NCBI RefSeq assembly: GCF_002214505.1
Contig: NZ_CP015103.1
Location: 1,736,001-1,800,000 of the forward strand
From: Thermococcus siculi
Lineage (GTDB): Archaea > Methanobacteriota_B > Thermococci > Thermococcales > Thermococcaceae
Direction of reading: 5' to 3'
Length of the DNA stretch: 64,000 nucleotides
In this document: positions 1 to 64,000 of the stretch, piece by piece
How positions within the stretch are numbered: the stretch's first letter is position 1
Layout of the letters: every line of letters starts with the position of its first letter
Translations under genes and position numbers: made by a program
The notes under the pieces: generated by a model
The model's database searches: none
Told to the model about the DNA's origin: nothing
Seen by the model: the letters and a program-made list of their open reading frames with translations, nothing else

Positions 1-13
1 GGGTATTATGTGG

Positions 14-42
14 ATTTCCGTAGAACGCAGTCGTGCGGTGAT
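14..42 (+). repeat. Degenerate CRISPR-repeat-like element in front of cas1
   Basis: The stretch contains TTTCCGTAGAAC (15-26), which I recall as the 5' half of a common Thermococcus CRISPR repeat (T. kodakarensis type, about 29 nt, ending GTGTGGAAAG). The 3' half here is diverged (GTGCGGTGAT), and its last bases form the GGTGAT ribosome site of cas1. By eye about 20 of 29 positions fit the remembered consensus. It may be the terminal decayed repeat of an array lying upstream of the window, or an orphan repeat in the cas1 leader. The consensus is from memory, not from a search. Confidence 0.45.
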
Positions 43-45
43 GCT

Positions 46-999
46 ATGAAACGGCCCGTGTACATAACCCAGATGGGGGTGCTTGAGAGGAGGGGCAACA
101 CCCTCTTCCTTGAGAACGAGAACGGAAAAAAGGCGATACCCATAAACTCGACCAGCGAAATCCATTGCTTTAAGCCGGTGAGTCTCACCAGCGGGGCCAT
201 GAAGCTCCTGTCGGAGAAAAACGTGCCCGCCCACTTCTACAACAAGTACGGCTATTATAGAGGTTCCTACATGCCGATCGAGGGGCAAATAAGCGGGACC
301 GTCGTTATAAAACAGGCCAAGCACTACCTCGACCCCGAAAAGAGGCTTTACATAGCGGAGCAGTTTCTGGAGGGCATAAAAGCCTCGATGGTGGCCCTTC
401 TCAAATCTCAGAGGGCGGACTACAAAAGCATAGCAGAGATTGAAGTGGAGGGAACCACCCCGGTGGAGCTTATGGGGATTGAGAGCCAGCTCTGGAGGGA
501 GTTCTACGGGATATACGCAACCCTCCTGAAGCACTTTGAGTTCAATGAGAGGAACCGCAGGCCACCGCGGGACGAGGTGAACGCCCTGATAAGCCTCGGA
601 AACTCCGTTCTGTATACCGTAACACTCTCTGAGATTCGTAAGACTTACCTCCACCCTGCCGTCAGCTTCCTGCACGAGCCCCTCGAGAGGCGCTATTCAC
701 TGGCCCTCGATATAGCGGACATCTTCAAGCCCATAACCGTCTTCAGGGTCATCCTCAGGCTCGTGAACAGGCGACAGATAAGGGAGGAACACTTTGAAAG
801 GGACGTTGGAGTGATGCTCAACAGAGAGGGCCTCAAAACGTTCCTAAGCGAGCTAAACGGCGAGCTGGGCAAGAAGATTCTCCATCCAAGGCTCAAGAGA
901 AAGACCTCAGTGCGCTATTTAATCCGGCTCGAGGGATATTCCCTCGTCAGGCACTTCCTCGGGGACAGGGAGTACAGATCCCTGCGGGCGTGGTGGTGA
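46..999 (+). CDS. cas1: CRISPR-associated endonuclease Cas1
   Basis: Cas1 integrase, which with Cas2 inserts new spacers into CRISPR arrays. The product is 317 aa from the ATG at 46. An in-frame GTG at 10 would add 12 residues, but GGTGATG lies two bases before the ATG, so the ATG is preferred. The protein has the usual N-terminal beta domain and a helical catalytic domain. Likely metal ligands are Glu146 (GIESQ), His210 (SFLHEP) and Asp222/Asp225 (LDIADIFKP). Its TGA overlaps the ATG of cas2 by one base (TGATG), so the two are translationally coupled. The window opens just upstream, so interference (Cascade) genes or an array could lie to the left. Confidence 0.97.
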   Translation: MKRPVYITQMGVLERRGNTLFLENENGKKAIPINSTSEIHCFKPVSLTSGAMKLLSEKNVPAHFYNKYGYYRGSYMPIEGQISGTVVIKQAKHYLDPEKRLYIAEQFLEGIKASMVALLKSQRADYKSIAEIEVEGTTPVELMGIESQLWREFYGIYATLLKHFEFNERNRRPPRDEVNALISLGNSVLYTVTLSEIRKTYLHPAVSFLHEPLERRYSLALDIADIFKPITVFRVILRLVNRRQIREEHFERDVGVMLNREGLKTFLSELNGELGKKILHPRLKRKTSVRYLIRLEGYSLVRHFLGDREYRSLRAWW

Positions 1000-1256
1000 T
1001 GTACGTCATCGTGGTTTATGATGTGGACGTTAAGCGCGTTGCGAAGGTGCACCGCTTCCTGAGAACCCACCTCCACTGGCGTCAGAACAGCGTCTTCGAG
1101 GGAGAAGTCAGCAGAGCACAGCTTTACGAAATAAAAAGGACACTCGAGGGCCTCATCGATGGGGAGGACTCCGTACTGATTTACGAGCTTCCGAACGATA
1201 GCTTCAACCTCCACGTCATCGGCGTGGACAAAAGCCCGGTGGGGGATGTAATTTGA
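999..1256 (+). CDS. cas2: CRISPR-associated endoribonuclease/adaptor Cas2
   Basis: Cas2, the central dimer of the Cas1-Cas2 integration complex. The 85-aa product has the ferredoxin-like beta-alpha-beta fold signature: a first strand VIVVYDVDV carrying the conserved Asp, then RFLRTHLHWRQNSVFEG typical of the family. The ATG at 999 overlaps the cas1 stop and has GGTGGTGATG before it; a GTG at 990 is possible but would lie inside cas1 and add only MVV. The stop at 1254-1256 overlaps the TTG start of cas4. Confidence 0.95.
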   Translation: MYVIVVYDVDVKRVAKVHRFLRTHLHWRQNSVFEGEVSRAQLYEIKRTLEGLIDGEDSVLIYELPNDSFNLHVIGVDKSPVGDVI

Positions 1257-1741
1257 GGATAACGGGCGTTATGATTCAATACTACTTCACATGCAAGAGG
1301 GAGCTGTGGTTCTTCTCAAGGGGACTTCAGTTTGACTTTGAGAACGAGGACATGCTGATCGGCAGGGTTATCCATCAAGAGTCCTACGACAGGGAGTGGA
1401 AGGAGGTCATGCTTGGAGATGTCAAGCTCGACGTCGTTGTCAAGCGAGGGGGCGTTGAGGTTGTTGAGGTCAAAAAGAGTTCAAAGCTGGAAAAACCCGC
1501 CAGGTGGCAGCTGAAGTACTACCTCTACCTCCTAAAGAAGGCCGGTACAGATGCGAAGGGCGTAATTGCATACCCTGAAGAGGGCAGGAGAGAGGAGGTG
1601 GTCCTTTCCGATGAGGACATAGTTGTCCTGGAGGAGGCTATTAAGGATATCGAAAGGGTTATATCCCTTGATGTCCCTCCAAAAGCTGAGAAGAAACCGT
1701 ACTGCAAAAAATGCGCCTACAGAGATTTCTGCTGGGTGTGA
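1253..1741 (+). CDS. cas4: CRISPR-associated exonuclease Cas4
   Basis: Cas4, a RecB-family nuclease with an iron-sulfur cluster that trims prespacers and selects the PAM during adaptation. The product is 162 aa, normal for the short archaeal form. Visible elements are Cys14 (YFTCKRE), His41 (GRVIHQE), Asp60, the VEVKK motif at 71-75, QLKYY at 86-90 and a C-terminal cysteine triplet at 151, 154 and 160. The start is TTG, overlapping the cas2 stop, and no better start is available before the conserved N-terminus. Four bases separate it from cas3. Confidence 0.95.
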   Translation: MRITGVMIQYYFTCKRELWFFSRGLQFDFENEDMLIGRVIHQESYDREWKEVMLGDVKLDVVVKRGGVEVVEVKKSSKLEKPARWQLKYYLYLLKKAGTDAKGVIAYPEEGRREEVVLSDEDIVVLEEAIKDIERVISLDVPPKAEKKPYCKKCAYRDFCWV

Positions 1742-1744
1742 GGT

Positions 1745-3847
1745 ATGGAGTGGGGGGAACTGATAGAACTCATGAAGAGAAAGAAAGCGAAGCCGGATAG
1801 GAGCCTCTACGAGCACTCCAATGGTGTGAAAGCAACGGCATCTATGCTTCTTCGGCGGATACCCCACGATAAAAGGCTGGACGACTGCCTGGTTATGCAC
1901 GCTTTTCTCCATGACGTCGGGAAGCTCGACGACAGGTTCCAGGCAAAACTGGACGGCAAACTGAAACGGGCCCCACCCCACGCCTATCTCGGCCTGGAGC
2001 TGGCCAGCCGCTTTCTGGATTGCGAGGAGCCGTACAGGACGATAGCACTGGTTTCGATACTCACACATCACTCGGATCTTTATGTGAGTTTATACCGAAA
2101 CGAGATATCGAAAGGGGAAGCGCTGGTAGTTGACGGAACTACGATCTCCGAACCGGCCCGTTTTGTTAAGAGGCTACGGAACACTGTCACAAAGGGGTTC
2201 CTCGAAGATGAGTACGGGATGGATTCCGTCGAGATAAGGGCCATTTACACCCTATTCAACGGCCTCCTGAGGGTCTCCGACTGGCTGGACAGTGCCAGAC
2301 TTTCCGCGGACTCGTATCACCTCAGAGACGGGAACACCGTTCGGGAGAGTGTGATAACGTATCTATCGCGTAAGGGGTTCTCCCTCAGACCCTACCAGTC
2401 TGCAGTTCTCGGAAGGGGAGGCGGCTACTTCAGGCTCCCGACGGGAGACGGAAAGACGGAAACGAGCCTTCTGGCCACGCCCGAGGGCGCCGCCAAGGTT
2501 ATCTATTCCCTCCCCACGATAACCACCACCGAAGCCATGAGGGGGCGATTTGAGACAGCTTTTGGAACCGATATGGTGTCCTTCGCCCACAGCATGCTCT
2601 TCCTCAGCCTCTACCGCAGGGGAGCGCTCGACGAGAAGCTGCTTCACCGCTACGCCATGAAGCCCATATTCGTATCGACCGTTGACCAAATCCTTCTGGC
2701 TTTCCTGAACTATCCCCGCTTTCCGGTGAGGGAGTTCGCGCTCAGGGGCGCCCACTGGATAATCGACGAGATTCACGCTTATACACCATTCACACTTTCG
2801 CTTATACTCGACGCCATCGAATACGCCAAGAACCACCTTGGAACTCATGTAACGGTCATGTCAGCCACCCTTCCAACTCCCCTCGCCGGAGAACTCGAGA
2901 AGAGGGGACTCAAGCCGCTCCTCCCGTTTGATACCATCGCGGACAGATACCGCTCCAGAAAGAGGGTGGAGGTGAACGTGGAAGGGGAACCCCTGGAGAA
3001 CGCGGTGGGAGACATCAAAAAAGAGAGGGGGAAGGTGCTGGTCGTTGCAAACACTGTAACGAGGGCCAGAAGGCTCTACGAGGAGCTGGAGAAGGAGCTT
3101 GGGAAGGACAAAGTGCACCTCTTCCACTCCCGTTTCATCAACAGGGACAAGGAGAAGAAGATGAAGCTGGTGGAGGGGATAGAAAGCGGAGTGCTGGTTG
3201 CCACTCAGGTGGTCGAGGTTTCCCTGGACATAGACTACGACGTTATGTATACTGAAGTAGCCCCCATCGATGCCCTCATTCAGCGCTTTGGAAGGGTTAA
3301 CAGGAGGGGAAGAAAGAAGGGAAGGGTCCACATCTTCGAGCCGGAGGGGAAGCGGAAGCACCTGCCCTACGACAAAGACGCCTTCAACGCGAGCCTTAAC
3401 CTCCTGGGAGAACTGTCCGGCATTACAAACGAACTCGACCTCCTGAGGATCAACGACCAGTTCTACTTCAGCATCTGGGAAAAATACGAGAGAGGGATTG
3501 ACGAGCATCCCCTGCTCAGGACCCTGAAGACGGTGACGCGCTGGAAGGGAAGCGAAGGGTGGCTGACCACGAGAGACACCTTCGTGAGCCTGCCGGCGGT
3601 TCCAAAACCGTATCTGGACAGGGCGATAGAGTTGGCCTCAGAATGGGAGAACCTGAGTGAGAGGGAGCGCCTGGAGGCGACGGTCTACGTCATAGAACAC
3701 ACCCTAAACGTCCCCATCTGGGTGCTTAACGAGGCCAAAGTCTACAACGAGGACCTCTACAACCGGTTCGGCGTCTTTGGAGTGAATATGGACTACGACT
3801 ACACTGTCGGTCTGAAGGAGGAGAAACCCGGAATGGTGATGTTCTGA
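1745..3847 (+). CDS. cas3: CRISPR-associated helicase/nuclease Cas3 (HD + DExH)
   Basis: Cas3, the effector of type I interference, which unwinds and degrades target DNA recruited by Cascade. The 700-aa product has an N-terminal HD nuclease (His24, HD at 56-57, HH at 108-109), a Walker A motif RLPTGDGKTE near 230, DEIH near 340, MSATLP near 372 and motif VI QRFGRVNRRGR near 512-522. HD and helicase parts are fused, as in types I-B, I-C and I-E. It is the last cas gene of the run. No Cascade subunit follows, so cas5/7/8 must be upstream of the window or elsewhere. The start ATG is preceded by GTGAGGT. Confidence 0.95.
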   Translation: MEWGELIELMKRKKAKPDRSLYEHSNGVKATASMLLRRIPHDKRLDDCLVMHAFLHDVGKLDDRFQAKLDGKLKRAPPHAYLGLELASRFLDCEEPYRTIALVSILTHHSDLYVSLYRNEISKGEALVVDGTTISEPARFVKRLRNTVTKGFLEDEYGMDSVEIRAIYTLFNGLLRVSDWLDSARLSADSYHLRDGNTVRESVITYLSRKGFSLRPYQSAVLGRGGGYFRLPTGDGKTETSLLATPEGAAKVIYSLPTITTTEAMRGRFETAFGTDMVSFAHSMLFLSLYRRGALDEKLLHRYAMKPIFVSTVDQILLAFLNYPRFPVREFALRGAHWIIDEIHAYTPFTLSLILDAIEYAKNHLGTHVTVMSATLPTPLAGELEKRGLKPLLPFDTIADRYRSRKRVEVNVEGEPLENAVGDIKKERGKVLVVANTVTRARRLYEELEKELGKDKVHLFHSRFINRDKEKKMKLVEGIESGVLVATQVVEVSLDIDYDVMYTEVAPIDALIQRFGRVNRRGRKKGRVHIFEPEGKRKHLPYDKDAFNASLNLLGELSGITNELDLLRINDQFYFSIWEKYERGIDEHPLLRTLKTVTRWKGSEGWLTTRDTFVSLPAVPKPYLDRAIELASEWENLSERERLEATVYVIEHTLNVPIWVLNEAKVYNEDLYNRFGVFGVNMDYDYTVGLKEEKPGMVMF

Positions 3848-3936
3848 ATTCCCCTTATTTCTCTTTGTATTTTCAGCACGGCATCAACTCTGGCTTATTA
3901 CTCTGGAAAACCGGAGAGTACAGCAGTAGGAAGAGG

Positions 3937-3944
3937 TTATATAT
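3937..3944 (+). promoter_or_regulatory. TATA box of the 45-aa gene
   Basis: TTATATAT about 68 nt before the ATG at 4012, in the gap after cas3. The same gap holds an imperfect stem (ACTCTGG, AAAA loop, CCGGAGAGT, near 3899-3918) that could end the cas transcript. Confidence 0.45.
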
Positions 3945-4011
3945 CACCCCGCTCATTAGATTTTAATGATGGGAATGCTGAAAGCTCCACGTGTTCGAGA
4001 AGGTGTGAGGT

Positions 4012-4149
4012 ATGGATGAGGACGTCGAGAGAATAAGGGATGAGTGCAATGACGTTATTGACTGCATTATAAGGAAGATAATGGAGACCTTCAACTGCAG
4101 CGAGGAGGAGGCGTGGATACTCCTCTACGGCATACTTGAGGAGGACTGA
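4012..4149 (+). CDS. 45-aa acidic mini-protein, unknown function
   Basis: A short open frame with a good archaeal start: GTGAGGT immediately before the ATG and a TATA box upstream. The product is 45 aa, acidic and predicted helical, beginning MDEDVERIRDECNDVIDCII, with three cysteines and the tail EEEAWILLYGILEED. I do not recognise it. It sits between cas3 and the convergent EEP hydrolase gene, whose stop is one base away. Its amphipathic helical pattern and clean start make it more likely to be real than random, but no family supports it. Confidence 0.55.
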   Translation: MDEDVERIRDECNDVIDCIIRKIMETFNCSEEEAWILLYGILEED

Positions 4150-4150
4150 G

Positions 4151-4897
4151 TCACTTCTTCACTCCAACCTCCGCGTAAACCCCGAAGTGGTCGCTTAAGC
4201 CCGGATCCGTCAGTATTCTCCTTGCCGAGAGCACCTGGAGGCCCTTAACAAAGATGTAGTCTATCCTCATCTTTGGTTCTTTCGCCGGGAACGTGTAACC
4301 GGAATCGTCGTTGAGGGCGCGATAGGCATCTATAAAGCCCCTCTCCCTCAGGAGTTCAAGGGCAGGGGAGTCCTCGGTGTCGTTGAAGTCTCCCGCAAGG
4401 ATTATCGCGGCATTCTTCGAGTTTAACCTCTCCAGTGCCTCAAGGAGCCTCTCCACCTGGAACTTCCTCACCAGGAGGTTCTCGTGGTGATCGAGGTGGA
4501 CGGAGGCAAAAACGATGGGCTTCCCTTCTATCCCCACCTCCACTATCGCGGCCTTCCTCGGAAGAAGCGGTGGAATTAGAATGTCGTTCAAATCCACTGC
4601 CCACCTGTTTATGAACGGGTGCCTTGAGAGAACTGCAACTCCCTCCGGGTATTTCCCGTAGAAGAGGTGTGTCTCGACGAAGTGGTCGTAATACCTCTCC
4701 CCCGTTTTTGCTTCGAGGAGTTCTGCGAGGTTCTCGGCCGTGCTTCTTCCGTTATCCACTATTACCTCCTGGAGGGCGCAGAGATCGGGACGGAAGCGCG
4801 CGAGTTTCCATGCTATCTTATCAAAGCGCGTCTCGTCGTTCTCCCGCTTTCCATGGAGGTTGAATGTGCAGACTGCAATTCTTTCCGTTCCCGCCAT
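4151..4897 (-). CDS. Endonuclease/exonuclease/phosphatase (EEP) family protein
   Basis: Metal-dependent phosphodiesterase of the EEP (DNase I-like) superfamily; the substrate is not evident and could be nucleic acid or a phosphate ester. The 248-aa product has the complete catalytic set: FNLHGK, LQEV, HLDHHEN, GDFNDT, RIDYIFV and LSDHFGV. The frame could begin at 4948, but an ATTTAAGG TATA box lies inside that extension (about 4925-4935), so transcription should start near 4910 and the ATG at 4897 is chosen. It is convergent with the 45-aa gene. Confidence 0.85.
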   Translation of the reverse strand: MAGTERIAVCTFNLHGKRENDETRFDKIAWKLARFRPDLCALQEVIVDNGRSTAENLAELLEAKTGERYYDHFVETHLFYGKYPEGVAVLSRHPFINRWAVDLNDILIPPLLPRKAAIVEVGIEGKPIVFASVHLDHHENLLVRKFQVERLLEALERLNSKNAAIILAGDFNDTEDSPALELLRERGFIDAYRALNDDSGYTFPAKEPKMRIDYIFVKGLQVLSARRILTDPGLSDHFGVYAEVGVKK

Positions 4898-5089
4898 CCA
4901 AAAGCACCAGTCCACACAATTGGCGGGCACCTTAAATCTGTATCGCAAAATCAGGTGGGGGATAACGGGACTATCCGGGAAAACTGAAGGTGTTCGCAGA
5001 CTGCCTCAATGGTGACGTGTCCGGTCCCCAAACTCCAGCCACGGAAAACATTTTTACACAAAAGTCACTCTACAGAAACGGGGATGACT

Positions 5090-5752
5090 ATGGTGGAGAC
5101 TAATAGAACATCCTTGGAGGAATACCTCGAAAATATCAAACCCGGAGAGGACGTTCTTCTGGAATACACCTCCAGAGAGCCGGCTCACGTTCTCTTCCAC
5201 TGCCTGATGAAGTGTCTGAAGGAACGTGGGTATTCCACCGTCATCGTGGACGAACTCGATCAGCTTCACGTATTCAAAGTCCAGCTCAAACTGGCCGGTG
5301 CCGACACCTCGCCAATAGACTCGGCGCGGGTGATAAAGGTAGGAGGCACGCTCCAGACGGGGAACGTTATTGGAAGAGTCGACCTCAGTAAGGAGATTCC
5401 GATTAGAAAGAAGTACTACGAGGAGATCCTGGAGAAAATCGGTGAGGACTATACCGTGAGGATAGTGCTGGGCTTCGACAAGATTCTGGCGATGCATGAG
5501 GAGAGCAGGAAGGAGCTGGAGACCCTGTTCAGCTATATGATACGCCCCCACCTCGGGGACGAGAGGAGAACGACGGTTTACTTCATAAACACCGACCTGG
5601 TGAGCGAGAGAACCCTCATGGAGTTCAGAGAGCACGCCAGCAGGGTGTTCAGGGCCAGGATGCTGGCCGGAGACCTCCTCCTGGAGGTCGTTAAGTCCCC
5701 AATCCCCTCGGAGTACGGGAACGAAATAAAGGTAAGGCTGGAGGACCTCTGA
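5090..5752 (+). CDS. DUF257 family protein (RecA/KaiC-like)
   Basis: A 220-aa cytoplasmic protein of the DUF257 family, which is largely confined to Thermococcales and has no established role. Hydrophobic strands alternate with helices (VLLEYTS near 19-25, TVIVDELD, VRIVLGF, TTVYFINTD), like the core of a RecA/KaiC-type ATPase but without a recognisable P-loop. Start choice: GGGGATGACT precedes the ATG at 5090 and TTTTTAC is about 35 nt upstream; the ATG at 5084 is the alternative. The long extension back to 5009 contains the promoter and is rejected. It is convergent with the AlaX gene. Confidence 0.8.
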   Translation: MVETNRTSLEEYLENIKPGEDVLLEYTSREPAHVLFHCLMKCLKERGYSTVIVDELDQLHVFKVQLKLAGADTSPIDSARVIKVGGTLQTGNVIGRVDLSKEIPIRKKYYEEILEKIGEDYTVRIVLGFDKILAMHEESRKELETLFSYMIRPHLGDERRTTVYFINTDLVSERTLMEFREHASRVFRARMLAGDLLLEVVKSPIPSEYGNEIKVRLEDL

Positions 5753-5757
5753 CCCAC

Positions 5758-6399
5758 TCACTCCTCAAGCCATATCTCTATCCTCTGCTTCCCCTTTCCG
5801 AGGCTGGAGCGCTTTAACTTCCTCAGGTGGCCGATCTCCCTTATGTCCTTAACGTGAGTCCCTCCGCAGGGGATAGGCTCAAAGTCCCTTATCTGGGTGT
5901 AGCGGGTCTCCCCTTCCCACCATATCTTCATCTCGCCGCCCTCATCGACGTAGCGGTTAAACAGCTCGATTATCTGGTTCTTATACTGGTTGACGTTCTC
6001 CGGATAGACTATGTCGTAGCGGCCCTTCTCGACGCTCATGCCGCTGCCGTATAACTGCCATTCTCCCGGAAGAACCTCGTTGAGAACGTGGTCGAGCAGG
6101 TGCATCGCGCTGTGAATCCTCATCAGTTTGTAGCGGTAGTCCCAGTCGATCCTAAGTTCCACCTCGTCACCAACATTGAACCTCTCAGGCTCACTAACGA
6201 CGTGCCAGACTTTCCCGGCATCGTCCTTGTAAACGTCGAGAACCTCAACGCCGCTTATCATCCCCCTGTCGTGGGGCTGGCCGCCACCGGTCGGGTAGAA
6301 TATCGTCTGGTCGAGGAGAAGGGCGTTCTCCCTGATTTCGAGAACCCTGGCCCTGGCCTCCTTCAGATAGGCATCCTCGTAGTAGAGCTTGCGCGTCAT
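5758..6399 (-). CDS. alaX: Alanyl-tRNA editing protein AlaX-M
   Basis: Free-standing editing enzyme that hydrolyses mischarged Ser-tRNA(Ala) (and Gly-tRNA(Ala) in some members). The 213-aa product matches the 216-aa Pyrococcus AlaX-M in size. It has the Gly-rich motif TGGGQPHDRG near 37-46 and the zinc site HSAMH plus CGGTH, with a C-terminal IEIWLEE. The start at 6399 has GAGGTGATTAGG before it, and a CATTTAAATG TATA box lies further upstream, so the frame extending to 6432 is not used. Confidence 0.95.
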   Translation of the reverse strand: MTRKLYYEDAYLKEARARVLEIRENALLLDQTIFYPTGGGQPHDRGMISGVEVLDVYKDDAGKVWHVVSEPERFNVGDEVELRIDWDYRYKLMRIHSAMHLLDHVLNEVLPGEWQLYGSGMSVEKGRYDIVYPENVNQYKNQIIELFNRYVDEGGEMKIWWEGETRYTQIRDFEPIPCGGTHVKDIREIGHLRKLKRSSLGKGKQRIEIWLEE

Positions 6400-6462
6400 C
6401 CTAATCACCTCAGAATAGTTGGCGGGTATCATTTAAATGGATATCGAAAAGAAAGAAAAGCT

Positions 6463-7932
6463 TCAGCGCCTCTTCCAGATCGCCACGGCCCCGATTATTA
6501 GCAGAACGGCGACCACAATGGCGGCCATCTTCTGGGTGTCGGTCAGGCTGCTTCCCTCCTCCGCCGGAATCGTGTACCTTATCGTGGCGTTCTCGTGCTT
6601 CAGGAGGAGGGCCTTGACGTCTTCAGCCGGGGCGCCGTAGCGGAGGTAAACGCTGGAGACGACCTTCACGCTGTTGCCCTCCCTCGTCACCCTCACGGTG
6701 AGCCTGTTGCCGTTGAGTTCGTCGGTTACGTTGTCAGGAAGCTCCAGTATCTCCGAACCCTCCGGGAGGTTCAGGGTGAGGTAGAGGGTGTGGTTGACCT
6801 CGTACTGAAGGTTGCCCTGGAGCTGATCCGCCAGACCCAGCGTCGGGTCAAAACTGTAGACGTATGAATCGTTCTCGTACTTGGTGAAGTTCCTCAGCAT
6901 GTACTCGGCGTCGATGACGAGAGGAGCGTCGGTCTCGTTGAGGCCAAGTATCCTGACCTTCCCGCTGTCCACGAGTGCCCCCTGGAAGCCGAGGGCGAGG
7001 GAATACGTCCTCAGGATGTACTCGGTGACGTTCTCAACGCCGTAGGCTATTATTTCGGCCTTCCTCTGGGCCACCTCCCCCTTCGGCTCAACGTACTCGT
7101 CTTTCATGTGGAGCCTGACGCTTCCGTTGGTGTAGATGTCCAGGGTTACGTACTCGTTCATCACGCTTCTCTCGTAGGTCTCCTCACCCTTGTAGGGCGC
7201 CCTGTAAGTCACGGTCTTGTCAGTGTAGCTTCCAAAGAGCGCCTGATAACCCTCAGGGGGGAGGAACGGCTCGAGGTACATGTAGGACCTGATTACGACC
7301 GTGTCTCCCTCAACCTCGGACGTCACGGAGAACCTGCTGGTGTTGTACTGCTTGACGAAGGGCCGGGGATAGCTTAGGAGCGTGGCATTCTCGGGGAGCT
7401 TTATAATGAACGTGTTGTTCATGTCGATGGCGAAGGGAAGCCCCGTGTCGGGGATGTTCATCGAGCCGTAGCCCCTGGTCGGGTCGACCTCGACCTCCCA
7501 GTGGTCGTCGTAGGAGTAGTACTTGGCGAAGCCCTTGGCTATGGCGTTGAAGACAAGGGTTATGTTGTTGCCCTCTTCGATGCCGTAGGATTTCAGGCTC
7601 TCGTTGACTATCTCAACGCCCTTCTGGGTCAGGCCCTCAACGTACCTCCTGAGCTGCTCTTCCTCGAACTTCTCGATGGCCTCCTCCACGGTCATGTTGC
7701 CGTTCTGGGTCTCGTTGAGAATTTTCTCTATCTGCTTCTCTATCTCGTCCTTCGGTTCCAGCCAGACTGTCTTCAGGGTTATGTTGGCGTCACCGCTGGG
7801 CATGATTACTATCGTGAAGACAAACTCCTGCTTGTAGGTTTTAGGCTGAAAGTCCTCCGCCAGCCCCATTTCGGGGCCGATGAGAGGCATCAGCAGAAGT
7901 GCGGTGAAAAGCACCGCGAGTACTCTCTTCAT
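6463..7932 (-). CDS. Secreted, C-terminally membrane-anchored protein of unknown function
   Basis: A 489-aa protein with an N-terminal signal peptide (about 1-25), an extracellular body with many N-glycosylation sequons and one C-terminal transmembrane helix (about 467-486) ending in WKRR. The body carries an internal duplication: an N-terminal module (LPENATLL ... VVIRSYMYLEP ... TVTYRAP) resembles a C-terminal one (LPEGSEIL ... VKVVSSVYLRY ... TIRYTIP). GGAGGT precedes the ATG, and GTTAAATACC upstream acts as TATA box. No enzyme motif is visible. It probably serves the cell surface. Confidence 0.8.
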   Translation of the reverse strand: MKRVLAVLFTALLLMPLIGPEMGLAEDFQPKTYKQEFVFTIVIMPSGDANITLKTVWLEPKDEIEKQIEKILNETQNGNMTVEEAIEKFEEEQLRRYVEGLTQKGVEIVNESLKSYGIEEGNNITLVFNAIAKGFAKYYSYDDHWEVEVDPTRGYGSMNIPDTGLPFAIDMNNTFIIKLPENATLLSYPRPFVKQYNTSRFSVTSEVEGDTVVIRSYMYLEPFLPPEGYQALFGSYTDKTVTYRAPYKGEETYERSVMNEYVTLDIYTNGSVRLHMKDEYVEPKGEVAQRKAEIIAYGVENVTEYILRTYSLALGFQGALVDSGKVRILGLNETDAPLVIDAEYMLRNFTKYENDSYVYSFDPTLGLADQLQGNLQYEVNHTLYLTLNLPEGSEILELPDNVTDELNGNRLTVRVTREGNSVKVVSSVYLRYGAPAEDVKALLLKHENATIRYTIPAEEGSSLTDTQKMAAIVVAVLLIIGAVAIWKRR

Positions 7933-8038
7933 CAGGCACTACCTCCATTCCTGTGTGCTGGTAATTAGCGCCACCATGAGGTATTTAACTTTATCCCAAG
8001 AGGATTGGGAGAAAAGCGGATGAAATGAAAGTGGGGGG

Positions 8039-9325
8039 TCACCCCTCCCACGCGGAGGCGTCCAGCTCGCCCTCCGTCTTCGCGACTATCGTGGTTCCCG
8101 CGAGGTCGCCGGTGACGTTGACCATCGTCCTTCCCATGTCGAGGATGGCGTCGATTCCGAGTATCATGGCGTAGGCTAAAGCGACGGGGCTTCCGGGGGT
8201 GAGGTCGAGGCCGACGCTCTGGAGAACCATGGCCAGCATTATGGCTCCGGCCCCCGGGACTCCGGCCGTTCCGATCGAGGCCAGAACCGCCGTGAGAACG
8301 ACAATGAGCTGCTGGCTGGGTGTGAGCGGGTGTCCGATGGCGTTGGCAACGAAGAGAACCGTCACACCCTGGTAGAGGGCCGTCCCGTCCATGTTTATCG
8401 TCGCACCGAGTGGGAGCGTGAAGGAGAATATTCCCCTGTCAATGCCCATCTTCTCCTCCGCAACGCTCATCGTTACCGGAAGGGTTCCACTCGAACTCCT
8501 GGTGACGAAGGCGGTCAGCATGGCGTCCTTCGCCTTCTTGATAAACTTGAGGGGATCGATACCGAAGACCTTGAGCAGAACGAAGTACACCAGGAGTATC
8601 TGGGCCAGCAGACCGAGATAAACCGCCACCACGACCTCCGCGAGCGGGCCAACGACCCTAATCCCCTGGACCGCCATGACGTAGGCTATCAGGGCAAAGA
8701 CACCTATCGGAGCGTACTGCATCACTCCCGCGACTATGACGTACATGGCCTCCGCGAGGCCGTCGAAGGCCCGGAGCAGGGTCGTTCCAGCGGTCTTGAG
8801 CCTCTCGTCGCCTCTGTTTATGACGTAGGTCAGCGCTATGCCCAGCACGATAGCGAAGAATATCACCGGCAGGACCTCGCCCTTCGCGAGGGAGGCGAAG
8901 GGGTTGGTGGGCACTATGTTGAGCAGGGTCTGAACGAGGGACGGCGGCTGGGCCTCTATCGCCTTACCTTCGCCGGTTCCGAGGCTTATACCGGTTCCAA
9001 CGCGGAAGAGGTTGCCCATAAGCAGGCCGAAGAACACGGCAAAGGCCGACGTGAGGAGGTAGTAGACCACTATCTTGACGCCGACCCTTCCGAGCCTCGC
9101 CGGGCTGATGCTGGCGGCCCCAACGACGAGCGATGCGAGCACAATGGGCATCACTAACATCTTCAGCAGGCGGACGAAGAGGTCGCCCAGTGGTTTGATG
9201 TACGTCTCAACGAAGTCCGCGTAGCCCAGATAGCCCATAATTAAACCGAAGGCCGCACCGAGGATGAGGCCCCACAGTATCTTCCACAGAACAGGGTAGT
9301 CCAGGTACTTCCTCAAGAGTCCCAT
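8039..9325 (-). CDS. Dicarboxylate/amino acid:cation symporter (GltPh-like)
   Basis: Sodium-coupled aspartate/glutamate transporter of the DAACS family in the cytoplasmic membrane. The 428-aa sequence is closely similar throughout to GltPh and GltTk as I remember them. It keeps the HP1 motif TRSSSGTLP, the unwound TM7 motif NMDGTA, the HP2 region [12 protein letters not shown] and the TM8 Asp/Arg/Asn/Asp series ([16 protein letters not shown]). The start at 9325 (MGLLRKY) has a GGAGGGA site; an upstream ATG at 9358 would add 11 residues without a ribosome site. Monocistronic. Confidence 0.95.
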
Positions 9326-9432
9326 TGGAGCTCCCTCCTGGAATCCCTCAAAATTCAAAAGACAGCAGTAAAACTAAAGTCCTGTAACTATATTAGCCTT
9401 CCGGGGAAGTTTATGGCAAAATGACAAAATAT

Positions 9433-10155
9433 CTACACAAATCTTACCGACACATCCCCGTATAGCACTCTCTTTAACTGTCCGTCAACGTCCAGAAGAA
9501 GGGAGCCATCATCAAGAACGTCTATAACACGTCCGGTTACGACACTATCGTCCTCAATGACCCTAACTGTCATACCTATTAGGAAAGTCCTCTCGCGAAC
9601 CTTGGCCATCAGAAGGTCTGGCCTTGCCAGGAAAACCCGGTACCAGCCGCCGAGGTGGAACAACAGCCTTTCAAGGACCCTATCCAGAGGCAGCTCCCTT
9701 CCGATCAGCTGGAGCATCGAAACCGCACTGTCTCCAAGCCCCTCGGGGATGGGATTGTTCACGTTGAGGCCTATCCCGAGAACCGCGTACTCACTTCCCC
9801 TGCCCTCAGTTAGAATCCCAGCTATCTTCCTCCCATTAACCCAGACGTCGTTGGGCCACTTGATCCCAGAATCTATGCCAAAGTCTGCCAGTGTATCCCC
9901 CACAGCGAGAGCCCCAACGAAGACCAGCCTCGGGTCAACCCTAGGAGGCTTCAGTATGACGCTCACCCACAGGCCTCCCTCGGGAGAGGCCCACGAGCGG
10001 CCCTTCCTCCCCTTCCCCGCGCTCTGATGCTTCGCAACCACAACCGTACCCTCCGGCGAATCCGGGGCTATCCGTTTGGCGTACTCGTTGGTTGAATCGA
10101 CCTCATCAAGACGAATGATCTTCCACGCTAAGTTTCTTGGTTCCCCGCTCACCAT
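9433..10155 (-). CDS. Biotin--protein ligase
   Basis: Biotin protein ligase (EC 6.3.4.15), which activates biotin with ATP and attaches it to the EAMKMEN lysine of biotin-carrier domains. The 240-aa product lacks an N-terminal DNA-binding domain, as in the Pyrococcus enzyme (235 aa). It has DSTNEYA, the adenylate loop GKGRKGRSW, SPEGGLW, IKWPNDVWVNGRKIAGIL, GIGLNVN and a C-terminal SH3-like part ending YGDVSVRFV. The start is uncertain: ATG 10155, with GGTGGTG almost abutting, or the following GTG. The only biotin-domain protein in the window is encoded 1 kb away, divergently. Confidence 0.93.
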   Translation of the reverse strand: MVSGEPRNLAWKIIRLDEVDSTNEYAKRIAPDSPEGTVVVAKHQSAGKGRKGRSWASPEGGLWVSVILKPPRVDPRLVFVGALAVGDTLADFGIDSGIKWPNDVWVNGRKIAGILTEGRGSEYAVLGIGLNVNNPIPEGLGDSAVSMLQLIGRELPLDRVLERLLFHLGGWYRVFLARPDLLMAKVRERTFLIGMTVRVIEDDSVVTGRVIDVLDDGSLLLDVDGQLKRVLYGDVSVRFV

Positions 10156-10248
10156 CACCACCTGAGGAGGTTTGGGATTCAACCTTAAAGGACCTTCCGT
10201 CCAAAAACCTTAAATCTTCTCAGGAATATATCACTCTCGGTGATTAGT

Positions 10249-11094
10249 ATGGACGCATATCAGAGCGTTGGCATTAGGAGACGTCTTAGGAGGTTCTTCC
10301 GCAGGGACGGGAGGGCTTTGATATTCGCAATGGACCACGGCTTCGAGCACGGGCCGACGGACTTTGAGGAGCACTGGGAGCACGTTAACCCCAGGATAAT
10401 CACGAGAAAAGTCGTCAGGGCAGGCATAGACGGCGTCATGATGCTTCCGGGGGTCGCGAGGCTGGCTGTCGATGAGCTCAAACCTGACACGGGGCTTATG
10501 ATAAAGCTCACCAGCAAGACGAACCTCAGGCCGAAGGATGACCAGCTCCTGCAGAGCCAGCTCGGCTATGTAGAGGACGCGATAAAGCTCGGCGCCGATG
10601 CAATAGCAGCGACCGTTTACTGGGGCTCACCGCAGGAAGACCTCATGATGCGCCAGTTCGCAGAGATAGCGAGCTACGCCCACGACCTCGGCTTCCCGGT
10701 TGTGCAGTTCGCCTATCCGAGGGGACCGTACATAAACGAGAAGTACGGGAAGAAGGAGGACTACCGCGTCGTCATGTACGGTGCTCGCGCTGCAGTCGAG
10801 AGCGGTGCCGACATGATAAAGACCTACTGGACGGGTTCAAGGGAGACCTTTGCGAAGGTCGTCGATGCTGCAGCAGGTGTTCCAGTTCTTCTCAGCGGCG
10901 GAGCAAAGACAGACAACCCTGTTGACTTCCTCAAGCTCGTCTGGGAGGTCATCGAGGCTGGTGGATCTGGAGCAGTAGTCGGCAGGAACATCTTCCAACG
11001 CGAGAACCCCGAGCCCTTCATAAAGGCCCTCCTCAAGGTCGTCCACAGGAACGAGGACCCGGAGGAGGCGGCGAAGGCCGAAGGCCTTCTCTGA
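10249..11094 (+). CDS. fba: Fructose-1,6-bisphosphate aldolase, archaeal class I (DhnA type)
   Basis: Schiff-base aldolase that interconverts FBP with dihydroxyacetone phosphate and glyceraldehyde-3-phosphate in the modified Embden-Meyerhof pathway and gluconeogenesis. The product is 281 aa, the size of the P. furiosus enzyme. Key parts are [10 protein letters not shown] near 28-37, the Schiff-base lysine in DMIKTYWTG near 188-196 and the phosphate-binding LLSGG and [19 protein letters not shown] precedes the ATG, so the upstream in-frame start is not used; CTTAAATCTT near 10209 is the TATA box. It shares a divergent promoter region with the biotin ligase gene. Confidence 0.96.
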
Positions 11095-11121
11095 CTATTC
11101 TCCACATTTTTGGTCAGCAAG

Positions 11122-11130
11122 TTAAATATA
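11122..11130 (+). promoter_or_regulatory. TATA box of the carboxyltransferase gene
   Basis: TTAAATATA, 35 nt before the GTG/ATG starts of the biotin-dependent enzyme, with the ribosome site GAGGTGA between. Shows that this gene has its own promoter after the aldolase gene. Confidence 0.55.
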
Positions 11131-11164
11131 GCTCTTCTGCGGGGTTTAAATTGAGGTGAGAAAA

Positions 11165-12973
11165 ATGACGAGGGTTGAGATTATAGACACGACCTTCAGG
11201 GACGCTCATCAGTCGCTCATAGCAACGCGCCTGCAGACGGAGGACATGCTCGCGATAGCGGAAAAGATGGACAGGATAGGCTTCTACTCCATGGAAGTCT
11301 GGGGCGGAGCAACCTTCGACGTGGCTATACGGTACCTCAACGAGGATCCCTGGGAGCGCCTAAGGCTCTTGAGGGAGCACATAAGTAAAACCAAGCTCCA
11401 GATGCTGCTGAGGGGCCAAAACGTTGTCGGCTACCGTCACTACCCTGACGACGTCGTCGAGAAGTTCGTCGAGCTCGCCCACAAAAACGGTATTGATATC
11501 TTCCGCGTTTTCGATGCCCTCAACGACGTCAGGAACATGGAGGTGGCGATAAGGAAGGCCAAGGAAGTCGGCGCAGAGGTGCAGGGGGCGATAGCCTACA
11601 CGACGGGGAAGGTGTTCACGCTGGAGTACTACATGAAGAAGGTCGAGGAACTCCTCGCTCTGGACGTCGACGTAATCACAATCAAGGACATGGCGGCCCT
11701 GCTGACGCCCTGGAAGGCCTACGAGCTGGTCAGCGAGATAAAGGAAACCTACGGCGTTCCGGTTAACGTGCACACCCACTCCACAACTGGAATGGCGGTA
11801 GCGACGTACCTCAAGGCGGTTGAGGCGGGAGCGGACTTCATAGACACAGCCATAAGCCCCCTCGCCTTTGGAACGGCCCAGCCGGGAATACAAACGATAT
11901 GGCACGCCCTTCCAGAGGCCGTTGGAAGCCACCTCGACCGCGAGCTGATCCACGAGGTCTCGCGCTACCTCAAGCGCCTTCTGGAGGAGAAGTACGCCGG
12001 CTTACTGCACAAGGAGGCCCTCATGGTCAACCCCTACGTCCTCAAGTACCAGGTTCCGGGCGGGATGTACTCCAACCTCATAAGCCAGCTCAGGGAGATG
12101 AAGGCTTTAGACAAGCTTCAGGAGGTTCTCGAGGAGATACCGCGCGTGAGGGAAGACCTGGGCTGGCCGCCGCTGGTAACTCCGACGAGCCAGATAGTCG
12201 GGACGCAGGCGGTTCTCAACGTCCTCTTCGGGAGGTATGAGAGGATAACCGAGGAGGTCAAGAACTACATCAAGGGCCTCTACGGAAGGCCGCCGGCGGA
12301 GGTAGACCCAAAACTCAAGAGGAAGGTTCTGGGAGATGAGGAGCCGATAACGGCGAGGCCGGGAGAGCTTCTGGAGCCTGCCCTCGAGAGATGCAGGAAG
12401 GAGCTGGAAGAACTCGGCTACCTTGAGAAGGAAGAGGACGTTTTAACTTACTGTCTTTTCCCGCAGGTGGCGAAGGAGTTCTTCGAGGCGAGGAAGGCCG
12501 GAAAGAAGGGACCGAAGATGCCGCAAAACGTGGAGAGGTTCAAGCTCTACGTTAACGGCGTCGAGTTTGAGATTGGCCTTGAGGGAGTCGACCTGAGCGC
12601 GCTCAAGTACCTGCCCCAGATAGCAAGCGCGGGAACGGCCCCGTCAACACAGAAGGTTCCTGCACCAAGTGCCCCAGCTCCAGTATCTGCTCCAAGTGTT
12701 CCCTCGGCTCCAACTTCCGCCCCTGCGGTGCCTGCAACTCCAACACCGGCGGCCGCTGGTGAGGGCGTTGTCACCGCCCCAATGCCGGGCAAGATCCTGA
12801 GAATCCTCGTGAAGGAGGGCGAGCAGGTTAAGACCGGTCAGGGCCTCTTAATACTCGAAGCAATGAAAATGGAGAATGAAATCCCAGCACCCAAGGATGG
12901 AGTCGTGAAGAAAATCCTCATCAAAGAGGGCGACACCGTCGACACCGGACAAGCACTCATAGAACTCGGGTGA
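11165..12973 (+). CDS. Biotin-dependent oxaloacetate decarboxylase alpha / pyruvate carboxylase subunit B-like protein
   Basis: A 602-aa biotin enzyme. It has a carboxyltransferase TIM barrel (IIDTTFRDAHQS at the start, FRVFDALNDVRN, ITIKDMAALLTP, VNVHTHSTTGMA with metal-binding His-x-His), a PYC_OADA domain (about 330-460), an Ala/Pro/Ser-rich linker (about 490-525) and a biotinyl domain with EAMKMEN near 569-575. It moves a carboxyl group between biotin and pyruvate/oxaloacetate. Whether it works with a biotin carboxylase (PycA) or a sodium-pumping beta subunit cannot be decided here, as neither is in the window. ATG 11165 follows GAGGTGA; the GTG at 11156 overlaps that site. Confidence 0.9.
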   Translation: MTRVEIIDTTFRDAHQSLIATRLQTEDMLAIAEKMDRIGFYSMEVWGGATFDVAIRYLNEDPWERLRLLREHISKTKLQMLLRGQNVVGYRHYPDDVVEKFVELAHKNGIDIFRVFDALNDVRNMEVAIRKAKEVGAEVQGAIAYTTGKVFTLEYYMKKVEELLALDVDVITIKDMAALLTPWKAYELVSEIKETYGVPVNVHTHSTTGMAVATYLKAVEAGADFIDTAISPLAFGTAQPGIQTIWHALPEAVGSHLDRELIHEVSRYLKRLLEEKYAGLLHKEALMVNPYVLKYQVPGGMYSNLISQLREMKALDKLQEVLEEIPRVREDLGWPPLVTPTSQIVGTQAVLNVLFGRYERITEEVKNYIKGLYGRPPAEVDPKLKRKVLGDEEPITARPGELLEPALERCRKELEELGYLEKEEDVLTYCLFPQVAKEFFEARKAGKKGPKMPQNVERFKLYVNGVEFEIGLEGVDLSALKYLPQIASAGTAPSTQKVPAPSAPAPVSAPSVPSAPTSAPAVPATPTPAAAGEGVVTAPMPGKILRILVKEGEQVKTGQGLLILEAMKMENEIPAPKDGVVKKILIKEGDTVDTGQALIELG

Positions 12974-13147
12974 GGGCCTCTCCCCCCTCCCCTCTTTTAC
13001 ACAAGAGCGCGAAAGGTTTTATTGACGAACTTCTGGCAGGGTTTCCAACCATCGGTTTAAAAACGAAAAAGCTTCAGTTTTTTGCCGAAAGGCATTTAAG
13101 TAGACAGAACAATACACTATTTCGTAAATCTACACGGGGGTGCAAAT

Positions 13148-14881
13148 ATGAACTCTGCTGTGGTTATTTTGATCGCGGCAGCAATATACCTGGGCATGTA
13201 CTTTACCTACGGTAAGAGCCTGCAGAACAAGGTCGTCAGGGCCGACCCCAACAGACCCACCCCGGCCCACAAGCTCTACGACGGCGTTGACTACGTCCCA
13301 GCACACCCGCTCGTTCTCTACGGACACCACTTCGCGTCGATAGCGGGAGCTGGACCAATAGTCGGTCCGGCAGTGGCAATGGCCTGGGGATGGCTACCCG
13401 GACTCATCTGGGTCTGGTTCGGAAACGTCTTCATTGGTGCCGTACACGACTATCTGGCCCTGATGTCATCGGTACGCTACGATGGTAAGTCCGTCCAGTG
13501 GATCGCAGGAAAGCTCATGAGCAGAAGGACTGGAATTGCCTTCGAGCTTTACATCTGGTTTGCCCTGCTGCTGGTTGTTGCGGCGTTTACAGCAGTTATC
13601 GCAGGAATATTCAAGAACACCCCTGAGGCAGCCACCGCAGCACTGCTCTTCCTGGTTTCAGCGGTAATAGTTGGCTGGCTGATGTACAAGACCAGCCTGC
13701 ACTTCGCGGGGGCAACGATAATCGGCCTGCTGTTGGTAGGACTTTCAGTGTGGCTCGGTTTCAAGTACCCAATACACGCGAGTTACCACGCTTGGGCAAC
13801 ATTCCTGCTGTTCTACATAATCATCGCAGCATCGCTTCCGGTGTGGATTCTCCTACAGCCAAGGGACTACCTGAACGCCTATATCCTCTGGTTCGGCCTC
13901 ATACTCGGTGGCATTGCCTTCGCCATTCTTGGGGCGAAGGGAACCTTCACGGCTCCGTCATACACCACCTGGTCGGCGAACGTCGTCGGTGGAAAGCCCT
14001 CACCCTTCTGGCCGACCATACCGCTCGTTATCGCCTGTGGCTCTCTGAGCGGATTCCACTCCATCGTCGGTTCCGGAACCACCTCCAAACAGCTTGACAA
14101 CGAGATACACGGCCTCATGGTCGGCTACGGTGGAATGTTCACGGAGGGCTTCCTCTCAACGATAGTTATAGCCTCGATAGCCGTCTACGGTGTGAAGGTC
14201 TTCGCCGACGCCGGAATCGACATCAACGCCTCCAACTGGGCAACCATCTACGCCCCAACCGTTGCCAGCACCATCGGTAAGGTAGGCATCTTCGCCAAGA
14301 GCTACGCCTACGGTCTCCAGGACGCCTTCGGAATACCATTCAAGACCGGTGCCGTCTTTGCGAGCCTCTGGGTCTCCGCGTTTGCCCTTACTTCGCTCGA
14401 CACCGCCACAAGGCTCGGAAGGTTCGCCTGGCAGGAGCTCTTCGGAATGTTCATGGACACCAGCGAGGGAACCGGAAAGCTCATCACCAACAAGTGGCTC
14501 GCCAGCCTCATCATTGCTGCACTGGGTGTCTGGCTCGCCTGGGGCGACGACTGGCTCATCCTCTGGCCGGCCTTCAGCGGCATGAACCAGATGCTGGCAA
14601 GCATAGCCATGATGACCGGTGCCCTCTGGGTCACCAAGATACAGCAGGCTGGAAAATGGAGCTGGGCAGTGCTCATCCCGGCAGTGTTCCTCTGGATAAC
14701 CGTTACCGCGGCACTGCTGTGGTTCCTTGTGGTCGTTGTTCCGGGAATCAGTACCCCATCAACGAAGTACGCCGTTGGAACCATAACCATCGTCGGTGTG
14801 CTTCTCAACCTCCTCCTGGTCTTCGACTTCTGGAAGGCCTGGAAGAAGCCAGCCGAGGAGTACGCGGCCACAAAGGCCTGA
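13148..14881 (+). CDS. cstA: Carbon starvation protein CstA family transporter
   Basis: Multi-pass membrane protein of the CstA family, whose bacterial members take up peptides or pyruvate. The 577-aa protein has about 15 hydrophobic segments and the family motifs HHFASIAGAGPIVGPA, GWLPGLIWVWFGNVFIGAVHD and ACGSLSGFHSIVGSGTTSKQ. GGGGGTG precedes the ATG, and GCATTTAAG near 13094 is the TATA box. It starts a run of same-strand genes; a T-rich stretch after the stop may partly terminate transcription, but the next gene begins only 36 nt on. Confidence 0.94.
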   Translation: MNSAVVILIAAAIYLGMYFTYGKSLQNKVVRADPNRPTPAHKLYDGVDYVPAHPLVLYGHHFASIAGAGPIVGPAVAMAWGWLPGLIWVWFGNVFIGAVHDYLALMSSVRYDGKSVQWIAGKLMSRRTGIAFELYIWFALLLVVAAFTAVIAGIFKNTPEAATAALLFLVSAVIVGWLMYKTSLHFAGATIIGLLLVGLSVWLGFKYPIHASYHAWATFLLFYIIIAASLPVWILLQPRDYLNAYILWFGLILGGIAFAILGAKGTFTAPSYTTWSANVVGGKPSPFWPTIPLVIACGSLSGFHSIVGSGTTSKQLDNEIHGLMVGYGGMFTEGFLSTIVIASIAVYGVKVFADAGIDINASNWATIYAPTVASTIGKVGIFAKSYAYGLQDAFGIPFKTGAVFASLWVSAFALTSLDTATRLGRFAWQELFGMFMDTSEGTGKLITNKWLASLIIAALGVWLAWGDDWLILWPAFSGMNQMLASIAMMTGALWVTKIQQAGKWSWAVLIPAVFLWITVTAALLWFLVVVVPGISTPSTKYAVGTITIVGVLLNLLLVFDFWKAWKKPAEEYAATKA

Positions 14882-14917
14882 AAGCCTTTCCTTTTTATCA
14901 TCTTTTGGGGCGATAGC

Positions 14918-15205
14918 ATGAAAAAAGGGCTTAAAGAGGCATTCTCAAAGCTCAAACTTCCGCTAACCTTCCTGTGGGAGTTCCACAAGGGATTTGAGAT
15001 GTACTACCTTCAGGGTATCAAATGGGAAGAGGAGGAGCTTGAGAACGTCTTCGCGCTCATCCTGTTCGGCGATTACATAGGCCTCCCCCATCCCCCAACG
15101 GAGCTGACATACAGGCTGCTCCCCCACGTGGTCAGGGAGCTTTATGTTATGGAGGAGAAGAGCACGAAGGAGGTTTCATTTAAGACCGGATGGATCGGGG
15201 TGTGA
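14918..15205 (+). CDS. Small conserved protein, paralogue 1 (unknown)
   Basis: A 95-aa soluble protein, not recognised. Its middle (ELENVFALILFGDYIGLPHP, then LLPHVVRELYVM) is clearly homologous to the next gene product (ELENVFALVIMGSFVGIPSP, LMPHMVREMYVM), so the pair arose by duplication. The hydrophobic segment followed by a conserved IG(L/I)P(H/S)PPT loop suggests a small helical domain that binds a partner. Lies between CstA and an ArsA-type ATPase, which suggests a role with one of them. Ribosome site GGGGCGAT. Confidence 0.75.
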   Translation: MKKGLKEAFSKLKLPLTFLWEFHKGFEMYYLQGIKWEEEELENVFALILFGDYIGLPHPPTELTYRLLPHVVRELYVMEEKSTKEVSFKTGWIGV

Positions 15206-15214
15206 GGTGGGATT

Positions 15215-15496
15215 ATGCCAAAGAGAATCCTGGAGGACATCCATGCGTTCCTGAGGGGTTTCGGAGGGGCTTTTAAACACCAGTCAACGGAGTACATAGA
15301 ATTCGAGGCCAGGGAGCTGGAGAACGTCTTCGCCCTGGTCATAATGGGATCCTTCGTCGGCATACCCTCCCCGCCAACGACGCTCGTGGTGAGGCTGATG
15401 CCCCACATGGTCAGGGAGATGTACGTGATGCAGCAAAGGGCGGTGGATATGGACGACATATTCGGAGAGATAGCCGGGATGTTCGACATCGATTGA
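15215..15496 (+). CDS. Small conserved protein, paralogue 2 (unknown)
   Basis: A 93-aa paralogue of the preceding gene product. The shared core is ELENVFAL ... PPT ... LMPHMVREMYVM; the C-terminus differs (DMDDIFGEIAGMFDID, acidic). The ATG is preceded by GTGAGGTGGGATT, 9 nt after the previous stop, and the ArsA-like gene begins 10 nt after its own stop. The tight spacing argues for co-expression of both paralogues with the ATPase. Function unknown. Confidence 0.75.
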   Translation: MPKRILEDIHAFLRGFGGAFKHQSTEYIEFEARELENVFALVIMGSFVGIPSPPTTLVVRLMPHMVREMYVMQQRAVDMDDIFGEIAGMFDID

Positions 15497-15506
15497 GGTG
15501 ATCCTC

Positions 15507-16499
15507 ATGAAGGAGTTCCTTCTCCCAAAGGAGAACTTCAGGACGGTCTTCGTGATAGGAAAGGGGGGCGTCGGAAAGACGACGACGAGCGCCGCTCTAG
15601 CGGTGGCCCTCGCAAAGAAGGGTTACAAAACGCTCATCGTATCGCTCGACCCTGCCCACAACCTCGGCGACGTCTTCATGACCAAACTGTCCGATAAACC
15701 AAAGATGCTAACCGAGAACCTCTACGCGAGTGAGCTGGACATGGAGAAGCTCATAAAGAGCTACCTGAAGCACCTCGAGAACAACCTGAAGAACATGTAC
15801 CGCTACCTGACCGTCATCAACCTCGAGAAGTACTTCGAGGTGCTCAGCTTCTCTCCGGGAATCGAGGAGTACGCCACCCTGGAGGCCGTGAGGAACATTC
15901 TACTCGAGGGGGACCAATGGGACATAATAGTCTTCGACACTCCACCGACGGGGCTGACCCTTAGAGTCCTTGCGCTACCGAAGATATCCCTCATCTGGGC
16001 CGACAAGCTCATCGAGATAAGGAAGAAGATACTTGAGAGGCGCAGAATGGTGGCTAAGATACAGGGCGACCAGAAGTTCGTGCTCGAGGGGCAGGAGTTC
16101 ACCCTGCCCAAAGATGAGGAGGAAGACCCCGTCATGAAGGAGCTGAGGAAGTACCGCGAGGAGGTTAAGTTCGTCGAGGACGTCATAACGGACCCCGAGA
16201 AGACGAGTGTCATAGCGGTGATGAACCCCGAGATGCTTCCGTTCTACGAGACGCAGAGGGCCTACGAGAGCCTGAAGAAGTTCAGGGTGCCCTTCAACAT
16301 GATAGTGGTCAACAAGGTCATAACCGTCGAGAGGGAGATACCCGAGATAAAGGTCAAGCTCGACGCCCAGGAGAAGGTTCTCGGGGAGATAGAGAGGGAG
16401 TTCAGGGGCATTGAGATCATCGAGGTGCCCATGTTCCCGCAGGAGCCGAGGGGACTGGAGTGGCTCGAAAAGCTCGGAGGCATGATTCTTGAGGGCTGA
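15507..16499 (+). CDS. ArsA/Get3-family ATPase
   Basis: Deviant Walker P-loop ATPase of the ArsA/Get3 (TRC40) group, 330 aa. Motifs: GKGGVGKTT near 17-25, SLDPAHNLGDVF (switch I), IVFDTPPTGLTLRVLALP (switch II, about 139-156) and MNPE near the adenine loop. Members either power arsenite export, target tail-anchored membrane proteins or act in other membrane-protein or metal delivery. No ArsB, ArsD or ArsR gene is nearby, so arsenite efflux is unlikely from context. GAGGTGAT precedes the ATG at 15507. Its stop lies inside the next gene, which starts within its last codons. Confidence 0.88.
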   Translation: MKEFLLPKENFRTVFVIGKGGVGKTTTSAALAVALAKKGYKTLIVSLDPAHNLGDVFMTKLSDKPKMLTENLYASELDMEKLIKSYLKHLENNLKNMYRYLTVINLEKYFEVLSFSPGIEEYATLEAVRNILLEGDQWDIIVFDTPPTGLTLRVLALPKISLIWADKLIEIRKKILERRRMVAKIQGDQKFVLEGQEFTLPKDEEEDPVMKELRKYREEVKFVEDVITDPEKTSVIAVMNPEMLPFYETQRAYESLKKFRVPFNMIVVNKVITVEREIPEIKVKLDAQEKVLGEIEREFRGIEIIEVPMFPQEPRGLEWLEKLGGMILEG

Positions 16500-16794
16500 A
16501 GAGATACTGGAACTCCTCAAGGGAGTCAAAAACCCGTTCACGGAGATGGACATAGTCAGCGAGGGGCTGGTAAGAAAGGTGGAGGTTGACGATGAGGAGG
16601 ATACCGTTAGAATATACGTCGCCTTTGCCCGCTTTACCCCCCTCCACCCCTTCGCCATGGCCGTCAACTGGCCGGTTCAGAGGAGGATCGTGGAGGACAT
16701 AGTAAACGTTTTAGAGGATAAACTGGGATATTTTGAGATAGTTGATGACACAACTCTCCAGAGATACTATCCGCTGGATAAAACGGAGGTATGA
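16489..16794 (+). CDS. MIP18-family (DUF59) protein
   Basis: A 101-aa protein of the MIP18/DUF59 family, associated with iron-sulfur cluster assembly and transfer (SufT, PaaD, CIA2). Typical features are VKNPFTEMDIVSEGLV near 15-30 and the alpha/beta pattern with VQRRIVEDIVNVLE. The usual C-terminal conserved Cys is absent. The start is TTG at 16489 with GGAGG eight bases upstream, overlapping the ArsA stop by 11 nt, so the two proteins are made together. Confidence 0.8.
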   Translation: MRAEEILELLKGVKNPFTEMDIVSEGLVRKVEVDDEEDTVRIYVAFARFTPLHPFAMAVNWPVQRRIVEDIVNVLEDKLGYFEIVDDTTLQRYYPLDKTEV

Positions 16795-16797
16795 ATA

Positions 16798-17460
16798 ATG
16801 GATTTAACCCTGACTTCGACCCTGCTCTGGGCAATCATGATTCTGGCCGCAATCACATCGATACAGTTCTACAAGGGCAGGAAGTGGAACCTCCAGCTCA
16901 TGTACCACTACCTCGAATCAATTGAAGACGTCGTCAAACCGGAGGACAAGGACTACGTCTGGCTCGGCGGTTACATCGGTTTCCGCGCCAACTACAAGGT
17001 CAACCGCGACAACATACGGAAGTTCGAGTACACCCTAACGCTCCTCCCCAGGCACAGCCTACTCTACTTCCCGATAGCACTCATAACCAGCAGGCACGAC
17101 AAGCTCTACTTCGTCATCAAGCCCTTCGCAGACATAAAGCGCGAGGCCCACCTTATCCAGAAGGGTTACTATCGCCTAAAGCCCGACATCGAGAATGAGC
17201 CGCTCCTCCAGAGGGAAGAGATCGAGATAGCAGGCAAAAAGTACGAGGCCCTCTTCGAGAAGCGCAGGGACGTTGAGAAGCTAAAGTCGCTCATCGAGAG
17301 CATGTCAAAACCGCACAACATCAAGCACGTGGCTCTGACTCCGAAGACCAACGTCTTCTACGTCCAGATGAAACCGGAGCCAGAAACTATCGGGGAGGAC
17401 GTTAAGAAGCTCGTCGAGTTCACCAACAGAGAGATAAAGGAGAGTCCTTTTTCCTCTTGA
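16798..17460 (+). CDS. Membrane-anchored conserved protein, unknown
   Basis: A 220-aa protein with one N-terminal transmembrane helix (about 5-24) followed by a basic cytoplasmic domain rich in alternating strands (YVWLGGYIGFRANYKV, LLYFPIALITS, DKLYFVIKPF). Not recognised beyond a conserved archaeal membrane protein. GGAGGT stands before the ATG, three bases after the MIP18 gene, so it closes the CstA/ArsA run. No catalytic motif seen. Confidence 0.75.
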   Translation: MDLTLTSTLLWAIMILAAITSIQFYKGRKWNLQLMYHYLESIEDVVKPEDKDYVWLGGYIGFRANYKVNRDNIRKFEYTLTLLPRHSLLYFPIALITSRHDKLYFVIKPFADIKREAHLIQKGYYRLKPDIENEPLLQREEIEIAGKKYEALFEKRRDVEKLKSLIESMSKPHNIKHVALTPKTNVFYVQMKPEPETIGEDVKKLVEFTNREIKESPFSS

Positions 17461-17515
17461 GCTTTTCCCGCAATCCTTTTATCGGTTAAACTCGAAGTTA
17501 TACATGGTGATACCG

Positions 17516-17791
17516 GTGGTTAGTATCCGCCTGAAGGTCGGCCCGAAGGGCCAGATAGTCATCCCCAAGGTGTTCCGTGAGGCCTATGGGATAAAGGAGG
17601 GCGGGGAGGTTATAGTGGAACCCCGCGAAGATGAACTGGTCATCAAGAGAGTACCTGACACAGAGGAACTCCTAAGAAAGCTCAAGGAGTACCACAAAAA
17701 GAGAAAGGGGAAAAAGCTGGTAAAACTTGGGGATCTGAAGGGAATAAGCCTCGAAGATGAGTTCGATGAGGCCTGGGGGATCGAGGAATGA
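17516..17791 (+). CDS. vapB: VapB-type antitoxin, AbrB/SpoVT fold
   Basis: Antitoxin of a type II VapBC module; it binds its own promoter and the toxin. From the GTG at 17516 the product is 91 aa beginning MVSIRLKVGPKGQIVIPK, a classic swapped-hairpin AbrB DNA-binding domain, followed by a Lys-rich helix and an acidic toxin-binding tail (ISLEDEFDEAWGIEE). The GTG is preferred because GGTGAT sits four bases before it, the spacing seen at other starts here; ATG 17504 has no ribosome site. TATA box CCTTTTATCGG at about 17475. Overlaps vapC by ATGA. Confidence 0.88.
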   Translation: MVSIRLKVGPKGQIVIPKVFREAYGIKEGGEVIVEPREDELVIKRVPDTEELLRKLKEYHKKRKGKKLVKLGDLKGISLEDEFDEAWGIEE

Positions 17792-18195
17792 AGCTCCTTA
17801 TCGACACCAGCCTTTTCGTCTATTTAAACGCCAACATGGGAGACGAACTCGCCGAGAGGCTCGATCGCTTCTACACGGAGCTGGTCAGGGACAATGAAGC
17901 TTACACCAATGTCCTCGTTCTGGATGAACTTATCCACGTCTCCAGAAGGAAGTACGGGGTAAGCTATCCCGACACGATATCCTTCATTGAGGACATTATA
18001 CTGCCCGCTGTGAGGGTGCTTCCCATCACGTTTAACGATTACCTCACCGCCAAAGAACTCATCCTCAAATACAACCTCCGCCCATCTGATGCCCTCCACA
18101 TTGCCACCATTCAAAACAACGGCCTCCAGGCTATCGTGAGTGAGGATGAGGACTTTGATAAACTTCCCATAAAGAGGCTCTGGCTGGAGGTGTGA
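17788..18195 (+). CDS. vapC: VapC-type PIN-domain ribonuclease toxin
   Basis: PIN-domain endoribonuclease toxin, 135 aa. Acidic catalytic residues are visible: Asp6 (LLIDTSLF), Glu near 46 (LVLDELIH), Asp near 99 (RPSDALHIA) and Asp near 117-119 (SEDEDF). The ATG at 17788 overlaps the stop of vapB by four bases, the usual VapBC coupling. VapC toxins cut RNA (tRNA or rRNA) when VapB is lost. Confidence 0.92.
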   Translation: MKLLIDTSLFVYLNANMGDELAERLDRFYTELVRDNEAYTNVLVLDELIHVSRRKYGVSYPDTISFIEDIILPAVRVLPITFNDYLTAKELILKYNLRPSDALHIATIQNNGLQAIVSEDEDFDKLPIKRLWLEV

Positions 18196-18197
18196 TT

Positions 18198-19025
18198 ATG
18201 GAGGTTTACAAGGCCAAGTTTGGAACTCCCGAAAGAGGATGGGTCATCCTCGTCCACGGCCTCGGCGAACACAGTGGAAGGTATGGAAAGCTCATCTCGA
18301 TGCTCAACGATGCAGGCTTTGCCGTCTACACCTTCGACTGGCCCGGACACGGAAAGAGTCCGGGGAAGAGGGGCCATGCAAGCGTTGAGGAAGCTATGGA
18401 GATAATAGACGACCTCATCGATGAAATCGGCGAGAGACCCTTCATATTCGGCCACAGCCTCGGCGGGCTGACGGTTATACGGTACGCGGAGACGAGGCCA
18501 GACAGGATAAGGGGCGTTGTAGCCTCCTCCCCTGCCCTCGCCAAAAGCCCCAAGACGCCGGGCTTCATGGTAGCCCTCGCCAAAGTTCTTGGAAGAATAA
18601 CTCCAGGCCTGACCCTCTCAAACGGCCTCGATCCGGAACTTCTTTCCAGGAATCCCGATGCAGTGAAGCGCTACGTAGAAGACCCCCTCGTCCACGACAG
18701 GATTTCCGCCAAGCTCGGCATGAGCATCTTCGACAACATGGAGCTGGCCCACAGGGAGGCGGACAGGATTAGAGTTCCGGTCCTTCTTCTCGTGGGCACC
18801 GGCGACCTCATAACCCCACCGGAGGGGGCCAGGAAGCTCTTTGAGGAGCTTAAGGTGGAGGATAAAACCATCAAGGAATTTGAGGGAGCCTACCACGAGA
18901 TCTTTGAAGACCCGGAGTGGGGCGAGGAGTTCCACAGAACGATAGTGGAGTGGCTCGTGGCCCATTCCATGGAGGCTACAGGATGGAAGTCAGCAGAGAG
19001 AGCATCTTCCATTATGGGGGATTGA
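18198..19025 (+). CDS. Alpha/beta hydrolase, monoacylglycerol lipase/lysophospholipase type
   Basis: Serine hydrolase of the alpha/beta fold, 275 aa, likely acting on lysophospholipid or monoacylglycerol-like esters. Seen: oxyanion segment VHGLGEHSGRYG, nucleophile elbow FGHSLGG near 93-99, acid in VGTGDLITPP near 202-207 and His in AYHEIFED near 233. GGAGGTGATT precedes ATG 18198. Its last 43 nt overlap the next gene, and the C-terminal tail after EWLVAHS is unlike the family, so the tail may be non-essential. Confidence 0.88.
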   Translation: MEVYKAKFGTPERGWVILVHGLGEHSGRYGKLISMLNDAGFAVYTFDWPGHGKSPGKRGHASVEEAMEIIDDLIDEIGERPFIFGHSLGGLTVIRYAETRPDRIRGVVASSPALAKSPKTPGFMVALAKVLGRITPGLTLSNGLDPELLSRNPDAVKRYVEDPLVHDRISAKLGMSIFDNMELAHREADRIRVPVLLLVGTGDLITPPEGARKLFEELKVEDKTIKEFEGAYHEIFEDPEWGEEFHRTIVEWLVAHSMEATGWKSAERASSIMGD

Positions 19026-19615
19026 TCCCCCTCCTCACGATTCCATGGCTGGGGACGACATGGGTTATCTTCACGGTTCTCGCGGTGATATACCATTTCA
19101 GGGATAGGGTGTGGGGAATCTACCGGAGATATGGAGGCAATTTTAAAGTGTACCTGCTCGTTGGGATGGCCTCCGCCTATCTGGTGGAGGTGCTCGCTAT
19201 AATCGACAACCTGAAACTCCCTCCGGAGGAGAGGATACTCCTCCATCCCGACCCCATGAGTGACCTGTATCTGGCGCTCGCATACTACCTCCCCTTCGTC
19301 CTCTACTGGGGACTGGCGGTGAGGAGGTACGACTACTCCTGGTGGGAGGTTTTCCTGATAGGCGGTGCCACCGGAATATTGATGGAGCAGACGGGGGCGG
19401 TGTTCTTCTCCTTTAACCCAATGGCATGGCTCTACGTCCTCCTCGTCTACGGCTCCTACAAGGCCATTCCAGTGCTCATAGCGGAGGACTGCCTGAAGAA
19501 AAGGGAGAGGGGGCACATTGAGAGGTGGAAGAAGCTCGCCCTCGGCCTGCTGATAGAGTTCGTGGCCTTCCTCTCGGCAGGTGCTCTGCTGTGGGTTTTC
19601 AAAATTCCCCTGTAG
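18983..19615 (+). CDS. Integral membrane protein, unknown
   Basis: A 210-aa protein with about six hydrophobic segments (near 10-33, 52-72, 92-112, 123-141, 146-164, 187-206) and few charged loops. Not recognised. The ATG at 18983 has GGAGG seven bases upstream, inside the 3' end of the lipase-like gene, and gives a 43-nt overlap; an earlier in-frame start exists (18917) but lies deeper in that gene and has no ribosome site. Lipase linkage hints at a lipid-related role, which is inference only. Confidence 0.7.
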   Translation: MEVSRESIFHYGGLIPLLTIPWLGTTWVIFTVLAVIYHFRDRVWGIYRRYGGNFKVYLLVGMASAYLVEVLAIIDNLKLPPEERILLHPDPMSDLYLALAYYLPFVLYWGLAVRRYDYSWWEVFLIGGATGILMEQTGAVFFSFNPMAWLYVLLVYGSYKAIPVLIAEDCLKKRERGHIERWKKLALGLLIEFVAFLSAGALLWVFKIPL

Positions 19616-19697
19616 TGGGGGCTGCGTCTTCCTTCGGCACAACCCTTTTATCGGTAGGGTAGAAGGAATCCAGTGAGAGATACGATTTGGAGGCCCA

Positions 19698-20546
19698 GTG
19701 GGGGTATGCAGTCCCAGGGTGGTTTCGGTGATCCTCGACACCTTTTCCCGGTTTCTTGAGAGATGGGATGGGAGCGTGGGTAGCTGGCATCTCTATATCC
19801 AGGAGTACCCGGAGCTATTTGAGAAAATAAAGTGGGACTACGAGCGCTATAAAATGGACTGGAGGGAGTTCACGCGAGTTCTCTCAAAACGAGACGTGGA
19901 GGAGCTAAGACTCGCACACGAAAAGCTGCTTGAGGTTCTTCCCAAGGTAGAAAGCCAGATCGATGGGCTTTTCGGGGTCAAGCCAGAGGACTACAACGTT
20001 GTTATCTACGTCGGACTCGAAAACGGTGCCGGCTGGGTGACCGAATTCCTTGGAAAGCCCTCCGTCCTGTTTGGCCTTGAGGCGATAGCGGAGCTGGGAT
20101 GGCAGGAAAAGCTCGATGGGCTGGTTGCTCACGAGCTTGGCCACGTGGTTCACTGGCTCCTCAGGGGAGAGAACATAGAGGAACTTGAGGACGAACCTAT
20201 GATGTGGCTCTACACTGAGGGTTTTGCCCAGAGGGTTGAGGACTCCGTGAGCGGAAGGCCCTGGCACCTAGAGGAGGAAGGGTGGTTCGAGTGGTGTGAG
20301 GAGAACGAGGGGCTCCTGAAGGCTGAATTCCTAAGAAGGATTAAGGAGAACGAACCCCTGAACCCGTTTTTTGGCTCATGGTACACTCTCTTCGGGAAAC
20401 AGTTCACCGGCTACTACCTTGGCTACACCTTCATACGCTGGCTCGAGGGTTCCTATTCTATCGAAAAAATCGCAAAGCTCGAAAGGGATGAAGTCATGCA
20501 CGCCATTCTCCGCTTCCTGGGGCAACGTGGGGATGTGGCAAAATGA
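19698..20546 (+). CDS. HEXXH zinc metallopeptidase-like protein
   Basis: A 282-aa soluble protein with HELGHVVHW near 146-154 and a downstream glutamate in YTEGFAQRV near 173-180, the layout of gluzincin zinc peptidases (HEXXH plus third ligand Glu). Similar to uncharacterised DUF2268-like proteins. The start is unsure: GTG 19698 is close behind GGAGG, while GTG 19728 gives a cleaner N-terminus. CCTTTTATCGG near 19644 is the promoter. Overlaps the next gene by ATGA, so the two are probably one unit. Confidence 0.72.
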   Translation: MGVCSPRVVSVILDTFSRFLERWDGSVGSWHLYIQEYPELFEKIKWDYERYKMDWREFTRVLSKRDVEELRLAHEKLLEVLPKVESQIDGLFGVKPEDYNVVIYVGLENGAGWVTEFLGKPSVLFGLEAIAELGWQEKLDGLVAHELGHVVHWLLRGENIEELEDEPMMWLYTEGFAQRVEDSVSGRPWHLEEEGWFEWCEENEGLLKAEFLRRIKENEPLNPFFGSWYTLFGKQFTGYYLGYTFIRWLEGSYSIEKIAKLERDEVMHAILRFLGQRGDVAK

Positions 20547-21463
20547 GAAAGATGGTCTTGGAGGCCTATGAGATCCGGTTCCTCACGAGGCTCTTCACGG
20601 GTTTTCTCGTGCTCTTCCTCGCCACGATCCTCCTAATCATCGTGGAGCTTGTGGGTGAGGGGGCATCGCAGGAGGCCCTCACGGGGCTTCTCATTTACCT
20701 CGTCTTTGCAATCGTTGTGGTATGGCTCATGGTGTTCTCCCTGAGAAAGATGGGGGAGGGACCCAAGAGGGCCGCGCGGCTGGCCGAGGAAACAGTGTTC
20801 GAGGGAAATCGCCTCGTGTTTCCGGCCGAGCTGGAGTTTGATTACGGAAGGGTCACCCTCACTGAGCGGCCGCAACGGGCACGGCCGTGGAAAGGATTCA
20901 AGAGAACCGGAAGAAGACGGGCGTCAGCACTGGAATTTCCGGATGAGGGCTTCAAGTTCGTGGCGACCGGGGAGAAGGGGTTCGCGGACTTCCCTGCCAT
21001 AATGATAACGACCAAGCCCTACGAGAGGACGGTTATTATCTTCATGACGGACAGGGGAGAGGTGACGGCAAAAAAGCTCGTCACCGGGACCGCCACGGGC
21101 GAAAACCTGGGTGTCGAGGTGGAAGGTCGCCGAAAAGAGCTGATTGGAAGATTTTACAGCCTTCCCGGAAAGGAAAAGCGGGTTGAAGTGTTCCTGAGCG
21201 CCCCCGAGAACCCCGAGGTGGCCGTGAAAATAGGGGACTCATCCACCGCGGAGTTCAGGCATCCAATGCTGCCGGATGAAAAAATCGTGGTGTTCTGTCC
21301 CTACGGAAGCCTGAGCATAGGAAATCTTCTGAGAACCCTGAAACACCCCTCAACCGCCCTCGGGCACGGGGAGTTTCTGCTGGGGTTCAGGCTGCCGAGG
21401 CGCGGGGGAGAGCTGGCCACGTACAAATTCGAGGTCGTGCTCAAAGAGGGACCGGAATGGTAG
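20543..21463 (+). CDS. Membrane protein with two N-terminal TM helices, unknown
   Basis: A 306-aa protein with two transmembrane helices (about 15-38 and 46-67) and a large, basic, strand-rich cytoplasmic domain (about 75-306). No family recognised. The ATG overlaps the stop of the HEXXH gene (ATGA), suggesting that the membrane protein and the metallopeptidase act together. No catalytic motif seen. Confidence 0.7.
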   Translation: MRKMVLEAYEIRFLTRLFTGFLVLFLATILLIIVELVGEGASQEALTGLLIYLVFAIVVVWLMVFSLRKMGEGPKRAARLAEETVFEGNRLVFPAELEFDYGRVTLTERPQRARPWKGFKRTGRRRASALEFPDEGFKFVATGEKGFADFPAIMITTKPYERTVIIFMTDRGEVTAKKLVTGTATGENLGVEVEGRRKELIGRFYSLPGKEKRVEVFLSAPENPEVAVKIGDSSTAEFRHPMLPDEKIVVFCPYGSLSIGNLLRTLKHPSTALGHGEFLLGFRLPRRGGELATYKFEVVLKEGPEW

Positions 21464-21520
21464 ACAGCGGCAGATCGGGGAAAGGGAAAATCGAGGAAAA
21501 GATTTTGGACTTTCTGAGGG

Positions 21521-22540
21521 TTAGATGTTCTCCCTCAGGTCGATTATGTGCTCCATCTCCGGCCCGGTCTTTATGAGGCCAACTGGCACGCCGACTCTCT
21601 CCTCTATCTCCTCAATGAACTCCCTGGCCCTCTTCGGGAGTTTGTCGTAGTCCGTGACGCCGAAAGCGCTTTTGTCGTACTTGTCGAGCATGGTTATCGC
21701 GAGCATCGTCGCCCCGTTGAGCCTCGCGGAGTAGCGGGCGAACTCGAAGTCGAACCAGCCCACGCGCCTCCTCCTGCCCGTGACGGTTCCGTACTCAACG
21801 AGACCCAGCTTTTCAGCTTCTTCCCCGCTCATCTCTGTCGGGAACGGACCCGCCCCAACACGCGTCGGGAAGCTCTTGAAGACGACGATGACGTCATCCA
21901 CCCTCGTTGGACCGATTCCAACGTCGCTCGCTATTGCCGAGGCCGTGGTGTCCTTGGAAGTGACGTATGGGTAGGTCCCGTAATAGAGGCTCAGCCCGAA
22001 GCCCTGGGTTCCCTCAACCAGAACGAGCTTGCCCTCGTCGAGCGCATCGTTCACCTCGGCTGCAACGTCCGTGAGATAGGGTTCAAGCTCCCCGATGTCC
22101 CTGGCGAGCTTCGCCGTCCTCATCACCCTGTCGGCGTTCGCCGGCCCGCAGCCGCTCCCGGTGGTTCCTATCTTCCCGTGGAGATGGCCGTTGGTGCTGT
22201 CGAGCTTCTTGTGCCCTTCCTCAATTATCGCACAGCGGTAGTCGATGCCGACGCGCCTGGCAACCTCGAAGTCCCTCAGGTGCTCAAGTTCGTGAAAGAA
22301 GACCTCGGGGTCAACCAAAACACCGGCCCCCACGAGGAGCCTCGCATCCCTCTGGATGAAGCCCGTCGGGAGCTGTCTCACCGCGTACTTCTTCCCGTTT
22401 ATGAAGACGCTGTGTCCCGCGTTGGTTCCTACCCCACCGCGCGCTATCACATCTGGCCTGTCCTTCAGGGCAAGGTACGCTATAACTGAACCCTTGCCCT
22501 CGTCCCCCCATTGACCGCCAACAACGATGTAGCTCGGCAT
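21521..22540 (-). CDS. purA: Adenylosuccinate synthetase
   Basis: Converts IMP, aspartate and GTP to adenylosuccinate (EC 6.3.4.4), first step from IMP to AMP. The 339-aa product is the short archaeal form, lacking insertions of the roughly 430-aa bacterial enzyme. P-loop-like [11 protein letters not shown] near 8-18, catalytic GTNAGHSV near 39-46, [14 protein letters not shown] near 125-138 and [27 protein letters not shown] ribosome site. The next enzyme of the pathway, PurB, is also in the window. Confidence 0.96.
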
Positions 22541-22674
22541 GGTTCCTTACCCAGGTTTAAGTCAATAGGGGCCTTATAACGATTTCGAATTAGACACGAA
22601 ACAGTTAAAGAATTGGCCAGCAGGCCGGCAAAAGATTAAAACCCGTGACAAAAACCAAAGGTGGAGGAGTGCCT

Positions 22675-23610
22675 ATGAGGAACAAGCTGGTCGTCGTCAC
22701 GGGCGGCGCTGGATTCATAGGCTCCCACATAGCCTGGGAGCTGGTAAAGGACAACGAAGTGATAATCATCGACAACCTCTACACGGGGAAGGAGGAGAAC
22801 GTCCCGCCGGGAGCGAAGCTGGTAAGGGCGGACATAAGGGACTATGAAGCCATCGCGGAACTGATAAGCCACGCGGACTACGTCTTCCACGAGGCGGCAC
22901 AGGTGAGCGTCGTCGAGAGCGTTCAGAATCCGGTCTTCACGGAGGAAGTCAACGTTCTCGGGACGCTGAACATTCTGAAGGCCCTACTCCAGGGCCACGG
23001 GAAGCTGATCTTCGCATCCTCTGCGGCGGTCTACGGCGACAACCCCAACCTTCCGCTCAAGGAGACCGAGAGGCCAAAGCCGTTGTCCCCTTACGGTGTC
23101 ACCAAGTGGAGTGCCGAGGAGTATCTCCGCGTTTTCCACGAGCTGTACGGCCTTCCGGTTGTTGCCCTCCGCTACTTCAACGTCTTCGGACCGAGGCAGA
23201 GCGCCAACCAGTACGCCGGAGTTATAAGCATCTTCATAAACCGGGCGCTGAAGGGGGAGCCGCTGGTTATCTTCGGCGACGGGAAGCAGACGCGCGATTT
23301 CATCTACGTAAAGGATGTAGTTAGGGCGAACATTCTCGTGGCCGAGAACAGAAAAGCGAACGGGAGGGTCTTCAACGTCGCGACCGGAAAGCAGACGAGC
23401 ATACTGGAGCTTGCAACCAAGGTAATCGAGATAACAGGCTCAAACGGCTCGATACTCTTCGACAGACCGAGGCCCGGCGACATAAGGCACAGCCTCGCGG
23501 ACATAAGCGAGATAAGGAAGCTCGGCTTCGAACCGGAGTGGTCGCTGGAAGAAGGGCTGAAGAAGACGGTGGAGTGGTACCAGAGTCAGGGTTTGAACAC
23601 CACAAGATAG
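22675..23610 (+). CDS. NAD-dependent nucleotide-sugar epimerase (UDP-glucose 4-epimerase-like)
   Basis: Extended SDR epimerase, 311 aa, that probably interconverts UDP-glucose/galactose or N-acetyl forms for glycan synthesis. TGGAGFIGSH near 8-17 binds NAD, IDNLYTG follows, and the catalytic SSAAVYG and YGVTK (Tyr-x-x-x-Lys) near 122-143 are intact; RYFNVFGPRQ is typical. ATG 22675 has GGTGGAGGAG; an earlier in-frame start (22645) adds ten residues before the Rossmann strand and is rejected. Its 3' end overlaps the convergent DUF2341 gene by 25 bp. Confidence 0.9.
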   Translation: MRNKLVVVTGGAGFIGSHIAWELVKDNEVIIIDNLYTGKEENVPPGAKLVRADIRDYEAIAELISHADYVFHEAAQVSVVESVQNPVFTEEVNVLGTLNILKALLQGHGKLIFASSAAVYGDNPNLPLKETERPKPLSPYGVTKWSAEEYLRVFHELYGLPVVALRYFNVFGPRQSANQYAGVISIFINRALKGEPLVIFGDGKQTRDFIYVKDVVRANILVAENRKANGRVFNVATGKQTSILELATKVIEITGSNGSILFDRPRPGDIRHSLADISEIRKLGFEPEWSLEEGLKKTVEWYQSQGLNTTR

Positions 23611-24989
23611 TAGTCTCCTTCAATAGTGGGGGTATCCACCTCTGGCTCTTTAGGCACGTGCTTTCTTAAGGCCACCCAGTCAAAGGTGATGAAAGGATTC
23701 CTTCGGGGGAGGGTGATCGCGCCCAAACCAAAGAAACCCTCAATTGGCGTTAATCCCTCAATATAAACCTTGGGACTCAAGTCCTCAAAGGTATAAACAG
23801 TCCCATTGGAGTTCACGTAGATATGGAATATGTGCGAAGATCTCAAAGTATAAGGATTAGATATTGAGTCATAATCGGTAACTACACTGACGGTAGATAC
23901 GTTTATGTCCACGAGGTGATCTTCGTTACTCCCTAGAACCCGGTATAATGCTTCTCCTGACCCTATTTTCGTAATAGGGTCGATGAAAACTGCATAGAAT
24001 GGACCATAGTTGTTCCGCTTAGCCCGCCGAAGAGTTCCATTTACAATAACAGTATAAGATTTGGGCAAGGTGACTTTTGTCCAGATACTGCTTTTCTGTG
24101 GCAGTTTGACCAAACTATTTGAGACTTCAATCGGATCAGATTCATAGTGATAATTCCACTTGTTCGTATCTAGTGAGTCCCCATTGAAATCATCGAAAAA
24201 CAGGAATATTTTATTCGGGTCAACGTATGTAGGATCATAACTCGCTGCGTCACCCCAGTAAAAGTAAATAGACGTGTTTTCATAGGGCGAAAGGTTCATC
24301 AGAACCCAGAATAGCGTCACGTTCAAGTTCGGATCGTACCTGTACCAGTAATATAGGCGGTTTCCATCTGCATCTGTGAAGTATGGATAATCCCAGGAGC
24401 CTGAGAGATTGAATTCAACCGCATAGTCGGTCAGATAAGTGCCGTTCTTTTCATGAACGGGTAGTACCAGCCTTCCACTTGAAGATCCACTAAACTTATG
24501 TCCAACACCAAGCTTTTGGACACTAACTGTTATGGATCTATAGGGACACTGAGAATAATCAGGGGAGAGCAAAATTATTGTTATGTTCTCAACGGTTGGT
24601 GACCGATAAGTCTGATCACTATTGGTAATATTCTCGGGTGGGATATGAAGGGGTTGTCCAGCAGGAAGATTACTGGAGAGGGTGCCGTTTGCATGGTGCT
24701 CCCCAGTAGACCTTCTACCCTGTATGGTTATGTTGAGAAACCATTTGGTCCCCCGAGGCAGGGAATCCGAGAAAGTGATGTTAATGTAACCTATTTGCCA
24801 CCGCGATCCAAACAATCCGGAGGGCTCCCACTTAATATACACACTAGCCTGAACTGCAGGGCTCACCACATCACAACTCCCAGCACCAATTTCCTGCACG
24901 TTCACGTTTATGCTGGGCACAGCTAACCCGAAGGTCACGGCAAGGAGCATGAGAATGAGAAAGAGGGAAGTAATCCTCAAGACCCGCAT
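23586..24989 (-). CDS. Secreted DUF2341-domain protein
   Basis: A 467-aa secreted protein with signal peptide (about 1-23), many N-glycosylation sequons and a DUF2341-like region (about 200-310: FNLSGSWDYPYFTDADG ... YYWGDAASYDPTYVDPNKIF, then FFDDFNGDSLDTNKW typical of the lectin-like part that follows). Such domains occur in archaeal surface or pilus-associated proteins and probably bind carbohydrate. The gene is noticeably AT-richer, with more ATA/TTA/AAT codons than its neighbours, suggesting recent acquisition or fast change. The promoter ATTTTTAAACTC lies upstream of 24989. Overlaps the epimerase tail. Confidence 0.78.
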   Translation of the reverse strand: MRVLRITSLFLILMLLAVTFGLAVPSINVNVQEIGAGSCDVVSPAVQASVYIKWEPSGLFGSRWQIGYINITFSDSLPRGTKWFLNITIQGRRSTGEHHANGTLSSNLPAGQPLHIPPENITNSDQTYRSPTVENITIILLSPDYSQCPYRSITVSVQKLGVGHKFSGSSSGRLVLPVHEKNGTYLTDYAVEFNLSGSWDYPYFTDADGNRLYYWYRYDPNLNVTLFWVLMNLSPYENTSIYFYWGDAASYDPTYVDPNKIFLFFDDFNGDSLDTNKWNYHYESDPIEVSNSLVKLPQKSSIWTKVTLPKSYTVIVNGTLRRAKRNNYGPFYAVFIDPITKIGSGEALYRVLGSNEDHLVDINVSTVSVVTDYDSISNPYTLRSSHIFHIYVNSNGTVYTFEDLSPKVYIEGLTPIEGFFGLGAITLPRRNPFITFDWVALRKHVPKEPEVDTPTIEGDYYLVVFKP

Positions 24990-25074
24990 CCTAGGCTCGG
25001 TTATTGTCCTTTGAGTTTAAAAATGTCTCCCTCCGAAGCCGTACCAAAAAGCCACAAAAAAGAACAGTAGAAAA

Positions 25075-25518
25075 TCACTTCTTAACACTGAAGCCCATCG
25101 CCTGCTCCTGCTGGATCCTCTGGGCCTTCTGAGCGAGCTCTCCGAGCTGGGATTCAAGCTTCTTCAGTCCCTCCTGGGTCTTGGCTATCGCGTCGTCGTA
25201 CTCCTTTATCCTGGCATCCAGGTAGGTAACCGCGTCGTCGAGGTTCTTCTCGATGGCGTAGCCGGCACCGACGCTGACGATGGCGTTCTCCTTGTCCTCT
25301 ATCCTCGCCCTGAGGAACGAACCGGCCCCAATGGGCACGAGTATCTCCGGCTTCTCGTCCTCGACCTTCTTCAGCTCCTCGAGAGTCTCCTTGACAGCCT
25401 GGAACTCGTTTCTTCCTAGGGTTAGCAGTTCGAGGTTCTGGGCCAGGAGCTGGGCCTGGGCCTGAAGGAGCTGGTACTCGTAAGCGAGCTTCTCAAGCTG
25501 TTCGTTCATCTCCGCCAT
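25075..25518 (-). CDS. pfdA: Prefoldin alpha subunit (GimC)
   Basis: Alpha subunit of the hexameric alpha2beta4 prefoldin, which holds unfolded proteins and passes them to the thermosome. The 147-aa product has two long coiled-coil helices (about 1-50 and 95-140) and a central beta hairpin region ([16 protein letters not shown] ... [13 protein letters not shown]). GGTGGTG ribosome site before ATG 25518. Monocistronic by spacing. Confidence 0.95.
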
Positions 25519-25602
25519 TTCACACCACCGGAACCACTTGGAGGGGAGGCTTTTAAGGTTTGGGTCGCGCCCGGAGAAAAGAGAAGGTCAAGAGGGAGAA
25601 GC

Positions 25603-26493
25603 TCACTTCAAAATCTCCGCCTTAACCCTCTCCGCTATATCCCTCATCGCTTCCGCTGCCTTTGAGTCCGGAAATGCCTCGACGAAGGGCTTCAGCATGG
25701 CCATGCTCCTGGGTATCGCCCTGTCGTAGGGCACCTCTCCGAGAACCGGTATCCCCTCGCTCTCGGCCCACTCCCTGAGGGCAGTGAAGCCCGGGTTGAT
25801 GTCCGCCTTGTTGATTATCAGGTAGGCCGGCTCCCTGAAGTGCTGGACGACCTTGTAGACCCTCTGAACGTCGCTGAGTGAGGCGGGCGTCGGCTCGGCT
25901 ATGAGTATCGCGACGTCGGCCCCGCCGAGGCTGGCTATGACCTGGCATCCGATTCCCGCGGCGCTGTCAACGACCATGTGCTCGAGACCCTGCTCCTCCA
26001 TGAGCCTCTTCGCCCACTCCTTCTCCTCCGTGACGAGCTTCCCGCTCTCCGGCCGGCCAACGTCGAGCTGGGCAGATATTATTGGAAAGCCATACTTCGT
26101 GGTGGCTCTCCTAATGACGCCGGAGCGGGCCTCTTCCAACGATATAGTTCCCGGAACGGGACAGACAAGGCCGCAGACGTTGCAGCCCTCGCAGGTAAGC
26201 TCGTTGACCACATAATTGCCGTCGTCATCGATGTAAATGCTGTCGTAGGGACAGCGCTCCATACATATGCCGCACCTTATGCAGCTCTCCGTGCTTATCC
26301 TCGCGACCTTCGCGCCTACGTGCTCCCTCTCCTCCTCCCACTCCCTAACTCCGAGGAGCAGGCCGAGGTTCGGGGCCTCAGCATCTGCGTCAACGGCAAC
26401 GAGCCTATAATCGTCCTTGAGGAAGTATAGGAGCGAAGCTGTTATCGTGCTCTTTCCAACGCCACCCTTGCCGCTGGCTATGGCTATCTGCAT
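25603..26493 (-). CDS. MinD-superfamily P-loop ATPase with inserted ferredoxin domain (copy 2)
   Basis: A 296-aa Mrp/MinD-like ATPase with deviant Walker A GKGGVGKST near 8-16 and an inserted 2x[4Fe-4S] ferredoxin domain: CIRCGICMERCP near 72-83 and CEGCNVCGLVCP near 102-113. This family (COG1149 type) is widespread in anaerobic archaea next to NifX-like genes and is thought to act in iron-sulfur or metal-cofactor handling; its reaction is not established. ATG 26493 overlaps the stop of the paralogue upstream (TGATG), so the two are co-translated. GGGGTGATGAG ribosome site. Confidence 0.92.
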   Translation of the reverse strand: MQIAIASGKGGVGKSTITASLLYFLKDDYRLVAVDADAEAPNLGLLLGVREWEEEREHVGAKVARISTESCIRCGICMERCPYDSIYIDDDGNYVVNELTCEGCNVCGLVCPVPGTISLEEARSGVIRRATTKYGFPIISAQLDVGRPESGKLVTEEKEWAKRLMEEQGLEHMVVDSAAGIGCQVIASLGGADVAILIAEPTPASLSDVQRVYKVVQHFREPAYLIINKADINPGFTALREWAESEGIPVLGEVPYDRAIPRSMAMLKPFVEAFPDSKAAEAMRDIAERVKAEILK

Positions 26494-27365
26494 CACTCAT
26501 CACCCCCGAGGAAGTCGAGAACCCTCTTTGCAAGGCCGGTGAATATCTCCGCTTCTGGGTAGTCGGTCAGGACTATCGGCCTCCCCTCGACGTAGCTCCT
26601 CACGATGTTCTCGCTGTAGGGAATCTCAGCAACCACTTCAGCCCCGTACTTCCGGGCTAGCTCGTAGACCTTCTCCTTCTCACCGAGGTCGGCCCTGTTC
26701 ACCACGACCCACGTGGGCATCTCCATGAGCTTTCCGAGTTCAAGAATGAGTTCCGTGTCGTGGATTCCGAGCGGGGTGGGTTCCGTAACCGCTATGAGAA
26801 GGTCTGAGAACTCGACGGCCTTCGAGACGGTGTTCCCCGTGCCCGCGGCAGTGTCGATGAAGAGGAGTCCCTCCTGAACGGCCTGGGCCTTCTTCTTTGC
26901 GGCAACCACGAGGGGCATCGAGCGCTCCTCCCCTTCCCGGAGCCTTCCCGTGACGAGGGTGAAGCCATAGGGGGTCGGCGTAACGTAGGTGTGGCCGATG
27001 AGCCTCTTGCCCTCGAGTATCGCCCCCGGCACTGGGCAGACTATCTCGCAGGCCCTGCATCCGGAACAGAGGTTCGGCATGAGGAACGGCGTTCCATCGC
27101 GCATCGTTATGATAGCGTGCTCCTCGCAGACTTCAGCACACTTCCTGCACTTGGTGCACTTCGAGTAGTCAAAGCGCGGCATGAACTGCATCACCGGCTC
27201 CTCATTGGCCAGCTCGACCCCGAGGAGAAGGTGATCATTGGGGGCCTCCACGTCGAGGTCGGCAAAGGTAAGGTTTATTCCCAGTCCTTTGAGTGCAACG
27301 GCAAGGTTTACGGCCACCGTTGACTTTCCGGTGCCTCCTTTTCCACCGCTCACGGCTATCTGCAA
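26493..27365 (-). CDS. MinD-superfamily P-loop ATPase with inserted ferredoxin domain (copy 1)
   Basis: A 290-aa paralogue of the next gene product. Walker A GKGGTGKST near 8-16, ferredoxin insert CTKCRKCAEVCEE near 70-82 and CSGCRACEIVCPVPG near 96-110, Walker B LLFIDTAAGTG. The two ATPases probably form a heterodimer, as Mrp/Nbp35-type ATPases dimerise (inference). Starts with TTG at 27365, preceded by GGAGGTGAG; no ATG fits the N-terminal MQIAVSGGKGG. Divergent from the NifX-like gene at 27439; the shared intergenic region carries AAAAGCTTTTAAGCTTT and the site described at 27410. Confidence 0.92.
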   Translation of the reverse strand: MQIAVSGGKGGTGKSTVAVNLAVALKGLGINLTFADLDVEAPNDHLLLGVELANEEPVMQFMPRFDYSKCTKCRKCAEVCEEHAIITMRDGTPFLMPNLCSGCRACEIVCPVPGAILEGKRLIGHTYVTPTPYGFTLVTGRLREGEERSMPLVVAAKKKAQAVQEGLLFIDTAAGTGNTVSKAVEFSDLLIAVTEPTPLGIHDTELILELGKLMEMPTWVVVNRADLGEKEKVYELARKYGAEVVAEIPYSENIVRSYVEGRPIVLTDYPEAEIFTGLAKRVLDFLGGDE

Positions 27366-27409
27366 GCTCTCACCTCCGGAATTAGGCTGACCTAAAAGCT
27401 TTTAAGCTT

Positions 27410-27423
27410 TGTGCATACGCTCA
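27410..27423. promoter_or_regulatory. Candidate operator TGTGCATACGCTCA
   Basis: Directly follows the TTTTAAG TATA-like sequence (27400-27407) of the NifX-like gene and matches 12 of 14 positions of the perfect palindrome at 30237-30250, which has the same placement relative to its TATA box. It also lies in the divergent region shared with the MinD-like genes. Inferred binding site of a common regulator. Confidence 0.45.
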
Positions 27424-27438
27424 AAAACGGTGATGCTC

Positions 27439-27855
27439 ATGGCCAAGAAGAGATGCCTTAAGGTCGCGTTCGGGATGGAGGACGACGAGCACCTCATCGA
27501 CGCCCACTACGGCGACTCGGAGTTCTTCGCGATATACGAGGTCTGTGAGGATGGAGAGGTAAAGCTACTCGAAAAGAGGCACAACAAAGCAAAGGACTTC
27601 AAGGAGGAAGACGAGGGTCACGGAGACCCGAGGAAGTTCAAGGCCGTGGTTGGCCAGCTCCTCGACGTCGACGTTTTGGCAGCATTCAGAATGGGACCGA
27701 ACTTCCTGAGAATCCGCGACAAGACCAACAAGGTGGCATTCTTCACGAGGACGAGGGACCTAAAGCTCGCACTTCAGAGGGTCGTTGAGGGCTTCGACGA
27801 CCTCTGGGAGCAGGTGCAGGCTAAGAAGGCTGAAAAGCCACCAATAGAGGAGTGA
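27439..27855 (+). CDS. NifX/NifB-like dinitrogenase Fe-Mo cofactor family protein (138 aa)
   Basis: Member of the NifX/NifB C-terminal/NafY fold family (ribonuclease H-like), which in nitrogen fixers carries iron-sulfur or FeMo-cofactor precursors. The 138-aa product has LKVAFGMEDDEHLIDAHYGDSEFFAIYEV at the start and a more acidic, His-containing middle (KEEDEGHGD) that could bind metal. No nitrogenase is present, so the role must be in other metal-cluster traffic. ATG 27439 follows GGTGATGCTC. Divergent from the MinD-ferredoxin pair, which supports joint action. Confidence 0.85.
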   Translation: MAKKRCLKVAFGMEDDEHLIDAHYGDSEFFAIYEVCEDGEVKLLEKRHNKAKDFKEEDEGHGDPRKFKAVVGQLLDVDVLAAFRMGPNFLRIRDKTNKVAFFTRTRDLKLALQRVVEGFDDLWEQVQAKKAEKPPIEE

Positions 27856-27857
27856 AA

Positions 27858-28289
27858 ATGAGATTCTGGGGCATCTTCCCAAAGATCGCCCTTCTCTCCT
27901 CCATCTACGCGGCTACGGCGTTCTACTTAAACAAGGCCCTCAATGCCCGCTTCTTATCCCTTCCTGGCCCGGGCCTGGTGACGATATCCATAGGCTTAGC
28001 CCTCTGGTTCATCTGCTACCTACAAGTTTCCAGGGCCTATTCTGAGGGGAAGCTCCTCACAAAGGGGTGTTACTCAAAGGTCAGGCACCCGATATACTCG
28101 ATCTGGGGCTTTCTCATCCTCCCGGGCTTTTCGCTCGTAATCGGCGGCTTTATGCTGTTCCTCCCGCTCGTTTACTGGCTCTCGGTGATGAAGTTCATAG
28201 GGGAGGAAGAGAGGGCACTTGAGGAGAGGTTTGGGGATGAGTGGCGGGAATACAAAGAGAGAACGCCCAGGTTCGTACCGAGGCATTGA
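27858..28289 (+). CDS. Isoprenylcysteine carboxyl methyltransferase (ICMT/PEMT)-like membrane protein
   Basis: A 143-aa protein with four hydrophobic segments and the ICMT/PEMT C-terminal signature: GCYSKVRHPIYS near 71-82 and EERFGDEWREYKERTPRFVP near 122-141 (SAM-binding region). It probably methylates a lipid or a thiol/carboxyl group; the substrate is unknown. GAGGAGTGAAA before the ATG; starts three bases after the NifX-like gene and overlaps the next gene, so it is part of the operon. Confidence 0.85.
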   Translation: MRFWGIFPKIALLSSIYAATAFYLNKALNARFLSLPGPGLVTISIGLALWFICYLQVSRAYSEGKLLTKGCYSKVRHPIYSIWGFLILPGFSLVIGGFMLFLPLVYWLSVMKFIGEEERALEERFGDEWREYKERTPRFVPRH

Positions 28290-28767
28290 GCTTCTTCCGG
28301 TTCACCTCTACGTCCTGGCCCACCTCAAGAGGGCCGGCGTGGATTACGCCAGGATGATGGCGAAGATGAGCGAGCTGCCACTCCCCACGATTGAAACCGC
28401 GATAAAAGACCTCATGGATGTTGGGCTGATTGAGAGGGACAGCGGAAGCGCGGTGAAGAGGAGCAAAGCCCGGTTCAAGAAGGCCTTCGAGGTTCACAAG
28501 CACCACACCTACTACCGCCTCTCCCGGGAAGGCGAGCTTTTCGTTAGGTCAATCGATAGGGAATGGTTGGAGATATACTTTGAGTCGCTCTTTCCGGGCG
28601 GATGGAATGCAGTCAAGGTTCTCAAAAGCGCGGGATCCTTCAACGAGCTTCCCAAAGGACTCAGACATGATGAAGTCAGGGACGAGCTTCTCCTCCATCG
28701 CTTCATAACGCCAAACGGCCGAAAGACCAGGTTTTTCAGGCTGCTGATGGAGTTCCTCAGGGTTTAA
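28237..28767 (+). CDS. DUF2250 winged-helix protein
   Basis: A DUF2250 protein, predicted winged-helix DNA-binding (VHLYVLAHLKRAGVDYARMMAKMSELPLPTIETAIKDLMDVGLIER, about 20-70). The start is not settled. The ATG at 28237 gives 176 aa and overlaps the methyltransferase gene by 53 nt; family members usually begin close to the residues ELLPVHLYVLAHL, nearer 28285, where only ATT and other rare codons are available. Its 3' end overlaps the convergent MBL gene by four bases. Possible regulator of the surrounding metal cluster. Confidence 0.78.
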   Translation: MSGGNTKRERPGSYRGIELLPVHLYVLAHLKRAGVDYARMMAKMSELPLPTIETAIKDLMDVGLIERDSGSAVKRSKARFKKAFEVHKHHTYYRLSREGELFVRSIDREWLEIYFESLFPGGWNAVKVLKSAGSFNELPKGLRHDEVRDELLLHRFITPNGRKTRFFRLLMEFLRV

Positions 28768-29426
28768 ACCTCGACCATCGTGCCCGTTTTAACCGATACA
28801 AACTTCTCCGGGTACCTCTTCCTCACGTACGTCTTCGCCGCATCTCCGGAACAGTGGGCGGGGGCTATGAAGTCGGCCATCTCGGCGAGCCTGTCCAGAG
28901 TTCCCCTCGATGGCCCGTGGAAGCCACCGATGACGAGGTGGGCCTTTTCATGGCCAGAAACCTCAAGGATGGCCCTAGTGAGCCGGTCAACGCCGGGGTG
29001 GGAGCAGCCGACGAGGACGACCAGCCCTGAGGGGGTTTCCACTCCAACCGCCTGCTCGAAGCCGTCCAGAGGGCCGGAAGTCCACACTCCGGCGGCGATT
29101 CTTCCAGCGTTCAGCACCTCAACCACGTCGAAGCCCCATCTCATCGCCTCTACCTTATTCCCCGGTGGGGCGTAGAGCCTCAGCCCCGGGTTCAGCTCGC
29201 CCACGTGGGGGAACCCGCCGTAGTGGTCGTAGTGCCAGTGGCTCAGAACCGCAAAGTCGAGGCCTTTGAGGGAAACGCCGAGGGCCTTTGAGTTGTGCGC
29301 CAGAACGAGGGGGTTTGTATCTGCGTCGAAGAGGAAGCGGTGTTTCCCCTCAACCAGAACGCTCCAGCCCCACTCGTTCAGGAGGCCCCTTGAGGGCGTG
29401 TTGTCGTTCAGGACGATGAGCCTCAT
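28764..29426 (-). CDS. MBL-fold metallohydrolase (COG1237 type)
   Basis: A 220-aa metallo-beta-lactamase-fold protein of the type annotated as dihydropteridine/RFAP synthase-like hydrolase (COG1237). Metal ligands: SHWHYDHYGG near 62-71 (HxHxDH), GCSHPG near 140-145, GGFHG near 166-170 and the terminal PAHC. COG1237 genes often sit beside MinD-ferredoxin, NifX and DUF134 genes in archaea (from general knowledge), matching this neighbourhood. ATGA overlap with the DUF364 gene upstream. Confidence 0.88.
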   Translation of the reverse strand: MRLIVLNDNTPSRGLLNEWGWSVLVEGKHRFLFDADTNPLVLAHNSKALGVSLKGLDFAVLSHWHYDHYGGFPHVGELNPGLRLYAPPGNKVEAMRWGFDVVEVLNAGRIAAGVWTSGPLDGFEQAVGVETPSGLVVLVGCSHPGVDRLTRAILEVSGHEKAHLVIGGFHGPSRGTLDRLAEMADFIAPAHCSGDAAKTYVRKRYPEKFVSVKTGTMVEV

Positions 29427-30160
29427 ACCCTCACCACGTACTTTCGGTTGCCCTCCTCGAAGCCCCTGAAACTTCCAAGCTTGAGACCGAGTAAAGCCCT
29501 CTCGATGTCAACGACCTTCATGGCCGCGAGATGTGTGACGCGCGTTCCCCTCAGGAACTCCGGCAGGAGCTGGCCCGTCGGCCCGGTGAGGACGAATAGT
29601 TTAGCATTCTTCGCCCTGTCGATGAGGAGGTCAATCGTTCCGTTTACCAAACACGAGGCGCTCGCTATCACCGCATCCATCTCGGGCAGGAGGTGGTACT
29701 CGAGGGCGTCGCTGTAGGTCTCCTTGTCCCAGAGTTTAGGGTTGCGCTCGAAGACGAAGACGTTGAAGCCCTCTTCCCGGAGCTTCTTTACCAGCGGCGG
29801 CATGTTGCCTATCATGGCGACTTTACCCGCATCCCCAGGGAGTAACTCAAGGACGTCGACCCACTCCGCGCCGCTCAGGTCTATGTGGTACTGCGAGACC
29901 GCGTTTATCGCGGCCATTCCAAGGGTTCTCTCAATGACGTTCAGACTGTCGGCCCTTTCTATAAACGCCTCAAGGGAGGGCCTCCCTATGGAGTTTCTAT
30001 ACCTCTGCACCTCCTCGGGAAGGGTCATCGCAACGCCGAGAGCCTTTCCCTCTGGCCCCTGGACGAGAACCCACGTGTAGGGAAGGGCAAAGCCGAAATC
30101 GAGCAGTTCGAGGCCATCGGCAAGGGAAAGTGCCTTCCGTTTGATTTTTTCCAGCAGCAT
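29423..30160 (-). CDS. DUF364 protein (putative heavy-metal chelation domain)
   Basis: A 245-aa protein of the DUF364 family: an enolase-N-terminal-like first half and a Rossmann-like C-terminal half (VAMIGNMPPLVKKLREEGFNVFVFERNP; DAVIASASCLVNGTIDLLI; VLTGPTGQLLPEFL). The family is proposed, from structure and gene context, to bind heavy metals or corrinoid/siderophore-like ligands; no reaction is known. The ATG at 30160 follows GGTGTGGTGG; a GTG at 30169 is possible. Divergent from the second NifX-like gene. Confidence 0.85.
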   Translation of the reverse strand: MLLEKIKRKALSLADGLELLDFGFALPYTWVLVQGPEGKALGVAMTLPEEVQRYRNSIGRPSLEAFIERADSLNVIERTLGMAAINAVSQYHIDLSGAEWVDVLELLPGDAGKVAMIGNMPPLVKKLREEGFNVFVFERNPKLWDKETYSDALEYHLLPEMDAVIASASCLVNGTIDLLIDRAKNAKLFVLTGPTGQLLPEFLRGTRVTHLAAMKVVDIERALLGLKLGSFRGFEEGNRKYVVRV

Positions 30161-30236
30161 CCACCACACCCATCATGTTTCGGCCTCCACCCTTAAATGC
30201 CCATCGATAGTTAGGTGAACCGAAAACTTTAAATGG

Positions 30237-30250
30237 TGTGCATATGCACA
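30237..30250. promoter_or_regulatory. Perfect 14-bp palindrome TGTGCATATGCACA (operator)
   Basis: Lies immediately downstream of the TATA box CTTTAAATGG (30227-30236) of the NifX-like gene that begins at 30287, between TATA box and expected transcription start, where an archaeal repressor would block polymerase. Near-copies occur before the other two NifX-like genes (12/14 at 27410; 11/14 at 31216-31229). Confidence 0.6.
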
Positions 30251-30286
30251 AAATAATAGAAGAAAAGAAGAAACGAGGTGGTGAAG

Positions 30287-30916
30287 ATGAGAATCGCCGT
30301 ACCAACCAATGGTGGAGGGCTCAACGACACGGTTGCCCCGGTCTTTGCCCGTGCTCCGGCATTCTACATAGCGGACGTTGACGAGAACGGAAACGTCACC
30401 AACGAGAAGGTCATCCAGAACGGAGCGGCCATGGCCGGAGGCGGAGCCGGCCCGATGGCCGTTCAGACGCTCATCAACGAGGGAGTAGAGGCAATAATAG
30501 CCCCGCAGGTTGGGCCGAACGCCCTTGGAGCCATACAGGCCGCAGGCATAAGGCTCTACCAGGTCGCACCCGGGACTCCAGTTGAGGAGGCCATAAAGGC
30601 GGTCACCAGTGGGGGCGTGGAGCAGTTCAGGACCCCCACCCCTGCCGCGCCGGTTGCCCCGGCAACCCCAACGGCTCCAGCTCCAGCCTACGGACCCTAT
30701 CCGACCACGCCCGCATACCCGCCGTACCCGGCCTACGGCTACGGCCCCGGCTGGGGCAGGGGCTGGGGCCGCGGTGGCGGCTGGGGAAGAGGACGCGGTT
30801 GGGGCCGCGGTTGGGGCAGAGGCGGAAGAGGCTGGGGAGCAAGGCTTGGCTACTGCCCCTGGACCGGCCAGCCGAGCAGGAGGACGTGGCTCGCCAGGTT
30901 CTTCGGCTGGTGGTGA
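30287..30916 (+). CDS. NifX-like protein with Pro/Ala linker and Gly-Arg-Trp-rich tail
   Basis: A 209-aa protein. Residues 1-105 are a NifX-type domain (MRIAVPTNGGGLNDTVAPVFARAPAFYIADVD ... GVEAIIAPQVGPNALGAIQAAGIRLYQV). There follow a Pro/Ala/Thr linker (about 110-150), a PAYPPYPAYGYGP stretch, and repeated GRGWGRG/GGGWGRGRG units (about 160-190), ending YCPWTGQPSRRTWLARFFGWW. The tail is unusual; similar low-complexity stretches occur in DUF5320-type proteins of this neighbourhood in other archaea. ATG 30287 follows GGTGGTGAAG; the palindrome upstream suggests regulation. Confidence 0.85.
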   Translation: MRIAVPTNGGGLNDTVAPVFARAPAFYIADVDENGNVTNEKVIQNGAAMAGGGAGPMAVQTLINEGVEAIIAPQVGPNALGAIQAAGIRLYQVAPGTPVEEAIKAVTSGGVEQFRTPTPAAPVAPATPTAPAPAYGPYPTTPAYPPYPAYGYGPGWGRGWGRGGGWGRGRGWGRGWGRGGRGWGARLGYCPWTGQPSRRTWLARFFGWW

Positions 30917-30981
30917 GTCCCTTCTGACCTTTTGCCCATTTATTTTGAAGCATGGTGCGTAGCTGTAAGGGGGAAGTCCAG

Positions 30982-31218
30982 ATGCCGCGAGGATTCGGCA
31001 GAGGGTACGGCAGATTCGGGAGCGGATACCGGAGGTACGGATTCCTTCCGTTCGGGGGCGTTTACGGCCTGATAGACCTGCTGTTCATAATTGGAATCCT
31101 GTACTTCCTGGTCAAGCTCTTCATAGTTGCGGCGCCCTACGCCCTGGGACTGGTGGTTCTCCTTATCCTGAGGTCTCTCCTCAGGCCAAGACCCGGGGCC
31201 TGGTTCGGCCCATTTTGA
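30982..31218 (+). CDS. Small Gly-Arg-rich membrane protein
   Basis: A 78-aa protein. The first 25 residues are Gly/Arg/Tyr-rich (PRGFGRGYGRFGSGYRRYGF), then one long or two short hydrophobic segments (about 32-65), ending RSLLRPRPGAWFGPF. Not recognised. GGGGGAAG precedes the ATG at 30982, which is preferred to one at 30952. Lies between two NifX-like genes on the same strand; its Gly-Arg segment resembles theirs, so it may anchor them to the membrane (inference). Confidence 0.68.
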   Translation: MPRGFGRGYGRFGSGYRRYGFLPFGGVYGLIDLLFIIGILYFLVKLFIVAAPYALGLVVLLILRSLLRPRPGAWFGPF

Positions 31219-31229
31219 GCTTATGCAAA
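31216..31229. promoter_or_regulatory. Partial copy of the NifX-cluster operator (TGAGCTTATGCAAA)
   Basis: 11 of 14 positions match TGTGCATATGCACA. It lies just before the TTTTTTAAG TATA-like box (31231-31239) of the gene at 31274, whereas the other copies lie after the box. Weak on its own; listed because of the other two. Confidence 0.25.
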
Positions 31230-31273
31230 CTTTTTTAAGTTCGGTTTTCCTAATTCGCGCGGAGGTGAAAGGG

Positions 31274-31768
31274 ATGAGGATAATCGTATCAACCGTAAAC
31301 GGGGGTCTCGACGACAGGGTCAACCCGGCCTTCGGGAGGACTCCAACCTTTACGATAGTCGACGTCGACGAAAGCGGGAAGGTGGCGAACGTCCAAGTCG
31401 TGCCTAACCCCGGCTACTCCCAGCCAAGGGGTGCAGGGGTCACAGCGGCTCAGTTCTGCATAGATCAGGGGGCAGATGTCGCCATATCCGGCCAGTTTGG
31501 ACCCAACTCCTCCGGCGTCCTCCAGGCTGCGGGCATAAAAATGGTCTCCGCACCCGCAAACATGACGGTCCGCGAGGCAGTCGAGGCATTCCTCCGCGGC
31601 GAGCTCACCGGGGCAGTGATGGGTCCCGAGGGCGGCGGAATGGGTGGAGGCTACGGCGCTGGCATGGGGCGTGGAGGAGGTATGGGAAGAGGACGTGGAA
31701 TGGGCCGCGGCAGAGGAGCCGGCGGTGGAATGGGAAGAGGACGCGGTGGCGGCTGGGGTGGCTGGTGA
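31274..31768 (+). CDS. NifX-like protein with Gly-Arg-Met-rich tail
   Basis: A 164-aa protein. The NifX-type domain is at about 1-105 (MRIIVSTVNGGLDDRVNPAFGRTPTFTIVDVDESG ... GADVAISGQFGPNSSGVLQAAGIKMVSA), followed by a low-complexity tail of GMGRGRG/GGGMGRGRG units (about 115-164). Paralogous to the product of the gene at 30287. ATG 31274 follows GGAGGTGAAAGG; the long frame upstream is rejected because the promoter lies in it. Probably carries a metal cluster or precursor, by analogy with NifX/NafY. Confidence 0.85.
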   Translation: MRIIVSTVNGGLDDRVNPAFGRTPTFTIVDVDESGKVANVQVVPNPGYSQPRGAGVTAAQFCIDQGADVAISGQFGPNSSGVLQAAGIKMVSAPANMTVREAVEAFLRGELTGAVMGPEGGGMGGGYGAGMGRGGGMGRGRGMGRGRGAGGGMGRGRGGGWGGW

Positions 31769-31995
31769 GCACCCTAGTTTCTCATCTTTTTAAGAGTGCG
31801 TGACTCCTTGAAATGAACTCCTCTTGAAGGGTCTTCACACGGCCCTTGTAGACCACTCCCACGCTCTTTTAATGAGAGTCTTCACCAGATGTAAACTTCC
31901 AACCAACTCCTCGCCGCAAAAACAATACCTGAATTTTCCTCACGAAGCTGCGAAAATATTAAATACACCCATGTGAAGTAACTTCGGTGGCGTTA

Positions 31996-32253
31996 ATGCG
32001 TGGTCCGTTTCCCGATCAAGTGACAATGAAGAGAGCAGGCCAGATCGCCCAGTCCAAACACGCCGAGTTCTCCAGAGAGGCAGAAGAACCCAGGGAGTAC
32101 TCAAAGCTCGAAACTCTTCTGGTGGCAGTTCTCGCGGCGGCAGGAATAGGCTTCGTAGCCTACGAGCTCTCCAGCTATACTGCACTTATGGGGCCGCTCC
32201 TTGCACTTATAGTTGTGATCGGAGTGCTATACCTCCTCATCCGCCGCCTGTGA
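31996..32253 (+). CDS. Small membrane protein, two TM helices
   Basis: An 85-aa protein with a charged N-terminal third and two transmembrane helices (about 40-58 and 63-82), ending IRRL. Not recognised. ATTAAATACA (31954-31963) is a clear TATA box about 33-42 nt before the ATG; the GTG at 31987 is an alternative start. The stop is 93 nt before the SDR start. The gap before it (31769-31995) holds T-rich runs and this promoter, nothing else. Confidence 0.65.
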   Translation: MRGPFPDQVTMKRAGQIAQSKHAEFSREAEEPREYSKLETLLVAVLAAAGIGFVAYELSSYTALMGPLLALIVVIGVLYLLIRRL

Positions 32254-32345
32254 GGGCGCTTTTTGCCAACTTCATCCAGGGGATGCCCGGAGCAATCCAC
32301 GGAAAAATTTTAGCGGTTGAGGGCGTAATCCCAACGGTGATATTC

Positions 32346-33137
32346 ATGCTCGGTATAGACCTCTCCGGAAGGCTGGCCTTCACGACCGCCTCAAGCAAGG
32401 GCATAGGTTTCGGCGTTGCGAGAACCCTTGCAAGGGCCGGCGCGGACGTAATACTTCTCTCGCGGAGCGAAGATAACCTGAAGAGGGCAAAGGAGAAGAT
32501 AAAAGCCGAGAGCGACGTTGAGGTAAGCTATATAGTTGCAGACCTCACAAGGAGAGAAGACCTTGAGAGAACGGTGAAAGAGCTTGAAGACCTTGGCGAG
32601 CCTGACATATTCTTCTTCTCCACAGGAGGTCCAAAACCGGGCTACTTCATGGAGATGGACATAGAGGACTGGGAAGGGGCCGTTAACTTGCTCCTCTACC
32701 CGGCGGTATATCTGACGAAGGCTCTTGTTCCCGCTATGGAGCGGAAGGGCTTCGGGAGGATAGTCTACTCCACCAGCGTCGCCATAAAGGAGCCGATACC
32801 GAACATTGCCCTCAGCAACGTAGTGAGGATTTCGATGGCTGGCCTCGTGAGGACTCTGGCTAAAGAACTCGGGCCGAAGGGAATAACCGTCAACGGCATA
32901 ATGCCCGGGATTATAAGGACAGACAGGATGATACAGCTCGCAAAGGACAGAGCTGAGAGAGAAGGCAAGACCGTCAAGGAGGCGCTTCAGGAGTACGCGG
33001 AACCGATACCCCTCGGAAGGCTGGGAGAACCAGAAGAGATCGGCTACCTCGTGGCTTTCCTAACCAGCGACCTCGGGGGCTACATAAACGGTGCGATGAT
33101 TCCTGTTGATGGAGGAAGGCTCAACTCGGTGTTTTGA
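32346..33137 (+). CDS. Divergent short-chain dehydrogenase/reductase (SDR)
   Basis: A 263-aa Rossmann protein of the SDR fold: dinucleotide-binding TASSKGIGFG near 14-23, NGxMPG and the C-terminal DGGRLNSVF are all normal. However, where classical SDRs carry Tyr-x-x-x-Lys, the aligned segment reads SNVVR, so the catalytic Tyr and Lys appear replaced by Ser and Arg; the catalytic Ser region YSTSVAIKE is kept. It may be an atypical subfamily with altered or lost oxidoreductase activity. GGTGATATTC precedes the ATG at 32346, which rules out the longer frame. Confidence 0.85.
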   Translation: MLGIDLSGRLAFTTASSKGIGFGVARTLARAGADVILLSRSEDNLKRAKEKIKAESDVEVSYIVADLTRREDLERTVKELEDLGEPDIFFFSTGGPKPGYFMEMDIEDWEGAVNLLLYPAVYLTKALVPAMERKGFGRIVYSTSVAIKEPIPNIALSNVVRISMAGLVRTLAKELGPKGITVNGIMPGIIRTDRMIQLAKDRAEREGKTVKEALQEYAEPIPLGRLGEPEEIGYLVAFLTSDLGGYINGAMIPVDGGRLNSVF

Positions 33138-33187
33138 TGTTTCAGCATCTTTTTATAATTCTCAAAACAACATCCCATGGTGATACC

Positions 33188-33496
33188 ATGGCAATTATGA
33201 GGCTCTGGCACGGGCGCGTGCCGAGGGAGAAAGGAGATGCTTACAGGAGATTTTTAATAGAGCGGGCGGTTCCTGACTACAGTTCCGTTGATGGGCTTTT
33301 GAAGCTCTACTTCACAAGGCGGGACGAGGAAAATGAGACCCACTTCCTGCTCGTGACTATATGGGACTCGTGGGAGTCCATCGGGAAATTCGCTGGCGAA
33401 AACCCGGAGCTGGCCAAGTACTATCCAGAAGATGACGAGTTCCTTCTGGAGAAGGAGAAGTACGTCCAGCACTATGAGATATTCTACGAGAAATGA
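33188..33496 (+). CDS. ABM-domain (antibiotic biosynthesis monooxygenase-like) protein
   Basis: A 102-aa dimeric alpha-beta barrel protein of the ABM/YgiN type (MRLWHGRVPREKGDAYRRFL ... FLLVTIWDSWESIGKFAGENPELA). Family members are small monooxygenases or ligand-binding proteins; which applies here is unknown. GGTGATACC precedes ATG 33188, and CTTTTTATAATT (33149-33160) is its TATA box. The frame extends to 33134, but that part holds the promoter. Confidence 0.8.
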   Translation: MAIMRLWHGRVPREKGDAYRRFLIERAVPDYSSVDGLLKLYFTRRDEENETHFLLVTIWDSWESIGKFAGENPELAKYYPEDDEFLLEKEKYVQHYEIFYEK

Positions 33497-33537
33497 AGAG
33501 TTGGGGAGATGATCCCCAGCGTTTCACTCTTCCGTTT

Positions 33538-33957
33538 TTACTCTTCCGCGTCCCAGAGCGTCAGCCCGTTCTCCTGGGGCTTCCTCTCAAGGATTTCCCC
33601 AAGTAACTCCTGGATGAAGACCTCCGCAACGAAGACCTTCCCCTCAACGAGGTGCCCGCCGTAGAGCGAACCATCGGAATCGCCGAGGGCGACGTGGATG
33701 TGCGCGAAGGGTTCTCCGTCTTTGATGCTTATGTTCCCGCTAAGAGAGACGAGTTCATAAGTGCCGGTCAGCTCGATAACCTTGTACCCCCCGGCTTCCT
33801 CATCGAAGTAGCCAATCTTTGGGTTCCTGAGGCTGCCTATGGCGGAAACCGTCCCGATTAGAACGTTGTTCTTCTTCGCGAACTCGTTTATGAACCCCAG
33901 AAGCTCTTTCCCTTCGGGAACACGAAACAGGAAATTCCTTCCCCTCGAAAACCTCAT
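33538..33957 (-). CDS. PCC/DUF296-domain protein
   Basis: A 139-aa PPC (DUF296) domain protein: RNFLFRVPEGKELLGFINEFAKKNNVLIGTVSAIGSLRNPKIGYFD and the signature GEPFAHIHVALGD near 82-94 with its His-x-His. Plant relatives bind AT-rich DNA; prokaryotic stand-alone domains form trimers of unknown function, some with bound metal. GGTGATTGGC precedes ATG 33957. Convergent with the ABM gene; divergent from the gene at 34014. Confidence 0.85.
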   Translation of the reverse strand: MRFSRGRNFLFRVPEGKELLGFINEFAKKNNVLIGTVSAIGSLRNPKIGYFDEEAGGYKVIELTGTYELVSLSGNISIKDGEPFAHIHVALGDSDGSLYGGHLVEGKVFVAEVFIQELLGEILERKPQENGLTLWDAEE

Positions 33958-34013
33958 GCCAATCACCTAAAGCCTAATAAGCGCCCCTGGATTTAACCGT
34001 TTGGGTGGAAGGA

Positions 34014-34586
34014 ATGAAGGTCAAAGAAGCGATCATGAGGGTGTTTCCGGAGATACCAGAGCTTGAGAAAGTTGACTTCTCCCAGTACTCCACGCCCTAC
34101 CTGGCCGTGCTCGCGGCATTCGCTGAGGGCGGGAAAAACGGGCTGATGGAGTTTGAGGAGTTCGTCATCTCGCAGGGAGGAAACAAGGCGGACGTCGGGA
34201 GGTTCCTCATCTCGGTCTTCCAGTACCTGCTCATACGCTACCGCCGTTTCGACGACGAGAGCGTCGAAGTCCCGGCCTTCAAGCTGTTCCTGACGCTGAA
34301 AGGCTGGCTCAACGAGAACGGTTTCGAGAACGATTACAGAAGAATACTTCACTCCTTCGTTGGATACATCGTTGATATCGCCGAAAAGATAGCGGAGAGG
34401 AGCGACTGCGATATGGGGATAGCGTACATGAAGACCGCATACCTCCTGACCCTCGAAGCTGGGGAGACCTTTGAGGAGGAGTACTTCGGGGAGCTCATGG
34501 AGAAAGCGGGGGAGATGCTGAAGGCGCTATACGAAAAATGTGGAATTGAAGAAGAGTTGCCGAAAAAGAGGGAAAAGGGCTGCTAA
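34014..34586 (+). CDS. Conserved soluble helical protein, unknown
   Basis: A 190-aa acidic, mainly helical protein (EAIMRVFPEIPELEKVDFSQYSTPYLAVLAAFAEGGKNGLMEFEEFVISQGG at the start), with no recognised family. GGGTGGAAGG ribosome site; ATTTAACC as TATA box. Its last bases overlap the convergent ChrB-domain gene by four. Confidence 0.7.
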   Translation: MKVKEAIMRVFPEIPELEKVDFSQYSTPYLAVLAAFAEGGKNGLMEFEEFVISQGGNKADVGRFLISVFQYLLIRYRRFDDESVEVPAFKLFLTLKGWLNENGFENDYRRILHSFVGYIVDIAEKIAERSDCDMGIAYMKTAYLLTLEAGETFEEEYFGELMEKAGEMLKALYEKCGIEEELPKKREKGC

Positions 34587-35014
34587 GCCCTCTCCTCCTC
34601 GATCTCCTTCTTGAAGTACGCGTACATCGCATCGTAGAGCGGGAACTCCTTCTCGAGGGTCTCATAGTCGTCCTTACATATCATCCGGTAGCCCCGTGCG
34701 AGAATATCTAAGGCCACCGCCAGCGGCTGGGGGTTCTCCACGTGCGTATCAGCCTCCCTGACGATCTCCGCTATCTTCAAAACGGCGGGGTCAGTTATGT
34801 TGTACTTCTCTACGAATGCGTCAAAAGAGCATTTGCCGTCGTGATGGCCAAGCTCAACGCCCTTGAAGTCGAAGGGGATTCCCTCGGTTATGGTCGAGGG
34901 ATCGGTGTCGCGGGGCACAAAGATGAACTCCGCCTCGGGGTCGATAAAGCGTTTTATAAGCCATGGGCACGCCACGCGGTCCACGTGGACGTGCTCTCTC
35001 GTCACCCACTTCAT
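34583..35014 (-). CDS. ChrB C-terminal-domain protein (chromate resistance-like)
   Basis: A 143-aa stand-alone ChrB domain: MKWVTREHVHVDRVACPWLIKRFIDPEAEFIFVP, then ELGHHDGKCSFDAFVEKY and ILARGYRMICKDDY. In bacteria ChrB accompanies the ChrA chromate efflux pump, where its N-terminal part regulates; single-domain archaeal versions are uncharacterised, and no ChrA is nearby. The His/Cys-rich motifs suggest metal binding. GAGGCGATACT precedes the ATG. Confidence 0.85.
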   Translation of the reverse strand: MKWVTREHVHVDRVACPWLIKRFIDPEAEFIFVPRDTDPSTITEGIPFDFKGVELGHHDGKCSFDAFVEKYNITDPAVLKIAEIVREADTHVENPQPLAVALDILARGYRMICKDDYETLEKEFPLYDAMYAYFKKEIEEERA

Positions 35015-35096
35015 AGTATCGCCTCAGAGCGGGTTGGCGCCCATACTATTTACGGGTTTTGAGAGAAAAATTCAGAGAGACCCGGCCAATGAGAAG

Positions 35097-35555
35097 CTAC
35101 CTCTCCAGTGTTACCTCCGCGTAGCTCCTCGGATCCTCCCATATCTTTACCCTAATTTTTCTCACATTGTCTCCCGCCTTTTCGGCTATCCTCTCGGCGA
35201 ACCACTCCGCTATGTATTCCGCAGTGACGTTGGGCTTGTCCAGAATGACGGCCTCGTCCTCGGGGAGTTCAAGTCTCTTCCCGTTTTTCTCGATAACGAG
35301 AGCACCTTCCTTCCTCTCGGCGATCCACTCCTCGCTCACGAGAATCCTGTGGTCGAGGAGCTTTATGAGCCTGCTGAGGTGGTTGAAGTCGAAGATCATC
35401 CCGCTCTCGTTGAGCTCACCCCATATCTCGACGTCAACGTTGTAGGTGTGCCCGTGTATGCGGAGGCACTTGCTCTCGTAAGGTAAAGCCAGGAAGTGGG
35501 AGCTGTCGAAGTCCTTGTGCCAGCCTATCTTTCTCTCGGAAATTCTAAACGCCAT
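35097..35555 (-). CDS. 6-pyruvoyltetrahydropterin synthase / QueD family protein
   Basis: A 152-aa T-fold enzyme. Zinc histidines in DSSHFLALP near 16-24 and IHGHTYNV near 33-40; the catalytic Cys in KCLRIHGH lies in the CxxxHGH arrangement of QueD; DHRIL and the C-terminal IWEDPRSYAEV (Glu) complete the site. The reaction is probably 6-carboxy-tetrahydropterin synthase, for queuosine/archaeosine precursor synthesis from dihydroneopterin triphosphate; a PTPS role cannot be excluded. GGTGAGAAGG precedes ATG 35555. Confidence 0.9.
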   Translation of the reverse strand: MAFRISERKIGWHKDFDSSHFLALPYESKCLRIHGHTYNVDVEIWGELNESGMIFDFNHLSRLIKLLDHRILVSEEWIAERKEGALVIEKNGKRLELPEDEAVILDKPNVTAEYIAEWFAERIAEKAGDNVRKIRVKIWEDPRSYAEVTLER

Positions 35556-35649
35556 CCTTCTCACCGGGACAAATTAAGCCCATGAGATTATAACCGTTAC
35601 TGGGCGGCGGAAAGCCTATAAAGTGTGAGCCGTAGGGTGTTTGATAGCC

Positions 35650-36006
35650 ATGCCGATGGGAATGGGACTGGGAAGAGGTCGCGGAAGGGGCAGACGAAGA
35701 AAGATGAGGATGATAGGTTTCATCCCCGAGGTTAGGCATTTCTATCCAGCACTGCCGCCAGTTGGCCAGCCGAAACCGCCGATCTTCATGACGTATGAGG
35801 AGTTTGAAGCCCTTAGACTCGTCGATTATGAGGGACTAACCCAGGAAGAGGCAGGAAAAAGAATGGGCGTCTCACGCGGCACGGTGTGGCGGGCCCTTAG
35901 CTCCGCCAGGAAGAAAGTGGCCCAGATGATAGTTGAGGGGAGGGAGCTTATCATACTCCCGCAGGGCAACGAGGTTCCCAAAGGGATAGCTGAAGAAAGA
36001 GAATGA
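35650..36006 (+). CDS. DUF134 family DNA-binding protein
   Basis: A 118-aa DUF134 (COG1342) protein with a sigma-70 region 4-like helix-turn-helix (MTYEEFEALRLVDYEGLTQEEAGKRMGVSRGTVWRALSSARKKVAQ, about 44-90). The N-terminus is Gly/Arg-rich (MGLGRGRGRGRRRK), echoing the tails of the NifX-like proteins 4 kb away. DUF134 genes commonly lie with NifX and COG1149 genes in archaea, so it is the best local candidate for the protein that reads the TGTGCATATGCACA sites. Promoter CCTATAAAG about 20 nt before the start; no strong ribosome site, perhaps leaderless. Confidence 0.85.
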   Translation: MPMGMGLGRGRGRGRRRKMRMIGFIPEVRHFYPALPPVGQPKPPIFMTYEEFEALRLVDYEGLTQEEAGKRMGVSRGTVWRALSSARKKVAQMIVEGRELIILPQGNEVPKGIAEERE

Positions 36007-36419
36007 TAGGTCCATTAACTAGATTGAACTCTTTTATCGGTTCTTTGGATCATTAGAGCTGTTACGGCACTTTGGCAACTTTTAGGTTCCCCTAATTTTT
36101 GTGTGGAGGTTATCTCTCAAATTTTTGAGTGAATTATGACTATATAAAATCGTTGATTTATAGGAATTTATAATCTTAAAATAACAGCATCTGTGAAATG
36201 TTGAAATCATAATACTTAGCTTTGTATAATAATAGAAAAGTAATAAAAGGAATAAAATCACTAAATAAATCAGTAAAAAATTTAAAAAATATACTATCCA
36301 AAGAAATAAACTCTGGTAGAAATGTACACATTAGAATATGAAACTGGATGAGGGGAACATCCCATCGTGAGGTGGCCCCGAAGATTATGATGTTCTCTCA
36401 TAAGCCCGATCACAGAGAC

Positions 36420-37493
36420 CAAAATTTGGTTACGACTAAAGGTGGTTATTCAGGGTGAGCGTGGGGGGGCTAGAGGTGTCGTATGTCAGGGATTCCAGAA
36501 AGCATATATAACAGCGGGGCTGACTATGGAGGCACTGGAGTGGGCCGTTCTGTATTGGTACCACTCAAATAGCGACGATATGGTGTAGACGGTGCCGGAG
36601 TGGTCCTCCCCAGAATCCCTGCCACCAGCAAGTGGGAAATCATGGGGGCATATAAGTTCCCTATTCCGAAAACTCTGGAGGGCCGCAGGATACAGGTTAC
36701 ATCCCCCATTGCACCTGTTGTGTACTCCTCACAAGCGTATTTCACTGGGGGTTCTTTACACTGGCCACCAATGTACACTAGAATTAGATATAAGGAACAT
36801 TATATGACAAACTAAGGTACAGCAAAGAACATTAAAACAAGGGGAGAGTTCACGACCATAATAGAAGCTAACTTATACACATTGAAGCCCCTAAATACGA
36901 GAGGGGCCACAATACCCCAACGGGAGCAGAAACCAGAGCAGATACATACATAATGGCCGTGTATCACAGCCAGACATTGTATACCCCCAACCCAGGGTTT
37001 CTAAGGCACAGTACAAAGCAACCTCAGCGGATTGGACAGTACTACCGAAACTTGAAGGACTTCGAGAGCGATAAGGACACCTACGTGATAGTCGGAGAAA
37101 ACAATACCCCCTCCTCATGCCACTGACAGCGGAAATAATAAAAGCTAAGGTTGAAGAGGCCTGCATAACCAGAACTGCCTCCGGCCGTTTATCGGGGAGA
37201 ACCAAAAGACAAGGGAGCTTGAACTGATATTACCAGTTACATCCCTTTCGAAGCTTGAAAAGTGCGTGCTGGGGGTTCTGGAGTTCCAAAAAGACCCGTT
37301 CGTGTTGGAGGGGCAATGATTATAGCCCTCGTTGTGAGTTCATCCGAGCTTGAGGGGTAGACCCCAAGTTGTGGAGGGGCTTCGTATGCGTTATTTTACA
37401 TCCATATGCCGACTGCTCCCCCTTCCTGTTTCCCTTTTACTGCCATTGTTATCGCTTGAATTGTTAACCACCTTTAATCGTAACTGGATTTTG
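36420..37493. mobile_element. Probable dead insertion element with 28-29 bp terminal inverted repeats
   Basis: The sequence at 36421-36448 and the reverse complement of 37465-37492 match at 24 of 28 positions; shared blocks are GTTACGA and TAAAGGTGGTTA, and the flanking C/G extends the match by one. The repeats point inward and enclose about 1.0 kb, a usual size for an insertion sequence, and the interior holds only broken frames. No target-site duplication is obvious, and I cannot assign an IS family. Confidence 0.5.
36520..37325 (+). pseudogene. Frameshifted remnant of one or more genes
   Basis: Forward-strand pieces look like protein but change frame repeatedly: MEALEWAVLYWYHSNSDDMV then stop; VVLPRIPATSKWEIMGAYKF onward to stop near 36815; YYRNLKDFESDKDTYVIVG near 37050; PLTAEIIKAKVEEA near 37125; RELELILPVTSLSKLEKCVL near 37210, ending FVLEGQ with a TGA overlapped by a new ATG (MIIALVVSSSELEG, then stop). 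I do not recognise the family. The continuous run of plausible, charged segments separated by indels indicates decay rather than chance. Confidence 0.45.
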
Positions 37494-37876
37494 CGACAAA
37501 AATGCCGGCTTCCACAGTCTAGAACCATCAATCCCGCAAGGGTATGGGACCGCTATGTTTGGATGTATCCAAAGGTTATCTTCACCCGAAATAATCTGCA
37601 ATTGTATTGATAATACCATGAAAGAAAGTTAAAAAATCAAAAATTATAATACTAAAATAAGTATTTAAGAAACATGCACAAATTAACAGACAATGTAATT
37701 ATATGAAATTGTATTAAAACTACGTATTATTACCCTGTAAATCTGTATATCTAATGTTGTTTTAATTATAAGAATTTCAAAAGTAAAAACTCGCCGGAAA
37801 ATTTGAGAGTTGATCTGCATATGAAAATAGGACATACAAAAAGACGTTAAAAAGCTCAAAAAAGGAATTAAAAGTA

Positions 37877-39232
37877 TTAAAGCTCTTCTTTCCGCTCTTT
37901 CTCCTCTATCCGCGCGATTACGTTATTCACTATCTGAGGGGCCAACCCAATGTAGTTCTCTGGCTTCAGGGACTCTAAGTCCTCTTCACTCAGGAACTCC
38001 CCCACGGTTTCATCCTCTCTCACGACTTCAAGTAAGTCCCTGCCCTCGCTGAAGGCCTTCATTGCCAGCTTCCTTACAAGCTCATGCGCCTCCTGCCTCC
38101 CCATACCCCTCTCGGTGAGCTTGAGCATCAGCGGTTCTGCCATTATGAGGTTCTTCGTCATGTAGAGGTTCCTCTCTATGTTCTCCGGGAAGAACTCAAG
38201 GCCTTCCAGAACTTTTATCGTGCTCTTCAGCATCTCATCCAAGAGGACGAAGCTCTCCGGCAGGATGACGCGTTCGACCGAGGAATTGGTTAGGTCCCTC
38301 TCGTGCCAGAGGGGGTTGTTCAGCAAAGCGGGAATCACGTTGGAGTAGAGAACCCTGGCCAAACCGCTCACCTTCTCGCTCCTTATGGGGTTCCTCTTGT
38401 GGGGCATCGTTGAGGAACCCACCTGCTTCTTTCCAAACGACTCACTTACCTCAAGGATCTCAGTCCTCTGGAGATTCCTGATTTCCAGGGCGATCTTGTC
38501 GAGGGTGGATGCAACGAGCGCCAAGAACATCATCAGCTCGGCATAAACGTCCCTCTGGATTATCTGACTGCTTATCAAAGCGGGCTTCAGTCCGAGGTCT
38601 TCAATCGCAAGCCTCTGTATCTCCAGCCCCTTCTCCCCGAAGCTCGCCATGGTTCCGACGGCCCCGCTCATCTGACCCACAAGAACCCTCTCCCTGAGCT
38701 GGTTGAGCCTGTCTATGTGTCTCTGCACCTCGTCTAGCCATATCGCGAACTTCATGCCGTAGGTCGTTGGAACCGCGTGCTGGCCGTGCGTCCTTCCTAT
38801 GCAGACGGTGTACTTGTGCTCCCTCGCGAGGCGCTTTAGGACGGAGCGGAGTTTCTTCAAATCCCTCTCAACTATCGCGAGGCTCTCCTTTATGAGGAGT
38901 GCGTTCGCGGTGTCTATTATGTCGTTTGAAGTCGCCCCGAGGTGGACGTACTTGCCGTGCTCGCCGCAGACCTCGCTTAAAGCCTTCACAACGGCCATTA
39001 TGTCGTGGTGTATCTCGGCCTCGATCTCCTTGACCCTCTCAAGCTTCACCCACTTTGTATTTGCTCTCTCCGAGATCACCCTCGCGCTCTCCTCCGGGAT
39101 GTTGCCCACCTTCGCGTGAGCCCTAGCGAGGGCAGCCTCGACGTCGAGGAGCCTCTGGAGCTTGTTCTCCTCATCCCATATGAGCCTCATCTCCTCGCTC
39201 CCGTAGCGGTAATCGATTGGATGAACGGCCAT
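37877..39232 (-). CDS. purB: Adenylosuccinate lyase
   Basis: Splits adenylosuccinate to AMP and fumarate, and SAICAR to AICAR (EC 4.3.2.2). The 451-aa protein belongs to the fumarase/aspartase superfamily: EIHHDIMAVV near 66-75, HLGATSNDIIDTA near 85-97, RTHGQHAVPTTYG with catalytic His near 140-152, and the signature GSSTMPHKRNP near 273-283. GGTGATAAA precedes ATG 39232, so the in-frame ATG 15 nt upstream is rejected. With PurA it completes IMP to AMP. Confidence 0.96.
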   Translation of the reverse strand: MAVHPIDYRYGSEEMRLIWDEENKLQRLLDVEAALARAHAKVGNIPEESARVISERANTKWVKLERVKEIEAEIHHDIMAVVKALSEVCGEHGKYVHLGATSNDIIDTANALLIKESLAIVERDLKKLRSVLKRLAREHKYTVCIGRTHGQHAVPTTYGMKFAIWLDEVQRHIDRLNQLRERVLVGQMSGAVGTMASFGEKGLEIQRLAIEDLGLKPALISSQIIQRDVYAELMMFLALVASTLDKIALEIRNLQRTEILEVSESFGKKQVGSSTMPHKRNPIRSEKVSGLARVLYSNVIPALLNNPLWHERDLTNSSVERVILPESFVLLDEMLKSTIKVLEGLEFFPENIERNLYMTKNLIMAEPLMLKLTERGMGRQEAHELVRKLAMKAFSEGRDLLEVVREDETVGEFLSEEDLESLKPENYIGLAPQIVNNVIARIEEKERKEEL

Positions 39233-39367
39233 TTTATCACCATGCATATGGCAATTTTAGTCCCTTAAAAGCTTTCGCTTGACACGAATATGCAGGGACA
39301 TGTTTGGGCATTCAATTTCGACATCGGCGCCACAGGAGTGTCCAATAACGCCATCGAACGACCGAAA

Positions 39368-39376
39368 AGTATTTAA
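39368..39376 (+). promoter_or_regulatory. TATA box of the Alba gene
   Basis: AGTATTTAAC region about 50 nt before the ATG at 39425, with GGAGGTGCC as ribosome site in between; typical of a highly expressed chromatin-protein gene. Confidence 0.5.
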
Positions 39377-39424
39377 CTGAAACGCCACGACAGGTTAACG
39401 ACAAAACTTCCGGAGGTGCCAGAA

Positions 39425-39700
39425 ATGGCTGAGGAGCACGTCGTCTACATCGGAAAGAAGCCGGTTATGAACTACGTCCTCGCTGTGATAACCCAGTTCA
39501 ACGAGGGCGCCAAGGAGGTCAGCGTTAAGGCTCGCGGTAGGGCTATCAGCAGGGCCGTTGACGTCGCCGAGATCGTCAGGAACAGGTTCCTCCCAGAGGT
39601 CAGGGTCAAGGAGATCAAGATCGGCACCGAGGAGCTCCCGACTGCCGACGGCAGGACCGCCAACACCTCGACCATTGAGATCATCCTTGAGAAGCCGTGA
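39425..39700 (+). CDS. albA: DNA/RNA-binding chromatin protein Alba
   Basis: A 91-aa Alba-fold nucleic-acid-binding protein that coats DNA and [55 protein letters not shown] has the conserved loop lysine (GKKP) that is acetylated in Sulfolobus Alba, and the basic strand [12 protein letters not shown] contacts DNA. Start at ATG 39425 after GGAGGTGCCAGAA. Monocistronic. Confidence 0.96.
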
Positions 39701-39808
39701 ATTTGAGTTCCCTTTCCTTTTCCTTCGGCTCTTCTGGACGCTTCAATCTGGCTTGAAGTCGTGAAAAGCTTTAATATGCCTCACGCGTATTCCCCTTAGG
39801 TGGCGCGC

Positions 39809-40477
39809 TTGGACTATGAGGCGATAGACATACACGACGAAAAAGCGAAGGAGCTTGCTCAGATTCTGGTGAACGATAAAGCGATAGCCATTCTGCACCT
39901 GATCGAGGATCGCGCGCTGTCAATAAGCGAAATCTCCAGGGAGCTGAACCTGCCGATTTCTACCGTCTCGTACCACATAGACAAGATGCTCCACGTGGGC
40001 CTCGTGGAGGTCGCCGGCAAGAAGTACGGGAAGAGACTCCAGGAGGTCAAGCTCTACAGGGCCTCGAACAGACCCATCCTCCTCGTTCCGAGGAAGAGCG
40101 CCGCCAGGGTGAAAAAGAAGGCGATAATGAGCTTTGAAAAGCTGCACGTCATAAGCCTCGGCCTCGCAGGTATCGTGGCTGCCGGAGTTTACGCCATCTC
40201 ACGGAACGCCCTGGCACCAATGGGGGGCGGGGAGTCTCAAAACATAGCGTCCTCCTCCGCGGGGAACCTCACGATACTGTCCACCCCCGAGAGGGTTTTC
40301 GTTCCAATGGCCACCAACACGAGCACGGCTGCTCAATCAACCACCGAGGCAATGCACTCAGCGATTTTCAATCATGCCCTCTGGAGTCACTCAACCGCCG
40401 TATCAGCAGGCCTGGCCATTGCGGCGTTCATCTTAACGTTTCTCCTCGTCTCGTACATTCTGAGGCGCAGGGCCTGA
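39809..40477 (+). CDS. Membrane-anchored winged-helix regulator
   Basis: A 222-aa protein with an ArsR-type winged helix (about 20-90: ILVNDKAIAILHLIEDRALSISEISRELNLPISTVSYHIDKMLHVGLV), a first transmembrane helix near 113-131, an extracellular Ser/Thr-rich loop with sequons and a second transmembrane helix near 196-216 ending RRRA. It probably senses an envelope signal and regulates transcription from the membrane. TTG 39809 is preferred because AGGTGG lies 5-6 bases upstream; GTG 39800 lies inside that site. TATA box CTTTAATATG near 39770. Confidence 0.8.
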   Translation: MDYEAIDIHDEKAKELAQILVNDKAIAILHLIEDRALSISEISRELNLPISTVSYHIDKMLHVGLVEVAGKKYGKRLQEVKLYRASNRPILLVPRKSAARVKKKAIMSFEKLHVISLGLAGIVAAGVYAISRNALAPMGGGESQNIASSSAGNLTILSTPERVFVPMATNTSTAAQSTTEAMHSAIFNHALWSHSTAVSAGLAIAAFILTFLLVSYILRRRA

Positions 40478-40526
40478 AGAAAGCTTTTTAAGTTTCTCTC
40501 CCAACCCCCGTTGGCGAGGTGGTAAA

Positions 40527-41060
40527 ATGGCACCGAGAATAGCCGTGGGACAAGTGGTTAAAAGAAAGGCAGTAATCGTCAAGCCGGACGATACCGTCCA
40601 CAGAGTGGCTAAAATCCTCTCAAAGAACAAGGTTGGGAGCGCCGTCGTCGTTAGGGAGGACGAGATCGTTGGAATCATAACCGACAGGGACATCCTCGAC
40701 AAGGTCGTCGCCAAGGGGAGGGATCCGAAGACCGTCAAGGTAGAAGAGGTTATGACTGAGAACCCGATAACCATCGAGGACGACTACGAGGTTCAGGACG
40801 CGATCGACAGGATGATGGACAAGGGCGTCAGGAGGCTCTTGGTTACCCGGCTTGGAAGGCCCATCGGTTTCGTCACGGCCGCTGATCTCTTAGCCGCGCT
40901 CAACGCATACAACAGCGAGAGCGAAGAGGAAACGAGCGAAGAAACAGAAGTCTACGGAATCTGCGAGCTCTGCGGACAGTACGGGCCGCTCTACAAGGTC
41001 TACATTGAGGGCGGCGAGAAGTGGATATGCGAGAGCTGCAAGGACAGCCTCAATCTCTGA
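40527..41060 (+). CDS. CBS-domain pair protein with C-terminal zinc ribbon
   Basis: A 177-aa protein with two CBS motifs (about 10-65 and 75-130: [14 protein letters not shown] and [13 protein letters not shown]) that form an adenine-nucleotide-binding Bateman module, an acidic linker, and a zinc ribbon CELC ... CESC near 146-170. Likely an energy-sensing regulator; the partner is unknown. GGCGAGGTGG ribosome site. The 3' end overlaps the convergent THEP1 gene by 11 bp. Confidence 0.88.
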
Positions 41061-41592
41061 CACCTTTCAGCTCTTTCATAATTCTGTCCAGGATTATTCC
41101 GAATTCCGCGTTCCTGTTCTCAAAGCTCAGCGCGTGAAGCTCCCCGAGCGGCCTGAACCTGTCGGCGAACTTTCTGTGGACGACGGCCAATAGGGGCTTC
41201 TCAGACTTCAGAACTTCTCCGACCGCCCTGGCAAACTCGTCGCTCTTGTACTCCATCGGGCCGATCTCGTCGATGACTATCAGGTCGGCCTCGATTAAGG
41301 CCCTCCTTATGGCAGGGACGGCGACGCGCTCAATCTCGTCGACATGCACGACGTACTTCCCGAACGGAACCCCCGGCAGGTGGGAAGTTCCCCTTATACT
41401 CGCCAGCGTTCCTTCTTCCCCCGTGTCGAGGGAGGTAATCCTGAACCCGACGCGCCTTCCACCCCTGCGCACTTCCTGGGTTATCATTCCGCCGACGATG
41501 TAGCTCCAGCGGTCCGCTTCCTTCGCAACCCTCTCCACGAGGGTCGTCTTTCCAACGCCGGCCGGGCCGGTCACGAATATTCTCAGCACCAT
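41050..41592 (-). CDS. THEP1-type nucleoside-triphosphatase
   Basis: A 180-aa P-loop NTPase of the THEP1 family (hydrolyses ATP, GTP and other NTPs, slow, in vivo role unclear). Walker [10 protein letters not shown] near 8-16, Walker [13 protein letters not shown] near 100-111. The start at 41592 follows GGTGAGTGAA; the longer frame to 41649 overlaps the divergent MtnA start and has no ribosome site. Confidence 0.92.
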
Positions 41593-41647
41593 TTCACTCA
41601 CCGAAGGAGCTTTAAGTTCTTCCCTTAAACCCTTTGGGGTGATGCTC

Positions 41648-42715
41648 ATGGAGATGAGGTACAGGCCGGAGGAACTAACGAGGCTGCCGAGGAGTGTGAC
41701 CTACGAGAGGGGAAGGGTTGTCATGATCGACCAGACCCTCCTCCCGAGAGAGTTTAGGACGATAGAGCTGACGACCGTTGATGAGGTTGCCGATGCGATT
41801 ATTACCATGAAAGTCCGAGGTGCCCCCGCGATAGGCGCCGCTGCAGCCTTCGGTTTGGCACTCTACGCGGACACGACGAAGGCCAAAACCAAGGACGAGT
41901 TCATGGATGGGTTTTATTCGGCCTATGACAGGCTCAAGAACACGAGGCCCACAGCCGTTAACCTCTTCTGGGCACTCAACAGGATAAAGGGCCTCGTCGA
42001 GGAGCACTTTGAAGATCCCCTCGATGAGATCAAGAAGCTCATAGTGGCCGAGGCACAGAAGATAGCGGATGAAGACGTCGAGGCTAACCTCAGGATGGGG
42101 CACTACGGTGCCGAGGTTCTCCCGGAGGGAAACGTTCTAACACACTGCAACGCCGGCAGTTTGGCAACGGTCCAGCTCGGAACGGTCGGTGCAGTATTGA
42201 GGGTAATGCACCGCGACGGAACCCTTAAGCTGCTCTGGGTGGACGAGACGAGGCCCGTCCTCCAGGGCGCCAGGTTGAGCGCCTGGGAGTACCACTACGA
42301 CGGCATTCCGCTTAAGCTCATAAGCGACAACATGGCCGGATTCGTCATGCAGCAGGGCAAGGTGGACGCCATCATCGTCGGGGCGGATAGGATTGTTGCG
42401 AACGGAGACTTCGCCAACAAGATAGGAACCTATACCCTAGCGGTTCTCGCGAAGGAGCACGGGATTCCCTTCTTCACGGTCGCACCGCTCTCAACGATAG
42501 ACATGAACCTGAAGAGCGGGAAGGAGATACCCATAGAGGAGCGCAAGCCGGAGGAAGTTCTCACCTGCGGCGGCTGCAGGATCGCCCCGGACGTCGATGT
42601 TTACAATCCAGCGTTCGACGTAACACCCCACAAATACCTGACCGGAATAATCACCGACCAAGGCGTAGTGTGGCCGCCCTTCGAGAGGAATCTGAAAAAA
42701 TTGTTCAAAGAATGA
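41648..42715 (+). CDS. mtnA: S-methyl-5-thioribose-1-phosphate isomerase-like protein
   Basis: A 355-aa sugar-phosphate isomerase of the MtnA/eIF2B-related family. It carries [16 protein letters not shown] near 54-69, catalytic Cys in [10 protein letters not shown] near 160-169, SDNMAG, and catalytic Asp in [11 protein letters not shown] near 242-252. In archaea members work in methylthioadenosine salvage (MTR-1-P to MTRu-1-P); a pentose-phosphate role of the AMP pathway (ribose-1,5-bisphosphate isomerase) is less likely because that enzyme is a distinct shorter relative. GGGGTGATGCTC precedes ATG 41648. Divergent from THEP1 with only 55 bp between. Confidence 0.9.
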
Positions 42716-42720
42716 AAGCC

Positions 42721-43767
42721 CTACCCTTTCATTTCTTCCATGGGCTCCTCAAGGGTAGGGACGGCGATGTAGGCGTATGTAATCTCGTTCTCTCCGTAGT
42801 CCCTCTTGAATATCAGGGAGGGCTGGAGGTAGTTCTGCCCAGAGTACCTGCCGCCGTCGTAGTAGCCGAAGGCCGCGGAGTAAACCGTTATGTCAGAGGT
42901 GGTGAGGTTCCACGAGTCGTCGAGCGTCTTCATCCTCGAAAAGGCCGTCTCCATACCGTCGTTGGGCATTTCTCCACTCAGCTCCTTTAGGGGCTTCCAG
43001 TCCCGGTACAGGCCTATGAGGTTCCCCTCGTTGTCGAGGTAGACTACCACTATCGAGCCCGGGCCGAGAACGGGGATGCCGTTTATCTCGCGCCGGTAGA
43101 TGACCTCTGCGTCCTCTATCCTCGTCTTCCCGCCCCCGGTGGCGCTGTAGAGGTGTCGTATGTTGTAGAAGTAGGCCTTATCTCTAGGGTCAGAGGGCAG
43201 GAGGTTATAGCGTTCGAGCACCTGGTCGGCTATCTTCCTCGCCTCCTCATCGGTCAGGGAGTAATCCCCCTCAGAGAGCTTGAAGAGCCTCTCGGTGTCC
43301 TGGTAGAAGACCGCCCCCGATTTCTTGTAGACCTTCACCGCGTACCTTCCGTCGAAGACGCGGTAGTAGTTGCTCCTCTCCGTGACGTTCTTGGGTTCGA
43401 CGTTGAAGACCCTGGCCACGGTTATGGCGTACTCCCCGTTTACCTCCGGCACCTCAAGAACAACCACGGGACTCTTCTCGGGAATTTCAGGAAGGGTGGC
43501 GTTTATTCTGTAGCCGAACTCCTCCTCAAGCTCTTCCCTCGTTGGCATTGGAGTTTTCGTTTGCGATGGAGGGGGACTCTCCGTGGGGGTCTCGCTCACA
43601 GTCTCGGTCACCGTATAGGTCGAACTCTCGCTTATGGTTTCCGTCACTGTCTCCGTTTTCGTCGGGGTTTCGCTCCCCGATGTTCCGGGCATTCCGAAGT
43701 TCTGGAGGGCGAAGTAGGCCGCCGCGATGAGCACGAGGATCAGAACTGCAGCAGCTCCCTTTCCCAT
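42721..43767 (-). CDS. Membrane-anchored PepSY-like protein, partner of the DUF6345-like gene
   Basis: A 348-aa protein with one N-terminal transmembrane helix (about 5-24), a Thr/Ser/Pro/Glu-rich stalk (about 28-75) and an extracellular alpha/beta domain (about 80-348). The middle, LTDEEARKIADQVLERYNLL ... VIYRREINGIPVLGPGSIVVVYLDNEGNLIGLYRDW, has the strand-helix layout of PepSY/YcdF-type domains (my reading, weak). It begins 10 nt after the DUF6345-like gene, with GAGGTGGGG as ribosome site, so it belongs to the same operon. It may inhibit or chaperone that protein, as PepSY domains do for some peptidases. Confidence 0.68.
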   Translation of the reverse strand: MGKGAAAVLILVLIAAAYFALQNFGMPGTSGSETPTKTETVTETISESSTYTVTETVSETPTESPPPSQTKTPMPTREELEEEFGYRINATLPEIPEKSPVVVLEVPEVNGEYAITVARVFNVEPKNVTERSNYYRVFDGRYAVKVYKKSGAVFYQDTERLFKLSEGDYSLTDEEARKIADQVLERYNLLPSDPRDKAYFYNIRHLYSATGGGKTRIEDAEVIYRREINGIPVLGPGSIVVVYLDNEGNLIGLYRDWKPLKELSGEMPNDGMETAFSRMKTLDDSWNLTTSDITVYSAAFGYYDGGRYSGQNYLQPSLIFKRDYGENEITYAYIAVPTLEEPMEEMKG

Positions 43768-43777
43768 CTTCCCCACC

Positions 43778-45943
43778 TCAACAACTGTCAAGCCCCCAGC
43801 AGTCGGTGTAGCCAACCCACACCATTCTGGAGGGGTCTGCCTTTTCGTTCGGCACGTAAACGACCTCGCCCTCCCCGGGCAGATGGTCGTGGTCAAGAAC
43901 GTAGGGGTTCACCGCCATTACTGCGGGTTTGTTGCAGCATGCCCAGTCCGTTGCCGCATCGAGCCACGCCTGCGCGAAAGTATCACCGTCCTTGAGGTTA
44001 TCGGCAAAGTCCTCGCCGATTTCGATGGTTGTCCAGCTAATCCACGTTACTCCATTGAAGCCCATTATCATGTGAAGGCCGTGGAAGGTCCCGTTCCATG
44101 CCTCCAGCCACTGATTATTTCCGTCGCTGTTCTCAAGGGAGTGGCAGGAGTAGAGTATCAACCAGTCCAGGTCTTCGTCAAAGCGCATCCACCAGCTTAA
44201 TATGCCACATGAGTCCTTCTTCACCGCAAAAGCTCCCGTGTACACCCAGGAGGGGACCCCACCTATGCTCCCATTTGACATGCCACCATGTCCCCCGTAG
44301 AAGACCAGGTCAACGCTGTCCACGTAGAGATTGTCCTCCCCAAAAACTGTGCTGTTGTTCACCCACCTACTATAGTCCTTATCCCTGAACATGCGCTCGT
44401 AGGCGGTGCTCCATGAGCGGTCAAATTTCTTCACCCACGTTCCCGGAAGGTTGTTCCCAAAGCCGTGGACAATGTAGTATATGTCCCCAATGTCGTGCTG
44501 CTCACATGGCGGCTCGTAGTAGCCCACGGAGACGAGGCCGTATTCATAGGGGTTGCAGTCCTCGCAGACGCCACCGCAGTCCACCCCCTCCTCGTTCTGG
44601 TTGAGTACCATGTCGTTGCACCTGCCTACAAGAGCTGTTCTGCTCTCCCTCGTGAGAAGATCCTCCTCGTCGTAGGCGTAGGCGGTAACGGTGTACGCCC
44701 TCACGCCCCGCTCTGCCCTTATGTAGTAGGTCTTGTTAAAGGTCTCCTGGAGCATGGGGGTGTCCTCGAGAACCTGCAGGTCATCTGGGCTGGAGTTCAG
44801 ATAGACCTGCATCCGGGTTATCCTCTGGGGGAGAGAGCTGGCGATTACCTTTATGGCCACGAGATCACCTATGGCCGGATGCTCCGGCTGGAACGTTATC
44901 AGAACCACTGGGGGACTTTCCTCCCCTACATGTATGCCGAGGGTTTTTTCAGCCATGTTTCCACCGTAGTCGAGGGCCACGACCCGGATGACGTGATTCC
45001 CGTAACCATCAACCTGAAAAGTTTTGGAGTAGTGGTCTCCACGGTCGCTTGTACCGTTGTAATCGTCCTCGGAGAAGAGCAGCTCCCCGTTGTCGTAAAT
45101 CCTTATGCTCTTTATTGCGAGATCATCCGTGATAACGACGTAGCAGTACTTGAAGTCCAGACTTCCCTCCCCCTCTGATATCGATATGGTGGGCGGCATT
45201 GTGTCGTTAACCACGGTTTCAGTGGTCTCCGTTACGTTAAGAACCTCGGAGGAGTTGTAGTAGATGATCAGCTCGGGCGGATGGACGTTCTCCCTGCTCT
45301 CAAAATCGAAGAAGGCAGTGGTGGCGAGGTTGTCGTCCGTATATACCACAAAACCCTTGTTCGTGGGTATGCTGAAGCAGGTTGGAGTCGGGCAGCCGAT
45401 GTAGGGCGTCGAGACCCAGTACTTTACCTCATTACTCACGTCCCAGCAGTAGTACCTCTCCACCCCGCGGTCAATCTTCAGGGAGGAGACGTTCTTTGCT
45501 ATGGATGGGCGGTTGTTCCATGTGACGCGCTCTTCCCTCCATGAATCGCCGGGCACCGCAACCCTCACATCGTAGGCGCTCACAAGATCATTGTTGGCAG
45601 GCACCTGGTTTTTGAGATAGAGGCACATGTATGCAGCGGTTACGTTCGTGTCCTGCGGGATTTCGCTCAGGTTGAACCAAACGTAGGAATACCACAGGCC
45701 CCCGAACTCAGAGTTGTCGTACCCCACACGAAGGTAGAACTCCTCCCCGAAGTTGTCCCGGGGAAGCGCCTCGGAGACGTAGGTGTCGGCGTCCGCTATG
45801 AGGGTAACGTTCCTGGAGTTGAGGATAGCCGGGGGAATGATGATTGGGGGAATGACGATCCCTGGAAAACCATCACTTAAACCGAGACCGGCAAGACCCC
45901 CCAGGAACAAAAGACCAACAACAAAGGCGGCAGTTTTCCGCAT
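43778..45943 (-). CDS. Secreted DUF6345-like protein with caspase-type His/Cys pattern
   Basis: A 721-aa secreted protein: signal peptide (about 1-22); a DNRLRE-type beta sandwich (about 45-230: DADTYVSEALPRDNFGEEFYLRVGY, SWREERVTWNNRPSI); two Ig-like parts (about 245-420); a Cys-rich motif (NEEGVDCGGVCEDC, about 445-460); and a C-terminal domain like DUF6345 (about 465-721). That domain holds FYGGHGGMSNG near 548-558 and LILYSCHSLE near 594-603, matching the His-Gly and small-Cys motifs of clan CD (caspase/gingipain-like) peptidases. TATA box TATTTATA near 46063-46072 (minus strand) and ribosome site GGAGGGA. Peptidase activity is inferred, not shown. Confidence 0.78.
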   Translation of the reverse strand: MRKTAAFVVGLLFLGGLAGLGLSDGFPGIVIPPIIIPPAILNSRNVTLIADADTYVSEALPRDNFGEEFYLRVGYDNSEFGGLWYSYVWFNLSEIPQDTNVTAAYMCLYLKNQVPANNDLVSAYDVRVAVPGDSWREERVTWNNRPSIAKNVSSLKIDRGVERYYCWDVSNEVKYWVSTPYIGCPTPTCFSIPTNKGFVVYTDDNLATTAFFDFESRENVHPPELIIYYNSSEVLNVTETTETVVNDTMPPTISISEGEGSLDFKYCYVVITDDLAIKSIRIYDNGELLFSEDDYNGTSDRGDHYSKTFQVDGYGNHVIRVVALDYGGNMAEKTLGIHVGEESPPVVLITFQPEHPAIGDLVAIKVIASSLPQRITRMQVYLNSSPDDLQVLEDTPMLQETFNKTYYIRAERGVRAYTVTAYAYDEEDLLTRESRTALVGRCNDMVLNQNEEGVDCGGVCEDCNPYEYGLVSVGYYEPPCEQHDIGDIYYIVHGFGNNLPGTWVKKFDRSWSTAYERMFRDKDYSRWVNNSTVFGEDNLYVDSVDLVFYGGHGGMSNGSIGGVPSWVYTGAFAVKKDSCGILSWWMRFDEDLDWLILYSCHSLENSDGNNQWLEAWNGTFHGLHMIMGFNGVTWISWTTIEIGEDFADNLKDGDTFAQAWLDAATDWACCNKPAVMAVNPYVLDHDHLPGEGEVVYVPNEKADPSRMVWVGYTDCWGLDSC

Positions 45944-46129
45944 ATTGTTCCCTCCAAAACGACCGTTGGAACATTAAGAAAGAAAGTCTCGTGGATGTCT
46001 GGTTAAAATTCCATGGACTTTCTAAGAAGCCCCATACTATATGAAGAGCGTAATGCTCGCATTGTATAAATACCTTTTTATCCGGTTGAAAAACCCTATT
46101 TATGTCAAAGCAAACTGGAAGTTTAGAAA

Positions 46130-46411
46130 TTATTCATTGTCACCGCGGATCAGTCTCTTAACTTTCTCCAGGAAGGTCTGTCCATTCCCAACGACTTCCT
46201 CAACAAAGACACCCTGCACTTCTCCAATCTCCTCCTCCAAAGCGGGCAGAAAGAGGCCGAGGAGTTCGAGGGGCTCGAGGCACGGGCAGTCCACTGAGTA
46301 CTCGATGGGATTATCCGGGAGCTTGACCTTCAAATAGACGCCCTTTTTGTCCTTCAAAATTTCAAAGGATACCGTGTAACTGGTTCCGACCACTCTCCCC
46401 CGCACGAGCAT
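46130..46411 (-). CDS. Small conserved protein, unknown
   Basis: A 93-aa soluble protein, beta-rich at first (RGRVVGTSYTVSFEILKDKKGVYLKVKLPDNP), then CPCLEPLELLGLFLPALEEEIGEVQG, a Cys-Pro-Cys motif and an acidic amphipathic helix. No family recognised. The start at 46411 has only AGGA upstream; GATATTAAT may be the TATA box. Divergent from the alcohol dehydrogenase gene. Confidence 0.65.
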   Translation of the reverse strand: MLVRGRVVGTSYTVSFEILKDKKGVYLKVKLPDNPIEYSVDCPCLEPLELLGLFLPALEEEIGEVQGVFVEEVVGNGQTFLEKVKRLIRGDNE

Positions 46412-46531
46412 CGTTATTCCTATTAATATCCAAGAATTAAAGAATTTCTATACCGAAATGTTTCAAACTCCGGGTTAAGCCTTCCGAGAACGTTAAAAGC
46501 CTCCATGTGCAATCTTACCCCGGTGGTGCCC

Positions 46532-47671
46532 ATGTTCTGGCTGAAAACCAAGATCATCGAGGGTGAGGGGAGTTTAAGGGCGCTCTCGAAAGAGGTAAAG
46601 GGCTACGAGCGCGTCCTCATCCTTGCATCGAAGTCGATGAAGAGGCACGGCTTCCTGAGCGAGGCAGAGGACTACGTGAGGGAAGCCGGGGCGGAGGTCT
46701 TCTCGATAGCCGGCCTGCCGGCCGAACCGAGCGTTGAGACGGTTGAGGAGCTGCTTCCAAAGCTGGGGGAGGAGTTCCAGCCTGACCTCTTAATAGCCCT
46801 CGGCGGCGGTAGCGTCATCGACACGACCAAGGCACTAAAGGTCTTCTACGACGTCCCGGAGCTTAGGTTCGAGGAGATCGCCTTCATCGACCGCTTTTCA
46901 AAGCCGAAGCCTGTCCCGAGGCTCAAGACCCCACTCATTGCAATTCCCTCGACCAGCGGCGCGGGGAGCGAGGTTTCCGCCGCGAGCGTGCTGAAGAAAG
47001 GGGAGGTTAAGTATAACATAGTAACACCGGACATAGCGCCCGACGTTGCCATACTCGACCCGAGGCTCCCGAGGACGATGCCCGCGGAAGTTGCGAGGAA
47101 CTCCGGTCTGGACGTTCTCGTGCATGGAATAGAGGCGTACACGACGAAAGTCGCTTCTCCCTTCAGCGACGCGATGGCCCTTCAGGCGATAAAGACGGTT
47201 TACAAGTGGCTCCCGCTATCTGTAAGGGGTGATGAAGACGCACGGGCGAAGATGCACTACGCGGCAACGATGGCCGGCATAGCCTTCCTGAACGCGCGCC
47301 TCGGATTGGCCCATGCGATGAGCCATAAAGCGGCGTGGATCGGCCCGCACGGGCTATTAAACGCCATCCTCATCCCGTACGTGATGAAGTTCAACGCCGA
47401 GAGAAGCGAGTACGCGAGGAGGAGATACGGGGAGATAGCGCGGGAGCTGGGCTTCCAGACGACCAAAGACCTCATCGAGGTCGTCAAGGAACTCAACGAG
47501 ATGCTTGGTGTGCCACAGTTAAGCGAGCTTGTCGACGAGGAAACCTTCGTCTCAAGGGTCGAGGAGATGGCGGAGAAGGCCTATCGCGATGGACTTGTTG
47601 CCTTTAATCCCGTAGAGCCGAAACCAGAGGAGATAAGGGAGCTGTACCTGAAGGCGTTCTACGGGGAGTGA
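46532..47671 (+). CDS. Iron-containing alcohol dehydrogenase
   Basis: A 379-aa group III alcohol dehydrogenase. NAD(P) site GGGSVIDTTKA near 92-102, SGAGSEVS near 142-149, and metal ligands in GLDVLVHGIEAYTT (Asp, His near 189-202), LGLAHAMSHKAA (His) and GPHGLLNA (His). It reduces aldehydes formed in fermentation or the reverse; the substrate is not evident. ATG 46532 follows GGTGGTGCCC; CGTTAAAAG near 46493 is the TATA box. Confidence 0.93.
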   Translation: MFWLKTKIIEGEGSLRALSKEVKGYERVLILASKSMKRHGFLSEAEDYVREAGAEVFSIAGLPAEPSVETVEELLPKLGEEFQPDLLIALGGGSVIDTTKALKVFYDVPELRFEEIAFIDRFSKPKPVPRLKTPLIAIPSTSGAGSEVSAASVLKKGEVKYNIVTPDIAPDVAILDPRLPRTMPAEVARNSGLDVLVHGIEAYTTKVASPFSDAMALQAIKTVYKWLPLSVRGDEDARAKMHYAATMAGIAFLNARLGLAHAMSHKAAWIGPHGLLNAILIPYVMKFNAERSEYARRRYGEIARELGFQTTKDLIEVVKELNEMLGVPQLSELVDEETFVSRVEEMAEKAYRDGLVAFNPVEPKPEEIRELYLKAFYGE

Positions 47672-47684
47672 AAGAAAAGGAAAA

Positions 47685-49169
47685 TCAAGCGACCACGACC
47701 TCCTTTTCTCCCTCCTCTTCTACCTCGCGTATCTTCCCTCCCTTCATAACCTCGACTATCGCGAGGCTCAGCAGCGCTAGGAAGAGAAAGACAGCCGCGG
47801 AGGTTCCGAAGAGCACCTCGTAGGCCTCTGGCGTGGGTATCTTGATGTGGACCCACTCCGGTGCCCCCGGCGGGTGGAAGAGGATGTAGTAGGTGCTCAT
47901 CACGGTTCCGGCTATCGCCGGCCCCCACGTTGATCCGAAGTTCCTGAAGAGGCTGTTGGAGCCAGTTGCTATTCCCATGACCCTCGGCGGGACTGAAAAG
48001 ACGAGCACGTTGATGAGGGAGATGTTCATGAGGGTAATCCCCGTCCCGACGATGGTTATCATGCCCACGAACTCCCAGAGGCTCATGCTCGTGACGTACT
48101 CCGCCAGTATCGCCAGTGAAACTGAGGCGGTGAGTGCTCCAGTCACCGCGAGGGGCTTTGCCCCTATCTTGGGCATCAGTTTGCCCGCAAGAGGAGCTAC
48201 GACGAGCATTGCAAGTGCCATTGGAGTCATGAGCAAACCGCTCTGGAGTATGGTCTTTCCGAAGCCGTAGGGCGGCTGCATCTGGAAGATGTAGGTGTTC
48301 GCCTGGCTCATCATGGATATTCCGAAGGCCGCGAACATGATTCCGATGTTGACTATCGCAGGATTTCTGGCCGAAATTATGTCGAGCGGTATCAGCGGGT
48401 TTTCAGCCCTTTTCTCCCAGAGGACGAGGAGGACCGCGCTGACTACGGCAACTTCAAAGAGCAATAGCGTCTGCTGGGCAGTCCAACCGAGGTTGGGTGC
48501 CCTTGTAACCCCAACGAGAGCTGGAACCACTGCAGTCGTGAGCAACACTGCACCGAGCCAGTCTATCTTCCCCGGGTTGATGTAGCGGCTCTCGCGAAGG
48601 ACTTTCCAGGCCAGGAACAGCATCAGCACCGCAAAGGGAGCGGCCGAGTGATAGGTCCATCTCCACCCGTAGTTCTGGGTGACCCACGCACCGAGGGGGA
48701 GAGCTATCACCATACCGACGCCGAACATCGCGCTTATCATCCCCTGAACCTGCGGGACCATCTCGGGCGGGAATTCCTCACGGACGAGGCTGAAGGCAAG
48801 CGGAAAGAGGGCCATTCCAAAGCCCTGGATTGCCCTCGTAACGAGGAGCCAGTGGAAGCTCGGAGCGAAGCCGTTGAGAATGACGCCGAGGGTGTAAAAG
48901 CTGAGAGTCACGAGAAACATCTTCTTCTTGCCGTACATGTCGCCGAGCTTTCCGAAGAGGGCGGCGCTCACCGTTCCGACGAGGAGGTATATCGTCAGAA
49001 CCCAGCTGACGTCGTTGGGGTTTATCGCGAACTCCTTCTGGATCGTCGGCAGGGCTGGAGTGAGCATCGCCTCCGTGTACATAACCAGGAGTGGGAGGAT
49101 GATGACAACCAGCATCGCCTTCTTCGCGTATGCGAGGTCATAGGTCTCACCGTTCTTCACCACGTTCAT
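47685..49169 (-). CDS. MFS drug exporter, DHA2 (14-TM) family
   Basis: A 494-aa membrane protein with about 14 hydrophobic segments, of the EmrB/QacA type. Motif A is GKLGDMYGKKKMF near 75-87 and the motif C region GVGMVIALPLGAWV near 148-161. It likely exports toxic organic compounds by proton exchange. ATG 49169 follows GGTGGTAAAG; an ATG at 49184 lies inside the operator palindrome and is rejected. TATA box TTATAAACC on the minus strand (49201-49208). Confidence 0.92.
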   Translation of the reverse strand: MNVVKNGETYDLAYAKKAMLVVIILPLLVMYTEAMLTPALPTIQKEFAINPNDVSWVLTIYLLVGTVSAALFGKLGDMYGKKKMFLVTLSFYTLGVILNGFAPSFHWLLVTRAIQGFGMALFPLAFSLVREEFPPEMVPQVQGMISAMFGVGMVIALPLGAWVTQNYGWRWTYHSAAPFAVLMLFLAWKVLRESRYINPGKIDWLGAVLLTTAVVPALVGVTRAPNLGWTAQQTLLLFEVAVVSAVLLVLWEKRAENPLIPLDIISARNPAIVNIGIMFAAFGISMMSQANTYIFQMQPPYGFGKTILQSGLLMTPMALAMLVVAPLAGKLMPKIGAKPLAVTGALTASVSLAILAEYVTSMSLWEFVGMITIVGTGITLMNISLINVLVFSVPPRVMGIATGSNSLFRNFGSTWGPAIAGTVMSTYYILFHPPGAPEWVHIKIPTPEAYEVLFGTSAAVFLFLALLSLAIVEVMKGGKIREVEEEGEKEVVVA

Positions 49170-49180
49170 CTTTACCACCG

Positions 49181-49198
49181 ACATATCGGACGATATGT
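49181..49198. promoter_or_regulatory. Perfect 18-bp operator palindrome of the MFS exporter gene
   Basis: ACATATCG-GA-CGATATGT, with perfect 8-bp arms, lies between the minus-strand TATA box (49201-49208) and the start codon at 49169, where a bound repressor would block transcription. This is the pattern of drug-sensing TetR/MarR/PadR repressors; no such regulator gene is adjacent. The divergent helicase promoter (GGTTATAAGC, 49223-49232) lies 25 bp away. Confidence 0.7.
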
Positions 49199-49251
49199 TG
49201 GTTTATAAGCTTAGCGGTTAGGGTTATAAGCGGGCCGGAAGAGTTCCAACC

Positions 49252-52035
49252 ATGCACCCCCTCCTCAAGAAGATCATCAGGGAGCGCTTCGGGAAGCTCA
49301 ACAGGCTCCAGCAGGACGCTTTTCGCGAGGTTAGTGCCGGAAAGAGCGTCCTGATCATAGCGCCGACCGGTTCCGGAAAGACAGAGGCCGCAGTTCTTCC
49401 CGTCTTCAGCGAAATCCTTGAGGAGGGACTGAAGCCTATTTCCGCCCTCTACATCGCACCGCTCAAGGCCCTCAACAGGGATCTCCTCGAGAGGCTCGAG
49501 TGGTGGGGGGAGAAGCTCGGGATAAGCGTCGAGGTGAGGCACGGGGACACCTCCTCCTACCGAAAGGCAAAGCAGGTTAAGAACCCGCCCCAAATGCTCA
49601 TTATAACCCCCGAAACGCTCGGCGTAATTTTAACGGTAAAATCCCTCCGAAAGCACCTTGAAAACGTGAAGTTCGTTATAGTGGACGAGATAGCCGAGCT
49701 GGTGGACAACAAGCGCGGTGCCCAGCTTCTCCTCAACCTTGAGCGCCTGGAAGAGATAGCAGACTTCAAAAGGATAGGAATGACCGCGACGGTCGGCAAC
49801 GAGGAAGAAGTGAGGGAGTGGCTGAAGGCTGACGTTATAGTTAAGCCAAACTGGAAGAAGAGCTACCGCTTCCACGTTCTGTATCCAACCCCCACCGGGG
49901 AGGACGAAGAACTCGGCCGGGAGCTGAGCCTCTCGCCCGAGATAGCGGCGCGTCTGAGGCTCCTCTGGGACATAGTCGAGAGGCACGGGAAGGCGCTGAT
50001 ATTCACCAACACGAGGCAGTTCGCCGAAATCCTCGCCCACAGGCTGAAGGCGTGGGGGAAGCCCGTCGAAGTCCACCACGGCTCGCTCTCCAAGGAGGCG
50101 CGCATTAAAGCGGAGAAAGGCCTGAAGGAAGGCAGGATAAGGGCGCTGATATGCACCTCGTCTATGGAGCTTGGGATAGACATCGGGGACGTCGATGTCG
50201 TAATCCAGTACATGAGTCCGAGGCAGGTTAACCGTCTGGTTCAGCGCGCCGGGAGGGCGAAGCACAGGATCGGCGAGATCAGCGAGGCCTACATGATAAC
50301 TTCCAACGTCGAGGACTACCTGCAGAGCCTAATCATAGCCAAGCACGCCCTTGAGGGGCGGTTTGAAGCCGTCGAGCCGATGGGCGGGCTGGATGTGCTC
50401 GCTTCATTCGTCGTCGGCCTGCTCATCGAGTACAGGAGATTACCGCGGGAGAAGCCCTACGAGATAGCGAGGAGGGCCTACGTTTACAGGGACTTGAGCT
50501 GGAAGGACTACCTTGACGTTCTTCGCGTTCTCGAGGATGCCCGCCTGATCGGCTACGACGAGGAGACCGGCCTGCTCTACCTGCGCAGGGGAGCATTCCA
50601 GTACTACTACGAGAACCTCTCGACGATTCCGGACGAGGTCTCTTGGAGGGTTTTCGATGCAAAGAGCGGCCACATAATTGGAAGGCTGGACGAGAGGTTC
50701 GTCATGGACTTGGAGGAAGGAATGGACTTCATTATGAACGGACGGAGCTGGATAGTGCTGGAGATAGACGACGAGTCGAAGCTCCTCAAGGTTCGCGAGA
50801 GCAGGAGCTTGGAGAGCGCGATTCCGAGCTGGGAGGGCGAGATGATTCCGGTTCCGTTCAGCGTCGCCTTCGCCGTCGGGAGGCTGAAAAGGGGGCTTGC
50901 TTTTGACTTCGAGAAGGCCCTTTCCCTGCTCGACGGTGTTGAGTTCAGTAAGGACGAACTGAAGAGGGCCTTTGAAGAGATAAAAGACGAGCCTTTCTCG
51001 ACTGACCGGGACATTATTGTGGAGAGCACGCCGAAAGCGCTCATTATCCACGCGGACTTCGGCAACAGGGCGAACGAAGCACTCGGAAGAATCGTCCACT
51101 CCCTGTTAATTCTCCGTTATGGCAGAGTCTTTTCCGTCAGAGCGCAGGCCCACGCAATAGTATTCAAGACGCCATTCCAGCTGAACCCGGAGGAAGTGAA
51201 GGGCTACCTATACCAGGAACCCGAAACCTTGGAGTTCATAGTCGCCCGCTCCCTCAGGGATTCCCACGCCTACCGCTGGAGGATGCTGAACGTCGCGAAG
51301 CGCTTCGGAGCTTTGAGGAGGGACGCGAAGATAAGGCGTGTTGAAAGGCTCTTCGAGGGGACTGTTATAGAAAGAGAAACGCTGGACGAGCTCTACCACG
51401 ACAAAGTTGACGTGAAGAAGGCCGAGCTTGTTCTTGAGATGCTGAAGAGGGGCTCGCTGAGGGTGAAGACGGCCCTTAGAAGGGAACCCTCGACGCTGGC
51501 GAGGCTCAACATGGCTGTGGGAGGGGAGTTCCTGCTCACGGGAGCGCTTGAGAGGGACGAAGTCCTCGAACTGTTCAGGAACAGGCTCCTTGACCATGAG
51601 GTCGTTCTCGTCTGTACTAACTGCGGCTGGCACTCGAAGACGAAGGTTGCACGCCTAGGGAGCATCAAAGAGAGGGAGTGTCCGCGCTGTGGCTCCAGGA
51701 TGCTGGCCGTTGCCCATCCGATAGATGCGGAGGAGTTCCTGCCCGTTCTTGATAAGGTCAGGCATGGGAGGCCGCTGGAGAGAAAGGAAGAGCGGACTTA
51801 CAGGAAACTCTTAAAGGCGGCCGACCTTGTCGATGCCTACGGCTTCGATGCCGTTCTGGCCCTGGCGAGCTACGGAACCGGACCCGATACTGCCGCAAGG
51901 ATTCTGAGCCAGTACAGAGGAGACGCCCTGCTGGTCGCCCTGATGGAGCGCGAGAGGGAGTTCATAAGGACGAGGCGGTTCTGGGTGGATAAAAAGAATG
52001 AGGAAAACAACAAAGAAAAGGGTCAGGAGTCCTGA
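49252..52035 (+). CDS. lhr: Lhr-type DEAD/DEAH-box helicase
   Basis: A 927-aa ATP-dependent superfamily 2 helicase (archaeal Lhr), used in DNA repair/recombination or RNA metabolism. Walker A APTGSGKTEAA near 37-47, motif II VDEIAELV near 143-150 (DEIA where most Lhr proteins have DEIH), SAT-like GMTATVG, motif VI QRAGRAKHR near 331-339; then winged-helix and Lhr-specific C-terminal domains (AYRWRMLNVAKRFGAL), and a zinc ribbon CTNCGW ... CPRCG near 785-810. The TATA box is about 25 nt before the ATG, so the mRNA may be leaderless. The 3' end faces the ATPase gene across a repeat copy. Confidence 0.93.
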   Translation: MHPLLKKIIRERFGKLNRLQQDAFREVSAGKSVLIIAPTGSGKTEAAVLPVFSEILEEGLKPISALYIAPLKALNRDLLERLEWWGEKLGISVEVRHGDTSSYRKAKQVKNPPQMLIITPETLGVILTVKSLRKHLENVKFVIVDEIAELVDNKRGAQLLLNLERLEEIADFKRIGMTATVGNEEEVREWLKADVIVKPNWKKSYRFHVLYPTPTGEDEELGRELSLSPEIAARLRLLWDIVERHGKALIFTNTRQFAEILAHRLKAWGKPVEVHHGSLSKEARIKAEKGLKEGRIRALICTSSMELGIDIGDVDVVIQYMSPRQVNRLVQRAGRAKHRIGEISEAYMITSNVEDYLQSLIIAKHALEGRFEAVEPMGGLDVLASFVVGLLIEYRRLPREKPYEIARRAYVYRDLSWKDYLDVLRVLEDARLIGYDEETGLLYLRRGAFQYYYENLSTIPDEVSWRVFDAKSGHIIGRLDERFVMDLEEGMDFIMNGRSWIVLEIDDESKLLKVRESRSLESAIPSWEGEMIPVPFSVAFAVGRLKRGLAFDFEKALSLLDGVEFSKDELKRAFEEIKDEPFSTDRDIIVESTPKALIIHADFGNRANEALGRIVHSLLILRYGRVFSVRAQAHAIVFKTPFQLNPEEVKGYLYQEPETLEFIVARSLRDSHAYRWRMLNVAKRFGALRRDAKIRRVERLFEGTVIERETLDELYHDKVDVKKAELVLEMLKRGSLRVKTALRREPSTLARLNMAVGGEFLLTGALERDEVLELFRNRLLDHEVVLVCTNCGWHSKTKVARLGSIKERECPRCGSRMLAVAHPIDAEEFLPVLDKVRHGRPLERKEERTYRKLLKAADLVDAYGFDAVLALASYGTGPDTAARILSQYRGDALLVALMEREREFIRTRRFWVDKKNEENNKEKGQES

Positions 52036-52047
52036 GCCCTGAAGGGG

Positions 52048-52065
52048 CACCAGTTACTGGTGGGG
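52048..52065. repeat. 18-bp repeat copy at the 3' end of the ATPase gene
   Basis: CACCAGTTACTGGTGGGG, identical to 18 bp of the hairpin at 53133-53157 on the other side of the ATPase gene. The core CACCAG-TTA-CTGGTG is an inverted repeat with 6-bp arms. It sits in the 30-bp gap between the convergent Lhr and ATPase stops. Confidence 0.75.
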
Positions 52066-53130
52066 TTACTTAAACGCCAGCTCAATAAGGGGGTCGGGTA
52101 TAAAGTACCCATCTATCGTCTTTTCAAGGTAGCCGTAGCGGACGAGGTTGTTCAAAACGTTGGAGAAGTTTTTGTCGTCCAGTCTTTTGCCTTCGAGGAG
52201 TTCGACGGCCTCTTTTATCTCCTTCCACCTGTGTCTGCCGTTGGCAACCGCTCTCATGGCGAGTCCGTAGCGGGGGGAGAGCTCGTTAAGCTTTGAGAAC
52301 TCACTGAGGATTAACCTTCTGGCATCGTCTTTCAGTTTCCGAAGGGATTCGCCGTGGGAAAGGCCGAGGTAGCGGTTGTAGCCGTAGAGGGTCAGCCAGC
52401 CGACTATTCCATCGAGCTCGTCAACGGCCTCCTCAATTTCGTGCTCATCTATGTCGAGTTCAATCTCCTCAAAGCCCTTTCTGAGGAAATCAAGGCTCTG
52501 GCGTCTTTCAAACCTTCTGAGTTTCACCTCAACGTGGGCCCTGCCAAAGAGCGCCGATTCCGGATCGTGAAGGCGGAGGAAGTCCTCCAGAAGGCCGACT
52601 TCCGAGCCGGTCAGGATGAATCCGACGTTCTGGAGTTCGTCAACCGCCCACGCTATCAGCTCGGCATAGCGGGAGCGGGAAAAGCGAAGGTACTGGGCCT
52701 CGTCTATGGCTATGACGAACCGTTCTCCCATTGAGTCTATCCTTTCGAGGACCTTGAAGAGGTTTACGCTGCTATCCACACGGATTTCCAGACCAACACC
52801 CGCCAGGCGAACACCTTTGATGCCCTTTAAAGCATCCTTAACCCTCTCGCGGGGCGAAGTTTTGATGTAGCCTTCAAGAATCAACTTTGCCAATGCGCTT
52901 CCGGGGACACTTCCAAAGGCGGAATACACCTTCCTGGCGTCTATCTTGACGCTTTTAACCGGAACCTCACCGAGGGAGACGTTGAGGAGAGAGCTTTTTC
53001 CAAGGCGCCTTATGCCGAGCAGGACGATAAGAGGAACGCCTTTTTTGAGAGAGCCCTCCAGAATTGAAAGCTCTTCCTCGCGGTCGTAGAGTTCGTCTCT
53101 CCTTGTTTTGGGTTTTGGATTAAAGAGCAT
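52066..53130 (-). CDS. Archaeal-type AAA+ ATPase (PF01637 family)
   Basis: A 354-aa STAND-like ATPase of the archaeal ATPase family, common in multicopy in Thermococcales and without an established role. Walker A GIRRLGKSS near 39-47, Walker B FVIAIDEAQY near 138-147, sensor GFILTGSEVGLL near 170-181 and a C-terminal winged helix (VLNNLVRYGYLEKTIDGYFIPDPLIEL). Its ATG follows a perfect hairpin whose 3' arm is the ribosome site (GGTGGGGGG). Copies of the same 18-bp repeat lie at both ends, suggesting that the gene moves or moved as a cassette. Confidence 0.9.
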   Translation of the reverse strand: MLFNPKPKTRRDELYDREEELSILEGSLKKGVPLIVLLGIRRLGKSSLLNVSLGEVPVKSVKIDARKVYSAFGSVPGSALAKLILEGYIKTSPRERVKDALKGIKGVRLAGVGLEIRVDSSVNLFKVLERIDSMGERFVIAIDEAQYLRFSRSRYAELIAWAVDELQNVGFILTGSEVGLLEDFLRLHDPESALFGRAHVEVKLRRFERRQSLDFLRKGFEEIELDIDEHEIEEAVDELDGIVGWLTLYGYNRYLGLSHGESLRKLKDDARRLILSEFSKLNELSPRYGLAMRAVANGRHRWKEIKEAVELLEGKRLDDKNFSNVLNNLVRYGYLEKTIDGYFIPDPLIELAFK

Positions 53131-53132
53131 TA

Positions 53133-53157
53133 CCCCCCACCAGTTACTGGTGGGGGG
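53133..53157 (-). promoter_or_regulatory. Perfect hairpin masking the ATPase ribosome site
   Basis: Two 11-bp arms (CCCCCCACCAG and its complement CTGGTGGGGGG) around a 3-nt loop, ending two bases before the ATG of the ATPase gene. On the mRNA the 3' arm is the only ribosome site, so the hairpin would block translation unless opened; on DNA it is an inverted repeat downstream of the TTATTAAG TATA box (53163-53171). Confidence 0.75.
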
Positions 53158-53179
53158 TCAGTCTTAATAAGGGTTGCCT

Positions 53180-54232
53180 TCACCCACCACCATAAATCTC
53201 GTTGAGCACCTTGAGGAACTCGCTCGCGGTGACAACGTCCCTAACGTCGATGTGCTCGTTCTTGGTGTGCGAGATGTCGAGGTTACCTGGACCGAAGACT
53301 ATCGTCCTCGTCCCGTTGTACATGAAGTTTATGGCGTCGGTCCAGCTCCGCATTCCGCCGAACTCGTCTATGTCGGTTTTCTCCATAGCCTTCTTCGCCA
53401 GCTGGACTATTTCTTCGTCCGGCTCAAGCTCGTAGCCGTCCCATATCTCCGTATATTCGTACTTCAGCGTGTATTCGTCGAATATCGGGTCGAGGAGGTC
53501 GAGTATGTCCTCAACTTCCTGGTCGGGCAGAAGTCTCGCCTCGAGGCGGCCTTTGCAGAGGGCTGGAATGAGGTAGACGGGGTTCTCGCAGATTAGCTCC
53601 TGGATGCCTATGTGGGGGTCGAAGTACTTGCCCTTCTGCTTGAAGGGTTCGAGCTTCTTCATCTCCTCCAGCATCTTATAGGTCTCCTCGATGGCGTTGA
53701 CACCGCTCTCGGGGCACGCTCCGTGGGCCTCCTTTCCGTCGACCTCGAAATAGGCCTCGATGTTGCCGGCATGGGATATGTGGACTTCGAGGTCGGTCGG
53801 TTCAAGCACAACGGCCATCTTGGGCTTGTAGCGCTCCATGAAGAGGGCGGATCCCCTTCCCCCGTGCTCCTCGTCGCTGACGAAGACGACACCGACGTTG
53901 AGGTCCTTTCCTTCCTTCTTCAGGTTTTCAAGCATGAGGAGAATCGCAGCTGCACCTCCCTTTATGTCGCTCGCTCCGGTTCCATAGACGATGTTGCCCC
54001 TCACGAAGGGTTCCGCCCTCACGGGTATCGTATCAACGTGGACTTCGTAGAAGAGGTCGGCATCTGGATTCACGACGAGGTCTATTATCTCGCCGTCGCT
54101 CTCGATGTGGACGTCGTAATCGAGTCTGTGGAGGAACTCCATGATGTGGAGCATCACCCTATCCTCTCTCCCCGAGGGCGAGGGTATTCTCAAAAGCTGA
54201 AGGAGTATCTCCTTCGCGCGTTCGGTCTTCAT
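53180..54232 (-). CDS. M20-family metallopeptidase/deacylase
   Basis: A 350-aa di-zinc peptidase of the M20 family (ArgE/DapE/LysK group); it probably removes an acyl or peptide group from an amino acid. Zinc and catalytic residues: EVHVDT near 61-66, GTGASDIKGG near 83-92, SDEEHGG near 119-125, VLEPTDLE near 141-148 and the terminal SHTKNEH. LysW-lysine hydrolase is possible, but no lysine-synthesis gene is nearby. ATG 54232 follows AGGTGAACCAA. It lies 49 bp upstream of the ATPase gene on the same strand. Confidence 0.88.
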   Translation of the reverse strand: MKTERAKEILLQLLRIPSPSGREDRVMLHIMEFLHRLDYDVHIESDGEIIDLVVNPDADLFYEVHVDTIPVRAEPFVRGNIVYGTGASDIKGGAAAILLMLENLKKEGKDLNVGVVFVSDEEHGGRGSALFMERYKPKMAVVLEPTDLEVHISHAGNIEAYFEVDGKEAHGACPESGVNAIEETYKMLEEMKKLEPFKQKGKYFDPHIGIQELICENPVYLIPALCKGRLEARLLPDQEVEDILDLLDPIFDEYTLKYEYTEIWDGYELEPDEEIVQLAKKAMEKTDIDEFGGMRSWTDAINFMYNGTRTIVFGPGNLDISHTKNEHIDVRDVVTASEFLKVLNEIYGGG

Positions 54233-54260
54233 TTGGTTCACCTAATTAGCCTTCGCGGTT

Positions 54261-54270
54261 GAGTTTATAA
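54261..54270. promoter_or_regulatory. Shared palindromic TATA box GTTTATAAAC
   Basis: Self-complementary 10-mer about 30 bp upstream of the M20 start (minus) and about 100 bp upstream of the MBL start (plus); could serve either or both. For the MBL gene it implies a leader of roughly 80 nt. Confidence 0.45.
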
Positions 54271-54371
54271 ACCTCCCCGCGTAACTAGGCGTGGGCGATG
54301 AAGAGATTCATCCCTCCCGACGGGGTGATGGGGAGGCGGTCCTCCCTCGAGCCCTCTCCGGAGGTGGAAAC

Positions 54372-55091
54372 GTGAAAATCAGCTCCATAGAGGAGTTCCC
54401 GCGGGATTCGGTGCCGGTTGAGGTGCCGCCGCACACCGTCATGCTCCGCGGTATCGGGTGGGACTCCAACGTCTACCTCGTGAGGGACGGTGGGGAGGCA
54501 CTCATAATAGACACCGGGACCGGTGTGAACTGGCACGTCTACACCGAGGTCTGGGGGAGAGAAGGCTATTTAAATGGGGTCAAAAAGGTCATCATCTTCA
54601 ACACCCATGAGCACTTCGACCACGTCGGGGGAAATGCAGTTTTGAAAGGCTGGCTCGAGAAGAGGGGAATCCACGTTCTTTTCGCGGCCCACGAGGTAAC
54701 GGCCGAGGCCCTTGAGAATGGAAACGACTACGTTATTCTTGCATACTCGTACGGGAGGGAATTTGAGCCTCAGGAGGTCGATATTCGCCTCGGAGATGGC
54801 GACAGGCTCAAAATAGGCTCGCTGAAACTTGAGCTGATCCACACCCCCGGCCACACGGCGGGAAGCTCCTGCTTGTATCTCGACGACGGGAAGCACAGGC
54901 TAATGTTCACCGGCGACACCGTTTTCAAGGGCACCGTCGGTAGAACGGATCTTCCAACGGGCAACGGCTGGCAGCTCCAGGAGAGCCTTGAAAAGCTCCT
55001 CGAATTCGAGGTGGACTTCGGCCTTCCGGGGCACGGGAGGTACATAGACGACTGGAAGGGAAACATCGAGGAGATACTGGGGTGGCTCTGA
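54372..55091 (+). CDS. MBL-fold hydrolase
   Basis: A 239-aa metallo-beta-lactamase-fold protein, glyoxalase II/sulfur-dioxygenase-like in layout. THEHFDHVGG near 78-87 (HxHxDH), HTPGHTAGS near 156-164, FTGDTVFKGTVGRTDLP near 177-193 and PGHGRY near 222-227. Substrate unknown. Start: GTG 54372 with GGAGGTGG five bases upstream; the frame is open back to 54291 but that part reads as leader. The leader is GC-rich and can form CCTCCC/GGGAGG (54313-54318, 54331-54336) and CCTCC/GGAGG stems, the latter covering the ribosome site. Its TGA overlaps the DUF504 ATG. Confidence 0.88.
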   Translation: MKISSIEEFPRDSVPVEVPPHTVMLRGIGWDSNVYLVRDGGEALIIDTGTGVNWHVYTEVWGREGYLNGVKKVIIFNTHEHFDHVGGNAVLKGWLEKRGIHVLFAAHEVTAEALENGNDYVILAYSYGREFEPQEVDIRLGDGDRLKIGSLKLELIHTPGHTAGSSCLYLDDGKHRLMFTGDTVFKGTVGRTDLPTGNGWQLQESLEKLLEFEVDFGLPGHGRYIDDWKGNIEEILGWL

Positions 55092-55336
55092 TGCGAAAGG
55101 GAACGGTCAAAGAAGTTCTGGCGAAGATAAAGTATGATCCGCGGGAGAACGAGAGCGACTATTACATCGTCATAGAGCACCGCGGGGCTTATGGGGACAT
55201 CAAGAAGATTCCCGTCGAGATGGTTGAACTCGGCCACGGCTACTTCTTCGTTGGGGAGGCGCAGATACCCTACCACCGTATTCTAAAGGTCGTGAGGAGA
55301 GACGGGACGATAATCTGGGAAACGAGGAAGCTCTGA
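55091..55336 (+). CDS. DUF504 family protein
   Basis: An 81-aa DUF504 (COG1531) protein: VLAKIKYDPRENESDYYIVIEHRG ... IPYHRILKVVRRDGTIIWETR. The family occurs in archaea and has an RNA-binding-like small fold; function unproven. The start overlaps the previous stop (TGATG), so it is coupled to the MBL hydrolase. Convergent with the fusion gene that follows, with no gap. Confidence 0.88.
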   Translation: MRKGTVKEVLAKIKYDPRENESDYYIVIEHRGAYGDIKKIPVEMVELGHGYFFVGEAQIPYHRILKVVRRDGTIIWETRKL

Positions 55337-56311
55337 TTAGACTATCACGCAGAACTCCGAGGTTAGTATCGACCATTCCCTCTTTTCAAACGCCTTTGGT
55401 AGGGCGGACACTATGACGTAGCCGCCGTGGAGGAGCGCGCTGTCCTTGAGGTAGAGTGCAAAGTCTATCGCCTCCTTGAAGCCCAGCTCCAGAACGAGAT
55501 AGCTGAAGTTCTGGAGGAATATAACCGCCTTCTCCCCCCGTTTGCTGGATTCTTCCAAGAACCTCGCGAGGTCCCTCCTTATCCCGGGCACCTCCCTGGG
55601 TGGAATGGAGTTCTCTGCCTCGGTCTTGGTCACCCAAACCACCGAGACGTTTCTGCCTCTGAACATCTCCTCGAACTGCTCCGGCTTCTCCCGGATAAGG
55701 GTTTTTAGGGTGGTTCCCTCATCGAGCATGTCGAGGAGGAAGTACTTGGCCTTGGTGTCGTCCGTGAAGAGATACCCTCCCGGCTTTAAATGCTGGGGGG
55801 AGACCTTCCTCTCTTTCAGGGCTGTTATCAGCTCGTAGAGCTTCCTTATCTCCTCGTAGTGCCTCTCCTCCATCGTGGCAAGGTTGAGGGCCAGAACCCT
55901 TGTATCCTCATCAGTGGAGACCCTCGCCAGCATCTCGTAGGTTTTCTTGGCGAAGAGCTCACTCTTCATACAGTACTCGAGGGCAGAGACGTAGTCCTCA
56001 ACCGTCTCGAACTCGGGCAGAAACGGGGCCACCTCAACCGGGGGAGCCTCAACCTTCACCGGCTCCTCGCCGGGGTAGAGCTTCTTGAATAGGTTGTAAA
56101 GCCATTCGTGATGGCTCATGCTCTCCTCGCTCATCTTCAGGAACAGGGCCTTAACGCTTATCCGCTTTGCCCTCTCAGCGAGCTGAGCATAGTACCTGGC
56201 CTCCTCTTCCTCGTTGAATACGGCGTAGCTCAGCAGTTCCTTTGGAGATTTGTCCCTAAGGCTCTCAACGACGCGTTTCAGAAGCTCATCGGTGCCACCA
56301 TTATTTTTCAT
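55337..56311 (-). CDS. Rubrerythrin-like (ferritin-fold) + DUF835 fusion protein
   Basis: A 324-aa two-domain protein. Residues about 20-165 form a ferritin-like four-helix bundle with diiron-type ligands (FNEEEEARYYAQLAERA, EESMSHHEWLY, SELFAKKTYEML, MEERHYEEIRKLY). Residues about 180-324 form a DUF835 domain (GYLFTDDTKAKYFLLDMLDEG ... KAVIFLQNFSYLVLELGFKEAIDFALYLKDSALLHGGYVIVS), a KaiC/RecA-related fold known mainly from archaeal signalling proteins. The fusion suggests a redox or peroxide sensor. Ribosome site weak (GCGGGTAATGG). Confidence 0.8.
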   Translation of the reverse strand: MKNNGGTDELLKRVVESLRDKSPKELLSYAVFNEEEEARYYAQLAERAKRISVKALFLKMSEESMSHHEWLYNLFKKLYPGEEPVKVEAPPVEVAPFLPEFETVEDYVSALEYCMKSELFAKKTYEMLARVSTDEDTRVLALNLATMEERHYEEIRKLYELITALKERKVSPQHLKPGGYLFTDDTKAKYFLLDMLDEGTTLKTLIREKPEQFEEMFRGRNVSVVWVTKTEAENSIPPREVPGIRRDLARFLEESSKRGEKAVIFLQNFSYLVLELGFKEAIDFALYLKDSALLHGGYVIVSALPKAFEKREWSILTSEFCVIV

Positions 56312-56382
56312 GTGCCATTACCCGCATAATGGCTAATGCAAACAACGGAAAAGCTTTTCTATCCACCCCGGAAGCCAAGAAC

Positions 56383-57141
56383 ATGATTGACGCTCACGCC
56401 CACATCGAGATGTTCAAGAGGGACGCCCCAGCCGTTGCAGAGGAGAGCAGGAGGCACCTCAAAGCGGTGGTGGACTCCATAACCGAGTACCGGAAGTTCC
56501 ACGTCTGGAAGAGCTGGGAAATTCTCAAGCCTTACTTCGGTTTCGTCTTTCCAACGCTCGGCTACGCGCCAAACGAAGCTAGGAGGGGCAACTGGGAGAA
56601 GGTGGGTAAGGTCGAGGCCTTCATAAGGGAGCACGCCGATGAGATAGTCGCCGTCGGTGAAATAGGCCTTGACTTCTACTACGCCAAAACGGAGGAGGAA
56701 AGGAGGAACCAGCGGGAGATCTTCCGCCACTTCCTCAATCTGGCGGTGGAGCTTGACAAACCCGTTGTCCTTCACGCGCGCGATGCCGAGAGAGAGGTTT
56801 TCGAGGCAATTCAGCGGGCCGGCGTTAAAGCCTACTTCCACTCATACAGCGGGCCGGCGGAGCTGGCACTGGAGATAACCGATAACGGCCACATAATCGG
56901 GATAAACACGGGGATAGACTTCATTCCAGCAGTTAGGGAAGCGGCAGAGGTTCTGCCGATGGAGAGCATCGTCGTTGAGACGGACGCACCATACATGAGT
57001 CCCTACAGGGGCGAGAAGAACTACCCCTGGAACGTAGAGTACGCCGTGAGGAGGATAGCGGAGATAAAGGGGCTGGAGTTTGGGGAGGTTGAAAAAACAA
57101 CCGAAAGGAACACCGTAAAGTTCTTCGGGCTGAGGATTTAA
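56383..57141 (+). CDS. TatD-family metal-dependent hydrolase
   Basis: A 252-aa TIM-barrel hydrolase of the TatD DNase family (3'-5' exonuclease in bacteria). Motifs: IDAHAHIEM (HxH) near 2-10, VGEIGLDFYY near 88-97, VVLHARDA near 124-131, FHSYSG near 148-153 and VETDAPYMSP near 204-213. ATG 56383 is chosen because the TATA-like CTTTTCTATC (56353-56362) is inside the longer frame from 56329, giving a nearly leaderless mRNA; the first conserved residue is next to it. Confidence 0.88.
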   Translation: MIDAHAHIEMFKRDAPAVAEESRRHLKAVVDSITEYRKFHVWKSWEILKPYFGFVFPTLGYAPNEARRGNWEKVGKVEAFIREHADEIVAVGEIGLDFYYAKTEEERRNQREIFRHFLNLAVELDKPVVLHARDAEREVFEAIQRAGVKAYFHSYSGPAELALEITDNGHIIGINTGIDFIPAVREAAEVLPMESIVVETDAPYMSPYRGEKNYPWNVEYAVRRIAEIKGLEFGEVEKTTERNTVKFFGLRI

Positions 57142-57153
57142 GGGGGGATCGCG

Positions 57154-57447
57154 ATGGCCGTTGATGTTCCCGAGGTTGGGGAAGTTAGGAAGCTGCTGGA
57201 AGATCTGGACGAAAAAGCCCTCATAGCGAGGCTCGACTCTTTCGTGAGGCTCAACGAGGGATTGGAGAGCAAGAGGGGCGAGGACTTTATCAGGGTCTCC
57301 ATTCTCGGATTCCTGGAGGGCCTCCTCGTGAGCCTGATGAAAAAATATCCCGGGGATTCCAGGATCAGGGAGCTATACGAGAGTGTGAGCGCAAAGAGGC
57401 GGGAACTGGACGAACTCTTCAGGAAGCCGGCGATGCAGAACCTGTGA
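57154..57447 (+). CDS. Small helical conserved protein, unknown
   Basis: A 97-aa acidic helical protein (VRKLLEDLDEKALIARLDSFVRLNEGLESKRGEDFIRVSILGFLEGLLVSLMKKYPGDSR). Not recognised. GGGGGGATCGCG precedes the ATG; 12 nt after the TatD stop, hence likely co-transcribed. The following 232 bp (57448-57679) hold only the promoter of the giant gene (CTATTATACC near 57543) and a leader. Confidence 0.72.
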   Translation: MAVDVPEVGEVRKLLEDLDEKALIARLDSFVRLNEGLESKRGEDFIRVSILGFLEGLLVSLMKKYPGDSRIRELYESVSAKRRELDELFRKPAMQNL

Positions 57448-57679
57448 GCACTTTCAATGTCCTGATACCTGCAGTACGGGGCGCAACTGACCAGAAAAGG
57501 CCCATTGGATATTTTCCAGCATTTTACGGCTTTACCAAAAGCCTATTATACCTTGAGCGCGTTATATGAGGTATACTATCAGGCGCAGGGGGGGCCAAAC
57601 GTCACTCTCCAATAACGGCCCCTCAAATCAGGTTCCAATTCCCCCGACGTTTGGACTCTTCTTGCCAGGGGTGATACGC

Positions 57680-60600
57680 ATGAAGAAGTTGGTTATCCTG
57701 TTAATCTATCTTCTTTTGGCCTCTTACTTAAACATGGGTTTTGTGGGTTTTGCACAGGTGGGGGCAAACGGCAAAGGCGGTTACTCGAACATGCACCTCA
57801 ATGGAGTAGAAAATGGAGTAGACGTCGGGTATACCCCCGAAGCTCCCGAAGGAGGGTCATTGGAGGTAACGATCCTCTCCCCGGAGGAAAAAATCTACAA
57901 TACCACCACCATAGACCTCAACGTCACCGCCAACAAGCCCGTTGACGAGTGGCGCTACTCCCTCAACGGCGGGAAAAACATCACGTTCACACCAAACACG
58001 ACGATAACCGCCGAAGAGGGCGAGAACTCCCTTGAGGTCTACGCTTTAGCGGGCGACGAGAGTGCCATGGCCCAGGTGAGCTTCTACGTCCAGGTGAATG
58101 ACACGACCCCGCCGGGGACAGTAAGGAACCTCCACCACGAGGTCGGGAGCGACTACATCCTCTGGACGTGGGAGAATCCTGAGGATAAAGACTTCGACGA
58201 GGCCCTCGTTTATATAGACGGGAAGTTCGAGGGGGGAACAGCCGACGGCGAGTGGCTCCTCGACGGCCTCTCCCCGGGTGAGACCCACACCATAGGAATC
58301 CTCACTAACGACACCTCCGGAAACGTGAACACCACGTGGGTGAACGACACGGCAACGACCCTCACTCCCTCGGAGACCGTCTACGTCAACGAGAGCGGCT
58401 GGTGGTACGAGGGAGGGGCATTTAACCCGAGCGAGACGCCCCTTCAGAGTGGGATAGGCGCCGCCCCCGAAAACGGAACTGTTGTCGTGCTCCACGGAAA
58501 CTACGGTGAGAGCGTAGAGATCGACAAACCCCTCACGCTCAGAAGCTCCGGCCTGGCCGTAATCGAGGGCGATGGGAGTGAGTTGGACGAGGGCGTGAAG
58601 CCCGTCGTTTACATCAGCGCGGACAACGTGACCCTGAGGGACTTAACGGTCGCCTCGTCTATATCAAATATAGGAATATGGCTCGATGGTGTCCATAACT
58701 GCACCTTTGAGGGAAGCAACGTCACCATAACCGAGGCGAGCGAAGATTTCCGCTACGGGGTTTACCTGAGCTACGGCGGGGGCAACACGGTTAGAAACAA
58801 CGGCATAAGTGTCTTTGGCTTCCAGGGAGTCGGGGTTTACGTCTACGAGGAAGAGGGACGGAGCGACGTTTACGGCAACACCGTGACCGTTAATGGAGAT
58901 GGCGCGGACGGAATCGAGGTCTTCTACACCTCCGCGGACGTTCACGACAACACAGTTGGGATTTCGGGAATTACTGAAAACTCCGGCTATGCGCTCTACC
59001 TCTACCTTGCCGGCAACTCCGGCGTTGACGACAACGACGTTGCCACTTCACTAAACGAAGCGAACGCGTGGGCAATAACCGTTGTTGGGGAGTTCAGCGG
59101 TACGCTCAGTGGAAACCAGATAAACGACCTCTCCGTGGACATAAGGTGTCCCGGGGACTGCATGGTTAGGGGCGTTGGGGAAAGCGAAAGGCCGGCTCCT
59201 CCAGAGGGCTACTCCGACATAGACGAGTTCCTTGAGGCGAGCGCCGACACCTGGCTCTACCTCACATTCCACTACGATGATTTCACTCTCGAAGGCCTCA
59301 ACGAGGATTCGCTCGGGATATGGCGCTTCAGCGAGGGCTGGACGCTCGATGGAGTCAGCGACCCGAGCCTCGATACTGTGGAAAACACCGTCGGGGCGAA
59401 CCTAACGCAGTTCAGCATCTTCGCCCCCCTGGCCCAAGCCGAAGAGGACACGACGCCGCCGGTTCTCACCTTCGTCGAGCCGACACCTGAAGACGGCTCC
59501 CTCCTCGACGACTCGACCGTAACCATAAACGTTACAGCTAACGAGAACCTCACCTCGGCTTTCCTAGAGTTCGACGGGGTAAACCATACAATGGCCGGGA
59601 GCGGAAGGGAGTGGAGCTACACGCTGAGCGTTTCCGACGGTTCACACTCCTTCAGGGTTTACGGACAGGATTTGGCCGGAAACAACGGGACGAGCGAGGA
59701 GCGGAGCTTTGAAGTTGATACTCAAGCGCCGACCTACACCAGTGTGGGGCAGGACAGAGACGACGTTCCCCAGGGCGAAACCCTCCACGTTTATGCCTTC
59801 TGGAGTGACCCGCATCTGGAGGAGGCCCTACTGCACACCAACATCAGCGGCTCGTGGGAGGTCTTGGACGGGTTCTCCTTCGAGGGAACCTCAGGCTGGA
59901 GCAACTTCTCGATAAGCATGGACGAGCCGGGCCTCTACTGCTGGTACATAGAGGGCACTGACGAGCTAGGACACTCGAACGAAACCCCGATTTACTGCTT
60001 CGAGGTTCATTCGCCGCCGGAGGTGATCTCCTACTCGCCCGAAAGTCCCGTCGAGAGCTACGTCGGGGATTCCGTTACGTTCACCGTAACGGCCAATGGG
60101 GTAGTGAACGTCACCTGGTACGTCGGTGAGGATGAGGTTAAGCGCGAGGAGAACGTCCAGACGTCGAGCTACACCGGTTCAATGCCAGCGGAGGGCGAGT
60201 ACAGCGTATATGCGGTAATCGAGAACGCCTACGGGAGCCTCACCCATTACTGGACATGGTACGTCTACGAGAGGCCGGGCTTCGTTATCTCCTTCGCCGA
60301 CCCCACTCCCGAAGACGGCGCGATGCTGAACGTGAGAACCGTCACGATAAACGTCACCTCTTCGTTTGAGCTCGACAACGCCACCCTTGAGTGGAACGGG
60401 GCAAACGAGAGCATGAGCGGTTCCGGAGAGAGCTGGTGGCTGACCAAGGAGAACCTGCCGGACGGGGATTACACCTTCAGGGTCTACGGTTCGGCGGACG
60501 GCGTTACCAACAGAACCGAAGAAAGGACGATCGAGGTAGACGCGACGCCGCCGGAGCTTTTGGAGAGCGGGCAGAGTACTGACCTGGCCCACGTTGGGGA

Positions 60601-63600
60601 GAGCGTTACCCTCTTCGCGAGATGGAGCGACGTCCACCTGAGGAGTGCCGTCCTCTGGAGCAACACCACCTTCGCCGACGGCGTTTTCATCTGGGAGAAG
60701 ACACCACTGGAAATAGCTGACGGCTGGAGCAACTGGACGGTGAGCATCACCGAGGAGATGGCTGGAAAGACCTTCTGCTGGTACATGGTTGCGAACGACA
60801 CCTTCGGGAACGAAAACGAGAGTGAAGAGTGGTGCTTCAGCGTCGAAGAGAGGCTGAGAATAATCTCCTTCTCGCCTGAGGAAGAAGAGGTAACCATGTG
60901 GGACAACGGGAGCGTTGCCTTCTCGATTACCCTCAACCAGGTTGCGAACATCACCTGGTTCGTGAACGGGAGTGAAGTTAAGAGGGAAGAAAGCTCAAGC
61001 TCGGAATACGTAAATTCAAGCCTCGTTCCCGGCCTCTGGAACGTCAGTGTAAGGGCAACAAGCGGCGGTGAAGAAGTTGGGCACTCCTGGAGGCTCGTCG
61101 TCCTCACCGACACAACTCCACCCTCCCTTTCCTTCGTTCCACCGACGCCGGAAAACGGCTCCCTCATTGGAACTTCTACCGTTACGTTCAGCCTCACGTC
61201 AAACGAGGCCCTCAGCGGTGCGGTTCTTTACCTCGATGGAACTCCGCATCCGATGGAGGGGGGCGGGCGGAACTGGCACGCTACGCTCGAAGTTCCAGAG
61301 GGGGAGCATTCTTTCTACGCCTCCGGAACAGACCTTCACGGCAACGAAAACACGACGGAGATCAGAACGTTCGAGGTTGATACTGAGGCACCGCGCTACC
61401 TCTCCTACGGCCAGGAAAAGGATTCAGTTCTCCAAGGGGAAGTGATAGAGGTCTACTCCCTCTGGGACGAGGCCCATCCCGAGGTGGCACAACTCGAAAC
61501 CAACGCGACAGAAAGCGGTACCTGGGAGGCCGTGGAGACCGCCGAATACTCCGACTGGGCGAACTTCACGATAGACACCTCAGAACTTTCAGCGGGAACC
61601 TACTGCTGGCGCATCAGGGCCTACGACGAGCTTGAGAGGGAGAACGCGACTCCTGAGACCTGTTTCCTCGTGGAGGAGCCGCTAAAGCTAATATCATTCT
61701 CTCCGGAAGCCGAAGAGGTTAGCTATTCGGACAACGAAACAGCCTCTTTCTCCGTAACTCTCAACCAAATTGCAAACGTCACCTGGTTCGTCAACGGCAC
61801 GGAAGTCCTGAGCGAAGAGGGGATCACATCAATTTACACCAACTCGACGCTCCTAATTGGCCTCTGGAACGTGAGCGTGAGGGCAAGCAATGAGAACGGA
61901 GAAGTCTCCCACTGGTGGTTAATGCGTGTTGAGGAAGCAGACACAACTCCACCGGCGCTCTGGTTCGTGGAGCCGACGCCTTCCAACGGAAGCTTCCTCA
62001 ATACTAACGAAGTAACCTTCAGGCTCCTGTCAAACAAAGCCCTCTCGTCGGCGGTTCTGGTGCTTGACGGGGAAAGCCACGAGATGAATGGAGAAGGAAC
62101 CGAATGGACGCTTGAGCTTACCTTACCCGAGGGAACCCACACCTTCCACGCCGAGGCCGTTGATATGGCAGGAAACGCCAACGAGACGGAAGAGAGGAGC
62201 TTTACGGTGGATACCACCCCACCCACTCTGACGTTTGTGCCCTCAACACCGGAGAACGGTTCCCTCCTAAACCGCACCTCCGTTACAGTCAGTATAAGAG
62301 CCGACGAAGACCTGAGTTCCGCGGTTCTCGAAATCGACGGCGTTAACCACACGATGAGCGGATCCGGAAGGGAGTGGAACTTCACGATCAGAGTCTCGGA
62401 GGGAGGCCATAGCTTCAGGGTCTACGGCTTCGACTGGGCCGGCAACGTTGGAACGAGCGGAGTGAGGACCTTCACGATTGATACGACCCCACCGGAGATA
62501 GAGTTCCTTCCCCCAACACCGGCCAACGGTTCTACCCTCAACACGAGTGGGATAACCGTCGGAATAACCGCCAGCGAAGTTCTGAGGGGGGCGTTCCTGG
62601 AGCTTGACGGGGTTAACTACAGCATGACGAACCGCGGAGCGGAGTGGTGGTGCAACGTTACCGTCCCCGAGGGCGACCACAGGATCAGGGCATATGCAAT
62701 TGATCTGGCGGGGAACAGAGGAAGGAGCAGAACTCTGAACTTCACGATTGATCTGACGCTGCCAGAGGCGACGTTCATTGAGCCGACGCCCGCCGATGGT
62801 TCCGTAACCTCTTCAACCACGATCGAGTTCAGGATAACCCCCAGCGAGAAACTATCGGAAGCGGTGCTGCACATTGATGGGGAAACCCATACCATGACGA
62901 GGCAGGACACCTACTGGACGGTAACCCTGACCCTCCCCGAGGGAGACCACACGTTCCAGGCGGAAGTGACGGACGAAGCTGGCAACAGGGGGCTTACGGA
63001 GGAGAGACGCTTCACAATCGACACCACACCCCCAAGCATAGCCTTCGTTCCACCCACTCCGGAGAACGGCTCGCTCCAGGGGGCGTACGTCTACAGGTTC
63101 GCAATCAACGCGAGCGAGAACCTCACCTCTGCGGTGCTCGAGCTGGATGGGACGAACATAACCCTCTCCGGCTCGGGGAGGCACTGGGAATCGGACGTAA
63201 TAAGCTTGAACAGTGGGTCACACAGCTTCAGGGTTTACGGGCAGGATTTGGCGGGGAACCTCGGAGAGAGCGAGTTCAGAGTTTTTGAGGTGGACAACAC
63301 GCCACCCAGCGTCGAAGAACGGCTCGCAAACCTCACGGTCATCTCCTACGTGGGTGACGTGGTCTACGCAAAGGCAGAGAGGAAGAGCCGGGCGGGGGTG
63401 ATTCTCAACGCGAGCGATGAGCATCCCGGCCTCTACACCGTTGACTTCAACCCGGATGCCAACACCCCGCAGGAGGGCTGGTACAGGCTGGAGGAAGGTA
63501 CTTACCTGAGCGGCGAGCCTTTCTTCATCCCCTTCAACACGAGCGAGGAAGCCTACGTGATCTACGCGGTGAACGTTGGGGATTCGCTGGGGAACTTTGG

Positions 63601-64000
63601 GTACTTCAGGTACTTCTACCTCACCGTCGAGGACACGACGCCTCCGGCCAGAATAGAGACCCTCTACGTTGGAACCTTCGTCGGGGGGGCCGAGATAGGC
63701 TGGATCAATCCAAGCGATGACGACTTCGACCACACGGAACTCTGGATAGGGGAGAACCTCGCTGGAAACTTCACGGGCGAACCGGGGAGCAGCAGTGGTT
63801 ACACCGCCTACCTAACTCCGGGCGAGACCTACAACGTCTCCGTAATCCCCGTTGACAGGTACGGGAACAGGGGAGAGCCAACCTGGAGAACCGTCACCAT
63901 TCCGTATCCGGACCTGAGCGAGGCAACCTACATTCCGCCGACGCCCGAGAACGGAACGGAACTGCCACCAGACACCCGGAACGTCACGGTTAAGGTGAGT
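57680..64000 (+). CDS. Giant secreted repeat protein, 3' end beyond the window
   Basis: Open from the ATG at 57680 (GGGGTGAT upstream) to the last base: at least 2107 aa. Signal peptide about 1-26; Ig-like part; FnIII-like module (about 140-220); a parallel beta-helix region like NosD/pectate lyase (about 270-500: NNVTLRDLTV, GNTVTVNGDGADGIE, HDNTVG); a domain with TQFSIFAPLAQA near 575-585; then many Ig-like modules. Nine contain (F/Y)(V/I/L/A)xPTPxxG, near 59478, 60297, 61139, 61970, 62240, 62510, 62782, 63051 and 63938. The first three units are about 830 bp long (three modules each), the later ones about 270 bp (90 aa). Sequons are abundant. Likely cell-surface adhesion or S-layer-associated. 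Confidence 0.88.
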   Translation, partial: MKKLVILLIYLLLASYLNMGFVGFAQVGANGKGGYSNMHLNGVENGVDVGYTPEAPEGGSLEVTILSPEEKIYNTTTIDLNVTANKPVDEWRYSLNGGKNITFTPNTTITAEEGENSLEVYALAGDESAMAQVSFYVQVNDTTPPGTVRNLHHEVGSDYILWTWENPEDKDFDEALVYIDGKFEGGTADGEWLLDGLSPGETHTIGILTNDTSGNVNTTWVNDTATTLTPSETVYVNESGWWYEGGAFNPSETPLQSGIGAAPENGTVVVLHGNYGESVEIDKPLTLRSSGLAVIEGDGSELDEGVKPVVYISADNVTLRDLTVASSISNIGIWLDGVHNCTFEGSNVTITEASEDFRYGVYLSYGGGNTVRNNGISVFGFQGVGVYVYEEEGRSDVYGNTVTVNGDGADGIEVFYTSADVHDNTVGISGITENSGYALYLYLAGNSGVDDNDVATSLNEANAWAITVVGEFSGTLSGNQINDLSVDIRCPGDCMVRGVGESERPAPPEGYSDIDEFLEASADTWLYLTFHYDDFTLEGLNEDSLGIWRFSEGWTLDGVSDPSLDTVENTVGANLTQFSIFAPLAQAEEDTTPPVLTFVEPTPEDGSLLDDSTVTINVTANENLTSAFLEFDGVNHTMAGSGREWSYTLSVSDGSHSFRVYGQDLAGNNGTSEERSFEVDTQAPTYTSVGQDRDDVPQGETLHVYAFWSDPHLEEALLHTNISGSWEVLDGFSFEGTSGWSNFSISMDEPGLYCWYIEGTDELGHSNETPIYCFEVHSPPEVISYSPESPVESYVGDSVTFTVTANGVVNVTWYVGEDEVKREENVQTSSYTGSMPAEGEYSVYAVIENAYGSLTHYWTWYVYERPGFVISFADPTPEDGAMLNVRTVTINVTSSFELDNATLEWNGANESMSGSGESWWLTKENLPDGDYTFRVYGSADGVTNRTEERTIEVDATPPELLESGQSTDLAHVGESVTLFARWSDVHLRSAVLWSNTTFADGVFIWEKTPLEIADGWSNWTVSITEEMAGKTFCWYMVANDTFGNENESEEWCFSVEERLRIISFSPEEEEVTMWDNGSVAFSITLNQVANITWFVNGSEVKREESSSSEYVNSSLVPGLWNVSVRATSGGEEVGHSWRLVVLTDTTPPSLSFVPPTPENGSLIGTSTVTFSLTSNEALSGAVLYLDGTPHPMEGGGRNWHATLEVPEGEHSFYASGTDLHGNENTTEIRTFEVDTEAPRYLSYGQEKDSVLQGEVIEVYSLWDEAHPEVAQLETNATESGTWEAVETAEYSDWANFTIDTSELSAGTYCWRIRAYDELERENATPETCFLVEEPLKLISFSPEAEEVSYSDNETASFSVTLNQIANVTWFVNGTEVLSEEGITSIYTNSTLLIGLWNVSVRASNENGEVSHWWLMRVEEADTTPPALWFVEPTPSNGSFLNTNEVTFRLLSNKALSSAVLVLDGESHEMNGEGTEWTLELTLPEGTHTFHAEAVDMAGNANETEERSFTVDTTPPTLTFVPSTPENGSLLNRTSVTVSIRADEDLSSAVLEIDGVNHTMSGSGREWNFTIRVSEGGHSFRVYGFDWAGNVGTSGVRTFTIDTTPPEIEFLPPTPANGSTLNTSGITVGITASEVLRGAFLELDGVNYSMTNRGAEWWCNVTVPEGDHRIRAYAIDLAGNRGRSRTLNFTIDLTLPEATFIEPTPADGSVTSSTTIEFRITPSEKLSEAVLHIDGETHTMTRQDTYWTVTLTLPEGDHTFQAEVTDEAGNRGLTEERRFTIDTTPPSIAFVPPTPENGSLQGAYVYRFAINASENLTSAVLELDGTNITLSGSGRHWESDVISLNSGSHSFRVYGQDLAGNLGESEFRVFEVDNTPPSVEERLANLTVISYVGDVVYAKAERKSRAGVILNASDEHPGLYTVDFNPDANTPQEGWYRLEEGTYLSGEPFFIPFNTSEEAYVIYAVNVGDSLGNFGYFRYFYLTVEDTTPPARIETLYVGTFVGGAEIGWINPSDDDFDHTELWIGENLAGNFTGEPGSSSGYTAYLTPGETYNVSVIPVDRYGNRGEPTWRTVTIPYPDLSEATYIPPTPENGTELPPDTRNVTVKVS

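Follow-up and report, generated by a model that had tools for sequence, protein, structure and literature searches.

In Pyrococcus furiosus, the protein IssA (PF2025, formerly SipA) is an iron-sulfur storage protein that holds thioferrate, and the available extracts of its description report an induction by sulfide only when iron is sufficient (PMC5524996). The regulator of IssA goes unnamed in these extracts. Iron-dependent repressors of the DtxR family are represented by PF0851 in P. furiosus and by TK0107 in T. kodakarensis. In the sections consulted, the P. furiosus DtxR regulon is described, largely as a prediction (PMC6316755), and TK0107 is named (PMC12827226). In Desulfovibrio, the extracts on the ORP operons list the NifX-like proteins Orp8 and Orp9 together with the ferredoxin-domain proteins Orp3 and Orp4 (PMC6345978).

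The window analysed here, a stretch of 64,000 nucleotides from Thermococcus siculi, carries three NifX-like genes whose promoters share a 14-bp palindrome, TGTGCATATGCACA. An initial annotation had placed these sites at 27410, 30237 and 31216, and they are found exactly there. Their mismatches (two, none and three, respectively) were re-checked, as was their position in the window sequence, after the TATA box for the first two and before it for the third. Site A (TGTGCATACGCTCA, two mismatches, 27410..27423) lies in a divergent promoter between NifX-like gene 1 (PF02579 by profile match, 27442..27855, plus strand) and a MinD/Mrp-type P-loop ATPase gene with a ferredoxin domain (26493..27365, minus strand). 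It stands after TATA for the former and before TATA for the latter, and is present at corresponding spots in NifX1 and MinD orthologues of other genomes, where genes similar to this ATPase also carry the site. On the opposite side of TATA is a DtxR-like box (TTAGGCTGACCTAA, 27382..27395), 28 bp away start to start, and the near-palindromic TATA region between the two (AAGCTTTTAAGCTT, 27396..27409) could, judging by its letters, serve both directions. A second MinD-type Fe-S ATPase gene (25603..26496, minus strand) overlaps the first by 4 bases, and both probably form one operon.

Site B, a perfect TGTGCATATGCACA (30237..30250), starts 2 bp after the TATA box (CTTTAAAT, 30227..30234, plus strand, located by sequence and aligned promoters) of NifX-like gene 2 (30287..30916, plus strand). 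Its DtxR-like box (TTAGGTGAACCGAA, 30211..30224) stands upstream of TATA, 26 bp from the site start to start. The gene encodes 209 residues that combine a NifX domain, a Pro-rich stretch and a Gly/aromatic/Arg tail, with a single Cys at residue 190 and, after residue 109, 16 P, 24 G, 12 R/K and 20 F/W/Y among 100 residues; this composition makes it a probable IssA. Site C (TGAGCTTATGCAAA, three mismatches, 31216..31229) ends where the TATA region of NifX-like gene 3 begins (CTTTTTTAAG, 31230..31239, plus strand). A degenerate DtxR-like box (TTCGGTTTTCCTAA, 31240..31253) follows TATA, 24 bp from the site start to start, so that all three promoters of the window have such a box across TATA. The gene itself (PF02579 by profile match, 31274..31768, plus strand) has a Gly/Arg-rich tail. 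Site C is kept in orthologues: the identical variant recurs in 11 distinct genes of the examined loci, that of the window included, each time 43-44 bp ahead of the domain, and in promoters related to this one TTAGGnnnnCCTAA stands at a distance of 25 bp.

Chance as the source of these matches is rejected by shuffles, genome counts and the expectation from base composition. At up to three mismatches the window contains four matches; 100 shuffles averaged 0.67, and none of them got to four. The fourth window match, at 37814, has no apparent role. Perfect copies of TGTGCATATGCACA number two in the 2.03-Mb genome, for about 0.008 expected from base composition, and each is located at a NifX-like promoter, one being site B and the other the promoter of a fourth NifX-like paralogue outside the window. 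A scan of the whole genome at up to two mismatches returned only four places, namely these two, site A and a match at 820917 that lies at none of the five NifX-like genes of the genome (401 bases inspected there); the motif is thus not common away from promoters. Nor is it lacking from orthologous promoters. The examined loci gave 56 rows of NifX-like genes with an upstream stretch of 100 nt or more, two of them duplicates; of the 54 distinct stretches, 52 match at up to three mismatches and 53 at up to four, whereas shuffles of the 56 rows gave 0.4 (largest 2) and 2.3 (largest 5). The only NifX-like gene without the site among those loci is a fifth paralogue (L008). The original observation is confirmed, and was in fact understated.

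Beyond this species, 90 of 94 Thermococcales genomes hold TGTGCATATGCACA at up to one mismatch, with 230 sites against 7 for a reversed-pattern control, and mostly two to four copies per genome. Eighty of these sites were examined: 74 of the 79 tallied in genomes G000-G028, plus one each from G029, G030 and G062 and three from G067; the five outside the set are two on contig 164 of G003, one on contig 126 of G010 and two in G028. They are distributed over NifX-like genes (58, all standing 20-47 bp ahead of the NifX-like domain), MinD-type ATPases (10), cation-efflux transporters (7), Mrp (2) and FmdE (1), with two sites left without assignment; one representative of each non-NifX target family was scanned for family identity. 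At one cation-efflux site (L024), the divergent partner is MoaC. On the far side of the FmdE site (L263) the contig comes to an end, and the sequence there resembles a promoter of the fourth-NifX type. The case for a shared regulatory site at NifX-like promoters is strong, and the scope first given to it was too narrow, as the site also marks the Fe-S ATPases of MinD and Mrp type, the cation-efflux transporter and FmdE. Sites, rarity, conservation, spacing and gene set are all direct observations.

The second box, TTAGGnnnnCCTAA/CCGAA, is called DtxR-like here on account of the TTAGG half-site of DtxR. It is found across TATA at 33 of the 41 NifX-like sites outside the fourth-paralogue type and at 8 of the 10 MinD sites. 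When a TTAGG box is defined by at most two mismatches to TTAGGTnnACCTAA within 90 bp of the site, it accompanies 33 of 58 NifX-like sites (32 of them at 25-29 bp) and 8 of 10 MinD sites (at 27-28 bp), against 39 of 580 and 13 of 100 windows taken as controls from these loci, the box itself falling inside some of them. Altogether 43 of the 80 examined sites have this companion, which makes iron control likely at those promoters. It is nevertheless improbable that DtxR or Fur reads TGTGCATATGCACA itself as a second class of metal box, since the two elements have no half-site in common. Moreover, the palindrome occurs within 90 bp of no clear TTAGG box at the fourth-paralogue, Mrp (0 of 2) and FmdE promoters; the cation-efflux sites have one in 2 of 7 cases. 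A core-promoter variant or a transcript feature, with no protein reader at all, could be considered given the closeness of the palindrome to TATA in aligned NifX-like, MinD and most cation-efflux promoters. This explanation is still less credible, as the palindrome is found on either side of TATA depending on the promoter and, at a few copies per genome, is nearly confined to one gene set among the examined sites.

We consider it likely that TGTGCATATGCACA is the operator of a Thermococcales iron/sulfur regulon, most plausibly controlled by DUF134-bound repression with DtxR at the second box. Its members would be NifX-like proteins, those of IssA type included, and Fe-S ATPases of the MinD/Mrp type, joined in some genomes by a cation-efflux transporter. 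DUF134, a helix-turn-helix protein, would bind the palindrome as a dimer, just downstream of TATA or just upstream over the expected BRE. A dimer bound at either position would block the assembly of the initiation complex, hence the proposed repression. Across TATA, about 24-29 bp away, the second box would be the target of DtxR, the iron-dependent repressor, and such a dual control could explain the rise of IssA with sulfide only when iron is sufficient. The two binding proteins, the sign of the regulation and its signals are what we infer.

The candidate gene is located in the window itself (35650..36006, plus strand, scanned as 35641-36006), as one copy in the T. siculi genome. Its product, the probable regulator, scores above the curated cut-offs of PF02001 (89.9 bits vs 27) and of NCBIfam NF003257 (209.5 vs 115). 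Structure prediction gives helices at 49-60, 65-72 and 76-96, with block-mean pLDDT values of 92-97 there, and suggests a fold of the sigma-region-4 HTH type: among PDB structures, sigma region 4 and DeoR HTH domains come nearest, with a best E of 0.04 at probability 1.00 and no PDB match at E of 0.001 or below. DUF134 has a match in 85 of the 94 genomes; among the 74 good ones, 72 have DUF134 and 73 the site, a co-occurrence that, within a single order, does not separate DUF134 from other core regulators. Closeness was counted in the 24 genomes of the G000-G028 series that have DUF134 and whose listed sites are on contig C1 (G001, G003, G010, G011 and G016 being outside this count): in 16 of them DUF134 lies no more than 7 kb from a site, for 0.39 expected at random placement. 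The initial annotation had proposed either DUF134 or the DUF2250 protein encoded in the window (PF10007 by profile match, 28219..28767, plus strand). Co-occurrence, closeness and the palindromes of other lineages described below point to the former, and TGTGCATATGCACA is probably bound by DUF134. DUF2250 is excluded: no more than 57 of the 94 genomes, and 48 of the 74 good ones, have a PF10007 match, and the family is absent from site-carrying genomes that are 99% complete (e.g. G002, G008, G012, G015, G027 and G034). An ArsR-like HTH protein beside the fourth NifX gene also adjoins target genes in T. siculi, as does DUF2250, and was rejected likewise, since of the 17 fourth-paralogue-type loci only 5 have its gene, in one case as a 23-residue fragment (the loci alone were searched). 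It is hardly conceivable that either of these two neighbours is the regulator.

A weightier alternative, which we hold to be unlikely without dismissing it, is that TGTGCATATGCACA is a real operator of an iron-sulfur regulon read by another regulator conserved in Thermococcales, for example a winged-helix protein encoded elsewhere, DUF134 being a mere neighbour. DUF134 is not matched in nine genomes, mostly incomplete (incompleteness alone predicts about 5.9), and eight of them still carry one or more sites at up to one mismatch (G062, G063, G064, G065, G067, G082, G083 and G088); G066 has neither a match nor a site at this threshold. G067 is 99% complete, with 6% contamination and about 140 contigs, and its three sites stand at two NifX-like genes and one MinD gene. 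Conversely, G060 has DUF134 and no site within one mismatch. The gene order of G067 breaks at the place where DUF134 would be expected from G019 and G021, so that loss and assembly gap are not distinguishable there. Another regulator would also fit the 8 of 24 genomes in which 89-256 kb separate DUF134 from the closest of the listed sites (two sites of G028 being unlisted). Finally, the Thermococcales DUF134 promoters have no site in any of 31 loci, the best match having at least five mismatches in all of them; self-regulation through TGTGCATATGCACA is rejected in this order. What speaks against another reader comes from outside the Thermococcales, where palindromes of the same size, some of them CATATG-centred, stand at the DUF134 promoters of other archaea and some bacteria, and where one of them also marks Mrp/DtxR genes.

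Perfect 14-bp palindromes with at least two G/C are present in 9 of 112 DUF134 promoters, for 1.15 expected and a maximum of 4 in 100 shuffles. Outside the Thermococcales, no other of the 64 palindromic hexamers is as enriched at these promoters as CATATG, with 15 of 112 against 4.8-5.4 expected (maximum of 12 in 100 shuffles); four of the 15 are from plasmids and promoters of related genomes are not independent. The set repeats a test on 83 promoters, and both contain the same 5 previously inspected plasmid promoters. In sister-class archaea, 6 of 21 genomes have TGAATATATATTCA, at 7 distinct places in all: four are DUF134's own promoter, two lie between Mrp and a DtxR-family repressor, and one has no clear link. 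In bacteria, TGACATATGTCA marks DUF134 in just 3 of the 7 genomes or records with a match; in the other four it stands at a Crp-like or MarR-like gene, or where no promoter is clear. W03, the eighth one, contains no match. Among the clostridial relatives (recognition helix VSRQTFQN; the best 80 of at least 533 confirmed, a poor choice for operator finding), most have no such palindrome ahead of DUF134. In three bacteria, DUF134 and a NifX domain are fused in one protein. The neighbours of 70 DUF134 loci, sorted crudely by short motifs and unused here, included P-loop (28), FmdE (4) and NifX-like (3) proteins.

The family occurs in archaea, Clostridia, Bacteroidota, Spirochaetota and enterobacterial plasmids. 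Tentatively, and as a possibility we regard as doubtful, DUF134 may be an ancient family of Fe-S sensor-repressors of archaea and bacteria that read A/T-centred palindromes, with NifX-domain proteins as signal-sensing partners. The partner would belong to the same polypeptide in some bacteria and, in Thermococcales, be the product of separate genes that are self-regulated. Once loaded with a cluster, the NifX protein would free DUF134 from the IssA, ATPase and efflux promoters, on which DtxR would impose an iron gate from across TATA. We found no described function for the family, and a name search gave no paper that, judged by title, deals with DUF134, UPF0251 or COG1342; if true, this would be the first operator and the first role for the family. 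The analysis yields two operator sequences, one gene set and one specific regulator candidate, and some Thermococcus and Pyrococcus species are genetically tractable.

Compared with the described systems, the gene of site B resembles IssA, as presented in the extracts of PMC5524996, by its NifX-type N-terminal domain, its Pro-rich stretch and its Gly/aromatic/cationic tail with the sole Cys, and differs by its length, 209 residues against 179 in PF2025, the two being compared by description. The reported induction of IssA by sulfide only with iron suits the presence of two operators at this gene (PMC5524996). As for the DtxR family, the second box TTAGGnnnnCCTAA matches its TTAGG half-site, whereas TGTGCATATGCACA is no DtxR-type box and also occurs without one. 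The ORP operons offer a similar protein set, NifX-like proteins being here associated with Mrp-type ATPases, and the best solved-structure match of NifX3 is an ORP protein (2wfb). Their control is of another kind, since the extracts of PMC6345978 describe for Desulfovibrio a sigma54-dependent promoter with its cognate regulator, in contrast with the palindromes that flank an archaeal TATA box at this locus.

The 14-bp palindrome TGTGCATATGCACA is present where the initial annotation had placed it: perfect at 30237, matching at 12 of 14 positions at 27410 and at 11 of 14 at 31216. The three genes behind these sites, described there as NifX-like, each match PF02579. Three such promoter matches were thought to exceed chance, and indeed the window contains four at ≤3 mismatches against 0.67 expected, a count reached by none of 100 shuffles; the fourth, at 37814, has no apparent role. 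The motif is rare genome-wide and not common away from promoters: the 2.03-Mb genome, a single contig containing the window, has only two perfect copies (about 0.008 expected from base composition), each at a NifX-like promoter, the second being located at 1031143, 44 bp 5' of the fourth NifX-like gene. Four of the five NifX-like genes carry the site, one as a 2-mismatch and one as a 3-mismatch form; it is absent upstream of the fifth (L008).

Across the Thermococcales, at least one site at ≤1 mismatch was found in 90 of 94 genomes, with 230 sites in all versus 7 for the reversed pattern. Of 80 sites inspected (74 of the 79 tallied in genomes G000-G028 and six from G029, G030, G062 and G067), 58 are followed, 20-47 bp further on, by a NifX-like domain in the correct orientation. 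Translations read at the remaining 22 gave a MinD-type Fe-S ATPase (10), a cation-efflux transporter (7), Mrp (2, about 100 bp from the gene), FmdE (1, the opposite side being off the contig end) and no assigned gene (2); a profile scan of one representative per non-NifX gene type matched Cation_efflux, NUBPL/ParA, Fer4 and FmdE. Orthologous promoters also carry the site, which was detected in 52 of 54 distinct NifX-like upstream stretches at ≤3 mismatches and in 53 at ≤4, against 0.4 and 2.3 in shuffles run on 56 rows. In 11 distinct genes, that of the window among them, the 31216 variant TGAGCTTATGCAAA is found without change and with the same spacing. A degenerate sequence kept base for base argues for function; this weak site is therefore taken to be real, and its conservation perhaps reflects a tuned affinity. 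That the palindrome is a genuine operator appears almost certain. In one genome each, the site separates a cation-efflux gene from a divergent MoaC-like gene (L024) and a MinD gene from a divergent MobA-like gene (L229, translation read), neighbours that may connect it with genes for molybdenum or tungsten cofactors.

Two recurrent layouts emerge from the aligned promoters. In the first (IssA-like gene, NifX1), a TTAGGnnnnCCGAA or CCTAA box is followed by the TATA box and then, some 2 bp further on, by the start of the palindrome. The second layout (MinD, NifX3, fourth NifX) has the palindrome ahead of TATA, over the expected BRE, and in the MinD and NifX3 promoters a TTAGG box after TATA. Both are combined at 27382-27423: read on the plus strand, this stretch serves NifX1 in the first layout; read on the minus strand, it serves the MinD-type gene in the second. 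The arrangement TTAGGnnnnCCTAA resembles that of DtxR half-sites. Scored at ≤2 mismatches within 90 bp of the palindrome, the TTAGG box accompanies 8 of 10 MinD sites and 33 of 58 NifX-like sites, or 33 of 41 when the 17 fourth-paralogue-type sites, none of which has it, are left aside; the spacing, start to start, is 25-29 bp in all but one of 41 cases (24-28 bp in the window). At the same threshold it was found at two of seven cation-efflux sites, at greater distance, and at none of the Mrp or FmdE sites. For the NifX-like and MinD sites, controls drawn from elsewhere in these loci, a few of which include the box itself, gave 39/580 and 13/100. A further DtxR-like box, TTAGGTTCCCCTAA, lies at 36082-36095, shortly past the 3' end of DUF134, in an extended region where no gene is assigned. 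In archaea, transcription initiation is repressed when access of TBP, TFB or polymerase is obstructed. Since a bound palindrome in either position would cause such obstruction, repression is the simplest mode of control.

The product of 30287-30916 combines a NifX-type domain, a proline-rich stretch and a Gly/aromatic/Arg-rich tail with a sole cysteine, and thus fits the published description of IssA. IssA is reported to store thioferrate, and its expression to rise with sulfide only at sufficient iron; the sections covered of that paper name no regulator (PMC5524996). In the vicinity, a small gene without Pfam match (30952-31218; 88 aa, with a basic N-terminal part and hydrophobic stretches) lies between two Gly/Arg-tailed NifX-like genes, and a DUF364/DUF4213 gene (putative heavy-metal chelation; 29423-30169) is oriented away from the IssA-like gene, some 67 bp from that gene's site. 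Mrp-type ATPases act as Fe-S carriers, and export of excess iron is a possible role for a cation-efflux transporter. Taken with the IssA-like gene, it follows that the site-marked genes form an iron-sulfur storage and handling regulon. In the sections covered, a recent Thermococcales iron study reports that FeoAB is induced and names a DtxR homologue, TK0107; the word NifX is absent from its main text (PMC12827226).

Two regulators had been proposed, the DUF134 protein (PF02001; 35650..36006, plus strand) and the DUF2250 protein (PF10007; 28219..28767, plus strand). Only the former is retained: DUF2250 occurs in just 57 of the 94 genomes and was set aside, whereas DUF134 is found in 85 (72 of the 74 good genomes). 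In 16 of 24 genomes a site is at most 7 kb away from it, where 0.39 would be expected, these genomes being non-independent through shared ancestry. DUF134 is single copy in T. siculi, and in G019 and G021 it is convergent to the MinD pair. One fragmented genome (G010, 77% complete) has two matches, the other 84 one each. Three bacterial proteins combine DUF134 and a NifX domain in one chain, a second line of evidence besides the promoter palindromes described below; such fusions suggest that the NifX domain is the putative sensing part. The predicted DUF134 structure (43-row alignment, pLDDT 81.9) has a single HTH domain; among solved folds, sigma region 4 and the DeoR DNA-binding domain come closest, with no E value as low as 0.001, and a sequence search found no solved DUF134 structure (best E 0.13).

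DUF134's own promoters in other lineages provide what we consider the first independent evidence for DUF134 as the reader. In sister-class archaea, TGAATATATATTCA lies between TATA and the start codon of DUF134 in four genomes from three families (recognition helix SQPTF or SQPTL), TGCAT-type palindromes occupy this position in two genomes (HQSTF), and CATATG in three genes (SRKTLW), overlapping a possible start codon in L281; other members of the class, most of family f3 included, have only A/T-rich or weak palindromes. TGAATATATATTCA, which has the length and ATAT centre of the Thermococcales site and different outer letters, is confined, among 21 sister-class genomes, to seven distinct places in six of them, four at DUF134, two in Mrp/DtxR-family intergenic regions and one without clear link, so that here, too, DUF134, Mrp and DtxR come together at a similar palindrome. 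The two intergenic copies (L290 and L291, in G110 and G112), flanked by a DtxR-family repressor and an Mrp ATPase, are a second DtxR link to a DUF134-type palindrome. In bacteria, TTGACATATGTCAA precedes the DUF134-NifX fusion genes of Selenomonas and Roseburia and the DUF134 gene of a Peptococcaceae genome, and related imperfect palindromes occur at the DUF134 promoters of Pusillibacter, Treponema and Citrobacter. In a set of 112 promoters of DUF134 genes themselves, 9 perfect palindromes of 14 bp (≥2 G/C) were counted where 1.15 would be expected, with a shuffle maximum of 4; of the 64 palindromic hexamers, CATATG is the most enriched (15 versus about 5; shuffle maximum 12). DUF134 is also matched on plasmids, in 188 records, of which 126 come from Klebsiella or Citrobacter; at L108 its neighbours are NifX-like, hotdog, Dps and ArsR-family genes, and two CATATG sites precede the DUF134 gene.

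Several results are contrary. The palindrome was found at none of 31 Thermococcales DUF134 promoters. Nine genomes lack a DUF134 match, a number that incompleteness would put at about 5.9, and all but one of them retain a site at ≤1 mismatch; the most telling, G067, is 99% complete with three sites, and its gene-order break beside MinD is compatible with either DUF134 loss or an assembly gap. G060 has DUF134 and no site at ≤1 mismatch. Most clostridial relatives (helix VSRQTFQN) have no palindrome before DUF134, many of these genes seeming, by our own reading, to be downstream genes of an operon. Among seven bacterial genomes or records containing TGACATATGTCA, only three have it at DUF134. 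Judged from the translations (L300, L301, L302), two clostridial genomes have a copy in the region separating genes for a DMT-like membrane protein and a Crp-like regulator, and in a third genome one precedes a MarR-like gene; other regulators probably use these sites. Because of these results, DUF134 is proposed only as the likely binder of the palindrome.

In the literature covered, which leaves most subscription journals outside, the sole text match to TGTGCATATGCACA concerns, by its title, human telomeres; DUF134, UPF0251 and COG1342 are scarcely mentioned, only a methanogen paper matched a Thermococcales NifX regulon, and no transcriptome work on the Thermococcus NifX family was found. 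The iron-sulfur regulon and an operator for the DUF134 family appear new, an earlier description being possible outside this coverage; a repressor operator at the TATA box is a known kind of arrangement.

What the first reader, a model, noticed from the sequence alone, without database searches (positions are those of the whole stretch)
52048..53157. ATPase gene bracketed by an 18-bp repeat that also hides its ribosome site
CACCAGTTACTGGTGGGG occurs at both ends of one PF01637 ATPase gene. At the 5' end it grows to a perfect 11-bp hairpin that contains the only ribosome site, two bases before the ATG. This implies translational (or DNA-level) self-control, and the flanking copies suggest a mobile cassette or a protein that recognises its own gene.
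Basis: partly seen in the sequence, partly recalled or inferred. Interest (0 to 1): 0.6.

Follow-up and report, generated by a model that had tools for sequence, protein, structure and literature searches.

The report
Archaeal ATPase gene with private DNA switch
Many ATPase genes of heat-loving archaea carry their own unique mirror-image DNA sequence at the start codon (probably where each protein binds to regulate itself), in about a third of them copied again at the stop codon, and this sequence stays behind at the same chromosomal spot in species where the gene itself is missing.

Summary
The repeat is real and non-random: CACCAGTTACTGGTG occurs exactly twice in the 2.03-Mb genome, at the two ends of one PF01637 ATPase gene. 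The RNA-hairpin/ribosome-site reading is unlikely. The palindrome lies between TATA box and ATG, and the predicted start site falls inside it, so only one arm should be transcribed. It looks like a DNA operator. Of 96 relatives in the genus, 61 have a strong palindrome within 46 bp of the start codon (1.3 expected); each ortholog group has its own sequence and usually its own locus. A copy at the stop codon exists in 30 of 96 (0 in 768 control windows), including all eight scored members of this gene's group. Orthologs in another genus keep the palindrome at a different locus, so it belongs to the gene. At this locus 23 of 45 genomes have the palindrome but not this ATPase; four other loci show gene-less operators too. 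The vacant palindrome is far better conserved than adjacent DNA. Some vacant sites are exact recombinants of the two copies; others are not. Best reading: an autoregulated, rapidly gained and lost ATPase whose operator marks its site. DNA binding and excision are inferred, not shown.

The parts
52066..53130 (-). ATPase ORF, 354 aa: PF01637 ATPase_2 (residues 15-246) plus MCM_C-type winged helix (285-337)
   Evidence: solved relatives 2QEN and 2FNA
53132..53158 (.). 5' palindrome (operator-like), 13-bp arms around one base, between TATA box and ATG; its right arm contains the ribosome site
   Evidence: sequence; family-wide palindrome statistics
52048..52062 (.). 3' copy of the palindrome core, between the ATPase stop codon and the convergent helicase gene (shared 18-mer runs to 52065)
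   Evidence: 3' copies in other genomes
53164..53171 (-). TATA-box-like CTTATTAA, 33 nt upstream of the ATG; similar boxes are kept at many gene-less sites
   Evidence: sequence; spacing rule from PMC4247193
53131..53141 (-). predicted transcribed leader (about 10 nt); GGTGGG at 53136-53141 fits the RBS consensus GGDGRD
   Evidence: inference; fold comparison
53180..54241 (-). upstream flanking gene, M20 family deacetylase/peptidase (NF006403)
49252..52035 (+). downstream convergent flanking gene, DEAD/H helicase

Best explanation
The 5' palindrome is the operator of an autoregulated AAA+-type ATPase. It overlaps the expected transcription start, so the protein, through its C-terminal winged helix, would block or tune its own promoter. 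The palindrome evolves with the protein, giving one private operator per ortholog group. A second copy at the stop codon, present in 5 of 15 groups, makes the gene an operator-gene-operator unit. The gene turns over fast: it is missing in many species, where the promoter-operator stays behind, and some alleles move between species at the same site. Recombination between the two copies explains several vacant sites exactly. Shown here: the anatomy, private palindromes, 3' copies, vacant sites, hybrid junctions in three genomes, xenologous alleles. Inferred: DNA binding, repression, the recombination process. The cellular role is most likely a high-turnover accessory (defence-like) ATPase; this last step is the weakest.
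For: Palindrome score >=8 within 46 bp of the start in 61/96 members vs 1.3 from shuffles and 1 in each control set; the sequence differs between groups, most of them at a fixed locus. The palindrome core occurs in 29 of 61 genomes and only at the M20 junction (loci). Same palindrome at orthologs of another genus at a different locus without the 3' copy. 3' copies 30/96 vs 0 in 768 control windows. Vacant sites with one palindrome (other groups). Hybrid junctions: G001, G032 and G021 match the 5'-left and 3'-right flanks of a filled relative at 0.92-1.0 and 0.83-0.92, crossed controls 0.24-0.38. Fourfold-site identity G000/G018: ATPase 0.878, flanking genes 0.526 and 0.553.
Against: No binding or transcription data. 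Two groups without any 3' copy also have vacant operators, and in group 1 the vacant form has a spacer that the filled form lacks, so repeat recombination is not the whole story. Allele exchange is only modestly above background recombination over all groups (16.5% vs 7.8% of pairs discordant). Palindromes score weakly in groups 6 and 8. PADLOC matches are marginal.
Confidence: 0.62

Rival explanations
1. RNA hairpin: the palindrome folds in the mRNA and hides the ribosome site, giving translational self-control.
For: As RNA the full palindrome folds at -27.2 kcal/mol, z -4.4, and the ribosome site is in its right arm.
Against: TATA-ATG distance is 33 nt; with the 23-bp rule the leader is about 10 nt and holds only the right arm, folding no better than shuffles (z +0.9). 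The 3' copy and the vacant copies have no start codon to control. In many groups the inverted repeats abut the TATA box.
Confidence: 0.06
2. Site-specific mobile gene: the palindrome is an attachment/insertion site, the ATPase (with host factors) targets it, and insertion duplicates it.
For: Exact vacant sites with one copy; the gene edge coincides with the operator edge in five groups; xenologous alleles; vacant palindromes 88% identical while adjacent 33-bp blocks are 45% and 30% identical among species whose silent sites are mostly saturated.
Against: No nuclease, transposase or recombinase domain. No palindrome site anywhere else in any genome of the genus. The vacant site keeps the gene's TATA box, and the palindrome travels with the gene in another genus, so it reads as a relic rather than a naive target.
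Confidence: 0.2
3. Passive loss only: the direct repeats cause slippage deletion of a dispensable gene; nothing regulatory or mobile.
For: Hybrid junctions; 13 losses under Dollo on the M20+helicase tree; decayed copies G041 and G043.
Against: Does not explain private palindromes at start codons across groups and phyla, 3' copies in five groups, vacant sites without 3' copies or horizontal alleles.
Confidence: 0.12

Closest known systems
SSO1545 / PF01637 archaeal ATPases (PDB 2FNA, 2QEN)
   Same: Same family over the full length by sequence (E 1e-50 and 1e-64): P-loop ATPase plus C-terminal winged helix.
   Different: No private operator, 3' copy or vacant sites found described in the papers searched.
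Orc1/Cdc6 with ORB boxes next to its own gene
   Same: AAA+-type ATPase with winged helix and inverted repeats beside its own gene (general knowledge, not tested).
   Different: Here the repeat overlaps the gene's promoter and start codon and is private to one paralog; no origin evidence sought or seen.
REP/RAYT and IS200/IS605 elements
   Same: One gene bracketed by palindromes.
   Different: No transposase domain found; palindrome at one locus per genome; palindrome lies in the promoter.
Autoregulated C proteins of restriction systems and antitoxins
   Same: Accessory gene whose product binds a palindrome at its own promoter; high turnover (general knowledge).
   Different: Regulator and ATPase would be one protein; no partner gene in an operon at this locus.

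Membership tests
PF01637 ATPase_2 (SSO1545-like) | Pfam match above curated cut-off over the ATPase domain | tested here: met
   59.6 bits vs cut-off 33.2
PF01637 ATPase_2 (SSO1545-like) | C-terminal winged-helix domain | tested here: met
   PF21100 MCM_C 35.9 bits vs 27, residues 285-337; full-length match to 2QEN
Autoregulated transcription factor | palindrome overlapping own promoter between TATA box and start codon | tested here: met
Autoregulated transcription factor | protein binds that palindrome and changes transcription | not testable with these tools
   only comparative support
Insertion sequence / REP-RAYT | transposase or other recombinase gene in the unit | tested here: not met
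Insertion sequence / REP-RAYT | multiple dispersed copies in the genome | tested here: not met
Site-specific mobile cassette | empty sites with a single repeat in relatives | tested here: met
Site-specific mobile cassette | gene moves between species independently of its flanks | tested here: inconclusive
   clear for G000/G018, modest over all groups
Known anti-phage defence system | strong match to a defence family | tested here: inconclusive
   only E 7.6e-5 to a candidate PDC family

The most novel reading that the evidence does not exclude
The private palindromes are both operators and permanent docking sites of a family of one-gene mobile units: each ATPase recognises its own site, which stays conserved when vacant and is re-occupied by horizontally acquired alleles, the protein itself defining where the gene begins and ends.
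Probability: 0.2. Interest if true: 0.85.

Novelty: new variant of a known kind. Interest (0 to 1): 0.6.

Why it matters
PF01637 ATPases are abundant in archaeal genomes and mostly without known function. A set of paralogs, each with a predicted private DNA site, gives a direct handle: binding, regulation and exchange can be tested pair by pair in genetically tractable Thermococcus. Operators that remain conserved after the gene is gone raise a question that neither simple gene loss nor autoregulation answers.

Tried and rejected
Repeat next to other PF01637 genes of the same genome: not found (one search read only plus-strand ORFs and missed about half the loci, so it was replaced). Palindrome as a dispersed element: rejected. 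Palindrome as a pre-existing feature of the M20/helicase junction: disfavoured, because it accompanies the gene at another locus in another genus. Repeat recombination as the sole cause of vacant sites: rejected after groups 1 and 2 also showed vacant operators. Allele exchange as a strong general signal: weakened by the control. Literature searches gave nothing on this architecture; the SSO1545 structure paper is not held. No structure prediction was run, because full-length solved relatives exist.

Full report
Observation. The 18-mer is present at both ends of the ATPase gene and nowhere else in the window; the 15-bp core is unmatched elsewhere in the genome. At the 5' end it is the centre of a 27-bp palindrome (53132-53158). 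The gene is on the minus strand between an M20-family gene and a convergent helicase. The protein has an ATPase_2 domain and an MCM_C-like winged helix and is a full-length relative of the solved 2QEN and 2FNA.

Why an operator and not an RNA hairpin. A TATA-like CTTATTAA ends 33 nt before the ATG. T. kodakarensis starts transcription at a median 23 bp from the TATA box (PMC4247193). The start is thus expected near 53141, inside the palindrome. The leader would be about 10 nt; it folds no better than shuffles, although the whole palindrome would fold strongly.

The family. A protein search of 61 genomes of the genus listed more than 150 relatives. I read 104 loci. Sixty-one of 96 with usable flanks have a palindrome score of at least 8 within 46 bp of the start, against 1.3 expected from dinucleotide shuffles and one in each set of control windows. 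Examples are TAACTTACCCCGGGGTAAGTAACTTACGGTGGGGTAAGTTG, AAGTATCGGTACCGATACTTAGTATCGGGGGCGATACCTATG and CCCCAGTAGTTAACTACTGGGGTGGTAGTT. Clustering gives 15 groups, most at one fixed locus each, with their own palindromes (group 7 occupies several loci and has several palindromes). A copy of the operator at the stop codon exists in 30 of 96, in groups 0, 3, 4 (this gene), 6 and 10, against none in 768 control windows. In several members of groups 0 and 3 the copy supplies the stop codon itself.

Beyond the genus. In another genus 62-76% identical orthologs carry ACCAGTNACTGGT (in one or two cases with a mismatch) at the start codon but lie beside other genes and lack the 3' copy. More distant relatives in Metallosphaera, Sulfolobales, Thermotogae, Marsarchaeota and Micrarchaeota records have their own repeats at the start, and two Thermotogae and the Micrarchaeota also near the stop. 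The palindrome therefore goes with the gene.

Vacant sites. CACCAGTNACTGGTG occurs in 29 of 61 genomes, and only at the M20 junction. On a tree of 45 genomes, 12 have the gene (one decayed), 23 have the palindrome without this ATPase (four of them with a different, reversed ATPase beside it, some palindromes degenerate), 10 have neither. Ten changes are needed by parsimony, 13 losses under Dollo; some tree nodes are weakly supported. In G001, G032 and G021 the vacant junction is the left flank of the 5' copy joined to the right flank of the 3' copy of a filled relative. For the other five vacant sites tested the right flank was not matched. Groups 3 and 10 show the same pattern.

Horizontal exchange. 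Between the window genome and G018 fourfold sites are 88% identical in the ATPase but 53-55% in both flanking genes, and the similarity drops close to the ends of the unit. Between subgroups of the same ATPase the value is 36-49%, so this is not slow evolution. Over 103 comparisons in all groups, however, the ATPase is discordant by more than 0.2 in 16.5% of pairs against 7.8% between the two flanks, a modest excess.

What does not fit. Groups 1 and 2 never have a 3' copy, yet 8 of 30 and 3 of 26 operator sites are gene-less with the operator intact. In group 1 the filled gene abuts the convergent neighbour's stop codon, while most vacant sites have a 20-45 bp spacer there: two haplotypes rather than a simple deletion. 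These sites were found by pattern, so intact operators are favoured. At the window's locus, found through its neighbour gene, palindrome arms are 88% identical among 15 gene-less species while the 33 bp on either side are 45% and 30% identical (ungapped, and limited to sites with a recognisable core). Silent sites between most of the vacant species compared are near saturation. Either losses are many and recent, or the vacant operator is kept for a reason.

Conclusion. An autoregulated, high-turnover ATPase with a private operator is the best reading; its use as a docking or excision site remains open. What the ATPase does in the cell is unknown; a defence-like accessory role is a guess from its turnover and paralog number, with only marginal PADLOC support.

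Noticed in passing
L301, L307, L308, L315, L319, L328, L329, L330 (group 1) and L342, L343, L345 (group 2): Gene-less sites with intact operator, most with the promoter too, although these groups have no 3' copy; in group 1 a spacer replaces the gene.
   Followed up: partly
L054 (G029), L199 (G035), L205 (G055), L062 (G048): At the vacant palindrome of this locus a different (about 41% identical) ATPase sits in inverted orientation; in L054, L124 and L125 it has its own palindrome at its ATG. L062 is a remnant.
   Followed up: partly
L056 1634-3046 (G032); similar start seen beside the site in L058, L070, L071, L203: A different ATPase-like gene (VEFIDREREIE...) with its own TATA box lies directly beside the palindrome, so the M20/helicase junction collects such genes.
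   Followed up: no
L152 (G051), upstream of the ATPase: Three tandem copies of the operator unit 19 bp apart before one ATPase gene.
   Followed up: no
L151, L154, L133, L139, L145: A second operator copy about 95-105 bp upstream of the first.
   Followed up: no
L249, L250, L252, L256, L257: Relatives of this archaeal ATPase in Thermotogae MAGs, with repeats at the start codon; likely cross-domain transfer, binning error not excluded.
   Followed up: partly
whole genome G000: Twenty PF01637 matches in a 2.03-Mb genome, 16 above the curated cut-off.
   Followed up: no
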